A stretch of DNA of 64,000 nt, from the NCBI GenBank assembly GCA_019637075.1, contig JAHBWI010000006.1, positions 62,001-126,000 on the forward strand. The letters run 5' to 3'. The position numbers were made by a program, and so were the translations under genes. A model generated the notes under the pieces. The model saw only the letters and a program-made list of their open reading frames with translations, did no database searches and had not been told where the DNA came from. Source of the DNA: Nitrospiraceae bacterium (GTDB lineage: Bacteria; Nitrospirota; Nitrospiria; Nitrospirales; Nitrospiraceae). Shown here piece by piece: positions 1 to 64,000 of the stretch (positions are counted from its first letter, which is position 1; each line of letters opens with the position of its first letter).

Positions 1-93
1 CTCTTCGGTGAAGTAGTCACGATAGGCCCAGGCACCGGTTATGGCGCCGAACAGGATGGCCGCACTCGCCGCAAGACTTGATAGCCGCTTCAT
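1..93 (-). CDS. N-terminal fragment of a secreted or membrane-anchored protein
   Basis: The reverse strand reads ATG at 93 and stays open to the window edge, giving about 31 residues (MKRLSSLAASAAILFGAITG, then AWAYRDYFTEE). It starts with a K-R pair, a hydrophobic alanine-rich core and an AWA motif that could be a signal-peptidase site. A good Shine-Dalgarno (GGAGGG) lies 7-8 nt upstream. The rest is outside the window, so no function can be given. The start and export signal are fairly sure; identity is unknown. Confidence 0.6.
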   Translation of the reverse strand, partial: MKRLSSLAASAAILFGAITGAWAYRDYFTEE

Positions 94-271
94 CGCCAGT
101 CCCTCCAGGTTCACCAGTACGCCGGACGGTGCTGCGTGGCGGGTCCCCCGCCCATCTATCTATTATATCCTCTCAGTTAGTGCCACTCCACCCATTTGCC
201 AATCGGAATGTCCCGTCACCGCACACGCGCCAACCCGCAACGCCCATCGGCGAGGAGGTACCCGTCTATAG

Positions 272-298
272 CCGTCTCAAATGCTGGAATTGAGACGG
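272..298. other. Perfect 9-bp inverted repeat in the 94-421 intergenic gap
   Basis: CCGTCTCAA (272-280) and TTGAGACGG (290-298) form a perfect stem around a 9-nt loop. No T-run follows on either strand, so it is not an obvious intrinsic terminator. It lies upstream of the putative tRNA promoter. Apart from this hairpin and that promoter I see nothing in the gap 94-421. Confidence 0.4.
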
Positions 299-317
299 TG
301 CCCCACCTGTGTATGGG

Positions 318-347
318 TTGACAGGTATGCTCATTCGACGGTACAAA
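318..347 (+). promoter_or_regulatory. Putative promoter of tRNA-Leu(UAG)
   Basis: A perfect -35 TTGACA (318-323) is followed after 18 bp by TACAAA (342-347). It sits about 75 bp upstream of the tRNA on the same strand, a plausible distance for a tRNA leader. Confidence 0.5.
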
Positions 348-421
348 ATGCCATTATCTAACGGGTCTTTCCACACGCAGGCAGCTGGTAAGGCATCCGG
401 ATACGCGATGCTCAGCGTCGT

Positions 422-504
422 GCGAGAGTGGCGGAACTGGCAGACGCGCGAGACTTAGGATCTCGTGGGCAACCGTGGGGGTTCAAGTCCCCCCTCTCGC
501 ACCA
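422..504 (+). tRNA. tRNA-Leu (anticodon UAG)
   Basis: The acceptor stem GCGAGAG pairs with CTCTCGC (494-500), followed by an ACCA end encoded in the DNA. The anticodon stem CGAGA/TCTCG encloses loop CTTAGGA with anticodon TAG. The T-arm is GGGGG-TTCAAGT-CCCCC. A long variable arm (class II) fits leucine tRNA. It reads CUA and probably other CUN codons. Confidence 0.95.
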
Positions 505-565
505 TTTCCCGAAGATCTCACAGCATCCATAATCTCACTCGGTATCCGGAGGGTTCGATCTCAAC

Positions 566-1888
566 ATGAAGATGGAAGTGACAGAGCTTGGCCCGATGAA
601 ACGGGCTCTAAAAATTGAAGTGCCCGCCGACGAAGTCAATCTGCGATTCAAAACTGCCTATTCCGAGCTGAACCGACAAGTCCGAATTCCGGGGTTCCGG
701 CCTGGCAAGGCGCCGTTGCATCTCCTCGAACAACGCTACGCCAAGTCTGTTGAAGAAGATGTCATCCGCAGCCTGGTTCCAGACTATTATGATCGCGCCG
801 TCCGTCAAGCAGGGATCGTTCCGGTGCTGGTTGAAATTCCTCCGCTCGAGCGGGTCAAGATCAAGAAAGATACGCCCTTTACGTTTACTGCAACCGTAGA
901 GATCAAACCTACATTCGAGCTGCGGGACTACAAAGCACCGAATCCGATCTCCCTCAAGAAGGATGAGCGAACGGTCAGCGACGAACAAGTGCAGAAGGCG
1001 CTCGATGTGCTGCGGGAACAGATGGCGCAGTTGCATCCGGCACCCGAGACTGCTGCACTATCCGAAGGGGACTACGCGGTCCTCGACATCACCGGTACTC
1101 TCGATGGCCAGCCGCTTGAAGGAACTAAGAAGGAAGGCCATCTACACAAGGTAGGCTCAAAGGCCGCGGTCCTCGGGATCGATATCGAACCACACCTGCT
1201 GGGCAAGAAGCAGGGCGAGACGATCACCATCCCCCAGGCCTATCCTCCGACCCACCCAGACGCGCGTGTGGCTGGAAAGACGGTGACGTTCACCTGCACC
1301 GTGAAGTCGATCAAGCAGAAACAACTTCCCAAACTTGACGACGAGTTCGCCAAAGACTGCGGCCCATACCAATCATTGGATGAGATTCGCACCAAGTTGC
1401 GCACGGAAATCGAGCGCGCCCTTGCAAGAGACGTCGAGGAATCATACAAAGATACGATCTTGAAGCGACTCTCCGAGACACACCACTTCGACCTCCCGGA
1501 AACCCTCGTGGAGCGCGAACTCTCCGCCATGGTGCGGCAGCAACTCCAGAGCCGGCAGCGTCAGGCCGATGAGCCGACGGATCCCACCGCGTCGTCCCGA
1601 ACCGAAGAAATCACTAAGCTTCAGACTGACTATCGTCCGGAGGCCGAACGCCGCGTGAAGGTCAGTTTGGTTCTGGAAGCCATCGCAGAGAAAGAAGGGC
1701 TCTCCGTCACGAACGAAGATTTCAATGCAGAGATTTCTCGTCTGGCCGCCGAAGTGAAACTCTCAGTCGAGGAAATTACCCGCATGATTCAGGCGGGAGG
1801 ACGGGACTCGATTGATGACCTCAAGTCCAGAATTCTGGCGGACAAGGCGCTGGACTTCGTATATCGCCACGCCATGATCCAAGGGTAA
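566..1888 (+). CDS. tig: Trigger factor (ribosome-associated chaperone / PPIase)
   Basis: A 440-residue protein of typical trigger-factor length. The N-terminal ribosome-binding domain carries the signature GFRPGKAP near residue 45-55. The central FKBP-type peptidyl-prolyl isomerase domain (about 155-250) begins at EGDYAVLDITGTLDG. The remainder is the helical C-terminal cradle. It binds nascent chains at the ribosome exit and delays misfolding. The ATG at 566 is preceded by GGAGGG. It stands just upstream of clpP and clpX in the same orientation, the classical tig-clpP-clpX order, so folding and proteolysis genes are probably co-expressed. Confidence 0.96.
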   Translation: MKMEVTELGPMKRALKIEVPADEVNLRFKTAYSELNRQVRIPGFRPGKAPLHLLEQRYAKSVEEDVIRSLVPDYYDRAVRQAGIVPVLVEIPPLERVKIKKDTPFTFTATVEIKPTFELRDYKAPNPISLKKDERTVSDEQVQKALDVLREQMAQLHPAPETAALSEGDYAVLDITGTLDGQPLEGTKKEGHLHKVGSKAAVLGIDIEPHLLGKKQGETITIPQAYPPTHPDARVAGKTVTFTCTVKSIKQKQLPKLDDEFAKDCGPYQSLDEIRTKLRTEIERALARDVEESYKDTILKRLSETHHFDLPETLVERELSAMVRQQLQSRQRQADEPTDPTASSRTEEITKLQTDYRPEAERRVKVSLVLEAIAEKEGLSVTNEDFNAEISRLAAEVKLSVEEITRMIQAGGRDSIDDLKSRILADKALDFVYRHAMIQG

Positions 1889-2005
1889 AATTTGTATGGA
1901 TCGTCAACGTCGAGTCCACAATGGTGCCGTCGACGTTCACTGTAGCGACCATGTAGACTGAAACACGTGCTCGCACTGGGCCTTTAGCGGAAAGGACTTG
2001 GCTGA

Positions 2006-2641
2006 ATGCTAGTTCCGATTGTCGTCGAACAAACCAACCGCGGTGAACGTGCTTACGATATCTATTCGCGACTGCTCAAAGATCGCATCATTTTCCTTGG
2101 TGCCCCGATCGATGACGTTTTCGCAAATTTGATCATCGCGCAGCTGTTGTTTTTGGAGGCTGAGGATCCTGAAAAGGACATTAACCTCTATATCAATTCC
2201 CCCGGCGGGAGTGTGACAGCAGGCCTTGGGATCTACGACACGATGCAATACGTCAAGGCGCCCATTACGACCATCTGCCTCGGACAGGCCGCTAGCATGG
2301 GGGCATTCCTCCTGACCGCAGGCACCAAAGGCAAGCGTTTCGCCCTGCCGAACGCCCGAGTCATGATTCACCAACCGATGGGCGGTTTTCAGGGGCAGGC
2401 CACGGAGATCGACATCCATGCGCGCGAGATCCTCAAGATTCGCGAACGCCTCAACGAGATCATGGCCAAACACACCGGACAGCCGCTCGACAAGATTTCC
2501 CAGGATACTGAACGTGACTATTTCATGTCGGCGGAAGAGGCCAAACGGTACGGGCTCATTGATGAAGTGATCACAAGGCCGCTCAAGAGTCTCAAAGGGG
2601 CGGGGCAGTCGGAATCTGGCAAAGACGGTGGAAAGAGCTAG
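2006..2641 (+). CDS. clpP: ATP-dependent Clp protease proteolytic subunit
   Basis: A 211-residue serine protease subunit that forms the tetradecameric barrel used by ClpX. The nucleophile serine lies in [11 protein letters not shown] and the histidine in [11 protein letters not shown]; the aspartate of the triad follows in the expected handle region ([14 protein letters not shown]). The N-terminus ([24 protein letters not shown]) matches the family closely, so the ATG at 2006 is convincing. Its stop is 25 bp before clpX, whose SD lies in the gap, indicating co-transcription. Confidence 0.97.
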
Positions 2642-2666
2642 TTGACCTTGGAGTACAGGAGGCAGC

Positions 2667-3923
2667 ATGGCTAAGCAGGAGAAGATCGACCGGCATCTGA
2701 GGTGTTCGTTCTGCGGGAAGAGCCGCGACGAAGTCCGCAAGCTGATTGCCGGGCCGACAGTGTATATCTGCGACGAGTGCGTCAATCTCTGCAATGACAT
2801 CATTGCGGAGGATTGGGAAGAGGCCAAAGAGGAGATCTCGTCTAAACTCAAGAAGCCTGCTGAGATCAAGCACCACCTGGACCAATACGTCGTCGGACAG
2901 GATCGCGCCAAACGCATCCTATCGGTGGCAGTCCATAATCACTACAAGCGTATCTCGGCCAAGGAAAAGGACGTCGACGATGTTGAACTCCAGAAGGGCA
3001 ACATCTTGATGATCGGTCCGACTGGGACCGGCAAGACTCTTTTGGCCCAAACGCTTGCCAAGTTCTTGGATGTCCCCTTTACGCTGGCGGATGCTACCAC
3101 CTTGACGGAAGCCGGCTACGTCGGCGAGGACGTCGAGAATATCATTCTCAAACTGCTGCAAGCAGCGGACTACGATGTCGAGCGGGCGGAGCGGGGGATC
3201 GTCTACATCGATGAAATCGACAAGATCAGCAGAAAGAGCGACAGCCCCTCCATCACGCGCGATGTGTCCGGTGAAGGGGTCCAGCAGGCACTGCTGAAGC
3301 TGATAGAGGGGACGGTTGCGAACGTTCCTCCACAGGGTGGTCGTAAGCATCCCCATCAGGAATTCATCCAGGTGAACACCGCTAATATTTTGTTCATCTG
3401 CGGCGGAGCCTTCGTCGGGTTGGAGCATATCATCGAGCAACGGCTGAACCGCAAATCAATGGGGTTCGGTGCGGAAGTCAGGGGCAAGAATGATATCAGG
3501 CTGGGAGAACTCCTCCCACACGTCCAGCCGGAGGACCTTCTCCGATACGGGCTTATCCCGGAGTTCATCGGGCGATTACCTGTGACTGCGACCCTGGATG
3601 AATTGGACGAGAAGGCCCTGATCAAGATCTTGACTGAGCCGAGGAATGCCCTCACGAAACAGTACGAAAAGCTCTTGTCTTTCGAGAAGGTGAAGCTGCG
3701 GTTCACGGAAGGGGCTTTGGGCGCCATTGCTCGCAGGGCGTTCACCCAGAAAACCGGAGCCCGCGGGCTCCGTGCGATTCTGGAAGAAGTGATGCTGGAC
3801 GTGATGTACGACGCCCCGTCCCAAAAGCAAATCAAGGAAGTCCTGATCACCGAGGATGCCATTAGCGGCAAACACGCGCCGATCCGCATCTTCGAGCATG
3901 ATAAGGACGTTAAGAGCGCCTAG
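2667..3923 (+). CDS. clpX: ATP-dependent Clp protease ATP-binding subunit ClpX
   Basis: A 418-residue AAA+ unfoldase. The N-terminal C4 zinc finger (CSFCGKS...ICDECVNLC, about residues 13-40) binds substrates and adaptors. Walker A is GPTGTGKT, Walker B ends in YIDEIDK, and a sensor/arginine region ([11 protein letters not shown]) follows near the C-terminus. It unfolds tagged proteins and feeds them to ClpP. The start has a strong SD (AGGAGGC). A GC-rich intrinsic terminator lies 46 bp after the stop, ending the tig-clpPX unit. Confidence 0.97.
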
Positions 3924-3969
3924 CCTCGAACCCGGTCTCGAGAAGGCAGGACCGCACATATGTCGGAGA

Positions 3970-3998
3970 GGAGGGGGCTTCGGCCCCCTCCTTGTTTT
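3970..3998 (+). terminator. Intrinsic terminator after clpX
   Basis: GGAGGGGGC - TTCG - GCCCCCTCC is a perfect 9-bp stem with a UUCG tetraloop, followed by TTGTTTT. It closes the tig-clpP-clpX unit. Confidence 0.9.
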
Positions 3999-4048
3999 CT
4001 CCTAGACCCGTCCCCCTCCCCCCTACCAAGCCTAAAACTCTGTTTTAG

Positions 4049-4076
4049 TCGACAATCGACAATCCTGCGGTATACT
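4049..4076 (+). promoter_or_regulatory. Putative promoter of the PilZ-like pair
   Basis: TCGACA (4049-4054, one mismatch to the -35 consensus), a 16-bp spacer, and TATACT (4071-4076). It is 41 bp upstream of the first PilZ-like start and after the clpX terminator. Confidence 0.5.
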
Positions 4077-4117
4077 TCCAGCAAGGACGGGATACCCTAG
4101 AACTTTACCTAAGGACG

Positions 4118-4642
4118 ATGTCTGTGAAATTCCCCGTTGTTTCCAGCAACCGACACAAGGGCAAAACCATAGAGATCGATGCCTCGCGGGAGACCATTAC
4201 GCTGGTTGGCATTAACGGAGAACCGATGGGGAGCCTCGCATGGGACTTCGTCGTCGACCAGATTCTCGCCTACCGAAAACCCCAGCAGCCGCGAGACGCA
4301 CGCTCGGAGCCACGCATCTCGCTGTCCATACGCGTCAAGTACAACACCCCCGAAGGTCACCAGTTTGAAAGCCGTGCCGGAGGAATCGGCGGCGGCGGAT
4401 TGTTTATAGAAAGTTCAAGCCCCCTGTCGGTTGGCATCAAACTGTCGATGGAATTTACATTACCTGAGAGCCCCACTGAGTGGCTCTCGGCGAAAGGCGT
4501 GGTCGCCTGGGTATGCCCCAAGGCCGATCAATACACGTTCAGCCCAGGCATGGGCGTTCGGTTTACCGATATCGCCCCGGAAACCAGAAATCGCGTGCTG
4601 AGCTTGGTGCACTCGGTCAAGGGTGTACCGCCGGCCGCATAG
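4118..4642 (+). CDS. PilZ-domain-like protein (paralogue 1)
   Basis: 174 residues in two parts. A short N-terminal module (about 1-50) contains HKGKTIEIDASRETITLV. A PilZ-like beta-barrel (about 60-165) begins with an RxxxR motif (RSEPR), continues with GGIGGGGLFIES, and ends with PGMGVRFTDI. In canonical c-di-GMP-binding PilZ domains the second motif is D/NxSxxG; here it is replaced by GIGGGG, so nucleotide binding is uncertain. The arrangement recalls the PilZ subfamily TIGR02266. The next gene is a paralogue, so this is a tandem duplication. Cytoplasmic; the partner is unknown. Confidence 0.8.
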   Translation: MSVKFPVVSSNRHKGKTIEIDASRETITLVGINGEPMGSLAWDFVVDQILAYRKPQQPRDARSEPRISLSIRVKYNTPEGHQFESRAGGIGGGGLFIESSSPLSVGIKLSMEFTLPESPTEWLSAKGVVAWVCPKADQYTFSPGMGVRFTDIAPETRNRVLSLVHSVKGVPPAA

Positions 4643-4710
4643 GAACCCTCGCCACGTACCACGCGACGGGTACGCAACACACCCTCGACGCCTTCAGGAA
4701 CTAAATCGCG

Positions 4711-5229
4711 ATGAAATTTCCGGTTACTGCCACGCGTGAGCACCAGGGCAAGACCATTGAAATCGATTGCGACCAGGAAACGCTCACGCTCTTTAACGAG
4801 CGGGGCCAGCGGATGGGAACCTTGGGATGGGGCACATTGATCGAACGCATCCTTTCCGTGGATGAAGATGCCAGATTCGCACATAGCCGGGCACACCCAC
4901 GGGCCCCCTTGGCAATCAAGGTGCATTGCGTCACGCACGACGGCAAGAAGTTTGATAGCCTGACGGGTGGAATTGGAGGGGGCGGGCTATTTATTGAAAG
5001 CAGTACGCCGCTTGCCCAAGGCACCGAACTCAGCCTCGAATTTGCCCTTCCTGACAGACCCGGTGAGAAGTTCACGGCACGTGCGAAGGTGGCCTGGACC
5101 CGGTCAAAACCCGAGCGGTACCTTCTCTTCCCTGGAATGGGCGTTCAATTTACCGACATCGATCAGCAGGCACAGCAGCGCTTGGTCGAACTGGTCAACG
5201 CCCTCAATCGTTCCCGGGCCGTGGCATAG
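4711..5229 (+). CDS. PilZ-domain-like protein (paralogue 2)
   Basis: 172 residues, alignable end to end with the preceding gene: the N-terminal HQGKTIEIDCDQETLTLF module, an RxxxR motif (RAHPR), GGIGGGGLFIESSTPLAQG, and PGMGVQFTDID near the C-terminus. The D/NxSxxG c-di-GMP motif is again altered to GIGGGG. A 68-bp gap separates the two copies, so they are probably co-transcribed. The last 26 bp overlap the convergent HEAT-repeat gene. Confidence 0.8.
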   Translation: MKFPVTATREHQGKTIEIDCDQETLTLFNERGQRMGTLGWGTLIERILSVDEDARFAHSRAHPRAPLAIKVHCVTHDGKKFDSLTGGIGGGGLFIESSTPLAQGTELSLEFALPDRPGEKFTARAKVAWTRSKPERYLLFPGMGVQFTDIDQQAQQRLVELVNALNRSRAVA

Positions 5230-6001
5230 AAAACTCGACGGCCCATTCCGCCCAGCGCCGCACATTCGAATTCGCATCGCGTGCGGCAACCCGCTGCAGA
5301 TTCGCTAACACCTTCGGATCTCCAAGTTTCCCGAGACGATAGGCACATTCCGCCCGCACCCCGGCATCCGAATCCCGTTCCATCAACTCTGCAAGCGGCG
5401 TGACTGCGCGGGGATCACCCGTTTCCCCGAGCGTCGCCGCGGCGCCTTGCCTCACCGAAGCATCGGAGTCATTCAGAGCCGCCACCAGCACAGGAGAGTA
5501 CTGGGGCGCGCTCTGTCCAAGCAGTGCATGGCTCGCCGCCGTCCGACTTGAAGTTCGGCCACTCGCCAACACCTTCAACATGTCGCGTTGCCGGTCGCGC
5601 CCGAGCTCCAGTTCCCCCAACGCCAATGCACTCGCCGCCGACACGTTGGACTGGGGGTCATCAAGGCCCACAACCAGGGCGGCCGCGGCCCCCTTGGCCC
5701 CAACCCGTCCCAACGCCAAAGCAACCGCCTCACGCACCCGAGGATCTTTATCTCTCAGGGCACCGGTCAATGCCGGTCCAGCCACAGGCGATCCCAGTTT
5801 CCCCAGCGCTTCGGCGGCGGTTCGACGCACATCCGCCGTGGGGTCCTGAAGAAGGGCGATCATTCGAGTGGCTACGGCGTCAAGAGGCGAAGGCGGAGTG
5901 TCGACGTAGCAAGCTGAGAGGGTGCCGACACAGATGGCGATGGCGGCACGAGCCCAGAAAGGACGGAGGGTACCCGCCGAACCATCCAGAGCAGCCGTCA
6001 T
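5204..6001 (-). CDS. HEAT-repeat lipoprotein
   Basis: 265 residues from the ATG at 6001. The N-terminal hydrophobic stretch ending in GTLSAC fits a lipobox (cleavage before Cys). Six or more HEAT/PBS-lyase-like repeats follow (DVRRTAAEALGKLG, RVREAVALALGRVG, SVRQGAAATLGETG, and so on), forming an alpha-solenoid for protein binding. The open frame runs further upstream, but that stretch lacks a lipoprotein signal and overlaps tatA. The start is 13 bp downstream of the tatA-like stop, so the two probably form one operon. No enzymatic function can be assigned. Confidence 0.8.
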   Translation of the reverse strand: MTAALDGSAGTLRPFWARAAIAICVGTLSACYVDTPPSPLDAVATRMIALLQDPTADVRRTAAEALGKLGSPVAGPALTGALRDKDPRVREAVALALGRVGAKGAAAALVVGLDDPQSNVSAASALALGELELGRDRQRDMLKVLASGRTSSRTAASHALLGQSAPQYSPVLVAALNDSDASVRQGAAATLGETGDPRAVTPLAELMERDSDAGVRAECAYRLGKLGDPKVLANLQRVAARDANSNVRRWAEWAVEFSMPRPGND

Positions 6002-6014
6002 GGGGAATATCCAC

Positions 6015-6872
6015 TCAGACAGGTTTGGCGGGAGGAGGTTCATCCATCGCGGGAGCCTGTTTCGCAGCCTCGATGGATTGCTCCAGTTCCTTTTGTGCCG
6101 CGTCGATTTCTGCTTGAATCGTGCGCATTTCAGGATCGACAGAGCCTCGGACGTCCGCAACAGCCTGGCGGAACGTTCTCAAGGCATCGCCTAGCCCCTC
6201 CCCGAGACTCTGCATGTCGTTTGGAGACACACCCGTGGACGTCGGCGCCGCATTCTTAGCCTTCATGGCCGCTTGTGCCGCCTGCACACGAGCAACGGCG
6301 TCCTTATTGACGATGGCGGAGGGTCGCTTTGCGGCCGGCTTCGCTTGAGCGCCAGGGGGAAGGGGCGGATACTGGCCGCGCCCCATTGGAGCAGGGGTGG
6401 CCATGCGTTCTTCCATTGTTGGGGGTTGATGTCCCTGGGCTACGGCGGAGCCCTGCGCTGCCTGACCGGGAGCGACGGTTGCGACACGGGGCCTGTAAGG
6501 CTGGGCCGACTGCGGACCTTGCGGGGCCGCGGAAGCCATGAGTGCTGCCGTGGTCCCAGGCGTGAGTTCAGGTCCCGGCGTATAGGGGGCGGTTGGGGTC
6601 GGCCGAGGTGCCGAAGCCATCGCTGCCTGGGTAGCAACAGCGGGTGGTGCTGGTTCAGCCGAAGGTGTCGCGGCCGCAGGAGCCTGCACCGCTGAAGTCT
6701 CAGGGCTGCCGGCGGCAGCCTCGGGCGGCGGAATATCGTTCACTTCCTTCTTGAATCCTCTGAGCGCCTTCCCAACTCCTTCTCCGATCTGGGGAAGCTT
6801 TCCTGCGCCAAAAATGATCAAGACAATGACCAAGATGATGATCAGTTCGGAAAATCCCATGGTGCCAAACAT
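6015..6872 (-). CDS. tatA: TatA/E-family twin-arginine translocase protein with long Ala/Pro tail
   Basis: 285 residues from ATG 6872, with GAGAGAGGG upstream as SD. Residues 5-22 are the single TatA membrane helix, followed by the FGAGKLPQIGEG hinge and an amphipathic helix (30-46), as in Tat pore subunits that export folded RR-signal proteins. The family is usually about 60-100 residues; here a roughly 180-residue Ala/Pro/Gln-rich linker leads to a C-terminal helical segment. Residues 224-240 (GEGLGDALRTFRQAVAD) repeat the amphipathic helix 30-46 (GEGVGKALRGFKKEVND) at 10 of 17 positions. TatC is not in the window. Confidence 0.85.
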   Translation of the reverse strand: MFGTMGFSELIIILVIVLIIFGAGKLPQIGEGVGKALRGFKKEVNDIPPPEAAAGSPETSAVQAPAAATPSAEPAPPAVATQAAMASAPRPTPTAPYTPGPELTPGTTAALMASAAPQGPQSAQPYRPRVATVAPGQAAQGSAVAQGHQPPTMEERMATPAPMGRGQYPPLPPGAQAKPAAKRPSAIVNKDAVARVQAAQAAMKAKNAAPTSTGVSPNDMQSLGEGLGDALRTFRQAVADVRGSVDPEMRTIQAEIDAAQKELEQSIEAAKQAPAMDEPPPAKPV

Positions 6873-7015
6873 TGTATATACCCTCTCTCGGTAAAAAGGG
6901 ACCGCCGACCCTGACAACCGTCGCATCCGTGGCCCAAAGTATCACGTTAGCCGCCCGACAAGTTGCCTGTCAAGAAAGCAAGAAGCGTTGAAGGAATAGG
7001 GACTGGAGCCAGAGA

Positions 7016-8233
7016 CTAGCGCGCAGGAATCGGTATGGGAACGATGGTCGTTTGGAGAGGTTGCCCATAGACAACCGCGTCATTTGGTGACAGATACACA
7101 TCCAACTCGCTGCGAATACCGAATTCCCCTGGAAGGTAGATCCCCGGTTCAATCGAGAAACAGGTGTTCGGTAAGAGACGACGGCCATCCTGCGTCTCGA
7201 GGTTGTCGATGTTAGCCCCATTGCCGTGTACCTCTTCGCCGATGGAATGTCCGGTGCGATGTACAAACCGCTCGCCGTAGCCGGCAGACTGAATCACCTC
7301 TCGGCACACATCGTCCGCTTCCCACCCGAATGGGAAACTTCCACTCCTCACCCGTTCCTGGACAAAACTCAATGCGGCGTCCCGTGCTTGTCGCACGATC
7401 TGGAAGACCTCTTCCTGGCGTGGGGGAATGCGTTCGCCCACATAGCCGGTCCAGGTGATGTCTGCATACACCGACCCCTGCGTCGTTTGTTTGGCCCACA
7501 AATCAATTAGCACGAGATCTCCCGGCCTGATGGGGGAAGAACCCTCGGCCGTCGGACCATAATGAGGATCTGCGCTATGGGCATTTACGGCAGCGATCGG
7601 CGGGCTGGAGGTGTGCAAACCACGGGCAGCCATCCGTGACAGGATGAATTGCTGAAGATCGTATTCCGTCAATGGGGCCTGCCGAGCAAGCGCCGAGCCA
7701 ACGAAAGCAAAGGCCTCGTCTACAATCGCCCGCAACCCTTCGGCAGCCACACGATGGGAGGCCAGTTGATCGGCATCCCAAACCGCTTCAAAGCGCTGGA
7801 CGAGATCCGCGGAAGACACTACCTCGACGTCATAACTGCGCACGAGTTCGAGCGTTCCCGCATCGACACGCGACAAGTACGGGATCGCATTCATCGGGGA
7901 ATACTGCATGGCGATACGCCGCGCCGACTGCAGGACATAGCCCAGCGCGCTCTGCTGCTCCTTCCAGGAGACATAAGGCCACGCTTCGCCGGGTAACGCG
8001 TCGAGCACATGCGGCTCGATGCGATGCAGCAGTTTTACCGGAGTGCCGTAGGCGGGAATCCAATAGTACCAGCGACGGGTCACATGCAAGGTTGAATCAA
8101 GCATCAACACTCGGTAGGCGATCGGATCTAGATGTCGAAAGTCGTAAAACAACCAGCCGTCGAGCTGCGGCTGCTCCCGTATGGCCTCCTGGATCCGCGC
8201 CACGCGGGTTGCATGAAGGGGTGAGTCGTCCAT
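7016..8233 (-). CDS. M24-family metallopeptidase (Xaa-Pro aminopeptidase-like)
   Basis: 405 residues from ATG 8233. The N-terminal creatinase-like domain (about 1-170) is followed by a pita-bread catalytic domain. The expected five metal ligands are visible: Asp in LVLIDLWAK, Asp in VYADITWTG, His in GHSIGEEVHG, Glu in CFSIEPGIYL and Glu in GIRSELDVYL. It probably cleaves N-terminal residues before proline, in the cytoplasm. The longer open frame upstream looks unlike the family, so the shorter start was chosen. Divergent from the next gene. Confidence 0.85.
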   Translation of the reverse strand: MDDSPLHATRVARIQEAIREQPQLDGWLFYDFRHLDPIAYRVLMLDSTLHVTRRWYYWIPAYGTPVKLLHRIEPHVLDALPGEAWPYVSWKEQQSALGYVLQSARRIAMQYSPMNAIPYLSRVDAGTLELVRSYDVEVVSSADLVQRFEAVWDADQLASHRVAAEGLRAIVDEAFAFVGSALARQAPLTEYDLQQFILSRMAARGLHTSSPPIAAVNAHSADPHYGPTAEGSSPIRPGDLVLIDLWAKQTTQGSVYADITWTGYVGERIPPRQEEVFQIVRQARDAALSFVQERVRSGSFPFGWEADDVCREVIQSAGYGERFVHRTGHSIGEEVHGNGANIDNLETQDGRRLLPNTCFSIEPGIYLPGEFGIRSELDVYLSPNDAVVYGQPLQTTIVPIPIPAR

Positions 8234-8322
8234 AGGCCCATCATATCCCGCTCGGCCCGTGGATGCCACCACTCCAGGCTGTTTTCGCCGACGCACGAAT
8301 GGTACAATCCCACTCCTTGTCC

Positions 8323-8775
8323 ATGACGCTCCAACCTGCATCCGACTCCAACGCATTTCGTGTCACGTTTTTTTTCGGGCCCGACCCGGTCGACGAACGG
8401 CCGGACCTGTCACACTGTGTGTTCAACGTGAAGAAGCGGAGTTGGAAAGGCGGCGTGCAGGTCTCAGTGGAGGTGACCCAGGATCAGATCGACCGGCTGA
8501 GACAGCAGATCGGTTATCAGGATTGGTTCATGACACTGCTCACCAAGATCAGCCCCGAGGACCGGCAGCCGGTTCTGGACCGCAGTGATGATCTCTTCGT
8601 CCAAGCGTTATGCGCGTGCAAGCTCGATTTGGCGATGGAACAAGGCTTGGAGCAAGCGAATCAAACACTCGCCGCAGATCGCCTTGGGCAAGAGCTGGAA
8701 CTGCTCGCGAGCCAACGCCCGACCGCGATCATCGACTATGTGACCGCGGAGCTCGATCTGGCGACGGAGCTCTGA
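8323..8775 (+). CDS. Conserved hypothetical protein, unknown function
   Basis: About 150 residues, no family recognised. It has a beta-rich N-terminal half (FRVTFFFGPDP; VFNVKKRSWKGGVQVSVEV) and an acidic helical C-terminal half (LFVQALCACKLDLAMEQGLEQANQTLAADRLGQELELLA). No signal peptide or membrane helix. I chose ATG 8323 because an extended -10 (TGGTACAAT, TACAAT at 8303-8308) would place the transcript start at about 8315, too late for the upstream ATGs. That would make the leader very short. Confidence 0.6.
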   Translation: MTLQPASDSNAFRVTFFFGPDPVDERPDLSHCVFNVKKRSWKGGVQVSVEVTQDQIDRLRQQIGYQDWFMTLLTKISPEDRQPVLDRSDDLFVQALCACKLDLAMEQGLEQANQTLAADRLGQELELLASQRPTAIIDYVTAELDLATEL

Positions 8776-8800
8776 GAGGGGTTTGAAATCCAGATTGAAT

Positions 8801-8829
8801 TTGTTATAACCGCTGAGACTGGCTACAAT
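8801..8829 (+). promoter_or_regulatory. Putative promoter of the 8906 gene
   Basis: TTGTTA (8801-8806), a 17-bp spacer, and TACAAT (8824-8829). It lies in the gap after the previous stop and about 65 nt before the SD AGGAGGGG (8892-8899) of the next gene. Confidence 0.4.
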
Positions 8830-8905
8830 TGAGCGATACTGCGTCATTATTTCAACACATCACCCATCCAGCACACGGACTACTAGCATCAAGGAGGGGC
8901 CCATC

Positions 8906-9370
8906 GTGAACGTTTTGTCAAACAGCTGCGCCCGGACGACGCGCCGCCTCTGCACCCAGCTCGTCATTCTCACGATCATCATGACTTTCTGTTCAGCCCT
9001 CTTCGTGGCCCCGCTCTCCGCGCAGGAAACCGGCAACACGACGGCGTCATCGGCGGACAGCTCGCCCTCGGGTGTCGGCATCCAAGCCGGCTCGGCCCTG
9101 GCGACGATTCTCTACTTCCCGTTCAAGGCCGCCTTTGCACTGGGTGGAGGCGTCGTAGGGGGTCTGGCCTATGCATTCTCCGGTGGAAGCGAACAGACGG
9201 CCAAGAGCATTTGGATCCCCAGCATGTACGGCACCTACATCATCACTCCCGATCACCTGAGAGGCGATAAGCCGATCCGGTTCCTCGGCGTCCCGGGCGA
9301 TTCATCGAAGGACGCCTCTGACGCACCGGTCCAAGAACCGGCGCCGCTCCCACTGGAGCCGATCCGATAG
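8906..9370 (+). CDS. Secreted/membrane hypothetical protein
   Basis: 154 residues from a GTG start with a near-perfect SD (AGGAGGGG, 6 nt spacing). Residues 1-40 form a long signal peptide with a hydrophobic core and a cleavage site near PLSAQE. The mature part has a Gly-rich hydrophobic segment (FPFKAAFALGGGVVGGLAYAFSGG) that may associate with membrane, a conserved-looking block (IWIPSMYGTYIITPDHLRG), and a Pro-rich tail. No function recognised. The stop is 1 bp before the ATG of the amidotransferase-like gene, so they are probably co-translated. Confidence 0.7.
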   Translation: MNVLSNSCARTTRRLCTQLVILTIIMTFCSALFVAPLSAQETGNTTASSADSSPSGVGIQAGSALATILYFPFKAAFALGGGVVGGLAYAFSGGSEQTAKSIWIPSMYGTYIITPDHLRGDKPIRFLGVPGDSSKDASDAPVQEPAPLPLEPIR

Positions 9371-9371
9371 C

Positions 9372-10109
9372 ATGAAACCGGTCATCGGCGTCACTCCGGA
9401 CTTCAATGCCGGCGATCGGGAAGAGTGGGGAGGGAAGGAGCCGACGTACTTTCTCCGTGCCCGCTACGTCCGGGCCATCGAAGAATTGGGTGGCATTCCA
9501 CTCATCCTTCCCCTCGTAGCCGGCCATTCCTCGCGCAAACGACTCCTCGATCGTGTCGATGGGCTGTTGTTCACGGGAAGTGGCCCTGACCTGAATCCCT
9601 CGCTCTACGGAGAACGTCAACGCTATAAGTTTCGGGTGGTGGCCGGCCGGCGCGCCGACTTCGAACTCGACCTCGTCTCGCTGGCGGCGACCAAGCAAGT
9701 GCCGACCCTCGCGATTTGCGGCGGCATGCAATCCATGAACGTCGCCTGTGGAGGCAGTCTTTATCAGGATATTGCCTCCCAGGTGAAAGCATCCCTCCCC
9801 CACCGGCAAACCGAACCGGCAACGAAACTCTCCCACAGCATCTCCATCACAGCCGGCAGTTTGCTGGCCCGCATCGTCAAAAAGCTGCGGATCAATGTGA
9901 ACAGCTCCCACCATCAGTCGGTGAAAACGGTGGGGCACTCGCTGATCGCCAGCGCTACCGCACCGGATGGGATCGTCGAGGCGATCGAGTTGCCCTCGCA
10001 CCCCTTCTTTTTGGGTCTGCAGTGGCATCCGGAATTTCTATTTGAACGGCATAAGCCGCATCGCCAGCTATTTCTGGCCTTCTTGAAAGCCGCTGGCCAT
10101 CGGCCGTAG
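9372..10109 (+). CDS. Peptidase C26 / gamma-glutamyl-GABA hydrolase-like protein
   Basis: 245 residues of a class-I glutamine-amidotransferase-like hydrolase. The nucleophile elbow is LAICGGMQSMN and the triad histidine/glutamate is in LQWHPEF. The N-terminus KPVIGVTPDF and the GSGPDLNPSLYGE loop are typical of the PuuD/peptidase C26 group, which cleaves gamma-glutamyl bonds. The substrate cannot be read from sequence. It sits between a secreted protein and an amino-acid permease, suggesting amino-acid or amine handling. Confidence 0.85.
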   Translation: MKPVIGVTPDFNAGDREEWGGKEPTYFLRARYVRAIEELGGIPLILPLVAGHSSRKRLLDRVDGLLFTGSGPDLNPSLYGERQRYKFRVVAGRRADFELDLVSLAATKQVPTLAICGGMQSMNVACGGSLYQDIASQVKASLPHRQTEPATKLSHSISITAGSLLARIVKKLRINVNSSHHQSVKTVGHSLIASATAPDGIVEAIELPSHPFFLGLQWHPEFLFERHKPHRQLFLAFLKAAGHRP

Positions 10110-10210
10110 CGCAATGTCCAATCTCTCACAGGTCACTCCTTCCGTGCTTCGGCGATCTGCGCGCCCAAGCCACCCCCTACTTCCACCGCACAAGACGAAC
10201 AGGAGCCTGC

Positions 10211-11638
10211 GTGGGTAACCCGTTGTTTCGAACGAAATCGATCGAGCGCATCCTGGCCGATTCGGACGCCCCTGAGCACAAGCTCAAACGAACTCTGACG
10301 GCCTGGGATCTGACCGGACTTGGGATCGGCGCAATCATCGGCACCGGGATTTTTGTCCTGATCGGCACGGCAGTGGTGGGCGACGCGCACCGACCCGGAG
10401 CCGGCCCCGGCATCATCCTGTCGTTCATTCTCTCCGGCATCACCTGCGCCTTGGCCGCCCTGTGCTATGCCGAGTTCGCCGCGATGATTCCGGTCGCCGG
10501 CAGCGCCTACACCTACAGCTACGCGACGCTCGGAGAATTCTTGGCCTGGCTGACGGGATGGAACTTGATCCTCGAGTATGGAGTCGCCTGTGTCGCGGTC
10601 GCAATCGGCTGGTCGGGCTATTTTAACAACATCCTCAAACTTTGCGGAATTGAATTGCCCTACTGGGCCACGCATCCGCCCGATGCGAACGGAGGGATCG
10701 CCAATATCCCGGCCGCCGTCATCGTGCTGCTGGTCACAATCATCCTCATCATCGGCGTGAAGGAAAGCGCCCGCGCCACCTGTACTATCGTGCTCATCAA
10801 GCTGGCCGTGATTATCTTCTTCATCACGGTCGGCGTCTCGTCCGTCAATAGCGCCAATTGGTCGCCATTCATGCCGTTCGGATTTTCTGGCGTCGGCGCG
10901 GCCGCGGCGATCGTCTTTTTCGCCTACATCGGATTCGACGCCGTGTCGACCACCGCGGAGGAAGCCCGCAACCCTCAACGCGACCTGCCGATCGGGATAT
11001 TCGCGTCCCTGGCTCTCTGCACCATCCTGTATATCGCCGTGGCGGGTGTCCTGACCGGCCTTATTCCCTACGATAAGATCGACGTGCATGCCCCCGTTGC
11101 CGAAGCTCTCCGCGTTGTAGGATTTCAATGGGGCGCGGCAATCGTGGCCACTGGCGCCGTTGCCGGCATCACCAGTGTGTTAGTGGTGATGATGTTGGGC
11201 CAAATCCGGGTATTTTTCGCCATGTCACGGGATGGGCTCCTCGGCCCTTGGCTCAGCGCCGTGCACCCGCGTTTCCGGACACCGCACCACGCGACCTACT
11301 TGACGGGGATTGCGGTCGCCATCATGTCGGCTCTCATTCCCATCGGCGACGCAGCGGACATGACCAACATCGGCACACTCTTCGCGTTTGTTCTGGTCTG
11401 TGCTGGTGTCGTGGTCCTGCGCTACACCAGGCCCGACCACCCCCGCCCATTCCGCATGCCGCTGATGCCGTTCGTCCCGATCCTCGCCATGCTGGCCTGT
11501 CTCGGCCTGATGTACTTCTTGCCCTGGCTGACTTGGGTCCGCTTCGTGGTATGGACCATCATCGGCATCGGCGTGTACATGGGATACGGCAAACGCCACA
11601 GCAAACTCGCAGCCCTGCCTTCATCGGAAGCGGCTTGA
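10211..11638 (+). CDS. APC-superfamily amino-acid permease
   Basis: 475 residues with about 12 or more predicted membrane helices. The first helix carries the family motif (GLGIGAIIGTGIFVLIGTA), and FFAYIGFDAVSTTAEEARNPQRDLPIGI is the conserved loop of the cationic amino-acid transporter branch. It should import amino acids by proton-coupled transport across the inner membrane. The GTG start at 10211 has AGGAG 5 nt upstream. The preceding gene encodes the C26 hydrolase on the same strand. Confidence 0.9.
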   Translation: MGNPLFRTKSIERILADSDAPEHKLKRTLTAWDLTGLGIGAIIGTGIFVLIGTAVVGDAHRPGAGPGIILSFILSGITCALAALCYAEFAAMIPVAGSAYTYSYATLGEFLAWLTGWNLILEYGVACVAVAIGWSGYFNNILKLCGIELPYWATHPPDANGGIANIPAAVIVLLVTIILIIGVKESARATCTIVLIKLAVIIFFITVGVSSVNSANWSPFMPFGFSGVGAAAAIVFFAYIGFDAVSTTAEEARNPQRDLPIGIFASLALCTILYIAVAGVLTGLIPYDKIDVHAPVAEALRVVGFQWGAAIVATGAVAGITSVLVVMMLGQIRVFFAMSRDGLLGPWLSAVHPRFRTPHHATYLTGIAVAIMSALIPIGDAADMTNIGTLFAFVLVCAGVVVLRYTRPDHPRPFRMPLMPFVPILAMLACLGLMYFLPWLTWVRFVVWTIIGIGVYMGYGKRHSKLAALPSSEAA

Positions 11639-11685
11639 GCCATTTCCGTGAGTCGAGCGGAGAAGAACAGCCGATTGGACCGAAA

Positions 11686-12234
11686 CTAAGAAGAAGATTC
11701 GGTAGAAGCAGGGGTCTGTTGAGCCGGTTGTGCAGGCGTCGCGGCCGATGCCGCTGACGCAGGGGGCTTCACTGGCGTGGGAGCAGTCGCCGTTCCAGCC
11801 GTCGCAGCCGCCGGACTTTGGGCAGTTGGCTTTGCGGGAGCGGCCGGTGCGGCACCTCCGGCGGGGGCCTTTACAGCGGCAGGGGGCGCAGTTGCTCCAG
11901 GGGTAGCCGACGCCGCACCGGCCGCAGGAGCAGCAGCTGGTTTCGGTGGCGCAGCCGGTTTGGGCGGAGCCGGTTTCTCGGGCTTGATCCCCCCTTCCCA
12001 GGATGGACCGGAATACATATCCGCCGAGAGCCCCTTCCCCTTCCACTTATCCTCGAAGTCCGCCGCAGCCTTGTTCGGCGTCTCTCCCGCCCCCACCACG
12101 TCGTTCCACGGATACACCTTGGGGCCGATCTGGCAGCCCGTTTCGGTCCGCCGCAGATATAGCGCAATGGGATTGCCGCGGTAGGGTCCTAAGAAGATAT
12201 GGACGGACCCGACGTATTCGAGCAAGTTGGCCAC
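11686..12234 (-). CDS. Hypothetical protein with Ala/Pro-rich C-terminal half
   Basis: 182 residues from a GTG start with SD GGAGGG. Residues 1-80 form a compact unrecognised domain (MANLLEYVGSVHIFLGPYRG; GCQIGPKVYPWNDVVGAGETPNKAAADFEDKW). The remaining 100 residues are almost only Ala, Pro, Thr and Gly with a few Lys, predicted disordered. No signal peptide. It may be a protein-protein or nucleic-acid tether, but no function can be assigned. Confidence 0.6.
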   Translation of the reverse strand: MANLLEYVGSVHIFLGPYRGNPIALYLRRTETGCQIGPKVYPWNDVVGAGETPNKAAADFEDKWKGKGLSADMYSGPSWEGGIKPEKPAPPKPAAPPKPAAAPAAGAASATPGATAPPAAVKAPAGGAAPAAPAKPTAQSPAAATAGTATAPTPVKPPASAASAATPAQPAQQTPASTESSS

Positions 12235-12324
12235 ACTCCCTCCGGAAAGAGGTGCATGATGCCATAACAGGCGTCAGGAGGGCAAGAACGACCTGCAGGC
12301 CGGGGAGGATGCTCCCTTTCGGGG

Positions 12325-12849
12325 TCAGTGTGCGGGAACTACGGTCGGCGTGGGACGTTTGCGGAGAAGATAGACGGCAATGATAAGGACCAGTATCACC
12401 GTGACATTCAGCCCGACATCGACGACATATTGCTGAAACAATTCCGATTTCAATTCTTTGGCCGCCGCCTCCAGTTGGTGGGAGAGTTCGGCACTAGCCG
12501 TCAAAATCCGCCTTGTGCACGCAATGATTCCCACCGCCAGATAGGGTTCGAGCTCGAGGATCTCCGTCTGAAGAAACTTCACAACGGTGCGGAACAACTC
12601 CAGCAGGATGATGACGAGCAGCAGGTCATTGAGAAGTTTGAGGCCAGCCGGCAGCAGATCTACATGGTCGGGGCGTAACACGAACATGTACCAGGCATGG
12701 GCGAAGATGACCATTCCCAGGATCAACAGGCTGAAACCAGCGGTGATGTAGCCCAGCCGGTCGAGCCAATCCATGAACCCCAAAAGTCGCCGCATCGCGG
12801 CTCGTCGGGTCTTCTCGATCGCACCCGCTGAGCCAGCGTCGTCGTTCAT
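12325..12849 (-). CDS. PsiE-like phosphate-starvation-inducible membrane protein
   Basis: 174 residues with about four membrane helices (around residues 30-55, 65-90, 100-115 and 140-165). The segment FLQTEILELEPYLAVGIIACTRRIL matches the conserved core of the PsiE family, whose biochemical role is unknown. The start codon overlaps the stop of the upstream Cys/His repeat gene by 4 bp (ATGA), so translation is probably coupled. Confidence 0.75.
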   Translation of the reverse strand: MNDDAGSAGAIEKTRRAAMRRLLGFMDWLDRLGYITAGFSLLILGMVIFAHAWYMFVLRPDHVDLLPAGLKLLNDLLLVIILLELFRTVVKFLQTEILELEPYLAVGIIACTRRILTASAELSHQLEAAAKELKSELFQQYVVDVGLNVTVILVLIIAVYLLRKRPTPTVVPAH

Positions 12850-13232
12850 GCGTGACCTGCTGGTCCCGACGGCATCGGAGGCTCGCCCGAGCGATGGCCG
12901 AGTCTCAGATCATTGATTGCCCCGGTCGTCATGGTATGGCCACAGCAGGCGATGCCCTGGAAACCGGCGCCGCCGTCCATCACCATGACGCGTAGTCCGC
13001 AAGAATCGGGGAATTGCCGTTTTTCTTCCAACATGCCTCCAAGAGGAAGTTGGCCTTTTTTTCGGCCCCGCGACGGCAGAATGTCGGGGACCACATCGGC
13101 TTCCGTGAGCTCGTGGCCGCAACACTGGATCGCGTGAAAGCCGTCGCCCCCACCCACGATCTTCACCACCAGCCCACAGGAATCGGGAAACCGTTTTCGC
13201 TCGTCGAGAATATCCCCGCGCTTCAACGCCAT
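12846..13232 (-). CDS. Small protein with tandem Cys/His-rich repeat
   Basis: 128 residues built from two copies of a roughly 43-residue unit. FPDSCGL occurs at 15-21 and 74-80, and CCGH at 37-40 and 96-99. In both copies the single Cys is exactly 18 residues before the CC pair. The three Cys and one His per unit suggest metal binding, possibly Zn or Fe, but I do not recognise the family. No signal peptide. It is translationally coupled to the PsiE-like gene by a 4-bp overlap, linking it to a membrane partner. Confidence 0.7.
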   Translation of the reverse strand: MALKRGDILDERKRFPDSCGLVVKIVGGGDGFHAIQCCGHELTEADVVPDILPSRGRKKGQLPLGGMLEEKRQFPDSCGLRVMVMDGGAGFQGIACCGHTMTTGAINDLRLGHRSGEPPMPSGPAGHA

Positions 13233-13319
13233 GTCGCCTCCCGAACAGTTCGAGCGAACTGCTCCTGCTAGTGAATCAAAAACAGTAAGGAAAAGCCAGT
13301 ATAATCATCGGAGGCCCGT

Positions 13320-14504
13320 CTATCCGTGAACGACCGGCGAAGCTTCCGCCGGTTGAGTCCGGGCAACGGAGGAGGGATTGGCCTGCACGACCCGAGCGTG
13401 GGCTCTTGTGACGGAGTCCAGCAACACCCGGTGCGACCGGCAACCGACAACCAGACGCGCGTCGGAGATCGTGACAGGTCGGTACGGCAGGACATAGCGA
13501 GCTTTGACCCGCGCGATCCGACTCAACGACTGTCCCAGCCGCTCCTGTGTGATGCGGCCCTCCTTCACAGCAGCTTCCACCGCCTGCATTGCCGCCACCT
13601 CGCGTTCTTGATCCTTACAGATCAAGAGGATGTCGCAGCCCGCCAGAACCGCTCGAACCGCTGCTTCTCCCACACCGTAGTGGTCGATGATGGCATGCAT
13701 CTCCAGATCGTCGGTCAAGATCAGTCCATCGTAGCGCCATTCATCCCGCACCAGCCCTTGGATGATCGCAGGAGACAGCGTCGCGGGCAGCTCGGAATCC
13801 AACGCCCTATACAAGACATGCGCCGTCATCATGCTGGCTACGCCGGCTTTCGCTGCCTGCTGAAACGGAGGGAACTCCACCTCACGCAGCCGCTGCAGAG
13901 TAGCCTCCACGACCGGTAATTCTTTGTGGGAGTCCGTGGCAGTGTCCCCATGGCCGGGTACATGTTTGCCGCAGGCGACCACTCGATTGTCCTGAAGGCC
14001 TGACAACATCGCCATTCCCATCTCGCCGACCAACTCGGGCACGGATCCGAACGCCCGATCTCCGATGACCGGATTCTCCGGGTTACTGTCGACGTCCAGC
14101 ACCGGGGCCATGTTCATGTTAATGCCGACGGCGCGCAGCTCCTTCGCAACGGTAGCGGCGGCGGAATACGCCAGATCACGCGAATTGCACTGACCCAACA
14201 CTTCGCAGGGCGGGAAGATCGTAAATTCCTTGGGAAGCCGGGACACCCGTCCCCCCTCCTGGTCGATCGAGATGAGCAGGGGTGACTGAGCAGAAAGCCG
14301 TTGCAGGTCGTTGGTCAATTGGACGATCTGCTCCACGGACTCAAGATTGCGCCTGAAGAAGATGATGCCGCCGGGCCGATACTCCTTGATGAACGACGCC
14401 CACTCATTGGTCACGGTGGGGCCCGCAAACCCCACCATGAACAATTGACCGATCTGCTCTCGCAACGTCATAGCCACGATCACACCATCCCGTCGGGAAT
14501 TCAT
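13320..14504 (-). CDS. nagZ: Beta-N-acetylhexosaminidase (GH3, NagZ-like)
   Basis: About 394 residues. The GH3 signature KHVPGHGDTATDSHKELP carries the NagZ-specific His loop, and GLILTDDLEMHAI contains the catalytic Asp nucleophile. It removes GlcNAc from muropeptides during peptidoglycan recycling in the cytoplasm. The start is uncertain: ATG 14504 or ATG 14471, the latter directly before TLREQIGQLFMVGF where family similarity begins. The open frame upstream overlaps pepA and looks non-coding. The gene follows pepA by 50 bp. Confidence 0.9.
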   Translation of the reverse strand: MNSRRDGVIVAMTLREQIGQLFMVGFAGPTVTNEWASFIKEYRPGGIIFFRRNLESVEQIVQLTNDLQRLSAQSPLLISIDQEGGRVSRLPKEFTIFPPCEVLGQCNSRDLAYSAAATVAKELRAVGINMNMAPVLDVDSNPENPVIGDRAFGSVPELVGEMGMAMLSGLQDNRVVACGKHVPGHGDTATDSHKELPVVEATLQRLREVEFPPFQQAAKAGVASMMTAHVLYRALDSELPATLSPAIIQGLVRDEWRYDGLILTDDLEMHAIIDHYGVGEAAVRAVLAGCDILLICKDQEREVAAMQAVEAAVKEGRITQERLGQSLSRIARVKARYVLPYRPVTISDARLVVGCRSHRVLLDSVTRAHARVVQANPSSVARTQPAEASPVVHG

Positions 14505-14554
14505 TGCACGTGGCGCGGCGTCGGGGATGCGTTCCCCATCGACCGCGCCGGCAG

Positions 14555-16075
14555 TCAATGTTTCAACGTGCGGTCGATCAGGAACTGAATGAGAAGTCTC
14601 GTCCCGATGCCGGTTGGGCCCTTGGGGATATAGGCCCGTTCGCGCTCGCTCCAATCGGTGCTGGCAATGTCGAGGTGAATCCAAGGACAATCGCCGACGA
14701 ACTTGCTGAGGAACAGCGCAGCCGTGATCATCCCTCCCCCACGACCGCCGATATTGCGCATGTCGGCGACGTCGCTGCGAAGCTGCTCGAAATACTCATC
14801 CCACAGGGGCATTTCCCACACGCGTTCACCGGCCCGCAAGCCGGCCTTGCGCACCGACTCTTTTAGGCGGTCGTTGGTGCCGAACATGCCGATGGCGAAC
14901 TGCCCCAGCGCCACCACGCAGGCACCCGTAAGGGTAGCAATGTCGATCAGAGCCGCGGGTTTGTACCGCGTGGCATAGGCGAGGGCATCCGAAAGAATCA
15001 GCCGACCTTCGGCGTCGGTATTTTGCACCTCAACCGTTTTTCCGGACAGCGTCTTCACGACATCCCCCGGCTTCATCGCCCGACCGCCCGGCATATTCTC
15101 AGCGACGGGCAGGATGCTGATCAGATGCAGAGGCAACTTGAGCCGAGCCGCCGCGCGCATCGTGGCCATCACCTCGGCTCCGCCGGTCATGTCCGCCTTC
15201 ATCTGCTCCATGTTTTCGGAGGGCTTGAGCGAGATGCCTCCCGTGTCGAACGTGATCGTCTTCCCCACCAGCACAACCGGCTGCTCCGTTTTCTTCGCCT
15301 TCTCGCCTTTATATTCGAGAATGATGAACTTGGGCGGCTCGTGGCTGCCGCGCGCGACGCCCAGCAACGCCCCCATCCCGAGCTGCTCCATGTCCTTCTG
15401 CTCGAGTATCTTCACCGTCACGCCCGATTCCTTGGCCACTGCCTTAGCTTCGGTGGCAATCCGGCTTGGCGTCATCACGTTGGAGGGGTGATTGCACAGG
15501 TCCCGGACGAAGATGGTCGCTTCAGCCGCCGCAACGCCGCGTCGGATTCCCTCCACCAATTGCCGCTGCTGCACCCGTTGCGACGAATAGATCGTCATCC
15601 GCTCGACCTCGGACGGTTTGGCGCCGTTTTCGCTGCGGTAGGCGGTGAACTGATAACTTCCCAGAATCGCCCCTTCGGCCATGGTCTGGGCGAGATCCAG
15701 CGGCGACGCGCCGCGCGGCGCGTCCGAGGGCATGGCCACTGCAAAGGCGGTGACCTTCGCTAGGCGTACGCGCTTCACCGCGGCACCCAAGGCCTGGCGC
15801 ACGGCGTCCAATCGAAGATCCTTTTTCTTGCCCAGACCGGCCAGGATAAGCCGCTTGACCGGCGCTTTGTCCTGGGTGTGCACTAAGAGCAACTCGCCGG
15901 ATTTGCCTTCGAACTCTCCGCGGCGCACCAACTCAGTCAGGTGGCCAGCGAGCTGCTTATCGATCGCCGCGGCTTCCTGTTTGAGCCCCTCGCCTTCGCA
16001 ATGCAGCAGAACCAACACTTCTCCCGACTGTTGGTCGACTCGACCGATCTGCGCATCAACCTGAACAATCTTCAT
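14555..16075 (-). CDS. pepA: Cytosol leucyl aminopeptidase (M17)
   Basis: 506 residues from ATG 16075 (a GTG one codon upstream is the alternative; the SD GGAGG is better spaced for the ATG). The M17 signature NTDAEGRLILSDALAYA carries metal and catalytic residues, with further ligands in VGKTITFDTGGISLKPS. It releases N-terminal residues from peptides. The domain order (variable N-domain to about 170, catalytic C-domain) and length are normal. Followed by nagZ on the same strand, suggesting a joint peptide and murein turnover unit. Confidence 0.95.
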   Translation of the reverse strand: MKIVQVDAQIGRVDQQSGEVLVLLHCEGEGLKQEAAAIDKQLAGHLTELVRRGEFEGKSGELLLVHTQDKAPVKRLILAGLGKKKDLRLDAVRQALGAAVKRVRLAKVTAFAVAMPSDAPRGASPLDLAQTMAEGAILGSYQFTAYRSENGAKPSEVERMTIYSSQRVQQRQLVEGIRRGVAAAEATIFVRDLCNHPSNVMTPSRIATEAKAVAKESGVTVKILEQKDMEQLGMGALLGVARGSHEPPKFIILEYKGEKAKKTEQPVVLVGKTITFDTGGISLKPSENMEQMKADMTGGAEVMATMRAAARLKLPLHLISILPVAENMPGGRAMKPGDVVKTLSGKTVEVQNTDAEGRLILSDALAYATRYKPAALIDIATLTGACVVALGQFAIGMFGTNDRLKESVRKAGLRAGERVWEMPLWDEYFEQLRSDVADMRNIGGRGGGMITAALFLSKFVGDCPWIHLDIASTDWSERERAYIPKGPTGIGTRLLIQFLIDRTLKH

Positions 16076-16185
16076 CACGCCTCCACGTTCTGTCTATTCG
16101 CTGCAACTCGGGTCCCCGATTTCTCTCGTCCCTGCGCCCAGCCCCGTAACCGGCGCTGTTGGGCGGGCAGCACATCAGATGCTGT

Positions 16186-16821
16186 TTATACCCCACGCAT
16201 GTCAGGAGCCCAAATATATTTGTGCATTTGCAGTTGGAAGCGGACCGGCAATCGGTCTGCCAGCACCCACTCGGCAAGCTGACGCGCATCGGTCACGCCA
16301 AAAACCGGACTGACCAGCACCGTGCAACGGCTTGCCAGGTTCTCGCGGCGCATGACCTCGCGAGCCCATTCGTAGTCGGCGCGATCGCGGATCACGAACT
16401 TTGCCTCGTCTCTTGCGGTGAGACGCGCCAGGTTCGGCCAGTGCATGCGGTCCGCCATACCGCTACCGGGACACTTCACGTCTAAAATCACGTGAACTCG
16501 TTCGTCGACGGTACTCGTATCGATCGCGCCGCTGGTTTCCAGCAGCACCTCGTACCCCTCATCGCACAGGCGCCGGAGGAGCAGCGGCGCATCGGGCTGA
16601 CTGAGCGGCTCGCCGCCGGTGACTTCCACCAGATTGCAGCCTGTCCGTCGGATCTCCTCAAGGATCTCGTCGAGACTCATCTCCCGGCCTCCGTAGAAGG
16701 AGTACTCGGTATCGCACCAGGTACAGCGCAGCGGACAACCGGTTAAGCGGATGAAGACACAGGGACGTCCCGCATGGGTCGATTCGCCCTGAATGCTATG
16801 GAAGATTTCGGTGATGCGCAT
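16186..16821 (-). CDS. queE: 7-carboxy-7-deazaguanine synthase (radical SAM)
   Basis: About 211 residues. The radical-SAM CxxxCxxC motif is CPLRCTWC, preceded by the family start MRITEIFHSIQGESTHAGRP and followed by VEVTGGEPLSQ (SAM-binding GGE). It ring-contracts 6-carboxytetrahydropterin to CDG in queuosine/7-deazaguanine synthesis. I placed the start at ATG 16821, where homology begins. ATG 16875, overlapping the HAD stop (ATGGCGCTAG), is possible through translational coupling; neither has a strong SD. Other queuosine genes are not in the window. Confidence 0.9.
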   Translation of the reverse strand: MRITEIFHSIQGESTHAGRPCVFIRLTGCPLRCTWCDTEYSFYGGREMSLDEILEEIRRTGCNLVEVTGGEPLSQPDAPLLLRRLCDEGYEVLLETSGAIDTSTVDERVHVILDVKCPGSGMADRMHWPNLARLTARDEAKFVIRDRADYEWAREVMRRENLASRCTVLVSPVFGVTDARQLAEWVLADRLPVRFQLQMHKYIWAPDMRGV

Positions 16822-16865
16822 GCGCGTCTGTCTGATCGGAACGGCGCCGGTGCTCGGAGCCGGGG

Positions 16866-17561
16866 CTAGCGCCATCGAACCGTGGTCCAGCCTTGCTGAC
16901 GGGCGATCCTACCCATGCCTCGTATGGGATTGACGACCAGCGGGTTGCCGACCATCCGTAACAACTCGACGTCCCCGGGACTATCGCCATAGGCGAAAGA
17001 GCGTGAAAGGTCGATGTTCGAACCACGGACCCACGCCGTGATGAGCTCCCGTTTACCCGGCCCATAGGGATAGGGCGCCAGGAGGTTACCGGTGAAGCGG
17101 CAATGCTCCTGTTCGGGACTGGCCGCCAACACTGTCTCCACACCCAACCATCGGGCCAGGGGAGCGATTAAAAAATCCAGCGATCCTGTCACCAGCACGA
17201 TTCGGTGTCCGGCGCGGCGATGCTCGTCCATCCGCGCCAATCCTTCGGCTGCAATGCGGGGGAAAATTTCCCCGCGACAAAATTCGTCGGCCAACGGCAC
17301 GATATCCGCCACGGGTTTCCCCGCCAGATATAGCTTCCTTTCGCGCAGCGGCTGCAGCGACAAGGGCGGCACTCGACGGAGCAGCCAGCCCGTGCTTTCC
17401 CGCAGCTCACGCCATCCAACCAAGCCCCGCCGCCACAGGAAGCGAAAAAATCGCACCTCGCTGGCCTGTCCCGGCAGGAGCGTATTGTCCACGTCAAACA
17501 GCGCGGCAATATCCGTCATCTGGCTCGTATGCATGGTGCGGGAGGTCGACAGCGGGGGCAT
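16866..17561 (-). CDS. HAD-IB family phosphatase (SerB-like)
   Basis: About 231 residues. The three HAD motifs are visible: DVDNTLLPG (nucleophile Asp), VLVTGSLDFL (Ser/Thr) and FAYGDSPGDVELL (acidic Mg site). The insertion pattern fits subfamily IB, acting on small phosphomonoesters; the substrate is unknown. ATG 17561 has AGGA 7 nt upstream; alternatives lie at 17534 and 17519 nearer to the DVDNTL motif. It precedes and slightly overlaps the possible long form of queE, so they form one unit. Confidence 0.82.
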   Translation of the reverse strand: MPPLSTSRTMHTSQMTDIAALFDVDNTLLPGQASEVRFFRFLWRRGLVGWRELRESTGWLLRRVPPLSLQPLRERKLYLAGKPVADIVPLADEFCRGEIFPRIAAEGLARMDEHRRAGHRIVLVTGSLDFLIAPLARWLGVETVLAASPEQEHCRFTGNLLAPYPYGPGKRELITAWVRGSNIDLSRSFAYGDSPGDVELLRMVGNPLVVNPIRGMGRIARQQGWTTVRWR

Positions 17562-17788
17562 CTGCATATCCTGCAGGCTAATCCGGTTCGTGATTCTAAC
17601 GGACAACTAGTTGATTGACAAGCATTTTGGCCCGCTCTTATAATGCGCCTTCCTGATTCGTCGTTCGTCCCTCGGGGAGGAAGCGAACCCGAATTCAGGT
17701 AATCTGTCGCGAGAGATGTAGGCCGACAGCCCCCTCAGTCCTCATCCTGCGAAAGACGCTTCACCTGCGACGTTTCACGGATTCGGTA

Positions 17789-17872
17789 GCCGAAGTGGTG
17801 GAATGGCAGACACGCACGTTTGAGGGGCGTGTGGCGCAAGCCGTGCGGGTTCAAGTCCCGCCTTCGGCACCA
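17789..17872 (+). tRNA. tRNA-Leu (anticodon GAG)
   Basis: The acceptor stem GCCGAAG pairs with CTTCGGC, followed by encoded ACCA. The anticodon stem CACGT/GCGTG has loop TTGAGGG with anticodon GAG. The T-arm is GCGGG-TTCAAGT-CCCGC. A class II variable arm is present. It reads CUC/CUU codons. A second leucine isoacceptor sits at 422-504. Confidence 0.95.
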
Positions 17873-17901
17873 ACCTTCGCGCCAGCGAAGGTGACTTTCT
17901 G
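17873..17901 (+). terminator. Terminator-like hairpin after tRNA-Leu(GAG)
   Basis: ACCTTCGC - GCCA - GCGAAGGT is a perfect 8-bp stem with a tetraloop immediately after the CCA end, followed by GACTTTCTG. The T-run is short, but the position fits tRNA transcript termination. Confidence 0.65.
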
Positions 17902-18224
17902 AACAACCTGCATTAGTCATCCGCATCAACACCATCCCGGTTCGGACTTCCCCCTGATTCTCTCCGCAGACGCCACGCCGACACGATTCGGTATTGCGAG
18001 TTCGGCATTGGACCTGTCCCCATCGGCGAAATGCATCCATTTGAGACACACTTGACCGACGCCCGAGCAATCTTGCTCATCCCTCCTTCTGAAGGTCACG
18101 CAGTGGACATTTTCTGAAAAAATAGCGCAAAATATGCTGCCTGAGCGGCCGGGAAGCTGGTTTACCGTCCACCTGGCTTCCCTCTGCGCAGGTCCATGCA
18201 GACCGCTGCGGGGGAGGATCAGAC
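17902..18224 (+). other. Non-coding gap before the sensor-kinase cluster
   Basis: I see no supported gene or RNA here. Near the right end lies GGGGAGG, which is the SD of the GTG start at 18225. A promoter for the kinase cluster presumably lies in this gap, but no convincing -35/-10 pair stands out. Confidence 0.4.
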
Positions 18225-19061
18225 GTGGGAGCAGCGCACACTCCGGCAGCGTCGTCTCGATCACCGCGCTCAGCCGTCACCATCCCGGACAGGTCCTCGA
18301 TGTATGACGTAGCCAACTTCTCGCTGGCCGACATGGTTCGAGTCACGGGCGTCCTGCGCAGGCTCGGGCTCGCCGCAGCCAGCATGGAAGAAACGGCCGT
18401 CCGAATCGTACGGCATCTCCAGGAACAACTGCTCGACACCGACGAGCAGCGTCCCGCCTGTCCACTCGTGCAGTGCTTCACGACTCAGCCGTTTGCGGCG
18501 TTGCCGGAAGCCGACCGTGAGGCCGCCAAGAGCAGAATCGTCGAGGGTACGCTGTCGCCTTGCACGCTCTGCTGGACCCTGCTGGCGTCGGCAGGCGACC
18601 TCCCGGAGTGGAACGACCGTCTCCATGCGAGACAGGCCCCGGTGGCCGCGATTACCGACGAGGAATTTCCCGTCAGCTTTCCGTTGTTCGCCCCCTTGCT
18701 GGCACAGTTCGGTCTCGGCACCGCGGCACCACAGCAGAAAGATCTGCACATTCTCCTCGACCCACAGGAACGGACCTTCGGCGTCTTCCATGTCCCCGAT
18801 GCCACTGCCAGCCCATACCTGCATTCCACCCAGCTGCAGCTGGCAAACCGATACGGAATCCGATCGGTTGTGGGATTCGGCGGCCTGCTGCCATCCCTGA
18901 ATGCCTTCGTCCTGGCCTTGTTTACCCGCGTTCCTCTATCGAAGCCGCAGATTGAAATGTTCCGAACCATCGCTCTGGCCGCCAAATTGGCCTTTCTGCC
19001 GTTCGACGGAGGCCCCGTTTTTTCGTCTCATCGATCGCTGTCCTGTGAGGAGCGCGTATGA
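18225..19061 (+). CDS. Cys-containing protein coupled to the multi-PAS kinase
   Basis: 278 residues from GTG 18225, which has GGAGG 7 nt upstream; an internal ATG at 18300 is an alternative. No family recognised. Residues about 80-120 hold two Cys pairs, CPLVQC (CxxxxC) and SPCTLCW (CxxC), a possible metal or haem site. The C-terminal half is mixed alpha/beta with HILLDPQERTFGVFHV and looks sensor-like. No signal peptide or membrane helix. Its TGA overlaps the kinase ATG (ATGA), so the two are translated together and it is probably a dedicated input partner. Confidence 0.65.
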   Translation: MGAAHTPAASSRSPRSAVTIPDRSSMYDVANFSLADMVRVTGVLRRLGLAAASMEETAVRIVRHLQEQLLDTDEQRPACPLVQCFTTQPFAALPEADREAAKSRIVEGTLSPCTLCWTLLASAGDLPEWNDRLHARQAPVAAITDEEFPVSFPLFAPLLAQFGLGTAAPQQKDLHILLDPQERTFGVFHVPDATASPYLHSTQLQLANRYGIRSVVGFGGLLPSLNAFVLALFTRVPLSKPQIEMFRTIALAAKLAFLPFDGGPVFSSHRSLSCEERV

Positions 19062-22000
19062 CCGCCAACGGAACCATTACCGAACTCGACATTCTGCACG
19101 CACGGGTGACCACCCTGGAGCAGCTGGTCGAGACATACGAACAGACGGTGGCGACCCAAACCGAGCGGCTTCTCACATCGGCCGAGCGTGTCAAAGAGCA
19201 ATCGTCCATTCTCCGGGCGTTGGTGTCGGCAACCGATCCGACTCAGGGCGGAGAGTTCTTCCATTCCATCGTCTTTCATCTGGCCGCCCTCTCCCAGGCC
19301 CGCTACGTCGTGCTCGGCGAATATTCGCGTGACGTCACCCCCTCCGTGCGAACCCTCGCAGTCTGGAGCGGCGACGATTTCGGCCAGAACTTTTCCTATT
19401 CGTTGGAGGGGACGCCCTGCGCAACCCTTGCCAACGACCGCCTGATCCTAATCGGCACCGGAGCAAAACTCCGATTCCCCACCGCAAAGGTTCTCTCGGA
19501 TTTGAATATCGACGGCTACTGCGGCGCTCCGATTTACAGCACCGCAGGCACTCCGTTGGGTGTCCTCGCGCTATTGGACGATCATCCCCTGACGGTCTCG
19601 ATGGAAATCCAGTCGGTACTGATGTTGTTCGCGGCCCGCGCGGGTGCCGAATTGGAGCGACGGCGCGCAGAAGAGGCCTTGCGTGCCAGCGAGGAGCGCT
19701 TTCGAGCCTTTCTCGATCACGCGCCGAGCACCGCATTTATGAAGTCTCCCGACGGCCGATACCTCTACACCAACGAACGATTCAATCGATTGCTGATGCC
19801 GGCGGGCACATCCGCATTGGGCAAGACCGACTTCGACCTGTTCGACCCTTCAGAGGCGACTGAGACCGCAGCCCATGATCGGTGGATTGCGGAAACGGGC
19901 GCTTCGATGGAATGCGAACAGTCGGTTCCACATCCGGATGGCCCTCACACCAGCATCGCAGTCAAGTTCCCGCTACGCGACGAGACCGGCCACCTCTATG
20001 CCATCGGCGGCATCGCGACGGATATCACCGACCAGAAACGCTCCTATTCGCTCCTCGAGGCCGCCATGAACTCTACGGCCGACGGGCTCCTGGTGGTCGA
20101 TCGGCAGGGACGGGTGACGGTCCTGAACGAACGATTCATCAGCCTGTGGCGCATCCCGGATAAGCTGGTCCACAGCCGGGAAGACGACGCCCTGTTGGAT
20201 TTCGCCGCCGACCAGGTGAAGGATCCTCAAGGCTTCAGGAAACGGATCCGCGAACTGTACGACCATCCCCATCAGGAAAGTAACGACGTACTCGAATTCA
20301 GGGATGGCCGGATCTACGAGCGGGCGTCTCGCCCCCAAATCCTCGACGGCGAGATCGTCGGCCGAGTCTGGAGTTTCCACGACATTACCGATCTCAAGCG
20401 GATGGAGTCTGCCTTGCGGACCAGCGAAGAACGGTTGGCGCTGGCGGCACGTGGCTCAACCGATGCGTGGTGGGACGGCCATTGCTTGCCGGACCGCGCA
20501 TGGCACGATCCCGAAAATCCGCTGTGGTGGTCGCCGCGAATTCGGGAGATCCTGACGCTTGAGGATTCGGAACCGTTTGCGACTCTCGACCACTGGGCCC
20601 AACGGCTACATCCGGACGATCGTGAGTCTGCGCTCGGGGCACTGCGGGCGCATATCGAGGAGCGAGTCCCCTTCGACACGGACTATCGTCTGCAGACCGG
20701 GCAGGGAGACTATCGCTGGATCCGGGCCCGCGGCCAGGCCATCTGGGATACCGAGGGAACACCGCAGCGCATGTCGGGCTCATGCCAGGACATCACCGAA
20801 CAAAGAGCTGCGGAGGAGGCCCTGCGAGCCAGTGAAGAACGCTATGCCCGCGCAACCGCCGTCGGCAAGGTCGGGGTATGGGAGCTGGACGTGCCTCGCG
20901 CCCACTATCACGGCGATGCCAACCTGAAAACCCTGTTCGGATACGGGGCGGACGAACTCTCGACAGATCCGTTCGCCTGGCTGAGCTTGGTACATCCGGA
21001 CGATCAAGGCGTCGCGCTCGAGCGTTGGACTCAGGTCGTCGAGGGACGCACCGATCAACTGACCTATGAACTTCGCATGGTGCGCAAGGATGGCACCATC
21101 ATCTGGACCGAGGTCCGTGGGCACGCGCTGCGTGCCCCCAATGGGGCCGTTTCCCGGCTCATCGGCACCACGGTCGACATCACCGAACGGAAACAGGCCG
21201 AAGACCGGCTCCGCGAAAGCGAACAACGTCTGCGACTCACGCAATTCGCCGTGGACCAAGCCGGTGACGCGATTTTCTGGGCGGACGAACAGGACCGGCT
21301 GGTCTACGCCAACGAAGCAGCCTGCCGCTCTTTGGGGTATTCGCGCGAAGAACTCCTCGCCCGGATGATCCATGACATTGCGCCGTTCCATACGCCTCAC
21401 GCCCCGGAGACCCAGGGGCGCCCGCTCGAACCGGGACGAGCCGGGAAGTTTGAGTCAATGCACCGGACGAAAAGCGGCAGGGTGTTTCCAGTCGAGGTGT
21501 CGATCAGTCGCCTGGAACATCAAGGTCGGAGTTTCACGTGCTGTATCGCGCGGGACGTCAGCGAACGGAAACGGATGGAGGCCGAGCTGCGGGATGCGAT
21601 CGAGCGATTCGATCTCGCCGTCGGCGGATCGCAGGACGGACTGTGGGATGCCCAAGTGCATCCCGATTACCATTGGTCCGACCCTCGAACGCCGGTCTGG
21701 TGGTCGCCTCGCACGAGGGAACTGCTCGGCTTCGCGGAACATGAATTCCCCAATGTCCTCGGGAGCTGGCTGCCATTGATTCATCCGGAGGACCTGGACC
21801 GCGTCATGAGCGCCCTCACGGCCACGGTCGAACATCGCGTGCCGTACGATGTCGAGTATCGCCTATTCACAAAATCCGGAGACCTGCGGTGGCACAGGGC
21901 CAAAGGCCAGGGAGTGTGGGATGAGCAGGGACGGCCGGTTCGCATGGCCGGGTCGACAAGCGACATTACGGAGCAAAAGCTCGCGGAACAAGCCCTGAGG

Positions 22001-24301
22001 GAGAGCGAGGAGCTATTCGGCAAGGCCTTTCGGTCCAGCCCTTACCCGATCGTCATTTCCGAGCTGGCGGACGGGCGCTGCCTCGACGCAAACGACGCCG
22101 CGATTTCACTCTTCGGCTACCGAAGGGACGAAGTGACCGGCTACACCGCCACCGATTTGAATCTCTGGCCTGATGCCGAAACCAGACTGCGATTCGTCGA
22201 ACAGCTAAACCGGGTCGGATCGATTCGGAACATGGAACTCAGCCTGCGGGACAAGGCGGGACAATTCAGGCGCTGCCTGGTGTCCGCAGAACGTATCGAG
22301 CTCCACGGCAAACAGTGCATGGTCACCGTCGGAACCGACATCACCGAACAAATGCGCGCTGAAGCGGAGGAACGCGCGCGCGCAGCCCAGATGATCGACT
22401 TTCAAGCCGCATTGGTCGAGCTGGCGCGCCTCAATCATGAGGAATTGTCGGTCCCGGTCGCTTTCCGTCGAATCACCGAGGTGGCGGCCCGCGCCGTGCG
22501 GGTATCGCGAGTCGGTATCTGGCTGTTTCGGGAGGACCGGTCGGCGCTGGTATGCCACGACTTGTATCAGCGCGTCGCCGTCACGCATGGCGGAGGCATC
22601 ACATTGGAAACCGCGGACCATCCCCGCTACTTGGAGGCACTCGAGGCCGGCGCCGTCATGACCGCGCATCAGGCCAGAACCGACCCCCAGACGAGCGAGC
22701 TCCTGGATCGATACCTCTTGCCGTTAGGCATCACGTCCATGATGAGCGTCCCAATTCGCCGGCAGGGCAGGCTCGTCGGGGTCGTCGCATTTGAACACGC
22801 CGGACCCGCGCGGAGTTGGAGCCTGGAAGAACAGAATTTTGTGACCACGGTCGCGGACATGGTGACGATCGCGCTCGAAACCGAGGAGCGTGTGCGCGCC
22901 GAGCAAGAAATGCGACAAAGCGAGGAGCGATTCCGCGCCATGGTACAGAACTCCTCGGACATCACGACCATCCTGGAAGCGGACGGTTCGATCCGATACG
23001 AGAGCCCGATGTTCACCCGCCTGTTCGGCTATCCCGAGGAGCATGTCGTCGGCACCAATGCGCTCTCCTACGTCCACCCGAACGACCTCGAGAACGTGAA
23101 GGCAGTGCTCGAGAAGCAGTTGATGACGCCAGGCGTGGGGGATCCCATCGTCTTTCGCTATCGACGAGCCGATGGGCAATACCTGACCTTGGAGGCCATC
23201 GGGAACAATCGGTTGCAGGACGACACGGTCCGCGGAATCGTGGTGAATTCGCGGGACATTACGGAGCGGATGCAGGCTGAAGAGGCCTTGCGCCACAATC
23301 ACGCACTCTTGTCGGCCATCATGGAGGCTGCAACCGATATCATTTTCGTGAAGGACCTCCACGGTCGATATCTCCACATGAACCCGGCCGGTTTCCGGCA
23401 GATGGGAACGGGCCTCTCCGAGCTGGTAGGGAAGACGGACGAGGACATCTTCCCTCAGGATTTGGCAGCGAGTTGCCGCTCGACCGACGCCATCGTCCTT
23501 CGTACCGGCACCACGCAGACGATCGAGGAAGTAACCAAGTCAAGCGGCACGTCGACGACCTATCTGACCACCAAGGCTCCCTATCGCGACGGCACCGGTC
23601 GAATCATCGGCGTCATCGGCGTCGCACGCGATATCACCGAACAGAAACAATCCGAAGAAGTCCTGCGCCAACGGGAACAAGACCTCCGAAAAGCGCTCGA
23701 TGAACGGGAACGTATCAGCCAAGACCTCCATGACGGCATCCTCCAATCCCTGTATGCCGTCGGGCTCGGGCTGGAAACCTGCAAATCCCTGCTGGTCCGA
23801 GATCCCAAGAAAGCGGCCGGCACGCTCGATCGAGGCATCAAACAATTGAACGGGTTGATGCGGGAGTTGCGCAACTTCATCGCCGGCCTGGAATCCGAAG
23901 TCCTGCAGGGCCGTGATTTGGCGTCGGCCTTGCGCAGCGTCGTCGAATCCCTGGCCCAGCCACACCATTTGCCGTTCCAAGTCTCGATCGAACGGAAGGC
24001 GGCCCAACATGTGTCCCGCGAGCAGGGGCTACACCTGCTCAATGTCGTGCGGGAAGCCGTCAGCAACAGCCTTCGCCATGCTAAGGCCCGGCGGGGATCC
24101 GTCATACTCAAGTCCCTGAAGCATCAGATTCGGTTGACCGTTCGCGACGACGGAATCGGGTTTCGGCCGGCCGCCGTGGCTGGATTGGGTCATGGCTTGA
24201 CCAATATGGCGGCACGCGCTATGAAACTCGGCGCGCGCTTGACCGTGCATTCCAAGCCGCGCGGCGGAACTCGCATCGTGTTCGACTTGCCAAGGAGGTA
24301 A
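19058..24301 (+). CDS. Giant multi-PAS/GAF sensor histidine kinase (HisKA_3 type)
   Basis: 1747 residues without membrane helices, so cytoplasmic. Order: a short N-terminal coiled-coil segment, a GAF-like domain (about 50-200), seven PAS/PAC units (about 205-1100, boundaries marked by ALRxSEERF and DITEQ/DITER), a second GAF (about 1110-1270), two more PAS units, then a NarX/UhpB-type kinase core with ISQDLHDGILQSL (His1558) and a GHKL ATPase ending RGGTRIVFDLPRR. PAS units 3 and 6 are clear duplicates sharing PxWWSPRxRE and W-D features. It should phosphorylate the LuxR-type regulator encoded 3 bp downstream. The signal is unknown. Confidence 0.92.
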   Translation: MTANGTITELDILHARVTTLEQLVETYEQTVATQTERLLTSAERVKEQSSILRALVSATDPTQGGEFFHSIVFHLAALSQARYVVLGEYSRDVTPSVRTLAVWSGDDFGQNFSYSLEGTPCATLANDRLILIGTGAKLRFPTAKVLSDLNIDGYCGAPIYSTAGTPLGVLALLDDHPLTVSMEIQSVLMLFAARAGAELERRRAEEALRASEERFRAFLDHAPSTAFMKSPDGRYLYTNERFNRLLMPAGTSALGKTDFDLFDPSEATETAAHDRWIAETGASMECEQSVPHPDGPHTSIAVKFPLRDETGHLYAIGGIATDITDQKRSYSLLEAAMNSTADGLLVVDRQGRVTVLNERFISLWRIPDKLVHSREDDALLDFAADQVKDPQGFRKRIRELYDHPHQESNDVLEFRDGRIYERASRPQILDGEIVGRVWSFHDITDLKRMESALRTSEERLALAARGSTDAWWDGHCLPDRAWHDPENPLWWSPRIREILTLEDSEPFATLDHWAQRLHPDDRESALGALRAHIEERVPFDTDYRLQTGQGDYRWIRARGQAIWDTEGTPQRMSGSCQDITEQRAAEEALRASEERYARATAVGKVGVWELDVPRAHYHGDANLKTLFGYGADELSTDPFAWLSLVHPDDQGVALERWTQVVEGRTDQLTYELRMVRKDGTIIWTEVRGHALRAPNGAVSRLIGTTVDITERKQAEDRLRESEQRLRLTQFAVDQAGDAIFWADEQDRLVYANEAACRSLGYSREELLARMIHDIAPFHTPHAPETQGRPLEPGRAGKFESMHRTKSGRVFPVEVSISRLEHQGRSFTCCIARDVSERKRMEAELRDAIERFDLAVGGSQDGLWDAQVHPDYHWSDPRTPVWWSPRTRELLGFAEHEFPNVLGSWLPLIHPEDLDRVMSALTATVEHRVPYDVEYRLFTKSGDLRWHRAKGQGVWDEQGRPVRMAGSTSDITEQKLAEQALRESEELFGKAFRSSPYPIVISELADGRCLDANDAAISLFGYRRDEVTGYTATDLNLWPDAETRLRFVEQLNRVGSIRNMELSLRDKAGQFRRCLVSAERIELHGKQCMVTVGTDITEQMRAEAEERARAAQMIDFQAALVELARLNHEELSVPVAFRRITEVAARAVRVSRVGIWLFREDRSALVCHDLYQRVAVTHGGGITLETADHPRYLEALEAGAVMTAHQARTDPQTSELLDRYLLPLGITSMMSVPIRRQGRLVGVVAFEHAGPARSWSLEEQNFVTTVADMVTIALETEERVRAEQEMRQSEERFRAMVQNSSDITTILEADGSIRYESPMFTRLFGYPEEHVVGTNALSYVHPNDLENVKAVLEKQLMTPGVGDPIVFRYRRADGQYLTLEAIGNNRLQDDTVRGIVVNSRDITERMQAEEALRHNHALLSAIMEAATDIIFVKDLHGRYLHMNPAGFRQMGTGLSELVGKTDEDIFPQDLAASCRSTDAIVLRTGTTQTIEEVTKSSGTSTTYLTTKAPYRDGTGRIIGVIGVARDITEQKQSEEVLRQREQDLRKALDERERISQDLHDGILQSLYAVGLGLETCKSLLVRDPKKAAGTLDRGIKQLNGLMRELRNFIAGLESEVLQGRDLASALRSVVESLAQPHHLPFQVSIERKAAQHVSREQGLHLLNVVREAVSNSLRHAKARRGSVILKSLKHQIRLTVRDDGIGFRPAAVAGLGHGLTNMAARAMKLGARLTVHSKPRGGTRIVFDLPRR

Positions 24302-24304
24302 CGC

Positions 24305-24961
24305 ATGCCCGCACTGAAGACACACACGATCCGCATTCTGTTGGTGGATGACCACGAGGTCGTTCGCGTAGGACTGCGCACGCTGCTCAATGAACATCAG
24401 GACCTGCGGATTGTGGGAGAGGCCGGTACGATGGCCGACTCCATCCGTGAGGCGTTCCGGCTGAGGCCGGACGTGGTGCTGATGGATGCGCGCCTTCCCG
24501 ACGGCTCTGGCGTGGAAGCCTGCCGGGAGATTGTGTCGAGTTGCCCGGACACCCGCGTAATCTTCCTGACTTCCTACGCCGATGACGACTCGGTCCTGGC
24601 CGCCGTCCTCGCGGGCGCGCATGGGTACGTGCTGAAGGAAATCGATTCCTCCGCGCTCGTCGGCGCGATCCAAGCCGTCGCGGAGGGTCAGTCCATCCTC
24701 GACCCGACCATCACGGAGCGGGCGCTCGACTGGATCAAGGGAGCAGATCGCACCCGCATACGAGGCGGGATCGACCAACTCTCACCCCAAGAGGAACGGG
24801 TCTTGGCTCTGGTAGCGGAAGGACGCACCAACAAGGAGATTGCGGCCTCGCTCCAGCTGAGCGACAAGACCGTCAAGAACTACCTGTCGAACATTTTCCA
24901 GAAGCTGCACATCACCCGGCGCGCCCAGGCTGCCGCCTTCTTCATCCGCCGGAAATCCTGA
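24305..24961 (+). CDS. LuxR/NarL-family response regulator
   Basis: 218 residues. The receiver domain (about 10-125) has acidic pocket DDH, phospho-acceptor Asp61 (VVLMDARLPDG) and a conserved Lys in GYVLKEI. The C-terminal LuxR helix-turn-helix is LSPQEERVLALVAEGRTNKE followed by IAASLQLSDKTVKNYLSNI. It is the cognate DNA-binding partner of the giant HisKA_3 kinase, which ends 3 bp upstream (AGGAGG inside the kinase end serves as SD). Its target genes cannot be told from the window. Confidence 0.93.
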   Translation: MPALKTHTIRILLVDDHEVVRVGLRTLLNEHQDLRIVGEAGTMADSIREAFRLRPDVVLMDARLPDGSGVEACREIVSSCPDTRVIFLTSYADDDSVLAAVLAGAHGYVLKEIDSSALVGAIQAVAEGQSILDPTITERALDWIKGADRTRIRGGIDQLSPQEERVLALVAEGRTNKEIAASLQLSDKTVKNYLSNIFQKLHITRRAQAAAFFIRRKS

Positions 24962-24978
24962 CCGCTACGAATCCGCCG

Positions 24979-25020
24979 TGAGGGCATTCGGCTCTACACG
25001 TATAGAGCCGAATGCCCTCA
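24979..25020 (+). terminator. Perfect 18-bp hairpin between two signalling genes
   Basis: The left arm 24979-24996 and right arm 25003-25020 are perfectly complementary (18 bp) around a 6-nt loop CACGTA. It begins 17 bp after the regulator stop. There is no T-run, so it may terminate weakly, block read-through by another mechanism, or stabilise the upstream mRNA 3' end. Confidence 0.55.
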
Positions 25021-25124
25021 GCGTCTCGATCTCCAATCATATCTATCTGATAGTCCCTAGGTCGGTTATACTATCAATCAGGCACCTTTCCGGTGCCCCT
25101 GATCGACGGCGAACGGAACCCCGC

Positions 25125-26675
25125 TTGACCTCTACTGGTACGACCGCACACTCGCCTGAGACCCGAGGGCCCAGCGCGACGGACGCATTTCTCCAGGCGC
25201 TCGCCAACCAGGCTTCCGTCGGCATCTTCCTCACCGACTCATGCGGCAACTGCCTTTATCTCAACGATCGCCTCTACGCACTGACCGGGCTACCCCGCTC
25301 AGGCGCGAGCGGCCAGGGGTGGCTCACCGCGCTGCATCCCGATGATCAAGGACATCTCATCGCCGAATGGACAAAGGCCACCGCCGAAGGCCGCACCTTC
25401 CTCACCGAGTGCCGATTCCAACGCCCCGACGCCACGGTCAGATGGGTGACGGTCGAAGCCTTCCCGTTGAAGACGGGCGGGATGGACGTCACCGGCTATG
25501 TAGGGACGGTTCGGGATATGACCGCCAGGAAGCATGCGTTGGAAGCACTGCAGGCGAGTGAAGAACGGTACCGTAACCTCATCCAGGCATCGCCTCAACC
25601 GGTCCTTGTCAGTTCCGGCGGAGTCATCGTGTTTACCAATCCCGCCGGTGCGCACCTCTTCGGCGCAGCCTCGCCGAGGGAACTGATCGGGCAGCCGATC
25701 ACGAACTGGCTGTCCACCGATCTCCTGCACGCAGCCTATGCAACAGAAGAAGCCGAGGGCGGCGCAGTCGCGCCTTGCGAGGCACGCCTTGTAAGGCCTG
25801 ATGGAACCACCGTCGAGATTGAACTCACGGCGGCCCCGATCACCTTCGACGGCACCTCGGCCCTCCAACTGATCTTGTCCGACCTGACGGCACAAAAGGA
25901 ATCGGCCGCACGCCAGCACCACGCCAACAAGATGGAAGCGATCGCGACCCTCTCAGGCGGAATTGCGCACGAGTTCAACAACTGCCTGACCGCCATCCTC
26001 GGTTTTACCGAGTTGACGCTGCCGGCGATTCCGCCCGACAGCAAACCCTATGGACATCTGCAGCAGGTGATCGTCGCTTCAAAACGGGCACGGGACCTCG
26101 TCCACCAGATGCTCGTGTTCAGCCGACAGGCTGGAAGCACCAAACAACCCATGGCGTTGCACTGGCTGCTTAAGGAGACCTTGCGCGTGCTGCGGATCGG
26201 CCTGCCGGACCATATCACTCTACGTGAATGGATCCATGGGCCTACGCGTCCGGTCTTGGCCGATCCCACTCAGATCCACCAGCTCTTTGTGAACCTGCTG
26301 GCTAATGCCGAACAGGCAATGAGTACAACCGGCGGGGTTCTGGAAGTTCGCCTCGACGACGTACGCCTGGGGCCGAGCGCGACCGGATCCACGCCGCAAT
26401 TGCCGTCCGGAGATTATGTGCGTCTGACCGTCTCCGACGGCGGTGAAGGCATGAGTAGCGGCGTGCAGGCCAGGATGTTTGATCCCTTTTTCACCACCAA
26501 GGGCATCGGCGAGGGCATCGGCATGGGATTGGCAGTCGTCCACGGCATCGTCACGGAACACGGTGGAACCATCCGGGTGACGAGCCAGCTAGGCCACGGC
26601 ACCACTGTCGAGGTCTATCTCCCTTCGCTTCCAGACGAGCCCCCTCCGCCCACACATCCGTCGATCGAAAGGTAG
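25125..26675 (+). CDS. PAS-domain sensor histidine kinase
   Basis: About 516 residues. Two PAS domains (roughly 20-140 and 145-270) are followed by HisKA with LSGGIAHEFNNCLTAILGFTE (phospho-His) and an HATPase (NLLANAEQA, DGGEGM, GIGMGLAVVHGI). No membrane helix, so cytoplasmic. The frame is open back to 24978, but a start there would lie in the 18-bp hairpin. A -10-like TATACT at 25067-25072 and TTG 25125 make the shorter form more likely; no good ATG exists before the first PAS. The start is therefore uncertain. A stand-alone receiver follows at 26833. Confidence 0.85.
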   Translation: MTSTGTTAHSPETRGPSATDAFLQALANQASVGIFLTDSCGNCLYLNDRLYALTGLPRSGASGQGWLTALHPDDQGHLIAEWTKATAEGRTFLTECRFQRPDATVRWVTVEAFPLKTGGMDVTGYVGTVRDMTARKHALEALQASEERYRNLIQASPQPVLVSSGGVIVFTNPAGAHLFGAASPRELIGQPITNWLSTDLLHAAYATEEAEGGAVAPCEARLVRPDGTTVEIELTAAPITFDGTSALQLILSDLTAQKESAARQHHANKMEAIATLSGGIAHEFNNCLTAILGFTELTLPAIPPDSKPYGHLQQVIVASKRARDLVHQMLVFSRQAGSTKQPMALHWLLKETLRVLRIGLPDHITLREWIHGPTRPVLADPTQIHQLFVNLLANAEQAMSTTGGVLEVRLDDVRLGPSATGSTPQLPSGDYVRLTVSDGGEGMSSGVQARMFDPFFTTKGIGEGIGMGLAVVHGIVTEHGGTIRVTSQLGHGTTVEVYLPSLPDEPPPPTHPSIER

Positions 26676-26832
26676 AAACCGGCGCGGTGAATTGAAGAAT
26701 CCCTTGCTGGGGATGAGGAGGAGCGTTACAGTCATAGAGACGAAGCGAAGGGCGGCCGCCCCCGGCAGTGCAGGTCCGTGGTCCTCGACCGATCGGACCT
26801 TCGGAGCCGCCCGCTATCTATGAAGGAGTACT

Positions 26833-27204
26833 ATGCCGTCGGTTTTGGTCGTGGACGATGAGGACGCGATCCGCCAGTTGATCCGCCAAACTCTCGAGCA
26901 GGCCGGCTATCAAGTGAGCGCCGCCCGGGACGGGAAGGAAGGGCTCGCACGGTACCGCAAGGCTCCGGCTGACCTCGTGATTATGGATATCCTGATGCCG
27001 GACCAAGACGGCCTCGAAAGCATCCTCACCCTGCGCCGCGAGTTTCCGAACGCAAAGATCGTGGCCATCACCGGCGGCAGCGACATGATCGGCATCCTGA
27101 ACTTTCTCGACGTGGCCAAAATGCTGGGCGCGCGACGGACGCTGCAGAAACCGTTCGAGATGAAGCAACTCTTGGACGTCGTGCACGGCGAGCTCACCAG
27201 CTAG
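26833..27204 (+). CDS. CheY-like single-domain response regulator
   Basis: 123 residues, receiver only: acidic pocket DDED, phospho-acceptor Asp52 (LVIMDILMPDQDG), Thr in AITGGS and Lys in LQKPFEMK. No output domain. A good SD (AAGGAG) precedes ATG 26833. It lies 157 bp after the PAS kinase, a natural partner; it may relay phosphate or act by protein contact. Confidence 0.9.
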   Translation: MPSVLVVDDEDAIRQLIRQTLEQAGYQVSAARDGKEGLARYRKAPADLVIMDILMPDQDGLESILTLRREFPNAKIVAITGGSDMIGILNFLDVAKMLGARRTLQKPFEMKQLLDVVHGELTS

Positions 27205-27304
27205 CGGTCGTTGATGGTCCGATCGACCTCCCGTTGACTTTCCTTCACCCACCTCCGCACACTAGCGCCCGCACAGTCGTCCCGATGGAAGCCACTTACC
27301 CCTC

Positions 27305-27736
27305 ATGACGTGGTCGATAGTACCGTTGCATGCAGCGCTCGGCGGGCTCGTACTCGCCGTCGGCGCATTGTTGATGTGGGACCAGGTGCCGACGGCCTTG
27401 CCTCTGTTGGTCGGGGCCGGCGCGGCAGGCTTTCTGTGGTGGCGCAGCCCAGATATCGGCTCGGTCTGGGCCTGGACGACCATGTTGATGGGAGTCGAGA
27501 GTATGGCATGGCCCGTCGCGACCATGCTGATCGTGAGATCGACTGGAACAGAACCCACCGAGGCCCAGATGGGAACGATCCTCAATGCGGTGCTGTTCGG
27601 ACTCTTCTCATCAGTCTTTTGGGTCACCTTCTCGCTGGGACTCTTCAAGCGACTGAAGGAAAGAAACCAGCCGCCCGTACCGCCCGCAACCGAGCCTGCT
27701 CCAGAGCAGATCCGAAAAAAGCGTGCTCGCCGCTGA
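27305..27736 (+). CDS. Small integral membrane protein, unknown
   Basis: 143 residues with about four hydrophobic helices (around 5-23, 30-45, 50-78 and 90-113) and a basic Pro-rich cytoplasmic tail ending in KKRARR. No family recognised. It follows the receiver gene by 100 bp and is convergent with priA. Confidence 0.6.
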   Translation: MTWSIVPLHAALGGLVLAVGALLMWDQVPTALPLLVGAGAAGFLWWRSPDIGSVWAWTTMLMGVESMAWPVATMLIVRSTGTEPTEAQMGTILNAVLFGLFSSVFWVTFSLGLFKRLKERNQPPVPPATEPAPEQIRKKRARR

Positions 27737-27810
27737 CAGAGTCCTCCGCAAGGTGCTGACGCGTGGAGCGTCCGGCGCGCAGGAGATTCATCTCACGACT
27801 CCCGGTTCCG

Positions 27811-30171
27811 CTAAGCCATCGCCACCGGATCCACATCCACGTCGAATCGCAGTTGTCCCACCCGCTGCTCCTGTTCGAGCCGATCGAGCGTCCCCGTCAC
27901 CGTCCTTCGCGCGAGGGACAGATCCGTGGACTTGACCAGGATCTGCCAACAATAGCGATCCCGCACCAGCAGCTTGGGCGCCGGAGAGGGCCCCAGAATC
28001 GTAACGTCTCCGCCGCCGAATGATCCCGGCTGTTTCGCTCCAGCTGTCCCGTAGGGTCCTGGAAGCCGAGTCGCTCGGCCTCCGTCACCCGCCAGCGCCG
28101 CATGCAGCAAGTCCGCCCAGCGCTGCGCGGCTCGCGCCACCGCGGATTCAACCCGTCCGGAGATGTCCAGTCGAATCAGGTGGGTGAAGGGCGGATATTG
28201 CAGCATCTCTCGAAAGACGCGCTCGTGCGTCAGGAACTGGGTCGGATCGCCGGCGACGATCGCGGCAATGGCATGATGATCGCCAAACCGTGTCTGCAGC
28301 ATCACCCGCCCGCCCGGCCTCGCGAGTTCCACCGCATCTACCAGGCCATGGTATGTCCGTTCAGCAGAGCGAAAATCCGACACATGCAAGCCGGCGTCCG
28401 CATCGGGGATGCCGACAAACGCGGCTCGGGGCGAGAGGGGTAATCGGAAGAGCATTTCCGTCCCGATCAGAATGTCGAGTTCCTTGTCGGCAAGAAGCTG
28501 TGCAACGGCCCTGGCATCGGCTGGACGCCTGACCGCGTCACTGTCCATGCGACCGACTCGCGCTCCCGGGAACATCCGCTTGACCGTCTCCTCGACCCGT
28601 TCAGTCCCGGACCCGACCGGTTCCAAATGCGGGCCGTGACACTTCGGGCACTCCTCCGGCAGCGATTTCGTGCGGCCGCAATAGTGGCAACGCAGATGTC
28701 GATTCAGCTTATGGAAGGTCAACGTGACGCTACATGCCCCGCACTGCGGCATCGTGCCGCAGTCACGGCAATGCAACACGCTGGCGTACCCTTTTCGATT
28801 CAAATACAAGATCGCGAGTTCTCCCCGCTGCAGAGCGCCCCGAATGCCCTCGCAGAGCGCCGGGACGAGCAACGTCCCGCTTGGGAGCCCCTTCGCATCG
28901 ATCACCTCCACCGTTGGAGCCATGGCGCTGTCCCGGTAGCTCGCGGGGACCATGGTTGCCAGCGCCACTTCGTGCCAGGCCTCGAGCGAGGGATGGTTTG
29001 ACGCCCATACCAGCGCAGCCCCCTCACGTCCCGCCCGAAAACGGGCCACGTCGCGCGCGTGATATCGCGGCGCCTGCTCTTCCTTCAATGCACCTTCATC
29101 TTCGCCATCCACCCAGATCAGGCCCAGTTCGGGCAGCGGGGCAAAGACCGCGAGGCGCGTCCCGATCAACACGTTGCCAGCCCCGCTCTTTGCAGCCTGC
29201 CAAACCGCCCCCCGCGCCGATGTGGACAACGCACCGTGGAGCAGCAAGGCGCCGAGTCCCGCCTCCGTGACCAACGCAGCGAGCCTGGTTGCCCGCTCGA
29301 CTTCACCGGTTACAACCAACACACGGCGTCCCATGGCAAACGTTTGCCTAATTGCTTCCACGAGACACTGCCCGCGAAGGTCACGACCAGCATCGAGCAC
29401 CACCCTTCCCGGAGGAGCCTGTTGCAAGGCCAAACGGATTGTCGCCGGCCAGCCTGAGGCGGCCGGAGCATCGTCCGTGACGCTGGGAAGCAGATCGAGG
29501 GTGGAAGACAACACAGTCGGAGGAGTGCGGCCTGATACAGGGACGCATGACGAGCCGGAGGTCGCAATGTCTTCGGAAAGCCGCACGAGCCCCAGATCGG
29601 TCAGGTGCCGTAGCGCACGAGAGGGACTGGAGGCCACTCCCTTCGTAAGCGCATTCTCAGACAAGCCCTTCCGCCGCCGTTGTAGCCGTTCCAATAGCGT
29701 CTGTTCCGACTCATCCAGGCCGGCCTCCGGCAGCCGGCAGGTTCGTCCTTCTTCGGTCGCCACATAGCGTCGGCGTATCTTTGGCGACTGACTCGCCCCA
29801 GGGGGAAGAATCAGATTGATACATTGCCCCCAGGGGGCCGCGTAATACTCTGCGACCCATCGCAGGAGATCGACGCGATCCTTCGCCAGATCCTGGTCGG
29901 CAAGCGGGTCGGCGAGGGCACGAATGGGCTTCAATGCCCCGGTTGGAGCATGCCGTGGCAGCCGCGTATGCACCCCAACCACAAGGCCATGCAGGGTCTG
30001 GGTCCCAAACGGGATCAGCACCTGCCGCCCGATCGTGACCTGTCCGGTCAATTCCCTGGGTATTTGGTAGGTGAAGGCGCGACGCAACCGCCGGGGCACA
30101 ATCACATCGGCAAAGACAGCGGGTTCTGGGACGGACGCGGAAGCGACCGGAGACTGCGAGACGTCGGACAT
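27811..30171 (-). CDS. priA: PriA-like primosomal protein with degenerate helicase motifs
   Basis: 786 residues from ATG 30171 (a longer frame adds six residues). The N-terminal 3'-binding and winged-helix domains begin with DVIVPRRLRRAFTYQIP. The zinc region keeps all cysteines (CRDCGTMPQCGACSV, CHYCGRTK, CPKCHG). The ATPase motifs are not intact. Where PriA normally has GSGKT there is DAGRDLRGQ, DEEH is replaced by DGED, and the QVAGRAGR motif VI is replaced by DAVELARPGG. The protein should recognise stalled forks and recruit other proteins, but is unlikely to unwind DNA. Confidence 0.88.
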   Translation of the reverse strand: MSDVSQSPVASASVPEPAVFADVIVPRRLRRAFTYQIPRELTGQVTIGRQVLIPFGTQTLHGLVVGVHTRLPRHAPTGALKPIRALADPLADQDLAKDRVDLLRWVAEYYAAPWGQCINLILPPGASQSPKIRRRYVATEEGRTCRLPEAGLDESEQTLLERLQRRRKGLSENALTKGVASSPSRALRHLTDLGLVRLSEDIATSGSSCVPVSGRTPPTVLSSTLDLLPSVTDDAPAASGWPATIRLALQQAPPGRVVLDAGRDLRGQCLVEAIRQTFAMGRRVLVVTGEVERATRLAALVTEAGLGALLLHGALSTSARGAVWQAAKSGAGNVLIGTRLAVFAPLPELGLIWVDGEDEGALKEEQAPRYHARDVARFRAGREGAALVWASNHPSLEAWHEVALATMVPASYRDSAMAPTVEVIDAKGLPSGTLLVPALCEGIRGALQRGELAILYLNRKGYASVLHCRDCGTMPQCGACSVTLTFHKLNRHLRCHYCGRTKSLPEECPKCHGPHLEPVGSGTERVEETVKRMFPGARVGRMDSDAVRRPADARAVAQLLADKELDILIGTEMLFRLPLSPRAAFVGIPDADAGLHVSDFRSAERTYHGLVDAVELARPGGRVMLQTRFGDHHAIAAIVAGDPTQFLTHERVFREMLQYPPFTHLIRLDISGRVESAVARAAQRWADLLHAALAGDGGRATRLPGPYGTAGAKQPGSFGGGDVTILGPSPAPKLLVRDRYCWQILVKSTDLSLARRTVTGTLDRLEQEQRVGQLRFDVDVDPVAMA

Positions 30172-30277
30172 GCGCCATTGTAGCAACACGAGTGACAGCC
30201 AACAATGAGGCGAGGCTTCACGGAGCCGGTGGTTGGAGTCGGTCGAGGATTCTTGAGGGAAGGGGGGACGCCTGACA

Positions 30278-30306
30278 GGCCACCGGCGTCTGGGACACCG
30301 GTGGCC
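30278..30306 (-). terminator. Hairpin downstream of the OmpA-like gene
   Basis: GGCCACCGG (30278-30286) and CCGGTGGCC (30298-30306) form a perfect 9-bp stem with an 11-nt loop, 11 bp beyond the OmpA-like stop on the minus strand. No T-run is present, so termination is only inferred. Confidence 0.4.
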
Positions 30307-30317
30307 CGAGTTGTGGC

Positions 30318-31880
30318 TCAGAGACCGGGAGTATTGCTCGGCGCGGCTTCGCCTGAAGGAGGCGCAGAAGCCGGTTGCGCGGATGTTGGGACCGTCCGCT
30401 CAGACCCGCTGTCCACCGAAGCCGTCCCGCTGCCGGGAACGGGAACCGCCTGAGCCGGCGTCACATCGGCCGGCGCCGCACCCATTTGATTGAACGTATA
30501 CTTGCCTGCCTCGGGTAGACCGGCATCCGTCACCTCGTGAACCGGCTGGGCCTTCGGCTCTTCCTCCGGCGCATAGAGAACCACTTCGATGCGGCGGTTC
30601 TTCTTGCGTCCTTCTTCGGTGCCGTTGCTCGCCACAGGCCGACTCGCGCCATACCCCACGGAGGACAGCTTCGCCGAATCCATTCCGCCCTTCTCCACCA
30701 GGTAACGAACAATTCCAGCAGCGCGGGCCTTGGAGAGCTCCCAATTCGACGGATAGCGGCCCTTCAGGGACGGACCAATCTCCATGTTGTCCGCGTGACC
30801 CTCCACGCGAATCTGTTTGTCGACCCCGGCAATCTTGAGATAGGCGGTGATGTCGTCCAGGATGGCTATGGCCGACGGTTTGACTTTCACCTCGCCGGAC
30901 TCGTACTCGAGTTGATCGACCAGGTCATCGAGGCTGAGCTTGGTCACACCTCCCGCTCGTTCGAGCCGCACTTTCGACGGCTGGCGTGGTTCAGCAGCCG
31001 CGGCACTCGCGGTCTCGGAACGGCCGGCTGCAACCGGCGTAGCGGACAGAGGCGCGACATCGCCCTCGACACCATCCATCACCATCGCTTCGACCGGCGA
31101 ATGGTCCTTATACTGAACCAGGTCGCCGACCAGAACCCGCGCAGTGGCCCGATAGAGGTAGCCGGTGGAGGTCCGCGGCTCGGTCGAGAGGATTTTCACC
31201 TCCCCGACCTTGCGCTTGGGTAATCCATTCCCGATCCTCGAAACATCCAGACGGTCGCCGACTTGAAGTCCATCGTCCCGCCCCTTATCGAGGTAGACAA
31301 TGTTGTATTGCCCCACCAGCGACATGTTCTTGTCGGCCTGGAGATCAAGGATCATGCCCTCGAGTTCCGTCGCCGGGGCGGCAGGCGCAGCCGATTCCTC
31401 CGCAGCAGGCGGCGTGAAGCGCATGATCGGGTCGCCGGGCGAGATCGGAGCGAAACTACGGACAACCTGTGCTCCCACAGTCGTCGCGTCGAGCTGGGTG
31501 ACCTTCACGACGCCCAACTTCACGATGACGTGGCCCAGATATGCTTTGGTTTTTGGATGAAACACCTTTCGGGCACGGCGATAGACCGTATAGAGGTCGC
31601 CCAACGCCGCATCCCCGGGGTTCTTCAACTTGAGATAGAGGTGATCGGTCCCGGCCCAGCCGATGACCATTCGATTGCCGGTCATCTGGTTGTCGCCGGT
31701 AATGAAATTCACGATGCCGTCGAGCGGCATCTGCTCACGAATGGAGCCCGCCGAATAGGTTAAGGCTGCCTCCCCGGAACCCACACTTTGGGCATTCTCA
31801 GCCGACGCGGTAAGCGCGTGGAGGGGCAGCATTGTGCAGGACACAAGAAGCAGGCTGGCGCGCATCGATCGTGTCATCAT
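30318..31880 (-). CDS. OmpA-C-terminal-domain outer-membrane/periplasmic protein
   Basis: About 520 residues from ATG 31880 (SD GAAGGTG). Signal peptide residues 1-30 end near TASAEN. The middle carries two beta-rich SH3/LysM-like modules, each with a GDxx pattern (LGDLYTVYRR, LQVGDRLDVSR). The C-terminal domain (about 340-460) is OmpA/MotB-type peptidoglycan-binding, with RVEGHADNMEIGP, SNWELSKARA and NRRIEVVLY. A disordered Pro/Ala tail follows. It probably links the outer membrane to murein. Unlike OmpA, no N-terminal beta-barrel is evident. Confidence 0.82.
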   Translation of the reverse strand: MMTRSMRASLLLVSCTMLPLHALTASAENAQSVGSGEAALTYSAGSIREQMPLDGIVNFITGDNQMTGNRMVIGWAGTDHLYLKLKNPGDAALGDLYTVYRRARKVFHPKTKAYLGHVIVKLGVVKVTQLDATTVGAQVVRSFAPISPGDPIMRFTPPAAEESAAPAAPATELEGMILDLQADKNMSLVGQYNIVYLDKGRDDGLQVGDRLDVSRIGNGLPKRKVGEVKILSTEPRTSTGYLYRATARVLVGDLVQYKDHSPVEAMVMDGVEGDVAPLSATPVAAGRSETASAAAAEPRQPSKVRLERAGGVTKLSLDDLVDQLEYESGEVKVKPSAIAILDDITAYLKIAGVDKQIRVEGHADNMEIGPSLKGRYPSNWELSKARAAGIVRYLVEKGGMDSAKLSSVGYGASRPVASNGTEEGRKKNRRIEVVLYAPEEEPKAQPVHEVTDAGLPEAGKYTFNQMGAAPADVTPAQAVPVPGSGTASVDSGSERTVPTSAQPASAPPSGEAAPSNTPGL

Positions 31881-31909
31881 GGTGGTTACACCTTCGGTTA
31901 TATGTAGCA

Positions 31910-31937
31910 ACCTTAGCAAAGACAGGGGGGTTGTCAA
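31910..31937 (-). promoter_or_regulatory. Putative promoter of the OmpA-like gene
   Basis: On the minus strand: TTGACA (31937-31932), a 16-bp spacer, and TAAGGT (31915-31910), about 30 nt before the ATG at 31880. Confidence 0.45.
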
Positions 31938-32019
31938 GAAATGCGGGCCTTTGGCGGCCGTTTGCTCCCCACACCATGCCGGTGATATCGTGAGACTGAA
32001 CGCCTCGTAGGAGCTACCC

Positions 32020-32253
32020 GTGGGAGCGCACAAGGGTCGGATCAACACGCAGGTTCGTCGGCGACTGAAAGTCCACGAGACGACACCGCTGGAATCCGAA
32101 TGGGATGAGCAGAGCGGTCGCGAATCAACGGACCTCCGCATGCCCGCTGATCGCATGGTTTCCCGGCCCTCCGTCCCTCACGCTCCGACCGCTCCATCTT
32201 CCGATTCCAATCCCAAAAGCGACCCGCAGTCGAACTCTTCTCAGCCGTCCTAA
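32020..32253 (+). CDS. Small hydrophilic ORF, doubtful
   Basis: 77 residues from GTG 32020 with AGGAG 6 nt upstream. Basic N-terminal half (KGRINTQVRRRLKVHE), Ser/Pro-rich C-terminal half, no recognisable domain. The SD is the main support; it could equally be chance in the 31881-32402 gap before the nuo operon. Confidence 0.3.
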   Translation: MGAHKGRINTQVRRRLKVHETTPLESEWDEQSGRESTDLRMPADRMVSRPSVPHAPTAPSSDSNPKSDPQSNSSQPS

Positions 32254-32328
32254 TCGCGTCTTATAACTACTCGACAGTATTCAGATTCTAGGACTTTCGG
32301 GACTAGAAGCCCTAGGTCCTTTGTGCGC

Positions 32329-32358
32329 TTGCTATTAAAAATCGGTGGGGGCTAAGAT
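32329..32358 (+). promoter_or_regulatory. Possible promoter of the nuo operon
   Basis: TTGCTA (32329-32334), an 18-bp spacer, and TAAGAT (32353-32358), 45 bp before nuoA. Upstream (about 32288-32321) is an imperfect hairpin that may terminate earlier transcripts. Both are moderate matches only. Confidence 0.35.
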
Positions 32359-32402
32359 TCCGACCTCTTTGTAAGTCCGCAAGACCGTTTGAGGTTCGAT
32401 CC

Positions 32403-32776
32403 ATGGCTGGTTCCGAGCTCCTCTTAGAATATCTCACGCGGTATTTTCCCATTTTGGTGTTCGTCTTCGTCGCGCTTGCATTCGGCGGAGTGACGCTGCT
32501 CATCAGCTACTTCCTCCAGCCGAAGTACCCGGAACCGGAGAAGCTGTCGGCCTACGAGTGCGGGTCCGAGCCTTTTTCCGACGCCCGGATGCCCTTCCCG
32601 GTCCGCTATTACATTTTCGCGATGCTGTTCGTGATTTTCGACGTCGAAGTCATCTTCCTGTATCCCTGGGCCGTCGTGTTCAAGAAGATCGGCTTGGTCG
32701 GGCTCCTGGAGATGTTGCTGTTCATCGGCCTCTTCCTGGTCGCCTACGTCTATGCCTGGCGCAAAGGAGCCTTGGA

Positions 32777-32786
<10 letters not shown>
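32403..32786 (+). CDS. nuoA: NADH-quinone oxidoreductase subunit A
   Basis: 127 residues with three membrane helices. The conserved loop [41 protein letters not shown] (about 45-90) is diagnostic for NuoA, with the Cys at the quinone-site switch loop. A membrane subunit of complex I at the junction of both arms. First gene of the operon; it overlaps nuoB by 10 bp. Confidence 0.96.
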
Positions 32787-33304
<518 letters not shown>

Positions 33305-33320
33305 GTCGGACAATTCAACG

Positions 33321-33818
33321 ATGCATCAGTTGGCCGCGCGCATAGAAGAAACGTTTCCGGGTTCATTCGTCTCTGCCACCGAGTGGCGCGGCGACGTGGC
33401 GGTTACCGTCAAGCGAGACGCGCTGCACGAGGTCGCCAAATTTTTGCACGACGATCCCAGCATGCAGTTCGACTATATTGTTCACGTCAGCTCCGTGGAC
33501 TGGCCGGACGATGAAGAACGGTTCGAAGTGGTATACGAGGTCTATTCCATCCGGAAGCGCCAGCGCATCCGCCTGAAAACGCGGGTTCCGGAGTCCGACT
33601 GCGTGGTCGACTCCTTGGTAGACATCTGGAAGGGCGCTGATTTCATGGAGCGTGAAGTCTACGACATGATGGGCATCCGCTTCCGGAATCACCCTGACCT
33701 TCGCAGGATTTTGATGCCAGACGACTACGACGAAGGCTATCCCTTGCGCAAAGATTTCCCGATGCGCGGCCGCGGATGGCGAGACACTTTTGAATTTTTG
33801 GATGAGCCGGCCCGCTAA
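33321..33818 (+). CDS. nuoC: NADH-quinone oxidoreductase subunit C
   Basis: 165 residues. The 30-kDa subunit signature is ERFEVVYEVYSIRKRQRIRLKTRV and WKGADFMEREVYDMMGIRFRNHPDLRRILMPDDY. Structural subunit of the Q-module. C and D are separate genes here, not a nuoCD fusion. It follows nuoB by 16 bp. Confidence 0.95.
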   Translation: MHQLAARIEETFPGSFVSATEWRGDVAVTVKRDALHEVAKFLHDDPSMQFDYIVHVSSVDWPDDEERFEVVYEVYSIRKRQRIRLKTRVPESDCVVDSLVDIWKGADFMEREVYDMMGIRFRNHPDLRRILMPDDYDEGYPLRKDFPMRGRGWRDTFEFLDEPAR

Positions 33819-33851
33819 GGCCAGCCCCATCTGAGACGCATACACAGGCGT

Positions 33852-35099
33852 ATGGGACAGTTAGAAGACCAGAGAACAACCGTCTATAAAGTCGATCCCG
33901 AGCACCCGGAGAGCGAAAGCCTTCCTACGCTTCGGACCGAGGAGCTCCTCCTGAATATGGGGCCGCAGCACCCGAGCACGCATGGCGTGTTGAAGGTGAT
34001 CCTCGAACTCGAAGGGGAACGGTTGGTCAAATCAACCCCGGTAATGGGATTTCTCCACCGCGGCGTGGAAAAGCTCGCCGAGGACGGAACCTACCACCAG
34101 TTCATTCCCCACACCGACCGGCTCGACTACGTCTGCGCGATGTACAACAACTTCGCGTATTGCCGCGCCGTTGAAAAACTGATGAACATCACCGTGCCGG
34201 ATCGTGCCGAATATCTCCGCACGATCGTGGCCGAGGTACAGCGAATCATCGGCCATCAGTTCTGGCTGGGGACGCAGGCCCTCGACATCGGAGCGATGAC
34301 GGTCTTTTTCTACTGCTTCCGCGACCGCGAGATCTTACTCGACTGGTTTGACGAACTCTGCGGTGCACGTCTGACGACCAGCTGGTACCGTATCGGAGGC
34401 GTGGAACGGGACTTCACGCCCTCCCTGTTTGCCAAGCTGAAGCAGTTCCTCGACTACTTCCCGCCGAAGATCGACGAGTACGTCGTCTTCTTGGAAAAGA
34501 ATCGTATTTGGTTGGCGCGGACCAAGGGTGTGGCGGTCATTTCCGCAGAAGACGCCCTAAGCTTCGGTCTCAGCGGCCCCACGTTGCGTGGCTCCGGCGT
34601 CGATTACGACCTGCGGAAATACGAACCCTACTCGGCCTATCCAAAGTGCGAGTTCAGCGTCCCCGTCGGCAAGAACGGCGACACCTACGACCGGTATTGG
34701 ATTCGCGTTCAGGAACTCTACGAGAGCGTGAAGATCATCCGGCAGTGCTTGGAACAGATTCAGGACGGCCCGATCATGGCCGACGTGCCGAGCGTCACGT
34801 TCCCTCCAAAGGAACGAGTCTTCACGAATCTCGAAGCCATGATCCAGCAGTTCAAACTGTTTTCGCAGGGATTCAACGCCCCTCCGGGTGAAATCTACTG
34901 CGGAACCGAAGCCCACAAGGGAGAGTTGGGCTTCTATATCGTCAGCACGGGCGGGGGCAAACCCTACCGCCTCAAGATCCGCGCCCCGTCCTTCATTCAT
35001 ATGGGAGCGTTCGACCATATGTCGCGCGGATACATGATTGCCGACGCCGTCACGATCTTCGGCACCTACGATATCGTGATGGGAGAATGCGACCGGTAG
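33852..35099 (+). CDS. nuoD: NADH-quinone oxidoreductase subunit D
   Basis: 415 residues. The 49-kDa subunit is related to NiFe-hydrogenase large subunits; NMGPQHPSTHGVLK holds the conserved quinone-site His, and GKPYRLKIRAPSF and IFGTYDIVMGECDR close the protein. Forms the quinone chamber with NuoB. An 88-bp gap without any gene follows before the NuoG-like gene. Confidence 0.96.
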   Translation: MGQLEDQRTTVYKVDPEHPESESLPTLRTEELLLNMGPQHPSTHGVLKVILELEGERLVKSTPVMGFLHRGVEKLAEDGTYHQFIPHTDRLDYVCAMYNNFAYCRAVEKLMNITVPDRAEYLRTIVAEVQRIIGHQFWLGTQALDIGAMTVFFYCFRDREILLDWFDELCGARLTTSWYRIGGVERDFTPSLFAKLKQFLDYFPPKIDEYVVFLEKNRIWLARTKGVAVISAEDALSFGLSGPTLRGSGVDYDLRKYEPYSAYPKCEFSVPVGKNGDTYDRYWIRVQELYESVKIIRQCLEQIQDGPIMADVPSVTFPPKERVFTNLEAMIQQFKLFSQGFNAPPGEIYCGTEAHKGELGFYIVSTGGGKPYRLKIRAPSFIHMGAFDHMSRGYMIADAVTIFGTYDIVMGECDR

Positions 35100-35187
35100 A
35101 GAATTTGATCACTCGGTGACTTGACGATTTGGCCGCGAATCCGGAACCGGATCACTCACCAAATCGAGACATCATATTTGAGGCAAC

Positions 35188-37887
35188 ATGGGTCTAAAGC
35201 CAGCCACGAACCCGGATGTTGAAGCCGCCTCGATCGAACTGACCATCGACGGTCGGACGGTCACGGCCAAGGACGGGGTGTCGCTGTACGACGTCATTGC
35301 GAGCACGGGCAAGATCATTCCGGCCATGTGCTACCACTATACATTCGATCCCTTCGGCTCCTGCGGCATGTGTTTGGTCATGCAGGAAGGAAAGAAGGCG
35401 CCGGTCCGCTCGTGTACGGCCAAAGCCACCGCCGGCATGGTCATCCGGACCGAAGGCGACGATCTCTTCGCCGCACGCAAGAAGGCGGTCGAAAAGCACC
35501 TTTCCGTTCACCCGTTGGACTGCCCGGTCTGCGATGCGGACGGCCACTGCGAGCTGCAGGACATGGCCTTCCAGCACGGCGTCACCAACCTGCCGAACGC
35601 GAAGCAAAAATTCATCCCGGAAGACACGCGGAGCCTGGTCCTCGACTTCAACATGAACCGCTGCATCGCCTGCGCGGAATGCATCAACGTCTGCAAGGAC
35701 GTCTTGATGATCGACGCCCTGCAGTTCATGAAGAAGGGCGGCTTCAACCAGGTCGTGGCCAAGGGCGATTTGCCGCTCTCCTGTGAATTCTGCGGCGACT
35801 GCCTGGCCGTCTGCCCGGTGGGAGCGATCACCAATAAGTATTCCAAGTATCTGTACAAGCCGTGGCAGATGAGGAAGACCACGACAACCTGCAACTACTG
35901 CGGCGACGGATGCCAGATGTACTTGGAAACCAAAGACACCGAAGTCGTCCGAGTCACGTCACCCCTTTCTTGGAAGAACAAGTGGGGAGACCGGACGGAA
36001 ACGGCCAAAGGTCACGGTGGGCTCTGTGTGCGGGGACGGTTCGGCTTCCAATACATCGACAGCCAGCAACGATTGCGCCAGCCGCTCGTCCGGAAGGGTG
36101 AGACGCTGGCCGAAACGCCCTGGCTGGAGACCATGCACACGCTGGTCGACCGTCTGTCGGAAATTCACCGCAAGCACGGACCGGAATCCATCGCCGGCCT
36201 GATCACGGCCCGCTGCACGAATGAAGAATTGTATCTCTTCCAGAAATTGATGCGGGCTGGCTTCCGTACGAATCAGCTCGACAGCAGCGCCCGTTACGGC
36301 CACGTCAATTTCGTGCACGCCGCCCGGCACGCCGTCGGCATCGGCCGCGCGCTCAACGACTGGGAAGACCTCACGAAGGCCAAGACGATCCTCGTGATCG
36401 GATCCAATGTCACTGATACCAACCCCTTGACCTCCGTCCGCATCAAGGAGGCCATCCGGGTCTACAAGGCACAAGTCATTGTCGCCGACTCCGCGGTGAC
36501 CAGCATCGGCCAGTTGGCCTCACATCCCCTGCTGATTAAACCGGGATCCGAATCCTCCCTGATCGACGGACTCCTCAAGGCCGTAATCGATCAAGACCTG
36601 GTGGATGAGGACACGGTCAAAAAGCACCCGGAGGCCTTCGCCGCACTGAAACAGGCGCTGGCGCAGGTCTCGCTGGACGACGTAGCGACGCGGACGGGAG
36701 TCTCCGCCGACCAGATCCGCGAGGCAGCGGCGCTCTTCGCCGAAGCCCCGCGATCCATCGCGCTCTGCGCGGAAGGCATCGTGCGCCGGCCGAACGGCTA
36801 TCACAATGTCCTCAAGTTGATGGACCTCGCCTGGGTGACGGGAAAGCTTGGGCGTCCCGGCTGCGGCGTAACCACCGCGACTGAGGAAGTGAATGAACAG
36901 GGCGCACTCGATATGGGAGCAGCCCCTGAGTTCCTACCGGGACAAGCCCGCTTCGACGATCCCGGCGCTCGCGAACGATTCGGCAAGGCGTGGGACGTCA
37001 CGCTTCCAGCCAGCAACAGCGGCGCCAATCTGATGGAAATTCTCCGGCGGATTCGCGGCGGCCAGATCAAGGCCCTGTATGTGATCGGGGAAAATCCCCT
37101 TGCCACACTGCCGGCCTCCCTCGATGTGAAGAACGCCTTGGCGCAGCTCCAGTTATTGGTGGTTCAGGATCCGTTCCTGACCGAGACGGCCAAGCTGGCA
37201 CACTTCGTACTGCCGGCATCGACTTATGCGGAGAAGGACGGCACCTTCACCAATCTCGAAGGCAAAGTCCTCCGCGTTCGCCAGGCCATCGATCCGATCG
37301 GCGAAAGCTTGCCGGACTGGCATATCATGACCGCCTTGGCAAACGGGTTGGGCTATGACTGGACATACGAGTCTCCGCAAGACGTGCAAAACGAAATCAT
37401 GAAGCTGTTGCCCGGGTATTACAATTTGGGGCAACCTCGACGCGTGACGCCGAACGCCGACGCTTATTTGGCGAACGGCTTTGCGGCGGAAGTCGGAGGC
37501 AGGTATCACGGGAAACCCGCCGCCGGGGATGCCACGAGACCCTTCACGCTCTTGATGGGGCAAGTTCTCTATCACTCGGGCAAGATGTCCACGCAGGCCT
37601 CGGGTCTGATCAACATCGAACCGAATCGCGGCCGGCTGCAGATGCACCCCGCGGACATAGAACGATTGGGGCTGACCGAGGACTCCAAGATCCGGATAAC
37701 GTCGCAACAGGGCTCGGTGCAACTCGGGGTCAAAGCAGACCCGACGGTGATGGCCGGGACCTGCTTCTTCCCGGAACATTTCAACGAACCCCCGGTGAAA
37801 GACCTCATGACCGTGGAAACTGATCCGACGACCGGAGTGCCGTACTTCAAATCGACCCGCGTCAATATTGAAAAGGCCGCTGGGTAA
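35188..37887 (+). CDS. nuoG: NuoG-like iron-sulfur/molybdopterin-fold subunit
   Basis: 899 residues. N-terminus: a 2Fe-2S domain (CYHY...CGMC...C), a His-Cys cluster (HPLDCPVCDADGHC) and two 4Fe-4S motifs (CIACAECINVC, CEFCGDCLAVC). From about 225 a molybdopterin-oxidoreductase fold starts with CNYCGDGC and GGLCVRGRFG, then ends in a dinucleotide-binding domain (FTLLMGQVLYHSGK). The layout is that of formate dehydrogenases, but the CARxC/U-H site reads SSARYGH, so the Mo ligand is missing. It thus acts as an electron-wire subunit of complex I, not as a formate dehydrogenase. No nuoE/nuoF adjoins it. Confidence 0.9.
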   Translation: MGLKPATNPDVEAASIELTIDGRTVTAKDGVSLYDVIASTGKIIPAMCYHYTFDPFGSCGMCLVMQEGKKAPVRSCTAKATAGMVIRTEGDDLFAARKKAVEKHLSVHPLDCPVCDADGHCELQDMAFQHGVTNLPNAKQKFIPEDTRSLVLDFNMNRCIACAECINVCKDVLMIDALQFMKKGGFNQVVAKGDLPLSCEFCGDCLAVCPVGAITNKYSKYLYKPWQMRKTTTTCNYCGDGCQMYLETKDTEVVRVTSPLSWKNKWGDRTETAKGHGGLCVRGRFGFQYIDSQQRLRQPLVRKGETLAETPWLETMHTLVDRLSEIHRKHGPESIAGLITARCTNEELYLFQKLMRAGFRTNQLDSSARYGHVNFVHAARHAVGIGRALNDWEDLTKAKTILVIGSNVTDTNPLTSVRIKEAIRVYKAQVIVADSAVTSIGQLASHPLLIKPGSESSLIDGLLKAVIDQDLVDEDTVKKHPEAFAALKQALAQVSLDDVATRTGVSADQIREAAALFAEAPRSIALCAEGIVRRPNGYHNVLKLMDLAWVTGKLGRPGCGVTTATEEVNEQGALDMGAAPEFLPGQARFDDPGARERFGKAWDVTLPASNSGANLMEILRRIRGGQIKALYVIGENPLATLPASLDVKNALAQLQLLVVQDPFLTETAKLAHFVLPASTYAEKDGTFTNLEGKVLRVRQAIDPIGESLPDWHIMTALANGLGYDWTYESPQDVQNEIMKLLPGYYNLGQPRRVTPNADAYLANGFAAEVGGRYHGKPAAGDATRPFTLLMGQVLYHSGKMSTQASGLINIEPNRGRLQMHPADIERLGLTEDSKIRITSQQGSVQLGVKADPTVMAGTCFFPEHFNEPPVKDLMTVETDPTTGVPYFKSTRVNIEKAAG

Positions 37888-37938
37888 GAGTAAGCTCGTC
37901 CGTCTTTTTCGCGCAGATAGAGAGACAAGGTGCAGGGA

Positions 37939-38526
37939 ATGAGTGTCGGGGCATTGACCAAAAAGATTCTTCAGGCCGCGCTGTTCTATGAGATCTGGGA
38001 CGCGATGAAGGTGACGTTCAAGCACATGTTCCATCGCCCCATCACGTTCCAATATCCCCGCGAGCAGCGCACGATTCCGGATGCACATCGGGGCGCCCTG
38101 GGCCTGCTCCGATACGACGATGGCCGGGACCGCTGCGTGGGTTGCGACCTCTGCGAGGCCGCCTGCCCGTCGCGCTGCATCAAGGTCATCAGCCAGGAAG
38201 ATCCGGAGCGTCCGTTGCAGCGATATGCCACGGAGTTCTACATCGACATTACCAAGTGCGTCTTTTGCGGCTACTGTGTGGAAGCCTGTCCCGTCAACGC
38301 GCTTGCCATGACCAAGATGTATGAGTTCTCCACCCACGACAAGCGCACCCTCCTGTTCGACAAGAAGCGGCTCTATGAGATCGGTGAACGCCATCTCTCG
38401 GACGCAAAGAAATATCTGTACGCCCATAATCAGGAAAAGAATTCAACCGAGAGTCGCGAGTACCGGTACTATTTTCCGCAGTCGGTCGTGAAGCCGACGC
38501 AGGCACAACCTAAACATTTGAGCTGA
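37939..38526 (+). CDS. nuoI: NADH-quinone oxidoreductase subunit I
   Basis: About 195 residues. Two 4Fe-4S ferredoxin motifs, CVGCDLCEAACPSRC and CVFCGYCVEACPVNAL, carry clusters N6a and N6b that pass electrons to N2. ATG 37939 has AAGG 8 nt upstream; a GTG at 37930 is the alternative. It directly follows nuoG; nuoH, normally between G and I, is absent. Confidence 0.95.
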   Translation: MSVGALTKKILQAALFYEIWDAMKVTFKHMFHRPITFQYPREQRTIPDAHRGALGLLRYDDGRDRCVGCDLCEAACPSRCIKVISQEDPERPLQRYATEFYIDITKCVFCGYCVEACPVNALAMTKMYEFSTHDKRTLLFDKKRLYEIGERHLSDAKKYLYAHNQEKNSTESREYRYYFPQSVVKPTQAQPKHLS

Positions 38527-38537
38527 GCCGCACCGTC

Positions 38538-39062
38538 ATGTCCTGGCTGTTTTTTGGATATTTTGCACTGATTAGTGTTGTCTCAGGCGTTCTGACCGTC
38601 GCGCTGAGAAACCCGGTTCAATGCGGGTTGGCACTCCTCTCGCTGCTGCTGCATGTCTCCGGCCTGTTCATCATCCTCAACGCCGAGTTTCTGTGGGCTG
38701 TTCAGGTGATCGTGTATGCCGGCGCCATCCTCGTGCTCTATCTGTTCGTCCTGATGTTGCTGAACCTTAAGACGGAAGAGCGCTATTTCCACTCCAAAGC
38801 GCCCTACATGCTGGCACCGGCCATGATCGGCCTGGTTTATCTGGTGACCCTGATTCTGAGGTCTCCCATGGGCGGAGCCAAAGGCGACGCCCCGACCGCA
38901 GCGATTCTTCAGGGCGGCGATACCCACGCAGTCGGGATCAAGATGTTCAGCGAGTATTTGCTCCAGTTTGAAATCATCGGTGTCTTTCTGACCGGCGCCA
39001 TCATCGGCGCCATCGTCCTGGCGAAGACGCCCAAAACGATCGAATCGAGACGAGATTCATGA
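38538..39062 (+). CDS. nuoJ: NADH-quinone oxidoreductase subunit J
   Basis: 174 residues with five membrane helices. The helix with the pi-bulge motif VIVYAGAILVLYLFVLMLLNL is typical of NuoJ. Membrane-arm subunit near the quinone site. Its stop overlaps the nuoK start by 4 bp (ATGA). Confidence 0.94.
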   Translation: MSWLFFGYFALISVVSGVLTVALRNPVQCGLALLSLLLHVSGLFIILNAEFLWAVQVIVYAGAILVLYLFVLMLLNLKTEERYFHSKAPYMLAPAMIGLVYLVTLILRSPMGGAKGDAPTAAILQGGDTHAVGIKMFSEYLLQFEIIGVFLTGAIIGAIVLAKTPKTIESRRDS

Positions 39063-39361
39063 TTCCGTTGTCCGCATACGTGGTCGTCAGCGCGATTCTC
39101 TTTGCGACCGGCCTCCTTGGGGTGCTGATCCGGCGCAATTTCATCATCGTCCTGATGGCCGTCGAGATCATGCTGAATGCCGCCAATATCAATCTGGTGG
39201 CGTTTTCGCACTATCTGGAGTCAATGCAGGGACAAATCGTCGCCTTGTTCATCATTGCCATCGCCGCAGGTGAAGCGGCGGTCGGCTTGGCCATCATCAT
39301 TGTGGTCTTCCGCGGCAAAATCTCCACCAACGTCGACGAGATGAACCTGCTGAAGTGGTAA
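39059..39361 (+). CDS. nuoK: NADH-quinone oxidoreductase subunit K
   Basis: 100 residues and three helices, the normal NuoK size. The buried glutamates lie in VLMAVEIMLNAANINLVAF and in AAGEAAVGLAII. Mrp-like proton-path subunit. Translationally coupled to nuoJ; nuoL starts 1 bp after its stop with GTG. Confidence 0.95.
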   Translation: MIPLSAYVVVSAILFATGLLGVLIRRNFIIVLMAVEIMLNAANINLVAFSHYLESMQGQIVALFIIAIAAGEAAVGLAIIIVVFRGKISTNVDEMNLLKW

Positions 39362-39362
39362 C

Positions 39363-41369
39363 GTGACTGATTCCATCGATCTCATCATCAAGCTGATTCC
39401 GGTGTTTCCGCTGCTGGCCGCCACCATCAACGGCCTGTTCGGACATCGCTACTCCCACGACCTCGCGCACCGTTTCGCCTGGGGGTCGGTGCTGATGTCG
39501 TTCCTTTCGGTGCTGGCCGTCTTCACCGACGTTCTCAAGACCGGCGCGGTCCATGAAGTTGTCGCCTACAAGTGGATCTTCGGCGGCGATCTCACGATCA
39601 ACCTTGCCTTCTTGGTCGACCCCCTGACCTGCATCATGTTGCTGGTCGTCACCGGAGTGGGATTCCTTATCCATGTCTACTCCGTCGGGTACATGCACGG
39701 AGAGGAGGGGTTCACCAGGTTCTTCGTGTACCTGAACCTCTTCATGGTCTCCATGCTCCTCCTGGTGATGGGCAACAACTATGTCGTGCTCTTCATCGGG
39801 TGGGAAGGCGTCGGTCTCTGTTCCTATCTGTTGATCGGCTACTACTATGATAAGGTCTCGGCCGCGAAGGCCGCGACCAAAGCCTTTGTCGTCAACCGCA
39901 TCGGCGACGCCGGCTTCCTCCTGGCTATCTTCTTGGTCTTCGTGAACTTCCGCACCCTGGACTACACCCAGGTCATGGCCAAGGTCGGGCAGCTGTCGCC
40001 GGAAATGGCCACCGCCATCGCGCTCTGCCTGCTGGTCGGCGCAGTCGGCAAGTCAGCCCAGCTTCCCCTGTACACCTGGCTTCCGGACGCGATGGAAGGC
40101 CCCACTCCCGTCAGCGCGCTGATCCACGCGGCGACAATGGTGACGGCGGGCGTCTACATGATCGTCCGCAACCACCCGATTTACGATTTGTCCCCGGTCG
40201 CCATGACGATCGTGGCCTGCGTCGGCGGCACGACCGCCCTCTTTGCCGCCACCATCGGCCTCGTTCAAACAGACATCAAGCGGGTACTGGCCTACTCAAC
40301 CGTCAGCCAGTTGGGCTACATGTTCCTCGGCTGCGGCATCGGGGCCTATACTGCGGCTGTCTTCCATCTGATGACCCACGCGTTCTTCAAGGCGCTCTTG
40401 TTCCTTTCCGCCGGCTCGGTGATCCATGCCCTCTCGGGCGAGCAAGACATCCGCAAGATGGGGGCCCTGAAGTCGAAGATTCCTTGGACCCATGCCTTGT
40501 TCCTCATCGGCACCGTGGCCATCGCCGGTATTCCGCCGCTGGCCGGGTTCTGGAGCAAGGACGAGATTATGGGACATGCCTTCGTCCATCACCACTATGT
40601 GCTCTACGGCATGGCGGCGATTGGGGCCTTCTTGACCTCCTTCTATATGTTCCGGCTGACGTACCTGACCTTCTACGGTAATTCGCGACTCGACCACCAT
40701 ACGGCTTCGCATGTGCACGAGTCCCCGATGGTGATGATCGGCCCCCTGGTAGTGCTTGGTACCCTGTCCGTCGTCGGCGGCTTCCCCGGTGTCCCGCCCG
40801 AGAACGGATGGTTCCACCACTTCCTCCAACCGGTCGCGGGAGTTGCAGGGGCGGGTGAGCACGAAACCGGATCCGGCTTGTTGTTGGCCCTGATGGGTAC
40901 AGCCACGATCATCGCGTTGATGGGCTGGGGATTGGCCCACTACTTCTACAGCGGTCATACGACCGCAGCCGACGCCCTTGCCGCCAAGATGCCCGGCGCC
41001 TACACGACGCTGTTGAACAAGTACTATGTCGACGAACTCTATGACAGCCTGTTCGTGGAGCCGACGAAGCGCCTTGGCATGTTGTGGGACTGGTTCGATC
41101 GTACGATCATCGATGGGATCGTCCGGGGGGTGGGGCAGATGGCCGAAACCAGTTCCGCCGCCTCAACTTGGACCGAGAAATACGTCGTCTACGGATTTCT
41201 GAACATCATAGGGTACGCCAATCATTTGCTGGCCCTCTCCTGGCGGCGCCTGCAGAGCGGGATGGTGCACCATTACGCCGCGATCATCATCGGCGGGTTG
41301 TTTATCTTGGTCCACATCATTTTATTGTTGTGGACCAGCACGAGTTCCACGGGCTATCCCACCCGCTGA
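39363..41369 (+). CDS. nuoL: NADH-quinone oxidoreductase subunit L
   Basis: 668 residues. Antiporter-like proton pump with about 16 helices. The conserved core GWEGVGLCSYLLIGYYY carries the key Glu, and KSAQLPLYTWLPDAMEGPTPVSALIHAATMVTAGVYM carries the Lys. After residue 500 a charged segment and the lateral helix precede the last membrane helix. GTG start. First of three antiporter-like subunits in a row plus NuoN. Confidence 0.95.
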   Translation: MTDSIDLIIKLIPVFPLLAATINGLFGHRYSHDLAHRFAWGSVLMSFLSVLAVFTDVLKTGAVHEVVAYKWIFGGDLTINLAFLVDPLTCIMLLVVTGVGFLIHVYSVGYMHGEEGFTRFFVYLNLFMVSMLLLVMGNNYVVLFIGWEGVGLCSYLLIGYYYDKVSAAKAATKAFVVNRIGDAGFLLAIFLVFVNFRTLDYTQVMAKVGQLSPEMATAIALCLLVGAVGKSAQLPLYTWLPDAMEGPTPVSALIHAATMVTAGVYMIVRNHPIYDLSPVAMTIVACVGGTTALFAATIGLVQTDIKRVLAYSTVSQLGYMFLGCGIGAYTAAVFHLMTHAFFKALLFLSAGSVIHALSGEQDIRKMGALKSKIPWTHALFLIGTVAIAGIPPLAGFWSKDEIMGHAFVHHHYVLYGMAAIGAFLTSFYMFRLTYLTFYGNSRLDHHTASHVHESPMVMIGPLVVLGTLSVVGGFPGVPPENGWFHHFLQPVAGVAGAGEHETGSGLLLALMGTATIIALMGWGLAHYFYSGHTTAADALAAKMPGAYTTLLNKYYVDELYDSLFVEPTKRLGMLWDWFDRTIIDGIVRGVGQMAETSSAASTWTEKYVVYGFLNIIGYANHLLALSWRRLQSGMVHHYAAIIIGGLFILVHIILLLWTSTSSTGYPTR

Positions 41370-41397
41370 GACGGAAGGACGGGGCTTCGCGTAGATC

Positions 41398-42957
41398 ATG
41401 TTGGAAGAATTCAGTTTCGGGTTCCCCATCCTCTCCTACCTGATATTCCTGCCGTTGGTAGGGGCGGCGATCCTGTGGTTGATCGAGGATGAGGATCTCG
41501 TCAAGACGACGGCCTTGGGAATTTCCCTCGTCGAGTTGGCGCTGACTATCTTGGTGTTGCTCCGCTTCGTGCCCGATTCACCGGCGATGCAGTTTTCCGA
41601 ACATGCGCGTTGGCTGCCGGCCCTGGGCATCAGCTATCACCTGGCGGTAGACGGCATCAGCGTGTTGTTCGTCGGACTGACGGCGTTCCTGACCGTCCTC
41701 ATCGTGATCTATTCGTGGGACACGGTCCGCAGCCAGGTTCGACTCTACTTCATGGCCCTGCTTGCGCTCGAGACCACCACGATCGGCATTTTCTGCTCCA
41801 TCGACCTGATTCTCTTCTTCGTCTTCTGGGAACTCATGCTGATTCCCAGCTACTTCATGATCAAGCTGTGGGGCGGCGGAGCCGAGCGCCATTACGCGGC
41901 CCTTAAATATGTCCTCTACACGCTCCTGGGCAGCGTGTTCATGCTGGTCGGTATCGCCCTCCTCGACATCAACTATCATCAGTGGGCGGTGGCGCACCAC
42001 CTGGAACATGTCTATTCCTTCGATTTGTTGGAATTGCTCTCGGTGCCGATTCCGCTCGGCCAACAGATCCTGATTTTCTGGCTCATGTTCATGGGCTTCG
42101 CGTTCAAAGCACCGGTGTTCCCGTTCCACACCTGGCTCCCGGACGCCCTCGTCGAAGGCCCCATCGGCATGGCAGTCATGCTGGCCGGGATGAAGCTCGG
42201 AACCTATGGATTCCTCCGCTTCACGTTCCCCCTGGTCCCGGAAGCTTCCAAGAGTGAAGGAGTCGTGTCCATCGTCATGGTGCTGGGACTGATCGCGATC
42301 GTCTATGGCGCAATCGTCGCGTTGATTCAGCCGGACTTTAAGCGGCTCCTCGCGTTCAGCAGCATCAGCCACCTTGGGTTCGTAATCGTCGGCCTCTTCG
42401 CGCTGAACTACCAGGGCTTGCAGGGCAGCCTGTTGACCATGATCAACCTAGGCTTCAGCACGGCCGGTCTCTTTTTCATCGCCGGCTTCCTCAGCACCAG
42501 GCAACAAACTACCCACATGTCGGCCTTTGGTGGTCTGGCCAAACAGCTCCCGCTGCTCGCCATCTTTTTCCTGATCATTGGCCTTGCCTCGATCGGACTG
42601 CCCGGCACGAACGGCTTCGTGGGTGAGTTTTTGATTCTCCTCGGAGCGTTCAAGGCGAAGTGGTGGTACGCAGCCATCGCCGTCACAGGCGTGATCTTCG
42701 GAGCGGCCTACTTCCTCTGGTACTACGAACGGGCCATGCTCGGTCCCCTGACGAAGCAGATCTCCGGCGCCGTGAAGGATCTGCACATGCGCGAAATTAC
42801 GATCGCTCTGTCCTTATCGGTCATGATTCTCTGGATCGGCCTGTATCCGTCGCCTTTTTTACGCATGATGAACGGGTCCATCCAGGCGGTCGTCGACCGT
42901 CTGGACCGCGCCAAGGTCGCCACGGCTGAAACCATTGTTCGAATCCCGGGTAAATAG
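41398..42957 (+). CDS. nuoM: NADH-quinone oxidoreductase subunit M, first copy
   Basis: 519 residues, about 14 helices. Signature FFVFWELMLIPSYFMIKLWGG (conserved Glu) and KAPVFPFHTWLPDALVEGPIGMAVMLAGMKLGTYGFLRF (Lys). Proton-pumping antiporter-like subunit. A second, diverged nuoM follows after 5 bp, an arrangement known as 2M complex I. Confidence 0.94.
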   Translation: MLEEFSFGFPILSYLIFLPLVGAAILWLIEDEDLVKTTALGISLVELALTILVLLRFVPDSPAMQFSEHARWLPALGISYHLAVDGISVLFVGLTAFLTVLIVIYSWDTVRSQVRLYFMALLALETTTIGIFCSIDLILFFVFWELMLIPSYFMIKLWGGGAERHYAALKYVLYTLLGSVFMLVGIALLDINYHQWAVAHHLEHVYSFDLLELLSVPIPLGQQILIFWLMFMGFAFKAPVFPFHTWLPDALVEGPIGMAVMLAGMKLGTYGFLRFTFPLVPEASKSEGVVSIVMVLGLIAIVYGAIVALIQPDFKRLLAFSSISHLGFVIVGLFALNYQGLQGSLLTMINLGFSTAGLFFIAGFLSTRQQTTHMSAFGGLAKQLPLLAIFFLIIGLASIGLPGTNGFVGEFLILLGAFKAKWWYAAIAVTGVIFGAAYFLWYYERAMLGPLTKQISGAVKDLHMREITIALSLSVMILWIGLYPSPFLRMMNGSIQAVVDRLDRAKVATAETIVRIPGK

Positions 42958-42962
42958 CACCT

Positions 42963-44612
42963 ATGGCTGATTATGTACTGCTGATCATTCTGTTTGCGCC
43001 ATTCGTCGGAGCGCTGGCGCTGATCTTCGTCTCCAACCGCCAAGCGACGCTGGTGCGCGGCATTGCAGCCGGATCCGCTTTCGTGGCGCTGGTCGCCTCG
43101 ATCTACCTGTTCTACGCCTACGATCCGATCAAGGGCGGATTCCAGTTCCTTCAGCGCATTGAATGGTCACGGCAGCTCGGCATCTCACTGTATCTCGGGG
43201 TCGATGGTATCGGAACCCCTCTGGTTCTGGCGTCGTGCATCCTTCTCTTTGCCGGAGTCTTCGTGTCCTGGCACATCAAGGACCGGGCCAAGGAATTCTA
43301 CATCTGGATTCTGATTCTGGCGGCCGCCACAATCGGCGTATTCATGTCCTTGGACCTGTTCTTCCTGTATTTCTTCTATGAGATGTCGGTCATTCCGATG
43401 TACTTGCTCCTCGGCATGTGGGGCAGCCACACCAAGAAGTACCTTGAGATGACCGATCCGGATGGACTCAAACAGCGGGACTCGGTCGGTTTCATTTTCA
43501 ATTTTGGCGCCAACAGCAAAGAGTATGCAGCCATGAAGCTGGTGCTCTTTCTCTCGGCGTTCGCCGTCGCCGCCTTCATGGGCATCCTCCTCATCTATAA
43601 GTTCTCGGGCCTGAATACTTTCGATATCCTGGTGCTCCGAGAAAAGGCGCACTTCACCGGGCCGCTGGCAACGCTCATCTGGGTACTGATCTTCTTTGGG
43701 TTTGCCTCGATCGCGCCCTTGTGGCCCTTGCACTCCTGGTCGCCCGTCGGGCATGCAGCCGCGCCGGCCGCCACGAGCATGCTGCACGCCGGCGTCCTCA
43801 TGAAGCTCGGCCACTTCTCGATCATCCGCGTGGCATACGAAATCCTCCCGGAGACAACCCGCGAGCTCATGCCGATGGCGGCCGTCCTTTGTATTTTCAG
43901 TATTGTCTACGGCGGCTTGGTGGCGTATTACGCGAAGGACACCAAGTATGTCATCGGCTATTCCAGCTCCAGCCACATGGGCTATGTGTTTCTCGGCATG
44001 GCGGCTCTTGACTACATCAGCCTGAGCGGAGCAGTCATTTATATGTTCGCCCACGCGATGGCAACGGGGATGCTCTTCGCCATGGCCGGGTGGGTCTATG
44101 ACCAAACGCATACTCGCGACATTCCGTCTCTCGGAGGCCTGTCCAACCGCATGCCGTTCATCTCAGCCTGTTTCGTAATCGGCTGTATGGCCTCGATCGG
44201 CATGCCCGGCACCGTCAACTTCATCGCCGAAGTGATGATCATCGTCGGCAGCTGGAACAAGTATCCGTTCCAGGTCGTGGTGGCGGTCCTCGGCATCGTG
44301 CTCACCCTGGGCTATCTGTTCAAGATGATGCGGGGCCTGTTCTATGGCGCCATGGCCGAGAAGTACAGCCATTCGCACGATGCGGTGGCCGTCGTCGACC
44401 GTCTCCCGCTGTTGATCATGATCACGGTGAGCATCGGATTCGGCATTTTCCCGGGGCATCTCTACACGGTCGTTCGATCCGGGGTCGATCCCTTGATTGC
44501 GCGGGTGACGAAGGTCGTGCCGGTTGCGGAGCAACCGACCGTGGCTGCGCCTCCCCTTGCGCAGACCGGACGCCCCTCGAATGAACCGATCGCGAAGGTG
44601 ACCGCCCGATGA
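42963..44612 (+). CDS. nuoM: NADH-quinone oxidoreductase subunit M, second copy
   Basis: 549 residues. FLYFFYEMSVIPMYLLLGMWGSHTKKYLEMTD carries the conserved Glu, but the pumping Lys region is changed: SIAPLWPLHSWSPVGHAAAPAATSMLHAGVLMKLGHFSIIRV. An insertion after the Glu helix (DGLKQRDSVGFIFNFGANSKE) distinguishes it from the first copy. C-terminal Pro/Thr tail. It overlaps nuoN by 4 bp. An extra pump would raise proton stoichiometry. Confidence 0.92.
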   Translation: MADYVLLIILFAPFVGALALIFVSNRQATLVRGIAAGSAFVALVASIYLFYAYDPIKGGFQFLQRIEWSRQLGISLYLGVDGIGTPLVLASCILLFAGVFVSWHIKDRAKEFYIWILILAAATIGVFMSLDLFFLYFFYEMSVIPMYLLLGMWGSHTKKYLEMTDPDGLKQRDSVGFIFNFGANSKEYAAMKLVLFLSAFAVAAFMGILLIYKFSGLNTFDILVLREKAHFTGPLATLIWVLIFFGFASIAPLWPLHSWSPVGHAAAPAATSMLHAGVLMKLGHFSIIRVAYEILPETTRELMPMAAVLCIFSIVYGGLVAYYAKDTKYVIGYSSSSHMGYVFLGMAALDYISLSGAVIYMFAHAMATGMLFAMAGWVYDQTHTRDIPSLGGLSNRMPFISACFVIGCMASIGMPGTVNFIAEVMIIVGSWNKYPFQVVVAVLGIVLTLGYLFKMMRGLFYGAMAEKYSHSHDAVAVVDRLPLLIMITVSIGFGIFPGHLYTVVRSGVDPLIARVTKVVPVAEQPTVAAPPLAQTGRPSNEPIAKVTAR

Positions 44613-46105
44613 ACTTTTCACTCACGATGTCACCCAGCGACCTCTTGCTCCTGCTGCCGGAGCTCTTCCTGACGGCTTGGCTGTGCTTCGTCGTCATCGT
44701 CGACTTTTCGTTCAAACGAATAGTCCAGGAACAGCTGGCCTACCTCAGCATCTTGGGCCTTGCGATCACGTTGGGCTGTCTGGCCTGGTTCGACGTCAGC
44801 GGCATCAGCGGGACCCTCTTCGCCAAGATGTTCGTCGTCGACCGCATGGCGCTGTTCTTCAAGATGCTGATCCTCGGCGCCACGATCCTGGTGATCTTGA
44901 TCTCCATCGACTACGTCCATCGCTTCTCGTTCTTCCGCGGTGAATATTATTTCCTGGTCGTGATGTCGGCCTTGGGCATGATGTTCATGGCCTCCGCGAA
45001 CGATCTCCTGTCTCTGTTCGTCACGCTGGAGTTTTCCACCTTCGGCTTCTACGTGCTCGTGGCCTATCTCCGTGAGGACGTCGCATCCAACGAAGCCGGC
45101 CTTAAGTTCTTCATTCTCGGCGTCTTTGCCGCAGGGTTGCTTGCCTACGGCATCAGCCTGGTCTATGGCGAGACCGGGAAGCTCGTCTTCTCCGACATGA
45201 CCAGCGCCCAGGCCACATCGGGCCTGGTGATCGGGTTCCTGCTGATCTTTGCGGCGCTCGGTTTCAAGATCGGCGCGGTCCCCTTCCATTCCTGGATTCC
45301 GGACACGTATCACGGCGCCCCAACCCCGGTGACGGCATTCCTGTCCATCGCGCCGAAGGTTGCGGCATTCGCGATCCTGTTGCGCATGTTCCTGGTCGCC
45401 CTGTCGACCTTCAAGCCGGCCTGGGCTCTGCTGCTGGTTGCGGCCTCGATCCTGTCCATGACCTACGGCAACATCGTTGCGATCGCGCAGCGCAACATCA
45501 AGCGATTGCTGGCCTATTCCGGTATCGCGCAGGTCGGCAACGTGTTGATCGGTCTCGCAGCCGGCACGAAAATGGGCAGCGATTCGATCCTCTTCTACCT
45601 GCTGACTTACATGTTTGCGAACCTGGGAGCCTTCGCGGTGATCATCGCCGTGAGCAGCGCGGTGGGGAGTGATGAAATTGAAGATTACCGAGGGTTGAAT
45701 CGGCGGTCTCCGTTCCTCGCCTTTGCCATGCTGATTTTCCTCCTATCGCTGGCCGGCGTGCCTCCGTTGGCGGGATTCATCGGCAAGATCTACATTTTCG
45801 TGGCCGCCATCAAGGAAGGCCTGTATACGCTGATTACGGTCGGTCTCCTCAACATCGTCATCTCGATGTACTACTACCTCGTGGTCGTGAAGAAGATGTA
45901 CATCAACGAGCCGATCGACGCCACGCCCATCAAAACGAGCGGCCCCATGCGAGCGGTCGTATATATTGGCCTGGCGGGCACACTGGTCATCGGCATTTAC
46001 CCGCAGCCCTTCATCGATTGGGTCGTCTCCGCGACCCTCATGTTCTCGAATCTGGTCGGCCCCGCGGCTTCCATTCCGCCAGCCGCTCCGCCCTTCGGTG
46101 GCTGA
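44609..46105 (+). CDS. nuoN: NADH-quinone oxidoreductase subunit N
   Basis: 498 residues, about 14 helices. Antiporter-like subunit next to NuoK. Core motifs: FVTLEFSTFGFYVLVAYLRE (Glu) and FKIGAVPFHSWIPDTYHGAPTPVTAFLSIAPKVAAFAILLR (Lys). Last gene of the operon; coupled to the second nuoM through ATGA. A hairpin follows the stop. Confidence 0.95.
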   Translation: MNFSLTMSPSDLLLLLPELFLTAWLCFVVIVDFSFKRIVQEQLAYLSILGLAITLGCLAWFDVSGISGTLFAKMFVVDRMALFFKMLILGATILVILISIDYVHRFSFFRGEYYFLVVMSALGMMFMASANDLLSLFVTLEFSTFGFYVLVAYLREDVASNEAGLKFFILGVFAAGLLAYGISLVYGETGKLVFSDMTSAQATSGLVIGFLLIFAALGFKIGAVPFHSWIPDTYHGAPTPVTAFLSIAPKVAAFAILLRMFLVALSTFKPAWALLLVAASILSMTYGNIVAIAQRNIKRLLAYSGIAQVGNVLIGLAAGTKMGSDSILFYLLTYMFANLGAFAVIIAVSSAVGSDEIEDYRGLNRRSPFLAFAMLIFLLSLAGVPPLAGFIGKIYIFVAAIKEGLYTLITVGLLNIVISMYYYLVVVKKMYINEPIDATPIKTSGPMRAVVYIGLAGTLVIGIYPQPFIDWVVSATLMFSNLVGPAASIPPAAPPFGG

Positions 46106-46131
46106 CACCGGATACGCTCCGGTGATTTGTC
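46106..46131 (+). terminator. Weak terminator-like hairpin after nuoN
   Basis: CACCGGA - TACGC - TCCGGTG forms a perfect 7-bp stem followed by ATTTGT. It starts directly after the nuoN stop, so it probably attenuates read-through to the kinase gene. Confidence 0.5.
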
Positions 46132-46247
46132 TCAAATTCCTTCGCTAATCAAGGCCTTCTGCTAGAATACGGGTTGCAGTGATTGCTGGAGCGGGTTACA
46201 GTCACTCCAGTGTGTCTGCACGTCGTTTTCCGTTCACGAGCACGAGC

Positions 46248-47738
46248 ATGCCCGACACGGATGCCCAACGAGCGACCAGTACCGCGCCGCAGCCCCCGGT
46301 TCCTGCCACCCCCTGGGCTGAAGGCGAGCCCTTGTCCAAACTGAGTCCCCTGCTGCGGCTGCTCAATGAGTTCCACGGCTGGTCGATCGAACGTCGGGTG
46401 TTGGCCGGGTTCGGCTTAGTCTTCGCCGGGATCCTCGTGATCTCTGCGATCTCCTATCGCAATATGACCATCCTGATCCGAAACGGGCAGCTCGATACCC
46501 GGAGCCACGAACTCGTTCGGCTCCTGGCTTCGACCGGTGAGGCCATGGACGAAGCCGAGGACGGCCACCGCCGCTTCCTTGTCACCGGGGATGCGAGCTA
46601 TCTGAAGCCGTATGAGACGCTGAGGGAAAGAGGCCCGGAATACCTTCGATACTTGCGAGACTTGACTGACCCGGAGAGCGGTCAGCGGGTCAGGCTCGAG
46701 CAGCTCGAGCAATTCATGCAGAAGCAGCTTCGAGCCGAACAGGCTGCCATCGAGCTGCGGCGCGAAACCGGATTCGAAGCTGTCCGAGCCATTGCGCTGG
46801 CCGGGGCCGCGAAGGAAGAGTTGGACAGCGCCCACCGCCTGCAAGCACAGATGGAGCAGGAGGAGGCGAAAGGATTGCAGCGCCGGGTGATCGAATCCGC
46901 CACGTCTACCCGCTCGAGCATCGTCCTGCTGATTCTCGGGGCCATGCTGCTCTTCGTCCTGTTGGCCGCTGTGTACTATCTCATCCGACACGATATTACC
47001 GAGCGCCGCCGGGTGGCCGAGGAGCTGCACCATCGCGGCGAACAATTGCAGGCGGCGAACAAGGAGCTAGAGGCCTTCAGTTATTCCGTCTCACACGACC
47101 TGCGCGCCCCCCTCCGCCACATCGACGGCTATGCCTCCTTACTGGCAAAGGCCGCGGCCACCACGCTCGACGCGAAGGCGAAACGGTACCTGCAGACGAT
47201 CTCGGAGTCTGCGACGAGGATGGGCCAACTCATCGACGATCTCTTGGTCTTTTCACGAATGGGCCGCCAGGAGATGTTGCACGCCCCGGTGAATCTGGAT
47301 CAGCTGGTAAAGTCCGTCCTCCATGATCTTCGCCCCGACTTGCAAGATCGGCACATCTCATGGACAATCGCGCCGCTCCCCGAAGTGCAGGGGGATGCAG
47401 CCATGCTCCGTCAGGTATTCGCCAACCTATTGGCCAATGCCGTCAAATTTACAGGCACCACGGCCGAGCCCAGGATCGAGGTCGGCAGCCGTCAGACGGA
47501 CCCCACCGAAGTCGTGCTGTTTGTCCGGGACAACGGTGTTGGGTTCGACATGCAGTATGCCGACAAACTGTTCGGCGTGTTCCAGCGTCTACACCGGGCC
47601 GATGAATTCGAAGGCACCGGGATCGGACTCGCCAACGTCCGCCGCATCATCCACCGCCACGGGGGCAAAACCTGGGCGGAAGGCGCGCTGGGCGAAGGCG
47701 CCACTTTTTATTTCACTCTCCCGACGAAGAGGCCGTAA
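46248..47738 (+). CDS. CHASE3-type membrane sensor histidine kinase
   Basis: About 496 residues. Membrane helix 1 (about 55-75), a periplasmic helical CHASE3-like region (EAEDGHRRFLVTGDASYLKPYE), membrane helix 2 (about 223-245), HisKA with FSYSVSHDLRAPLRHIDGYASLL and HATPase (NLLANAVKF, DNGVGFDM, GTGIGLANVRRII). The kinase core is like cyanobacterial Cph1-type kinases, but no photosensory domain is present. The frame is open to GTG 46179; I prefer ATG 46248 because a TAGAAT -10-like box lies just before 46179. The stop is 2 bp before the Rcp-type regulator. Confidence 0.87.
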   Translation: MPDTDAQRATSTAPQPPVPATPWAEGEPLSKLSPLLRLLNEFHGWSIERRVLAGFGLVFAGILVISAISYRNMTILIRNGQLDTRSHELVRLLASTGEAMDEAEDGHRRFLVTGDASYLKPYETLRERGPEYLRYLRDLTDPESGQRVRLEQLEQFMQKQLRAEQAAIELRRETGFEAVRAIALAGAAKEELDSAHRLQAQMEQEEAKGLQRRVIESATSTRSSIVLLILGAMLLFVLLAAVYYLIRHDITERRRVAEELHHRGEQLQAANKELEAFSYSVSHDLRAPLRHIDGYASLLAKAAATTLDAKAKRYLQTISESATRMGQLIDDLLVFSRMGRQEMLHAPVNLDQLVKSVLHDLRPDLQDRHISWTIAPLPEVQGDAAMLRQVFANLLANAVKFTGTTAEPRIEVGSRQTDPTEVVLFVRDNGVGFDMQYADKLFGVFQRLHRADEFEGTGIGLANVRRIIHRHGGKTWAEGALGEGATFYFTLPTKRP

Positions 47739-47740
47739 GC

Positions 47741-48199
47741 ATGACCGTCTCCAAACCGATTCTCCTTGCTGAAGACAACCCCCGTGACGCAGAACTGGCG
47801 CTGGCCGCGATGGAGGAACATCACCTCGCGGACAAGGTCATCCTCTGTCACGACGGCGCCGAGGTGCTCGATTACCTCTACTGCCGAGGCCAGTTCAAGA
47901 CGCGCCTTCAGGGCAATCCGGCAGTCGTGTTTCTCGACCTGAAGATGCCGAAGGTCAATGGCCTGGAAGTGCTGCGGACGATCAAGAGCGACGCTACCCT
48001 GAAGCCGATCCCCGTGGTCATGTTGACCTCGTCACGGGAAGAGCGGGATCTGGTGGAGAGCTACGCCCTTGGCGCCAACGCCTACGTCGTCAAGCCGGTC
48101 GAATTTCATCAATTCTTGAAAGCGGTGAAGGAACTCGGGATTTTCTGGGGCGTGATCAACGAACCGCCTCCCGAAGGCACCGGTCCGTCACCCAGCTAG
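47741..48199 (+). CDS. Rcp1-type response regulator
   Basis: 152-residue stand-alone receiver: LAEDNPRDAELALAAME pocket, phospho-acceptor Asp66 (VVFLDLKMPKVNG), TSS and VKPVEFHQF. The DGAEVLDYLYCRGQF insert is typical of Rcp1-like regulators that pair with Cph1-like kinases, and here such a kinase is immediately upstream. No DNA-binding domain. Confidence 0.92.
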   Translation: MTVSKPILLAEDNPRDAELALAAMEEHHLADKVILCHDGAEVLDYLYCRGQFKTRLQGNPAVVFLDLKMPKVNGLEVLRTIKSDATLKPIPVVMLTSSREERDLVESYALGANAYVVKPVEFHQFLKAVKELGIFWGVINEPPPEGTGPSPS

Positions 48200-48228
48200 C
48201 TTCACCAGGACATCGAGCGACCGTCCCG

Positions 48229-49833
48229 ATGCAACAGCCGCTGCGCCTCCTTCACCTGGAGGACAATCCCCAGGATGCCGAGCTGATTCTGTCGACGCTC
48301 AATGAAGCGGGCATCCGCTGTCTCTCCAAACGGGTCGAGACACGGGACGCCTTTCTCAAGGCCATCCGGCAAGGCGACATCGACCTCATCATGGCCGATT
48401 ATTCGGTGCCGGGTTTCGACGGGGCTGCCGCGCTCTCCCTGGCGCGCAAGCTCTGCCCCGATGTGCCGTTCCTCTTCGTCTCCGGCACGATCCTCGAAGA
48501 GTTCGCCATCGATATGATGCAGCGTGGCGCGACCGACTACATTTTCAAGCAACGGTTGGGCCGTCTCGTACCGTCCGTGCAACGGACGCTCCGCGAGCTG
48601 GATGAACGCCTCGAACGCAAGCGCGCGGAAGAGGCCCTCCGTCTCAGCGAAAAGCAGTTCCGTCAAGCCCAGAAGATGGAAGCCGTCGGCCGTCTGGCCG
48701 GAGGACTGGCGCACGATTTCAACAACCTTCTGACGGTCATCATGGGGCACAGCCAAGTGCTGCTGGCAGACCTCAACCCTGAGGACCCCATCCGCCCGAA
48801 GATCGAAGAGATGCAGAAAGCAGGGGAACGGGCAGTCGGCCTGATTCGCCAGCTCCTGGCCTTCAGCCGCAAGCAGGCGCTGGAGCCAAAAGTGTTGTCG
48901 ATGAATGCGGTCGTCGGCAATCTCGAGAACATGCTCCGCCGCCTGATCGGCGAGGACATCCAGTTGGTCATCAGATCCGATGCCAACAACGGACACGTCA
49001 AGGCCGACCAAAGCCAACTCGAGCAGGTTGTGATGAACTTGGTGGTGAATGCGCGGGATGCCATGCCCAACGGCGGCCTCCTCGCCATCGAAACATCGCA
49101 GACCGAATTGACCAAAACTCCCATGCACCACCTGCAGCCGCTGCCATCGGGGCCGTACGTCAAATTGACCGTGACGGATACGGGTTGCGGCATGGACTCG
49201 AACACGCTTTCGCACATCTTCGAGCCCTTCTTCACCACCAAGGGCGAACACAAGGGAAGCGGGCTGGGGCTTTCGACGGTGTTCGGCATCGTCACCAAGA
49301 GCGGAGGAGGCATCGACGTGTGGAGTCAAGTCGGCCACGGCACCACCTTCGAGATCTACTTGCCGCGGATCAACCCTGCGTCGCTCCAAGTGCCGCTCCC
49401 CGACCAACCGTTGCACGCTCGTAGGGGAATCGAACGGATTCTGTTGGTCGAAGATGAACCCAGTGTGCGCGACCTCGTCAGGGACGAGTTGGCAAAGGCC
49501 GGTTACCAGGTGATCGAGGCAACCAACGGCGTCGAGGCCTGTTTGGTTGCGACTCAGCAGAGCGGCCCGATCGACCTACTGCTGACGGACGTGGTCATGC
49601 CGGGGATGAATGGCCGGGAGCTGGCCCAGCACCTCTATGTGATCAAGCCCAACCTCCGCGTGCTGTTTATGTCCGGCTATTTGGACGATATCTGCCTCAG
49701 CGCCGGTCTGGACGCACACCGCACGGCCTTTCTCCAGAAGCCCTTCACGCCGGACGTGCTCGTCCATACGGTTCGCGACTTGCTCGATCGACCGGCTCAC
49801 GGGGTCGGGGGCACCAAGAGGCCCGCCGCGTAG
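48229..49833 (+). CDS. Hybrid sensor kinase with N- and C-terminal receivers
   Basis: 534 residues: receiver 1 (about 5-125, Asp57 in LIMADYSVPGFDG), HisKA with GRLAGGLAHDFNNLLTVIMGHSQ, HATPase (NLVVNARDA, DTGCGM, GSGLGLSTVFGI), and a C-terminal receiver (about 400-520; LLLTDVVMPGMNG). No membrane helix or own sensor domain, so it probably takes phosphate or signal from the kinase and Rcp-type regulator upstream in the same operon. Confidence 0.92.
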   Translation: MQQPLRLLHLEDNPQDAELILSTLNEAGIRCLSKRVETRDAFLKAIRQGDIDLIMADYSVPGFDGAAALSLARKLCPDVPFLFVSGTILEEFAIDMMQRGATDYIFKQRLGRLVPSVQRTLRELDERLERKRAEEALRLSEKQFRQAQKMEAVGRLAGGLAHDFNNLLTVIMGHSQVLLADLNPEDPIRPKIEEMQKAGERAVGLIRQLLAFSRKQALEPKVLSMNAVVGNLENMLRRLIGEDIQLVIRSDANNGHVKADQSQLEQVVMNLVVNARDAMPNGGLLAIETSQTELTKTPMHHLQPLPSGPYVKLTVTDTGCGMDSNTLSHIFEPFFTTKGEHKGSGLGLSTVFGIVTKSGGGIDVWSQVGHGTTFEIYLPRINPASLQVPLPDQPLHARRGIERILLVEDEPSVRDLVRDELAKAGYQVIEATNGVEACLVATQQSGPIDLLLTDVVMPGMNGRELAQHLYVIKPNLRVLFMSGYLDDICLSAGLDAHRTAFLQKPFTPDVLVHTVRDLLDRPAHGVGGTKRPAA

Positions 49834-49870
49834 CTTTCGTTGGAACTGCAGACATCCTAACTTCGAGAGC

Positions 49871-49893
49871 CGGGCATAATGCCCGCTTTCATT
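49871..49893 (+). terminator. Short terminator-like hairpin after the hybrid kinase
   Basis: CGGGCA - TAA - TGCCCG is a 6-bp GC-rich stem followed by CTTTCATT, 38 bp after the stop. Modest strength. Confidence 0.45.
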
Positions 49894-49920
49894 GACCCCG
49901 CTACGGGGGATTCTTATACT
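49892..49920 (+). promoter_or_regulatory. Promoter of the phosphodiester-glycosidase-like gene
   Basis: TTGACC (49892-49897), a 17-bp spacer, and TATACT (49915-49920). It follows the terminator-like hairpin, and the GTG start is at 49982, giving a leader of about 55 nt. Confidence 0.6.
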
Positions 49921-49981
49921 CGTGTGACCGTATCCCTTGATGCCTGGTGGTCGCGTCCTACTAAGGAGACAGGGACGAATC

Positions 49982-50893
49982 GTGAAACCCCATCGCCTCT
50001 CACGCTCCATCAATGCCGGCGACAGGTTGCCGAGATTCCTGGCGGCCCTCGTCTTGGGATGGATGATGGCAGGTCCCGCGTCCTCATTCGGCGCCCCGCC
50101 GGAGATGGCGTGGGAAGGACTGACGTCTGGCCTGTCCGTCTCGATCTGGAACCCCGCCGAGGCCTGTCCTGACGTGCCGACCTTGCTGATGCTTCGCATC
50201 GACCCGGAGCGGTTTCGTTTTGCAATCCACCACTATCACCACGAAGGACTAGCCGCGCCGCCGACGATCCAGGAGTGGCAACGGCGCACCGACGCCTACG
50301 TGGTATTTAACGCGGGGTTGTTTCGGGAGGACTATTCCTATTTGGGGTTGCTGTACAAGGATGGGCATGCGCTCGGAGGGAAGCGGCACCATTCATGGCA
50401 GGGGCTCTTCGTTGCCGAACCGACCGATTCGACGCTCCGTAAGGCCCGGGTGCTGGATCTCGCATTCGATCCCTTTGCGGAAGACAACCCGCCGTACCGG
50501 GAAGCAGCGCAATCCCTGATGCTCCTCGATCGGACGGGGAAACTGCGCGTCAAGGACAGCGGGAAGCGCTCGTATCAAACCGTGGTGGGAGAAAGCGGGG
50601 AGGGCGCAATCGTCGTGATCAAGACGGTCGACACCGTCTCGCTGCACCAGCTCGCCGAGTGCCTGAGGAATCGATTTCCCGCCATCCGGCAGGCGATGGC
50701 GATGGATGGCGGGGCTTCATCGGACGTCGTCGCGAGCTCCGACCTCCTGCATGCCGTCAGGGAATCGCCCCAGCAACTGGAGTGGCGTTCCTTGCTCACC
50801 GGGATGAACCGCGTCCATATCGGGCTGCCCGCGGTCATCGCCATCAGTCCGAGAACGGCCGGCCGCCCTCTTCAAGCCGGCGCCGCCCGCTGA
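49982..50893 (+). CDS. Secreted phosphodiester glycosidase-like (NAGPA/DUF2233) protein
   Basis: 303 residues from GTG 49982 (SD AGGGA). Signal peptide about 1-36 ending SSFGAPP. The fold markers are YVVFNAGLFREDYSYLGLLYKDG near the N-terminus of the domain and AMAMDGGASSDVV near the end, matching the NAGPA family (N-acetylglucosamine-1-phosphodiester glycosidase domain). The substrate is unknown; an envelope sugar phosphodiester is plausible. It is convergent with the rhodanese gene. Confidence 0.78.
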   Translation: MKPHRLSRSINAGDRLPRFLAALVLGWMMAGPASSFGAPPEMAWEGLTSGLSVSIWNPAEACPDVPTLLMLRIDPERFRFAIHHYHHEGLAAPPTIQEWQRRTDAYVVFNAGLFREDYSYLGLLYKDGHALGGKRHHSWQGLFVAEPTDSTLRKARVLDLAFDPFAEDNPPYREAAQSLMLLDRTGKLRVKDSGKRSYQTVVGESGEGAIVVIKTVDTVSLHQLAECLRNRFPAIRQAMAMDGGASSDVVASSDLLHAVRESPQQLEWRSLLTGMNRVHIGLPAVIAISPRTAGRPLQAGAAR

Positions 50894-50901
50894 TTCCGCC
50901 G

Positions 50902-51330
50902 CTACCGCCCCGGAGGCGCAACAGGGAAGCCCGCTTCCGTCCACGCATTCATGCTGCCCACGACATTGTAGACGTGCGAGTAGCCTAGGTCGGCCAACGT
51001 TTCAGCCGCGATGTTGCTCCGGTGGCCGGACTGGCAATAGACCACGATATGGTCATCCAATTTGACGCCGAGTTCGCGGTGGCGCGCCTTGATTTCCCGA
51101 AAATCGATGTTCAAGTCCGTCCCCGGAATCATCCCGGAAGCATGCTCTTCCGGCGAACGAACATCGACGAGCACGAATCCCTTCGAGCCGGTCGAGGAGG
51201 CCTTCATCAGCCCCGACCGCAGTTGCTGGACTGACAGGGCGTACGAATGGTAGGCGGACGTGGGAACGACGTCGTTGATCGCGAAGATCGAAAGGGCCAA
51301 CAGCGTTGCGGCCGCAATCCGAAAGATCAT
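50902..51330 (-). CDS. Periplasmic rhodanese-domain protein
   Basis: 142 residues from ATG 51330 with strong SD (AAGGAGG). Signal peptide about 1-25. The rhodanese domain begins at FVLVDVRSPEEHASGMIPG, and the active loop is YCQSGHRS with the persulfide-bearing Cys. It probably transfers sulfur or detoxifies cyanide/sulfide in the periplasm. Divergent from the lipoprotein gene at 51387. Confidence 0.85.
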   Translation of the reverse strand: MIFRIAAATLLALSIFAINDVVPTSAYHSYALSVQQLRSGLMKASSTGSKGFVLVDVRSPEEHASGMIPGTDLNIDFREIKARHRELGVKLDDHIVVYCQSGHRSNIAAETLADLGYSHVYNVVGSMNAWTEAGFPVAPPGR

Positions 51331-51386
51331 GGGCTGCCTCCTTCTCAATTCACAATGCCACTCCCTCCTTGTATGATAGGAGCCGC

Positions 51387-51737
51387 ATGAAAACCTGGTC
51401 AAGAGTGGCTACGCTGGTCGTCCTGATCGGTCTTTCAGGCTGCGGGGAGGGAGCCCTCCTGGTCCAGGACTTTCAGGCCGGCGGCGTCGTCGTGTATCCC
51501 TACCGAGCCGAGCAAGGGACGATGCTATCCTCCTTCCGCAAGGAAGCGATGGCGATCATCGAGGGCAAGTGCCCGCGCGGCTATACCATCGTGAGGGAAG
51601 GAGAGACCAAAGGCCGGTTGCGGCAAGCCAGCCCTATCGGCGGGGCGAACGACATCGTGGAGGAGCGGCGGTGGGGAATCCAGTTTCAGTGCAAGGAACC
51701 GGCTACTTCCGTCCCTTCATCAGATCGTCGATCGTGA
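51387..51737 (+). CDS. Small lipoprotein
   Basis: 116 residues, ATG 51387 with AGGAG. Lipobox LSGC at about 19-22, so a lipid-anchored envelope protein. The mature part contains EAMAIIEGKCPRGYTIVREGE and RRWGIQFQC, a pattern seen in small bacterial lipoproteins of unknown role. Its last 35 bp overlap the convergent pyrE. Confidence 0.7.
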   Translation: MKTWSRVATLVVLIGLSGCGEGALLVQDFQAGGVVVYPYRAEQGTMLSSFRKEAMAIIEGKCPRGYTIVREGETKGRLRQASPIGGANDIVEERRWGIQFQCKEPATSVPSSDRRS

Positions 51738-52269
51738 GCAGACTTCGCACCTTGACCTTTTCCTGCTCGATCCGCGCACGGCCATCTTGTTCCTTCCGAT
51801 CCACGATCACCAACGCATCATCGACCCGCAGACCCGCCTCGCGCGCGGCTCTGATGGCTTTGAGGACCGAACCTCCGCTGGTCAACACGTCGTCGACGAT
51901 CAAGGCCCGATCTCCCGCCTGCACCACCCCTTCGACCAATCGACCCAATCCATGGTCCTTGGGCTGCTTCCGAACGAAGAAAGTCCGCCATTCCCGGCGT
52001 GGCGCGGCAGAATAGGCGAAATCGGAAATACTGGTCGCGATCGAAATCGCTCCAATCTCCAATCCGCCCAAGCAATCGATCTGCAAATCCCCCGTGATCT
52101 CATGCGCCAACCGTGCGACCAACAGGCGGGCAGAGGGATGGGCCATCAACGTCCGGCAATCGACGTAAAACGGGCTCATGATGCCTGACGCCAATTTGAA
52201 TCCGCCCGTGGGATCCCACTTGAAGGCCTGCGTGTGCTCGAAAGCGCGGACTAACTCGTCTTTTAACAT
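51703..52269 (-). CDS. pyrE: Orotate phosphoribosyltransferase
   Basis: 188 residues. The PRPP-binding motif is ALIVDDVLTSGGS, and KLASGIMSPFYVDCR and FFVRKQPKDHGLG are the other OPRT signatures. It converts orotate and PRPP to OMP in pyrimidine synthesis. The 3' end overlaps the lipoprotein gene on the other strand by 35 bp. Confidence 0.95.
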   Translation of the reverse strand: MLKDELVRAFEHTQAFKWDPTGGFKLASGIMSPFYVDCRTLMAHPSARLLVARLAHEITGDLQIDCLGGLEIGAISIATSISDFAYSAAPRREWRTFFVRKQPKDHGLGRLVEGVVQAGDRALIVDDVLTSGGSVLKAIRAAREAGLRVDDALVIVDRKEQDGRARIEQEKVKVRSLLTIDDLMKGRK

Positions 52270-52394
52270 ACGACCAAGATCTCCAGCGAAGATATGGTGA
52301 ACGGCACACCGCCCAGGCTACAACCGAACGGGCCTGAACGGCGTGCCATTCTACACGGAAGTCTGCGCGGATGAAATCAAGAGTTCATCGGGTC

Positions 52395-52904
52395 TTAGGC
52401 AAACCGCTGGAGCTGATCGGCCAGCGTGCGGGCGACCGTCTGCAAATCGAACGGCCAGGCATAGCGGAGGTCGATCCCTGGATGTTTCGGCCTGAGCTGA
52501 TCCAAGATCTCGGGAATTTCGATCTCCGAATGGGACCCGCCCGGCGTAAACATCGTGGTAATGACCGTCACTTGTGTCGCGCCTTGGCGAATCAAGTCCT
52601 CCACCGCATCCTCCAGCGTCGGCGCGCAGAACTCATTGTAGGCAATGCCGAACAGCGTGCCGTTCAATGAACGACGGAGCTCGATTGCCACCTTCTCGAG
52701 GCCGGTTTGGTAGGGATCGGTTTCCGAGGTCCGCGGCCACTGCCGAATCTTTGCATCCAATTCCAATTCCTCGGCGCCGGGGGGCAGCCCGGCCCTCCGA
52801 CGCTGCGACTCGAGACGCTTCAACTTTGTCACCAAGTCTTGTGGGCAATCTTTTGGAATCCCTCCATGCCCCACCAACACCACGCCTTTGACCGAACTTG
52901 CCAT
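52395..52904 (-). CDS. CbiX/SirB-family chelatase-like protein
   Basis: About 169 residues (ATG 52904 with AAGGA 9 nt upstream; ATG 52910 is also possible). Family marks: VLVGHGG near the N-terminus (metal His) and FCAPTLEDAVEDLIRQG, then TMFTPGGSHSEIEIPEIL with the second His. These proteins insert Co or Fe into sirohydrochlorin. It is the last gene of the photolyase series, 31 bp after the DUF523-DUF1722 gene, a possible link to the B12 cofactor used by the regulator at 62702. Confidence 0.8.
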   Translation of the reverse strand: MASSVKGVVLVGHGGIPKDCPQDLVTKLKRLESQRRRAGLPPGAEELELDAKIRQWPRTSETDPYQTGLEKVAIELRRSLNGTLFGIAYNEFCAPTLEDAVEDLIRQGATQVTVITTMFTPGGSHSEIEIPEILDQLRPKHPGIDLRYAWPFDLQTVARTLADQLQRFA

Positions 52905-52935
52905 CGCCATCTGTCCTTTCTTCTGTGGGTCTCTC

Positions 52936-53919
52936 TCACACATGGTTCCGCAACATCAATTCCTTCGGATGCGGGCTCAAATATACCTGGTCCTGAATGT
53001 AGGCAATCTCATATAAGGCCACGTAGTGCTTGATCAGCACCACCGGCACGATCAACGGCACCAGTCCCCGATGGTAGTCCAGGATGACCCCGTCGAGTTC
53101 CACCCGTTCCCGAGGAGACAACCGGTCTTTCAAATGCCCCACCAAATGCTGCAGGACGTTCACGTGTTTGCGCGGCGTCGCCTTGACGGCCAGCGCTTCC
53201 ATGAACAGCCCACCGTAACGCGCCATCAGATCGGGTGGGCGATAGCGATGCACCTGTGCCACCAACCGGCCCAACACCTGGTAATGCTCGCGGCTATGCG
53301 CGAGCAGGAGGTACTTGTGGGCCGTGTGGAACTGCACTACGCCCCGTCTCGTAGGCGCACTCAAACCAAGCATCCGCCACCGGTGATAGCAAAAGACCCG
53401 CTCGATAAAATTCTCCCGCAGGACCGGATCGCACAGGCGGCCTTCCTCCTCGACCGGCACCAACGGAAACCGCTTCATGAAGGCGGCGGCAAAGAGCCCG
53501 ACGCCATTGCGGCTGGGCATGCCGTGCTGATTGAAGATTCGTACGCGCTCGATGCCGCAACTGGGCGAATCCTTCTTGAACACATAGCCGCACAGGTCTA
53601 ACGCCTCCAGATCGCGCAACCGCCGGTCGGTCACCTCCTTGAGCGGTTCCGTGCAGTCGCGATTGCCCCGGATCGTGACCAACCTCTGTTCGCGCCCTTG
53701 CTGGACCAGCCGCATGGCTTCGCGCGGTGTGCCAAGGCCCGCCTCCACCTCAGGGCAGACCGGCACCCATTCCACATAGCGCCCCAACACATCGACCAAA
53801 AACTGATCGCGCTTGTGGCCGCCGTCGTAGCGGACCTCCTCACCCAGGAGACAATGACTCACCCCCAAACGCAGGGGAAGCACGGAGGTCGCCGGATGGT
53901 TCAGAGCCGCGTCAGGCAT
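52936..53919 (-). CDS. DUF523-DUF1722 fusion protein
   Basis: About 327 residues. N-terminal DUF523 (about 15-160) has conserved Cys in SHCLLGEEVRYDGGHK, PVCPEVEAGLG and KKDSPSCGIERVRIFN. C-terminal DUF1722 (about 190-310) has FHTAHKYLLLAHSREHY and the PxxxHxNVLxHLxG block, as in E. coli YbgA. DUF523 relatives include Fe-S thiouracil desulfidases. ATG 53919 overlaps the photolyase stop by 8 bp. The ybgA-phr pairing recurs in other bacteria, suggesting a role with photorepair. Confidence 0.88.
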   Translation of the reverse strand: MPDAALNHPATSVLPLRLGVSHCLLGEEVRYDGGHKRDQFLVDVLGRYVEWVPVCPEVEAGLGTPREAMRLVQQGREQRLVTIRGNRDCTEPLKEVTDRRLRDLEALDLCGYVFKKDSPSCGIERVRIFNQHGMPSRNGVGLFAAAFMKRFPLVPVEEEGRLCDPVLRENFIERVFCYHRWRMLGLSAPTRRGVVQFHTAHKYLLLAHSREHYQVLGRLVAQVHRYRPPDLMARYGGLFMEALAVKATPRKHVNVLQHLVGHLKDRLSPRERVELDGVILDYHRGLVPLIVPVVLIKHYVALYEIAYIQDQVYLSPHPKELMLRNHV

Positions 53920-55363
53920 GGGATGTCGTCGCTTTCGCGAGGTCGAGATACTCCTGTCTAGCCTGTCCATGATCGACGATCGGATCGGGATAGCCTACCC
54001 CGATCCGGCAGGAAGCGGCCGCCTGCTCCAAGGGAGGCATGAGGTGGGGCTCATGAATCCATTTCTCCGGCACCTGGCTGAGTTCAGGAACAAAGTGCCG
54101 CACGTAGCCCCCGTCCGGATCGAACTTCTTTCCCTGCAGGGCTGGGTTGAAGATCCGATATCCCGGCATCGAGTCGGTGCCGGTGGACGCGCACCACTGC
54201 CAGTTGCCGTTGTTAGCGGCCAGGTCGGCATCCAGCAGTTGTTGCATGAAATACCGTTCGCCGTCCCGCCAATCCAATCGCAGATCCTTGATGAGGAATG
54301 ACGCGACGATCATGCGGACCCGGTTGTGCATCCATCCCGTTTGCTTGAGTTGCCTCATGCCGGCGTCCACGATTGGATAACCTGTGCGCCCTTCGGTCCA
54401 GGCCCGCCAGAGCCGGTCCCGTTCCGACCCCGCAGGCCGAGGCTCCGGCAACCCGTGCTTCCGTTTGAAGGGGCCGTCGGCGACGTGCGGAAACGCCGCC
54501 AGGACTTGCTGGAAGAATTCCCGCCAGACCAGTTCGTCGATCCACGTCATCACATCCGCACGCGACACCCGGCCTCCGGCAGTCAACGTATCGAGCGCGG
54601 CATGCACGGCCGTGCGGACCGAGAGCGTCCCAAAGCGGAAGTGTGGCGACAGTGCGGAGGAGCCGTCGACCGCCGGTCGGTTTCTTCCTTCGACGTAGCG
54701 ATGGACCGGACCTTTCAGAAACCGCTGCAATCGCGCGAGGGCCGCCCGTTCTCCCGGTTCAATCCAGGGCCGTAGCGTCTCGTACCCCAATGCCTCCGCC
54801 GTAGGCAACGGCGGCTCCCAAGTAGGCGGCCTGCCCGACAAGTTCTCGTTGCGTTTGGGAGCAGGCAGGACGGAAGGCCTCTGGCTTCGCCACGTGGACC
54901 ACCAGCGCTCGCGGTAGGCGCTGTAGCGCTGAAACGGATCTCCGGACAGGCCTCGCACCTCGTTGGCCTCGAACACAACGTGGTCCTTGAACGTCCGCAC
55001 CGTACGCCCATCCTGAGTCAGCCGCTGTTCCACCGCCTGGTCGCGGGCGATCGCCGCTGGTTCGTAGTCGCGGTTCCAGTAGATCGTGTCGACGTCGAAA
55101 TCCCTCGCTACACGGACGACCTCCTCGACTTGCTCGCCGCGGCGCCAGATCAGTGAGAGGCCCCGTTCGGCCAGCGATTGTCGAAGCCCGTCCAGACAGC
55201 CCAACATGAAATTCACGCAGGCAGACCCGAACGCGCGGGATTCCAGCAGCGGCTCATCGAACACGAACAGCGGCACGACCTCCGAGCACTCCGCACAGGC
55301 CGCCGACAACGCCGCCTGGTCCCGCACGCGCAGATCCCGCCGCAACCAGACCAACCCCTTCAT
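53912..55363 (-). CDS. phr: Deoxyribodipyrimidine photolyase (class I CPD-type)
   Basis: 483 residues from ATG 55363 (GLVWLRRDLRVRDQAAL). N-terminal alpha/beta antenna domain (about 1-130), then the FAD domain with TGYPIVDAGMRQLKQTGWMHNRVRM and ANNGNWQWCASTGTDSMPGYRIFNP. It repairs UV-induced cyclobutane dimers using light. The start overlaps the upstream membrane-protein stop by 4 bp. The coding frame upstream of 55363 is a shadow. Confidence 0.95.
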   Translation of the reverse strand: MKGLVWLRRDLRVRDQAALSAACAECSEVVPLFVFDEPLLESRAFGSACVNFMLGCLDGLRQSLAERGLSLIWRRGEQVEEVVRVARDFDVDTIYWNRDYEPAAIARDQAVEQRLTQDGRTVRTFKDHVVFEANEVRGLSGDPFQRYSAYRERWWSTWRSQRPSVLPAPKRNENLSGRPPTWEPPLPTAEALGYETLRPWIEPGERAALARLQRFLKGPVHRYVEGRNRPAVDGSSALSPHFRFGTLSVRTAVHAALDTLTAGGRVSRADVMTWIDELVWREFFQQVLAAFPHVADGPFKRKHGLPEPRPAGSERDRLWRAWTEGRTGYPIVDAGMRQLKQTGWMHNRVRMIVASFLIKDLRLDWRDGERYFMQQLLDADLAANNGNWQWCASTGTDSMPGYRIFNPALQGKKFDPDGGYVRHFVPELSQVPEKWIHEPHLMPPLEQAAASCRIGVGYPDPIVDHGQARQEYLDLAKATTSHA

Positions 55364-55785
55364 GACGGCACCTCGGGGGCGGGCGGCGCAATGGATCGAT
55401 TCGTCTGGTCCGGATCGGCAAAGAGCGAGCGGCGCCACACGAGATACAGCACGAATAGTGCGGTAGTCGCCATAAAGCCGGACCTGACGGGATGAAAACC
55501 GAACGCCGATTGATTCATGAACTCGCTGATGATCCCGAACGCGCCGTACGCTACGGCCAAGCCCCAACTCCAGGGTCGGAAAAAGAGAAATCCATAACCG
55601 ATGAGGAAATGGACTGCCGGGGAGTGGAGCTTGACCGCATAGGCCGCCGGCCCAGCCACGACCACGCCGAACAGCTTCAACGCGTAGGCCGGGAAGAACT
55701 CGATGATCATCAGGTCGATGAGCCCGACTGTCAGAAACATGGCTCCGAACAATTGAATGTCGCGTCCGTGTGAACTACTCTGCAT
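55360..55785 (-). CDS. Four-helix membrane protein next to photolyase
   Basis: 141 residues with about four membrane helices (around 12-30, 35-50, 58-85 and 100-118). No family recognised with confidence. It is translationally coupled to phr (ATGA). A light-inducible membrane role is guessed only from context. Confidence 0.7.
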   Translation of the reverse strand: MQSSSHGRDIQLFGAMFLTVGLIDLMIIEFFPAYALKLFGVVVAGPAAYAVKLHSPAVHFLIGYGFLFFRPWSWGLAVAYGAFGIISEFMNQSAFGFHPVRSGFMATTALFVLYLVWRRSLFADPDQTNRSIAPPAPEVPS

Positions 55786-55794
55786 GGTGCCCTC

Positions 55795-56349
55795 TCATCG
55801 CATTCGCGTCTCGATCGGGTGGCGCCAGGCTTCCGGTATGGCCGACCACCAATCGTCGGGACGAGCCTGCCGCCAAGCGGTTTGCTGCGCCCACCGCTGT
55901 TCCGTCACGGTGCGGTTCAGTCGCGTCGCCATCGCGGCGCTGAGATCCCCCTGTTGCCGCACGCTGGTCTGGATCATTTCCTTCGCCATCCTGGCCAACC
56001 CGCCGGGCGGGTCGACCAAGTCTTGGACCTCGTGATGCGCCAAGTTCAGGTAGAGCTGCTCCACATCGTTCCACCGCTCGGCCTTCGCCAGAACCTGCAG
56101 ATACGCGTCGATCGAGTGATAGACATAGGTCAGATGCAGGTACGCCTCGACCGATGGGTGGGATTCGATCTCGCGCTGACAGGCCTCGACGGCGCGGCGG
56201 TAATCAGCCGCCGCGAGAAACACGCCGACTTTGGTCAGGTCGATCGCCTGGTCACCCGGCTCGGCCGGACCAGCAGCGAGGACCGAGCCGGTGGAAAGGC
56301 TGGCAATCAGCATGGCCCCGCAGATGGCTTGGGTGAAGGTCGCCATCAT
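55795..56349 (-). CDS. Secreted helical protein, unknown
   Basis: About 184 residues. Signal peptide 1-26 ending SVLAAGP. The mature part is helical with a TPR-like stretch (AADYRRAVEACQREIESHPSVEAYLHLTYVYHSIDAYLQVLAKA) and many Trp/Arg near the C-terminus. GTG 56355 and ATG 56346 are alternative starts. It lies 6 bp after the PDZ gene stop and 9 bp before the membrane protein gene. Confidence 0.7.
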   Translation of the reverse strand: MMATFTQAICGAMLIASLSTGSVLAAGPAEPGDQAIDLTKVGVFLAAADYRRAVEACQREIESHPSVEAYLHLTYVYHSIDAYLQVLAKAERWNDVEQLYLNLAHHEVQDLVDPPGGLARMAKEMIQTSVRQQGDLSAAMATRLNRTVTEQRWAQQTAWRQARPDDWWSAIPEAWRHPIETRMR

Positions 56350-56355
56350 CGTCAC

Positions 56356-56826
56356 CTAGCGGGCGGGACCGCCGTGGGAATCCATCGGACCCTTGCTCAA
56401 GGTCTCTCCCGCCACGCGCGTGACGGTGAGATCGCGAGCACCCTTGTCTCCCTTCACGGACAGCGTCACGGGTTTTCCCGGCTCTCCCCGCACCATCAAG
56501 ATCACCTGCTCGTAAGTTTTTCCGGCAACCGGCGTCCCGTCCACCGCCGTCACCTCATCCCCATGTTGCAGTCCCGCCTGCTGCGCCGGCCCCTGCGGAT
56601 GGACCATCGCCACGTAGAGAATCGCGGGATCCCCGATACGCTCAGCCCCCACATGCAACGACACGCCGATCACCCCCTTGGGCATCTGCGGTTCGTCCGC
56701 GGAGGGTCGGGCGGCAGGGCCGCTTTCATGTGCTTGGGCGGTACCGATGGAACCGCCCGCAAGGCCCGACATCGTACTCAACACCCCCAGCACCGTGAAC
56801 ATGGCCAACGATTTCTTCATGCTCAT
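56356..56826 (-). CDS. Secreted PDZ-domain protein
   Basis: 156 residues from ATG 56826 (SD AGGAGG, 7 nt). Signal peptide about 1-31 ending GTAQAHE. A single PDZ domain (about 50-140) with VHPQGPAQQAGLQHGDEVTAVDGTPVAGKTYEQVILMVRGEPG, the typical GDxIxxVDG turn. No protease domain, so it is likely an adaptor or scaffold in the periplasm. Tight spacing to both neighbours. Confidence 0.82.
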   Translation of the reverse strand: MSMKKSLAMFTVLGVLSTMSGLAGGSIGTAQAHESGPAARPSADEPQMPKGVIGVSLHVGAERIGDPAILYVAMVHPQGPAQQAGLQHGDEVTAVDGTPVAGKTYEQVILMVRGEPGKPVTLSVKGDKGARDLTVTRVAGETLSKGPMDSHGGPAR

Positions 56827-56839
56827 CACGTGACCTCCT

Positions 56840-57316
56840 TCATGAAAATGAACGACCGACAAGTCCCAACAACAACAGCCCTGCGAGCAGGACCGTTGAG
56901 TTCAACCACACCGACCACCGATGCAACCGATCCCATGTGCGCCGAAGCTCCGGATCGACCGTGCCCTGCCGTTCCTGTTCCTTCAACCGATCGCGCATCT
57001 CATTGCTGAGGGGCGTCAAAGGGGACCGGCAGTAGGACTCGGCCGCGAAGATCAACAACCAGAGCAAGCCCGTCAGCACCAGCGGCCAATTGATCCCATG
57101 CAGCAAACCGATGCCTGCAAGAGACAGCAGCCCCAACACCGCCGCTCCCATGCCCAGTAGGTAGTAGGCAGGAAAGAGGGCGCGGACCACCGCCGCAAAC
57201 GACTCCCGATCCAGCGTCTTAGCCAGCACCGGCGCGACCACGAACGACAGGAGCGTCACCTTGCCCACTAGAACTGCGATGGCGAGCTGCTGGAGGTAGT
57301 TCGTGAGTGCATCCAT
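56840..57316 (-). CDS. DUF4149-like membrane protein
   Basis: 158 residues with four membrane helices. The pattern FVVAPVLAKTLDRESFAAVVRALFPAYYLLG is typical of DUF4149/TMEM205-like proteins, whose role is unknown. Followed 13 bp later by the PDZ gene and preceded by the epimerase with a 12-bp gap. Confidence 0.75.
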   Translation of the reverse strand: MDALTNYLQQLAIAVLVGKVTLLSFVVAPVLAKTLDRESFAAVVRALFPAYYLLGMGAAVLGLLSLAGIGLLHGINWPLVLTGLLWLLIFAAESYCRSPLTPLSNEMRDRLKEQERQGTVDPELRRTWDRLHRWSVWLNSTVLLAGLLLLGLVGRSFS

Positions 57317-57328
57317 TGCTGCTTATCC

Positions 57329-58267
57329 TCAGCGGGCTACTGCCCCATGCTGCTCACCCTTCAAAACCGCGCGGAGGGCCGACTCCACCGTCGGAAAGCG
57401 AAATTGAAATCCGCCTTCCAACGCGACGGTCGGCATGACACGCTGCCCCGTCGTCATTAACGAGCCGAGTTCGCCGAGCCCGGTCTTCAAAGCCCACTCA
57501 GGCACCGGCAGCCAAGACGGCCGATGGAGAACCTCTCCCAACACCGAGCAGAAGCGGCTCATCGGTACGGGATCCGGTGCGACCGCATTGACGGCTCCGG
57601 CCACCGATGGTGTCACCAAAACCCACTCGATCAATCGGATCAGGTCCGCCCGATGGATCCAGGAGATCCACTGGTCACCCGGCAACATCGGCCCTCCGAC
57701 AAATAATTTGAACGGGACCATCATGCGAGGCAATGCCCCGCCGTCTTTCTCCAGCACCATACCGATCCGCAGTCGCACGACTCTCACCCCAAGCGCTTCG
57801 GCGCGGCAGGCCTCACGCTCCCATTCCACGCAGAGGTCGGCCAGAAAGCCGCTGCCTGGTTCGGCCGTCTCCTGGACGATCTCCCCCTGGCTGGGGCCGT
57901 AGTACCCGATGCCGGAAGCATTGACCAGCGTACAGGGTTTCGTCGAATGCACGCGGAGCGCGTCGACAATGCCGCGCGTCGCGCAGATCCGACTCGACCG
58001 GATCGTCTCTTTTCTGGTTCGAGTCCATCGGCCGTTGGCAATCGGCTCGCCGGCCAAATTGATGACGGCGTCAACCGAGGAAAACGATTCGGTCCACGGG
58101 CCCGGCCATGAAGCGTCCCACCCGATGGTGTGCACGGAGGACGAGAAGGAAGCACCGCTTGAGTCCGGACGGCGACTCAACACCAGGACCTCATGCCCCT
58201 GCCGGCTCAAGGCGGTCACAAGCGCCCGTCCGAGAAATCCCGTTCCCCCCGCTACGATAATCTTCAT
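57329..58267 (-). CDS. TIGR01777-family NAD(P)-dependent epimerase
   Basis: 312 residues. N-terminal Rossmann motif GGTGFLGRALVTAL, and the family marks VINLAGEPIANGRWT, NASGIGYYG and QWISWIHRADLIRLIEW. Extended SDR proteins of this family (YfcH/SDR39U1) have no firmly known substrate. In many bacteria they are found with photolyase and LitR/CarH-type regulators, as here. Part of the minus-strand series. Confidence 0.9.
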   Translation of the reverse strand: MKIIVAGGTGFLGRALVTALSRQGHEVLVLSRRPDSSGASFSSSVHTIGWDASWPGPWTESFSSVDAVINLAGEPIANGRWTRTRKETIRSSRICATRGIVDALRVHSTKPCTLVNASGIGYYGPSQGEIVQETAEPGSGFLADLCVEWEREACRAEALGVRVVRLRIGMVLEKDGGALPRMMVPFKLFVGGPMLPGDQWISWIHRADLIRLIEWVLVTPSVAGAVNAVAPDPVPMSRFCSVLGEVLHRPSWLPVPEWALKTGLGELGSLMTTGQRVMPTVALEGGFQFRFPTVESALRAVLKGEQHGAVAR

Positions 58268-58297
58268 CGGCGCACCCCGTCCGATTGACCGGTAGGA

Positions 58298-58612
58298 CTA
58301 GTCCGTTCCGTTCCCCCCGGCTCCGTCGGTGTCATGGTTGCCCGAGAGCCGTTTGACCTGTTGACTGAACTTTCTTGCCTTTGTGCCGTAGAGGAGATTG
58401 GGCGGCGGACTATTTCGATTCTTGAGAATGACGGCATCCGTGACATTCCCGCACATGGCGCAGCGCAAGGCAGTGAAGTCGATCTGGCCCGTGTCATCCT
58501 GCAAGTCCATGTAGTATTCCGTGACCAACAGCCCCCCGCATCGGCTGCAGCGCGGGCTCCCTGCTGTCGTGGGGAGGGCGGATGAATCGTTCAGATTCCC
58601 ATGAGATGCCAC
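58298..58612 (-). CDS. Zinc-ribbon protein (paralogue A)
   Basis: 104 residues from GTG 58612 with SD GGAGGG. Two CxxC pairs, CSRCGGLLVTEYYMDLQ and LRCAMCGN, form a zinc ribbon. The core (RCGGLLVTEYxMDL, then 10-15 residues, RCxxCGxVxDxVILxNR) is shared with the gene at 62285. Charged C-terminal tail. Possible nucleic-acid or protein binding; no known function. The 289-bp gap upstream (58613-58901) holds no gene I can support. Confidence 0.75.
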   Translation of the reverse strand: MASHGNLNDSSALPTTAGSPRCSRCGGLLVTEYYMDLQDDTGQIDFTALRCAMCGNVTDAVILKNRNSPPPNLLYGTKARKFSQQVKRLSGNHDTDGAGGNGTD

Positions 58613-58901
58613 AGTACCCTCCTATTCTACGAGGGCTCGTCGTCGAATTCCTCACATGATCGTGGCCTTCGAGCATATTCAGGTCCAAATGCGCCAGACG
58701 AACAGCACAAGCAGGACGATCATGCGACGCTCCGGGCTTCGCTCCGAGACAGATACCCCGTATAAGTTCGTCCCACCGAAGCGACGGGCCCTCCCTGGGA
58801 AAAGGACCCGCCATCTTCGGCTGGGAACACCGTGCGGAGTCGCGGTGTCCCCCTTCGGGAACGAATGCTCAACTCGACGGTCACGATTCCGATCGGCGTC
58901 A

Positions 58902-59750
58902 TCAGTGAGCGGTCACACCCCCGGCTGGCGATTGGTCGGTCACTTCGAGTGAACGGGCACATCGAAAGCCCGTGCCGTGCGTCTGCAGGGCAAACCCCCC
59001 TCGACCGCGGGCACTCGTCGTGATGTCCGCCACTGGGCTATGCCACGATCCGCCTCGGATGACCCGCACCACGCCCTTGTCCGGGCCGCGAGGGTTTTTC
59101 GCCGGTGCATGGCCGTAGTACTCCGGGTCATACCAATCCTGAACCCATTCACGGGCGTTCCCTGACAGATCTTTGACGCCGTACGGGGAATCGCCCCCCG
59201 GTAACGCACCGACTGGATGCATGGTCTTGTCGCCGTTCCATTCGCGATCGAAGTTGGCCGACTTCTCACTGGGTGCCTCGTTCCCCCAGGGATATTTCCG
59301 GCCGTCTGTGCCGCGCGCGGCCTTTTCCCATTCCGCTTCGGTCGGCAACCGCTTCTTCGCCCACGCGCAGTAGGCTTGGGCGTCGTACCAAGTCACTTGC
59401 ACAACCGGAAGTTGCTCGATGCCCTTCTCCGAGAGGAGCGGCCCCGTACCGTAGGGGTTCGGCGGATTGCGATGACCGTTGGTCCTGACGAACGCCATAT
59501 AACGCTCGTTGGTCACTTCGACCTGATCGATGGCGTAGGCGTCGAGATAGACGGATCGCTGCGGCCGCTCATCTTCGCGACCTTTGCCTTCCGGATTCCC
59601 CATGAGAAATTCTCCCGCCGCGATCGTTACCATCGTCACCGGATCTGCCTCCTTCGCCGAGACGGTATTGGCCATCACGAGGCAGCCGACGATCGAAACA
59701 ACCAACCGGAAGCTCCATCGGGTGACCTCGACCCTCTGTCGCTGTGTCAT
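58902..59750 (-). CDS. Secreted SUMF1-domain protein (copy 1)
   Basis: 282 residues. Signal peptide about 1-32 (ANTVSAKEA). The SUMF1/FGE-sulfatase fold has GEFLMGNPEGKGREDERPQR, KRLPTEAEWEKAARG, YPWGNE, GNAREWVQDWYDPEYY, RVIRGGSWHSP and GFRCARS. The two catalytic Cys of formylglycine-generating enzyme, expected shortly after RGGSW, are absent. It is therefore probably a binding or non-FGE member. Its ATG overlaps the upstream small gene by 4 bp. Confidence 0.85.
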   Translation of the reverse strand: MTQRQRVEVTRWSFRLVVSIVGCLVMANTVSAKEADPVTMVTIAAGEFLMGNPEGKGREDERPQRSVYLDAYAIDQVEVTNERYMAFVRTNGHRNPPNPYGTGPLLSEKGIEQLPVVQVTWYDAQAYCAWAKKRLPTEAEWEKAARGTDGRKYPWGNEAPSEKSANFDREWNGDKTMHPVGALPGGDSPYGVKDLSGNAREWVQDWYDPEYYGHAPAKNPRGPDKGVVRVIRGGSWHSPVADITTSARGRGGFALQTHGTGFRCARSLEVTDQSPAGGVTAH

Positions 59751-60115
59751 TTCTTCTGCTCCTTGCTTCCATCAATCGCCTGCGCCGTGTGACTATGTAC
59801 CTGACCGACCAGGCGATCGACTTGTTGTTGGTCCCCACGCTCGGCGGCCTGCTGTGCTTGCGTCACCAGCGTCCGCGCCTCGTGGAGATGGTGCTCAATC
59901 TCTGCTTGCAGAGCCGGGGATGCGATGGTCCCTCCCAAGGCGGCACGGTGATAAACCTCCCACGCATGGTCAACGACGTGCTCCGCCTCATGGACCTTCT
60001 GCATGTGCTCGGGATGGGGATGATGGGTCGGATCGATCGGACCGGCCAGACCGACCGCTGCGCCAAACAACGTTCCAAGTGCGACCCCCAACATGACCGA
60101 ACTGTACTTGTTCAT
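59747..60115 (-). CDS. Small secreted His-rich protein
   Basis: 122 residues from ATG 60115 (SD GGAGG, 7 nt). Signal peptide about 1-24 ending GLAGP. The mature part starts with PIDPTHHPHPEHMQKVHEAEHVVDHAWEVYH, a His-rich segment that could bind metal, then Gln/Ala-rich helices. Coupled to SUMF1 copy 1 by ATGA. Function unknown. Confidence 0.7.
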   Translation of the reverse strand: MNKYSSVMLGVALGTLFGAAVGLAGPIDPTHHPHPEHMQKVHEAEHVVDHAWEVYHRAALGGTIASPALQAEIEHHLHEARTLVTQAQQAAERGDQQQVDRLVGQVHSHTAQAIDGSKEQKK

Positions 60116-60146
60116 AGGCACACCTCCCTCACCATCACATCGCCTG

Positions 60147-61190
60147 TCACGCCCCAGCGACAGGCCTTAATGCTTGACGATCGCTCGCTCGATCAGCTGG
60201 CGAAGCTCCAGCAATTCGAGGTTCTTCGGGTCGATCGTGAGCCCGCGGAGCACCGCCTGTTCTGCAGCCGGAAATTGCTCGCGCCCCATGGCGATCAAGT
60301 TCCTGCGGCGCTCCCTTTGCGCACCGAAATCCCAAACCGACCCCGTAGCTGTTGTTCAGCGGATGATTCCAAAACCGATGGGTGCTGCGAACCGTGCCTT
60401 CCGGAGCAATCCAAGACCCACCTCGGATGACCCGCTTTTCTCCGACCGTCAACCGATCCACATAGGTGCCGGTTCCACCGATCCAGAGAGGTTGGGCCTG
60501 GCCGGTAGGATTCACGCTCGTTTCCAGCCAACTGTAGTACCGCGGGTCATACCAGTCGGAGACCCATTCGAACACATTCCCGGCCATGTTATAGGCGCCG
60601 TAGTAACTGATCCCCTCGGGGTAGGTGTTCACCGGTGCCGTAGCCTCACGATTCTTGCCGAAGTTGACCTTGTCTGGATGAAACTCGTTTCCCCACGGAT
60701 ACAGATGGCCGTGAGGTCCGCGTGCGGCATTTTCCCATTCGGCCTCGGTCGGTAGCCGCTTACCTCGATATTCACAGTAGGTCTTCGCCTCATACCAATT
60801 CACACCAACCACGGGCTGATCCGGCTGATTCAGCCGCGGGTCATCCCAGCACGCAGGAGCCGGATGCCCGGTCGACTTGATGAATTCGGAGTAATCCCGG
60901 TTCGAAACCTCGTACTTATCGATGAGGTAGGAATCCAACATCACCATATGAGCCGGGCTCTCATCGTTTAGAACCTCGGCCGACCAGGGGGTCTTCATGC
61001 GCTTCTCGTAGGCCGTCAGTCTCCTGCTCGAGTCGGGCGGCGTTTCCTTATCAAGCCCCATCACCGAGGCTCCCTGTGCGATGAACACCATGTCCCGCGG
61101 GATCAGGGAGTCGTCCGGCGGGCCCGCATCGGCAAGCCCCGGTACAACCATAGCGGCACCAATGATTGCGGTGATCCATCCCAACTTCAT
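60147..61190 (-). CDS. Secreted SUMF1-domain protein (copy 2) with frameshifted C-terminus
   Basis: 347 residues as read. Signal peptide about 1-22 (GLADAGP). The SUMF1 core (KRLPTEAEWENAARG, GNVFEWVSDWYDPRYY, RVIRGGSWIAPEG, GFRCAKG) closely follows copy 3 and lacks the FGE cysteines. After FRCAKG the tail turns into Arg/Ala-rich sequence unlike copy 3. In another frame the same DNA (stop at 60167-60169) encodes LIAMGREQFPAAEQAVLRGL followed by TIDPKNLELLELRQLIERAI, matching the helical tail of copy 3 (LVAMGAEKNADAMASIEKAL and on). A small deletion/frameshift around 60297-60320 therefore altered the C-terminus. Confidence 0.82.
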   Translation of the reverse strand: MKLGWITAIIGAAMVVPGLADAGPPDDSLIPRDMVFIAQGASVMGLDKETPPDSSRRLTAYEKRMKTPWSAEVLNDESPAHMVMLDSYLIDKYEVSNRDYSEFIKSTGHPAPACWDDPRLNQPDQPVVGVNWYEAKTYCEYRGKRLPTEAEWENAARGPHGHLYPWGNEFHPDKVNFGKNREATAPVNTYPEGISYYGAYNMAGNVFEWVSDWYDPRYYSWLETSVNPTGQAQPLWIGGTGTYVDRLTVGEKRVIRGGSWIAPEGTVRSTHRFWNHPLNNSYGVGLGFRCAKGAPQELDRHGARAISGCRTGGAPRAHDRPEEPRIAGASPADRASDRQALRPVAGA

Positions 61191-61250
61191 TGCTCACATC
61201 CCGGAGGCTTCTCTGTGGGGGCGGAGTCCGCCCCCACGTGACCGGCCCCC

Positions 61251-62222
61251 TTATTTCTTCTTGAGCGTCATGGTTTTCTTGATGAGTTCACGCGTTGCCA
61301 GATACTCCTGATTCTCGGGTTCCACCGCCAAAGCCTTCTCGATTGAGGCCATGGCATCCGCGTTCTTCTCAGCGCCCATCGCGACAAGCGCTTGGATAAA
61401 GGCATCTCGCCCGGCCTGCACCGCCTCATCAGACAACGCTTTCACGGACTTGGCGCAACGAAATCCCAAGCCGACCCCGTAGGAATTGTTGTCAGGCTGG
61501 TTCCAGAAGCGATGGCTGGTATGCAGCGAGGTTTCAGGGGCTAACCACGATCCCCCTCGCAGAACGCGCACCGCCCCCTGATTGGCAAAGTTGTACCCCT
61601 TCTCAGGACCCTGGGGATTCAAAGCCACGCTCTCCTTGTAGTATTTGGGGTCATACCAGTCCGCAACCCATTCGAAGACGTTGCCTGCCATGTTGTAGAC
61701 ACCGAATCCGCTGCCCCCTTCCGGGTAGGAGTCCACCGCCACAGTGTGGCCCACGTTCTGACCATAATTGGCCTTCTTCGGATCCAGGTGATGACCCCAC
61801 GGATAGTGACGGTCACCGTCCGGCCCCTTCGCAGCCCGTTCCCATTCCGCTTCCGTCGGCAGACGCTTTCCGTCCCATTTGCAGAAAGCGTTCGCGTCAG
61901 TCCAGCTCACACCGACCACAGGCTGTTCCGGCTTGCTCAGGCGCGGATCGTCCCAGTACGCCGGGGCAGGATGGCCGGTTGCCTTCATGAATTCCTTGTA
62001 TCGTGCGTTAGAGGTCTCGTACTTATCGATGAGGTACGCATCGAGGACGACCCGGTGCTGCGATTCGTCCGCATGCTCGCTGCTCCCCATCATAAATTCG
62101 CCTTTGGGTATGAGCACCATGTCCTTTTCAGTTGTCGTCGACTCACCTGCCTGCGCCAGCGAGAGGGTCCCCGCCACAAGCGCCACCCCCATTCCAATCT
62201 GCAATCCCGTTCGACTCCGCAT
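61251..62222 (-). CDS. Secreted SUMF1-domain protein (copy 3) with helical tail
   Basis: 323 residues, ATG 62222 with SD GAGGAGG. Signal peptide about 1-26 (LSLAQAGES). SUMF1 core with GEFMMGSSEHADESQHRVVL, HPAPAYWDDPRLSKPEQPVVGVSW, KRLPTEAEWERAAKG, GNVFEWVADWYDPKYY, RVLRGGSWLAPE and GFRCAKS; no FGE cysteines. The C-terminal 55 residues form a TPR-like helical pair (AMASIEKALAVEPENQEYLATRELIKKT). First SUMF1 gene of the series after the zinc-ribbon gene. Confidence 0.87.
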   Translation of the reverse strand: MRSRTGLQIGMGVALVAGTLSLAQAGESTTTEKDMVLIPKGEFMMGSSEHADESQHRVVLDAYLIDKYETSNARYKEFMKATGHPAPAYWDDPRLSKPEQPVVGVSWTDANAFCKWDGKRLPTEAEWERAAKGPDGDRHYPWGHHLDPKKANYGQNVGHTVAVDSYPEGGSGFGVYNMAGNVFEWVADWYDPKYYKESVALNPQGPEKGYNFANQGAVRVLRGGSWLAPETSLHTSHRFWNQPDNNSYGVGLGFRCAKSVKALSDEAVQAGRDAFIQALVAMGAEKNADAMASIEKALAVEPENQEYLATRELIKKTMTLKKK

Positions 62223-62284
62223 GTGAAACCTCCTCGTTAAAGTGACCGGGCTACACCCGGTGGGTTGTTCATCTCATTCCGCCG

Positions 62285-62566
62285 TTACTGACACCCGACC
62301 ATTCCGGTCGCGTTGAGCCCAGGCCGGCGGGGCTCTCGATGGACCAGCCGGTTCCGCAGAATGACTGGATCCACTACGTCGCCACACTGAACGCAGCGGC
62401 TCGCCGCACATTCGATCTCTCCGGTGCTGTTGAAAAGATCCATGCAGTACTCCGTGACCAATAGCCCTCCGCAGCGGAGACAACCGGTCGATGGCATGAC
62501 CGCTGCGAAGGCCTTGTGAATTCCGTACCGCCCTTCCATCCGCTCTGCCTCTGCCGTGATTGCCAT
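62285..62566 (-). CDS. Zinc-ribbon protein (paralogue B)
   Basis: 93 residues, ATG 62566 with SD GGGAGG. Two CxxC pairs: GCLRCGGLLVTEYCMDLF and SRCVQCGDVVDPVILRNR. Paralogous to the gene at 58298. First gene of the minus-strand series, about 40 nt downstream of a strong promoter that carries the CATTGGAC element. Possibly a transcription- or translation-associated regulator; no known function. Confidence 0.75.
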   Translation of the reverse strand: MAITAEAERMEGRYGIHKAFAAVMPSTGCLRCGGLLVTEYCMDLFNSTGEIECAASRCVQCGDVVDPVILRNRLVHREPRRPGLNATGMVGCQ

Positions 62567-62585
62567 TGCTCCCTCCCTGCACCGC

Positions 62586-62677
62586 GTCCAATGATTGTAA
62601 AATGTATGTCTAATGTATAGCGCTATTTGTCCAATGTGTCAAGGCCTGCTTATATTTTTATTTGACAAACATTGGAC
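62586..62677. promoter_or_regulatory. Repeated CATTGGAC elements, candidate operator of the B12/MerR regulator
   Basis: GTCCAATG occurs at 62586-62593 and 62629-62636, GTCTAATG (one mismatch) at 62608-62615, and the inverse CATTGGAC at 62670-62677. The three same-direction copies are 22 and 21 bp apart, about two helical turns. The copies at 62629 and 62670 lie inside the spacers of the two divergent promoters, each following TTGACA as TTGACA-(AA)CATTGGACAA. This is well placed for a repressor controlling both directions. Confidence 0.7.
62614..62642 (-). promoter_or_regulatory. Promoter of the zinc-ribbon/SUMF1 series
   Basis: Minus strand: TTGACA (62642-62637), a 17-bp spacer containing CATTGGACAA, and TATACA (62619-62614). 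Expected start near 62607, about 40 nt before ATG 62566. Confidence 0.8.
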
Positions 62678-62690
62678 AAGGCCATATACT
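62662..62690 (+). promoter_or_regulatory. Promoter of the MerR/B12 regulator gene
   Basis: TTGACA (62662-62667), a 17-bp spacer with CATTGGACAA, and TATACT (62685-62690). The predicted transcript start (about 62697) is only about 5 nt before ATG 62702, so the mRNA would be essentially leaderless. Confidence 0.8.
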
Positions 62691-62701
62691 AGAATCACCA
62701 T

Positions 62702-63616
62702 ATGAATACACATAGAATTCATAGGGTTGCAAGACTGACTGGGCTGAGCCGTGACGTGATTCGGGTATGGGAGCGGCGATACGGGATTGTCCAACCTTCG
62801 AGAAGTGTGAATCGCTATCGTGTCTATAGCGATGAGGATGTCGCGCTCCTGAGGTTCCTGAAATCTGAGCAGGACAAGGGCCGTTCCATTGGGGAACTCG
62901 CGTCGGAAGGGCGCGAACTCTTATTGATGCGAATGCGGACGACGCCGGCGCCGAGCGCGCCGGCTCAGCCGTTTGATCGGCTCCTCGATGAACTCATCGC
63001 CACACTCGAGCCCCTCGATCGCGCAGAATTTGAGCGGCGTCTCAATGGCGCCGTCGCGGTGATTCCATTCGAAGAAGCACTGCAATGCCTGCTGCTGCCA
63101 TTACAGCATCGGATCGGCGAATTGTGGCATCAGGGCCGACTCAACGTCGGGGTCGAACATTACGTCACAAAGCTCATTCAACAGAAGTTGTTCTCAGTCA
63201 TGAATCAGCTTCCGCTCAATGAGAATGGACCGCGTGTCGTGGTGGGCTGCCCGGCGGGAGAATTCCATGAGCTTGGGGCGCAGGCCGTGGCCTATCACTG
63301 CGCCATGCGGGGGTGCCAGATTTATTACCTCGGCCCGAACATTCCTATCGCGGACCTCCAGGCTTTCTGCCAACGCGTGGGCCCCGACCTCATTCTGCTG
63401 TCGATCGTCGAATACCAGACAGACGAGGAAGCCGAACGCTTCCTGCAGTCTTTGGAGATGATCGCAACGACCTGGCCCGTGGTGATCGGCGGCCAAGGGG
63501 CCAGCGCGATGAGCCATTTGATCGGGTCCCGGCATGTTGAGGTGCTCGACGATTCCGCCGCGCTCAACGCGCGCGTGCAAAACCTGCTTGCTCGACGCCT
63601 TCCGGCGAAAGCCTAG
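62702..63616 (+). CDS. MerR-family regulator with B12-binding domain (CarH/LitR-like)
   Basis: 304 residues. N-terminal MerR winged helix (about 1-70: HRVARLTGLSRDVIRVWERRYG). The helical cap domain (about 95-175) has the Wx9EH motif (WHQGRLNVGVEH). The C-terminal Rossmann B12-binding domain has ExHxxG (GEFHELGAQ) and VVIGGQGAS. These motifs are those of CarH/LitR, where adenosylcobalamin makes a dark-state repressor that falls apart in light. No SD precedes the ATG. Divergent from the photolyase-containing series, whose promoter it probably represses, together with its own. Confidence 0.92.
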   Translation: MNTHRIHRVARLTGLSRDVIRVWERRYGIVQPSRSVNRYRVYSDEDVALLRFLKSEQDKGRSIGELASEGRELLLMRMRTTPAPSAPAQPFDRLLDELIATLEPLDRAEFERRLNGAVAVIPFEEALQCLLLPLQHRIGELWHQGRLNVGVEHYVTKLIQQKLFSVMNQLPLNENGPRVVVGCPAGEFHELGAQAVAYHCAMRGCQIYYLGPNIPIADLQAFCQRVGPDLILLSIVEYQTDEEAERFLQSLEMIATTWPVVIGGQGASAMSHLIGSRHVEVLDDSAALNARVQNLLARRLPAKA

Positions 63617-63721
63617 ACGGCATTTCCTCGCACTTCGTTCAGCCACTCTCCGCCCTTATTCCCAGACGCACGAATTTCCGGTATGGTTCGCTTGGCAGCG
63701 CTCAGCGGCGGAGTATCCCAG

Positions 63722-64000
63722 ATGGCAATCGACAGCGCGCACTACTACCGGCTCACCACTCGCATCTCGGGAAAAGATCTTGCGCTCGACGTGTCGCCCG
63801 ACCAATCGGTGCGTCCTGTCCTTCGTGCCCCGGCGGATGTGAGCGGGCAATATTGGCGGTTCGTACCGGCCGGCGCAGGCCACCAGGCCCTGCGCAACGC
63901 CTATCTGGGAGAAGCGTTCAGCCTCGAGATGAACCAGCCGGCGGCGATCCGTCTGGCACCGACGAACCCCTCGCCGAAACAGGTGTGGATGGTTCAGCAA
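63722..64000 (+). CDS. Ricin-type beta-trefoil lectin-like protein, N-terminal part
   Basis: Open to the window edge, 93 residues seen. ATG 63722 has CGGAG 8 nt upstream; an in-frame ATG at 63683 lacks an SD. The sequence starts HYYRLTTRISGKDLALDVSP and contains GQYWRFVPAGAGHQALRNAYLGEAFSLE and QVWMVQQ, with the YYRL, L-D-V and QxW pattern of RICIN beta-trefoil repeats. Carbohydrate binding is inferred from the fold only. No signal peptide in the visible part. Confidence 0.6.
   Translation, partial: MAIDSAHYYRLTTRISGKDLALDVSPDQSVRPVLRAPADVSGQYWRFVPAGAGHQALRNAYLGEAFSLEMNQPAAIRLAPTNPSPKQVWMVQQ

Follow-up and report, generated by a model that had tools for sequence, protein, structure and literature searches.

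Desulforedoxin from Desulfovibrio gigas (PDB 1dxg; PF06397/TIGR00319) consists of a knuckle of about 36 residues, the Dx domain, carrying the pattern CG-x-x-V-x-V-x-x-GG-x-G...CCG. Its metal is bound by four cysteines at positions 9, 12, 28 and 29, and the protein is a dimer of two Dx units. Most of what is known of the domain comes from anaerobes and superoxide reductases; it forms the N-terminal part of desulfoferrodoxin and 2Fe superoxide reductase (PDB 2ji1, 1vzg), where it precedes a superoxide reductase domain with an Fe(His)4Cys centre. PsiE membrane proteins (PF06146) form a widespread family to which, to our knowledge, no function has been assigned, and we know of no neighbour of the kind described below for PsiE of E. 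coli. A literature search returned no publication combining PsiE with desulforedoxin, and none combining PsiE with Nitrospira.

The 64,000-nucleotide stretch of a Nitrospiraceae genome analysed here (the window) carries at 12846–13232, on the minus strand, a gene for a tandem desulforedoxin-like protein of 128 residues, hereafter the module. Its two FPDSCGL...CCGH copies with equal 18-residue cysteine spacing, reported in the first-pass annotation, are indeed present: FPDSCGL occupies residues 15–21 and 74–80, CCGH residues 37–40 and 96–99, the distances C19–C37 and C78–C96 are both 18, and one copy follows the other at a period of 59 residues. Each unit therefore reads C-x17-CC-x-H (C19-x17-C37-C38-x-H40 and C78-x17-C96-C97-x-H99). 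Unit 1 comprises residues 1–50 (13083–13232, minus strand) and unit 2 residues 61–110 (12903–13052, minus strand). The two are identical at 22 of 45 positions (49%; 53 bits, E = 3e-17 for this single comparison), so the duplication is not a product of chance. The chain ends 29 residues past the second CCGH, with no obvious signal sequence seen in the protein, and a C-terminal superoxide reductase domain was not found in it by Pfam or NCBIfam, which sets it apart from desulfoferrodoxin.

The module had been described as unrecognised and as suggestive of a new metal-binding fold, a claim that profile searches do not bear out. Members of the module family find their best Pfam match in Desulfoferrod_N (PF06397). 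The window protein itself scores below the curated Pfam cut-off of 23 (12.8 bits, E = 0.098), and two relatives exceed it (G153 and G085, with 25.5 and 24.8 bits, E = 1e-5 and 1.7e-5, respectively), their matched region corresponding to Dx profile positions 11–34; the genomic match of G153 is likewise above the cut-off. When units were searched separately, 9 of 17 matched the family, with a best E of 9.4e-5. A profile of the units compared with all PDB sequences gave four matches, weak (E = 0.46–0.66) and all to desulfoferrodoxin or desulforedoxin, the former being the best among solved structures; these are the only solved structures resembling the unit profile. The window protein searched alone against the PDB gave only aminotransferase matches at chance level. 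A second-best resemblance to a zinc site, that of the Rtf2 RING finger (PF04641, best E = 8.8e-4, below its cut-off), was set aside.

Profile–profile alignment (hhalign) of the units with 26 Dx domains from the same phylum yielded probabilities of 90–93% (93% with 116 units) and scores of 29–31. When the columns of the Dx profile were shuffled with the cysteine columns held fixed, none of 200 shuffles reached the real score (29.1 versus a maximum of 21.7), so the similarity extends beyond the cysteine pattern. An AlphaFold model of one unit (mean pLDDT 67) could be superposed on 1dxg with an rmsd of 2.2 and a Z of 2.3, covering 35 of the 36 desulforedoxin residues, a result that is weak taken alone, given the modest model and the three chains compared; it nevertheless points to agreement with the Dx family. 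For the full-length protein, the AF2 model (pLDDT 47) was of insufficient quality for use. One might still suppose an unrelated small metal-binding fold that came to resemble desulforedoxin by convergence, considering the low score of the window protein and the lack of any Foldseek match. The two relatives above the PF06397 cut-off, a similarity greater than that of every cysteine-fixed shuffle and, with the reservation that it is model-based, the nearly complete structural alignment make such convergence highly improbable. Descent of the module from the Dx family is well supported, and judging by its sequence each unit is very probably a divergent Dx-like domain. What remains of the original description is the form itself: duplicated, probably metal-binding and outside existing models, as the first ligand cysteine is lost and the CC-x-H histidine gained.

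The CG-x-x-V-x-V-x-x-GG-x-G...CCG pattern of desulforedoxin recurs in the module with its elements in unchanged order, over a knuckle of about 36 residues. The ligand set departs from that of desulforedoxin. The cysteines of Dx positions 12, 28 and 29, visible in the PDB profile alignment, correspond to C19, C37 and C38 in unit 1 and to C78, C96 and C97 in unit 2, so that three of the four ligand cysteines are kept in each unit. The complete set of CxxC plus CC is not found: among the residues listed, neither unit of the 65 distinct sequences has a cysteine at the equivalent of Cys9, mostly having proline there, as with P16 in unit 1 of the window protein. Two extra residues precede the CC pair, and a longer N-terminal part carries an invariant glutamate (E11 and E70, eight residues before the first cysteine, in 65 of 65 sequences). 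The module is thus not a standard Dx member but a variant of this known domain particular to one lineage.

Conservation of the remaining positions is nearly complete. C19, C38, C78, C96 and C97 occur in all 65 distinct sequences, and C37, H40 and H99 in 64 each, the only exception among the cysteines being a protein from a short contig with GC in place of the first CC (L019). A histidine stands two residues past the CC pair in 128 of 130 units, and in none of the 26 collected Dx domains. The two deviating units come from G270 (L082, unit 1, CCDS, with serine) and G284 (L077, unit 2, CCGR, with arginine), and in both proteins the partner unit retains its histidine, so this residue may be dispensable in one of the two units. 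Taken together, the candidate ligands are C19, C37, C38 and H40 in unit 1 and C78, C96, C97 and H99 in unit 2.

This pattern makes it likely that the module binds metal. In the simplest reading the CC-x-H histidine restores the fourth ligand, most likely replacing the missing first cysteine, and each unit would hold one tetrahedral Cys3His site with Zn or Fe; for this particular coordination, with one site per unit, we put the chances at even. The invariant glutamates E11 and E70 are candidates for an alternative or additional ligand. The protein would then be a small, probably cytosolic metalloprotein with two tandem degenerate desulforedoxin knuckles. In contrast to dimeric desulforedoxin, its two units are joined in one chain, and the duplication may represent a one-chain version of that dimer, probably a pseudo-dimer. 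A site that has lost a thiolate would be expected to prefer Zn or, with iron bound, to have a higher redox potential. The sites may serve electron transfer, the sensing of redox or metal state, or a purely structural purpose. From a conserved, duplicated, altered-ligand form in aerobic nitrite oxidisers one would learn how the Dx knuckle is re-tuned.

Two other uses of the same residues have to be weighed against a mononuclear Cys3His site. Iron–sulphur clusters with 3Cys-1His ligation exist, as in mitoNEET and IscR, and the invariance of E11 and E70 would suit either such a cluster or a site drawing on the glutamates as well. Vicinal cysteines are likewise known to bind a 2Fe-2S cluster in FhuF (PMC8068687). 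The order C-x17-CC-x-H and the GGxG loop nevertheless match Dx rather than the CC-x10-C-x2-C of FhuF or the mitoNEET motif, and we regard a cluster or a glutamate-containing site as unlikely. Alternatively, with only three cysteines left per unit and the first ligand gone, the cysteines could form disulphides or carry out thiol chemistry in a metal-free protein. A cytosolic metal site is favoured by the vicinal CC with its near-invariant histidine a constant distance away, by the Dx background and by the lack of an obvious signal sequence, leaving metal-free chemistry with a small probability.

Of 196 genomes of the order Nitrospirales, 122 carry homologues of the module, with about 50–80% identity and nearly all without an internal stop; their presence across the order, almost always stop-free, indicates a real gene rather than a chance open reading frame. 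The gene is old within the order. In a sample of 295 genomes of the phylum, homologues occurred in 61, besides a few matches at chance level. No convincing homologue was found outside Nitrospirales in this sample or among other phyla, the latter scanned for near relatives only, and within the range tested the family occurs only in nitrite-oxidising Nitrospira and their relatives. The search for single-unit proteins that had been proposed in the first-pass annotation found none of the module type in the phylum. Matches outside the order (best E = 3e-4) lacked the motif, were ordinary desulforedoxins or contained stops. A search of plasmids gave one meaningless match, and one of viral contigs gave none.

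Dx-like proteins with longer loops from other classes of the phylum (L118–L125) still have the complete CxxC and fall outside the family. These small proteins combine their long-loop desulforedoxin-like domain with a Lys/Ala-rich, histone-H1-like stretch (e.g., in G142, G203 and G093). Apparent fusion proteins in G127 (545 residues) and G284 (504 residues) are most likely open frames extending into upstream genes in another frame.

The gene downstream of the module (12325–12849, minus strand) encodes a membrane protein of 174 residues, whose PsiE-like assignment in the first-pass annotation is confirmed by a nearly full-length match to PF06146 (positions 4–121 of 122; 41.4 bits against a cut-off of 23.9, E = 1.9e-10). 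The reported ATGA overlap between the module stop codon and the PsiE start is also present (12846–12849); it is not general, as the aligned PsiE part starts about 0–260 nt downstream in relatives. Beyond PsiE lies a gene at 11686–12234 (minus strand) for a conserved protein with no Pfam match; its N-terminal 85 or so residues are mostly 60–90% identical across the order and are followed by an Ala/Pro-rich tail.

On the upstream side, the module is preceded by nagZ, encoding a glycoside hydrolase of family 3 (13320–14690, minus strand; PF00933, E = 9.9e-94), present at 21 of 21 loci and probably having its true start internally, near 14470. Next comes pepA, a conserved leucyl aminopeptidase gene (14555–16078, minus strand; PF00883, E = 1e-127). 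The usual order in the window and 20 further loci from about 20 genera is HAD phosphatase–queE–pepA–nagZ–module. The module has its more constant neighbour in nagZ, found ahead of it at almost all loci examined; in some genera the two are separated by an MFS-type (ATG22-like) transporter gene. A tRNA gene is located farther along the window, at 17789–17869 on the plus strand (Rfam RF00005, 51 bits).

The suggestion that the module hints at a partner of PsiE holds in part. An adjacent PsiE, within about 260 nt, accompanies the module in 89 of 122 genomes, and the two genes were lost together in two clades; the module persists without adjacent PsiE in the other 33 genomes. A similar PsiE is encoded elsewhere in nine of these 33, and none of that type was found in the remaining 24, a few such modules being situated at the end of a contig. 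Modules without PsiE include five examined loci in the family of the window genome and most of a second family sampled, and adjacent PsiE is missing in every module-bearing g14 genome. Conversely, six loci lacking the module, from a subclade of g2, also lack PsiE, with nagZ followed directly by the gene of the 11686–12234 type. In a pepA tree built from 36 loci that were picked to show different states, the state with neither gene requires two changes, a small number of events, both fitting loss of the module–PsiE pair; PsiE was also lost alone with the module kept. PsiE without the module was never seen among the loci examined. This asymmetry fits a dependence of PsiE on the module and not the reverse.

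The same distribution can be read differently, with the module having a separate housekeeping role, PsiE being a mere operon neighbour and the co-loss reflecting deletion of a short dispensable stretch. Retention of the module without adjacent PsiE in over a quarter of its genomes, all those of g14 included, speaks for this, as do nagZ, pepA, queE and the HAD gene, more constant neighbours than PsiE in a locus otherwise made of unrelated housekeeping genes. Moreover, PF06146 genes are common across the phylum in the absence of the module, most of them lying in genomes that lack it. Against it stand the one-sidedness of the pattern, in which PsiE alone is never found at the locus and the opposite is common, and the fact that both independent losses of the module removed PsiE too. 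We give this housekeeping role a substantial probability, somewhat short of an even one.

A functional link between the module and PsiE is, in our estimate, evenly poised, PsiE being a plausible though not an obligatory partner. The module would probably be a soluble adaptor acting on the PsiE membrane protein in response to metal or redox state, encoded alongside it in most lineages. As a whole, a two-site Dx-derived metalloprotein acting with PsiE is the explanation that we favour by a slight measure. The stronger proposal that a one-chain, Cys-to-His desulforedoxin dimer constitutes a dedicated metal- or redox-sensing soluble subunit of PsiE is speculative and rather improbable; if true, it would offer the first biochemical handle on the function of PsiE proteins. 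The module gives the PsiE family a named candidate partner open to testing, and annotation is now possible for a hitherto anonymous Nitrospira protein.

Between nagZ and the module lies a conserved non-coding element of 31 nt, CTGGHTTTT-N11-YTGMTTSACTA (13269–13299, minus strand). The element or a close match, with its conserved blocks, is present in 16 of 16 aligned upstream regions from the window genome and its nearest relatives, in which the surrounding DNA has diverged. A promoter scan found no sigma-70-like promoter at the element, and Rfam gave no family there. The module–PsiE pair may have its promoter or operator in this element. A role as a regulon signature was rejected, since the genome holds a single exact copy and two matches with three mismatches are at chance level. 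Immediately ahead of the module's ribosome-binding site, the window also contains an inverted repeat, GAACAGTTCG-AG-CGAACTGCTC (13243–13264), which is not evident in the upstream regions of relatives. In three relatives without PsiE (L011, L015 and L183), the 31-nt element looks shortened, its spacer deleted.
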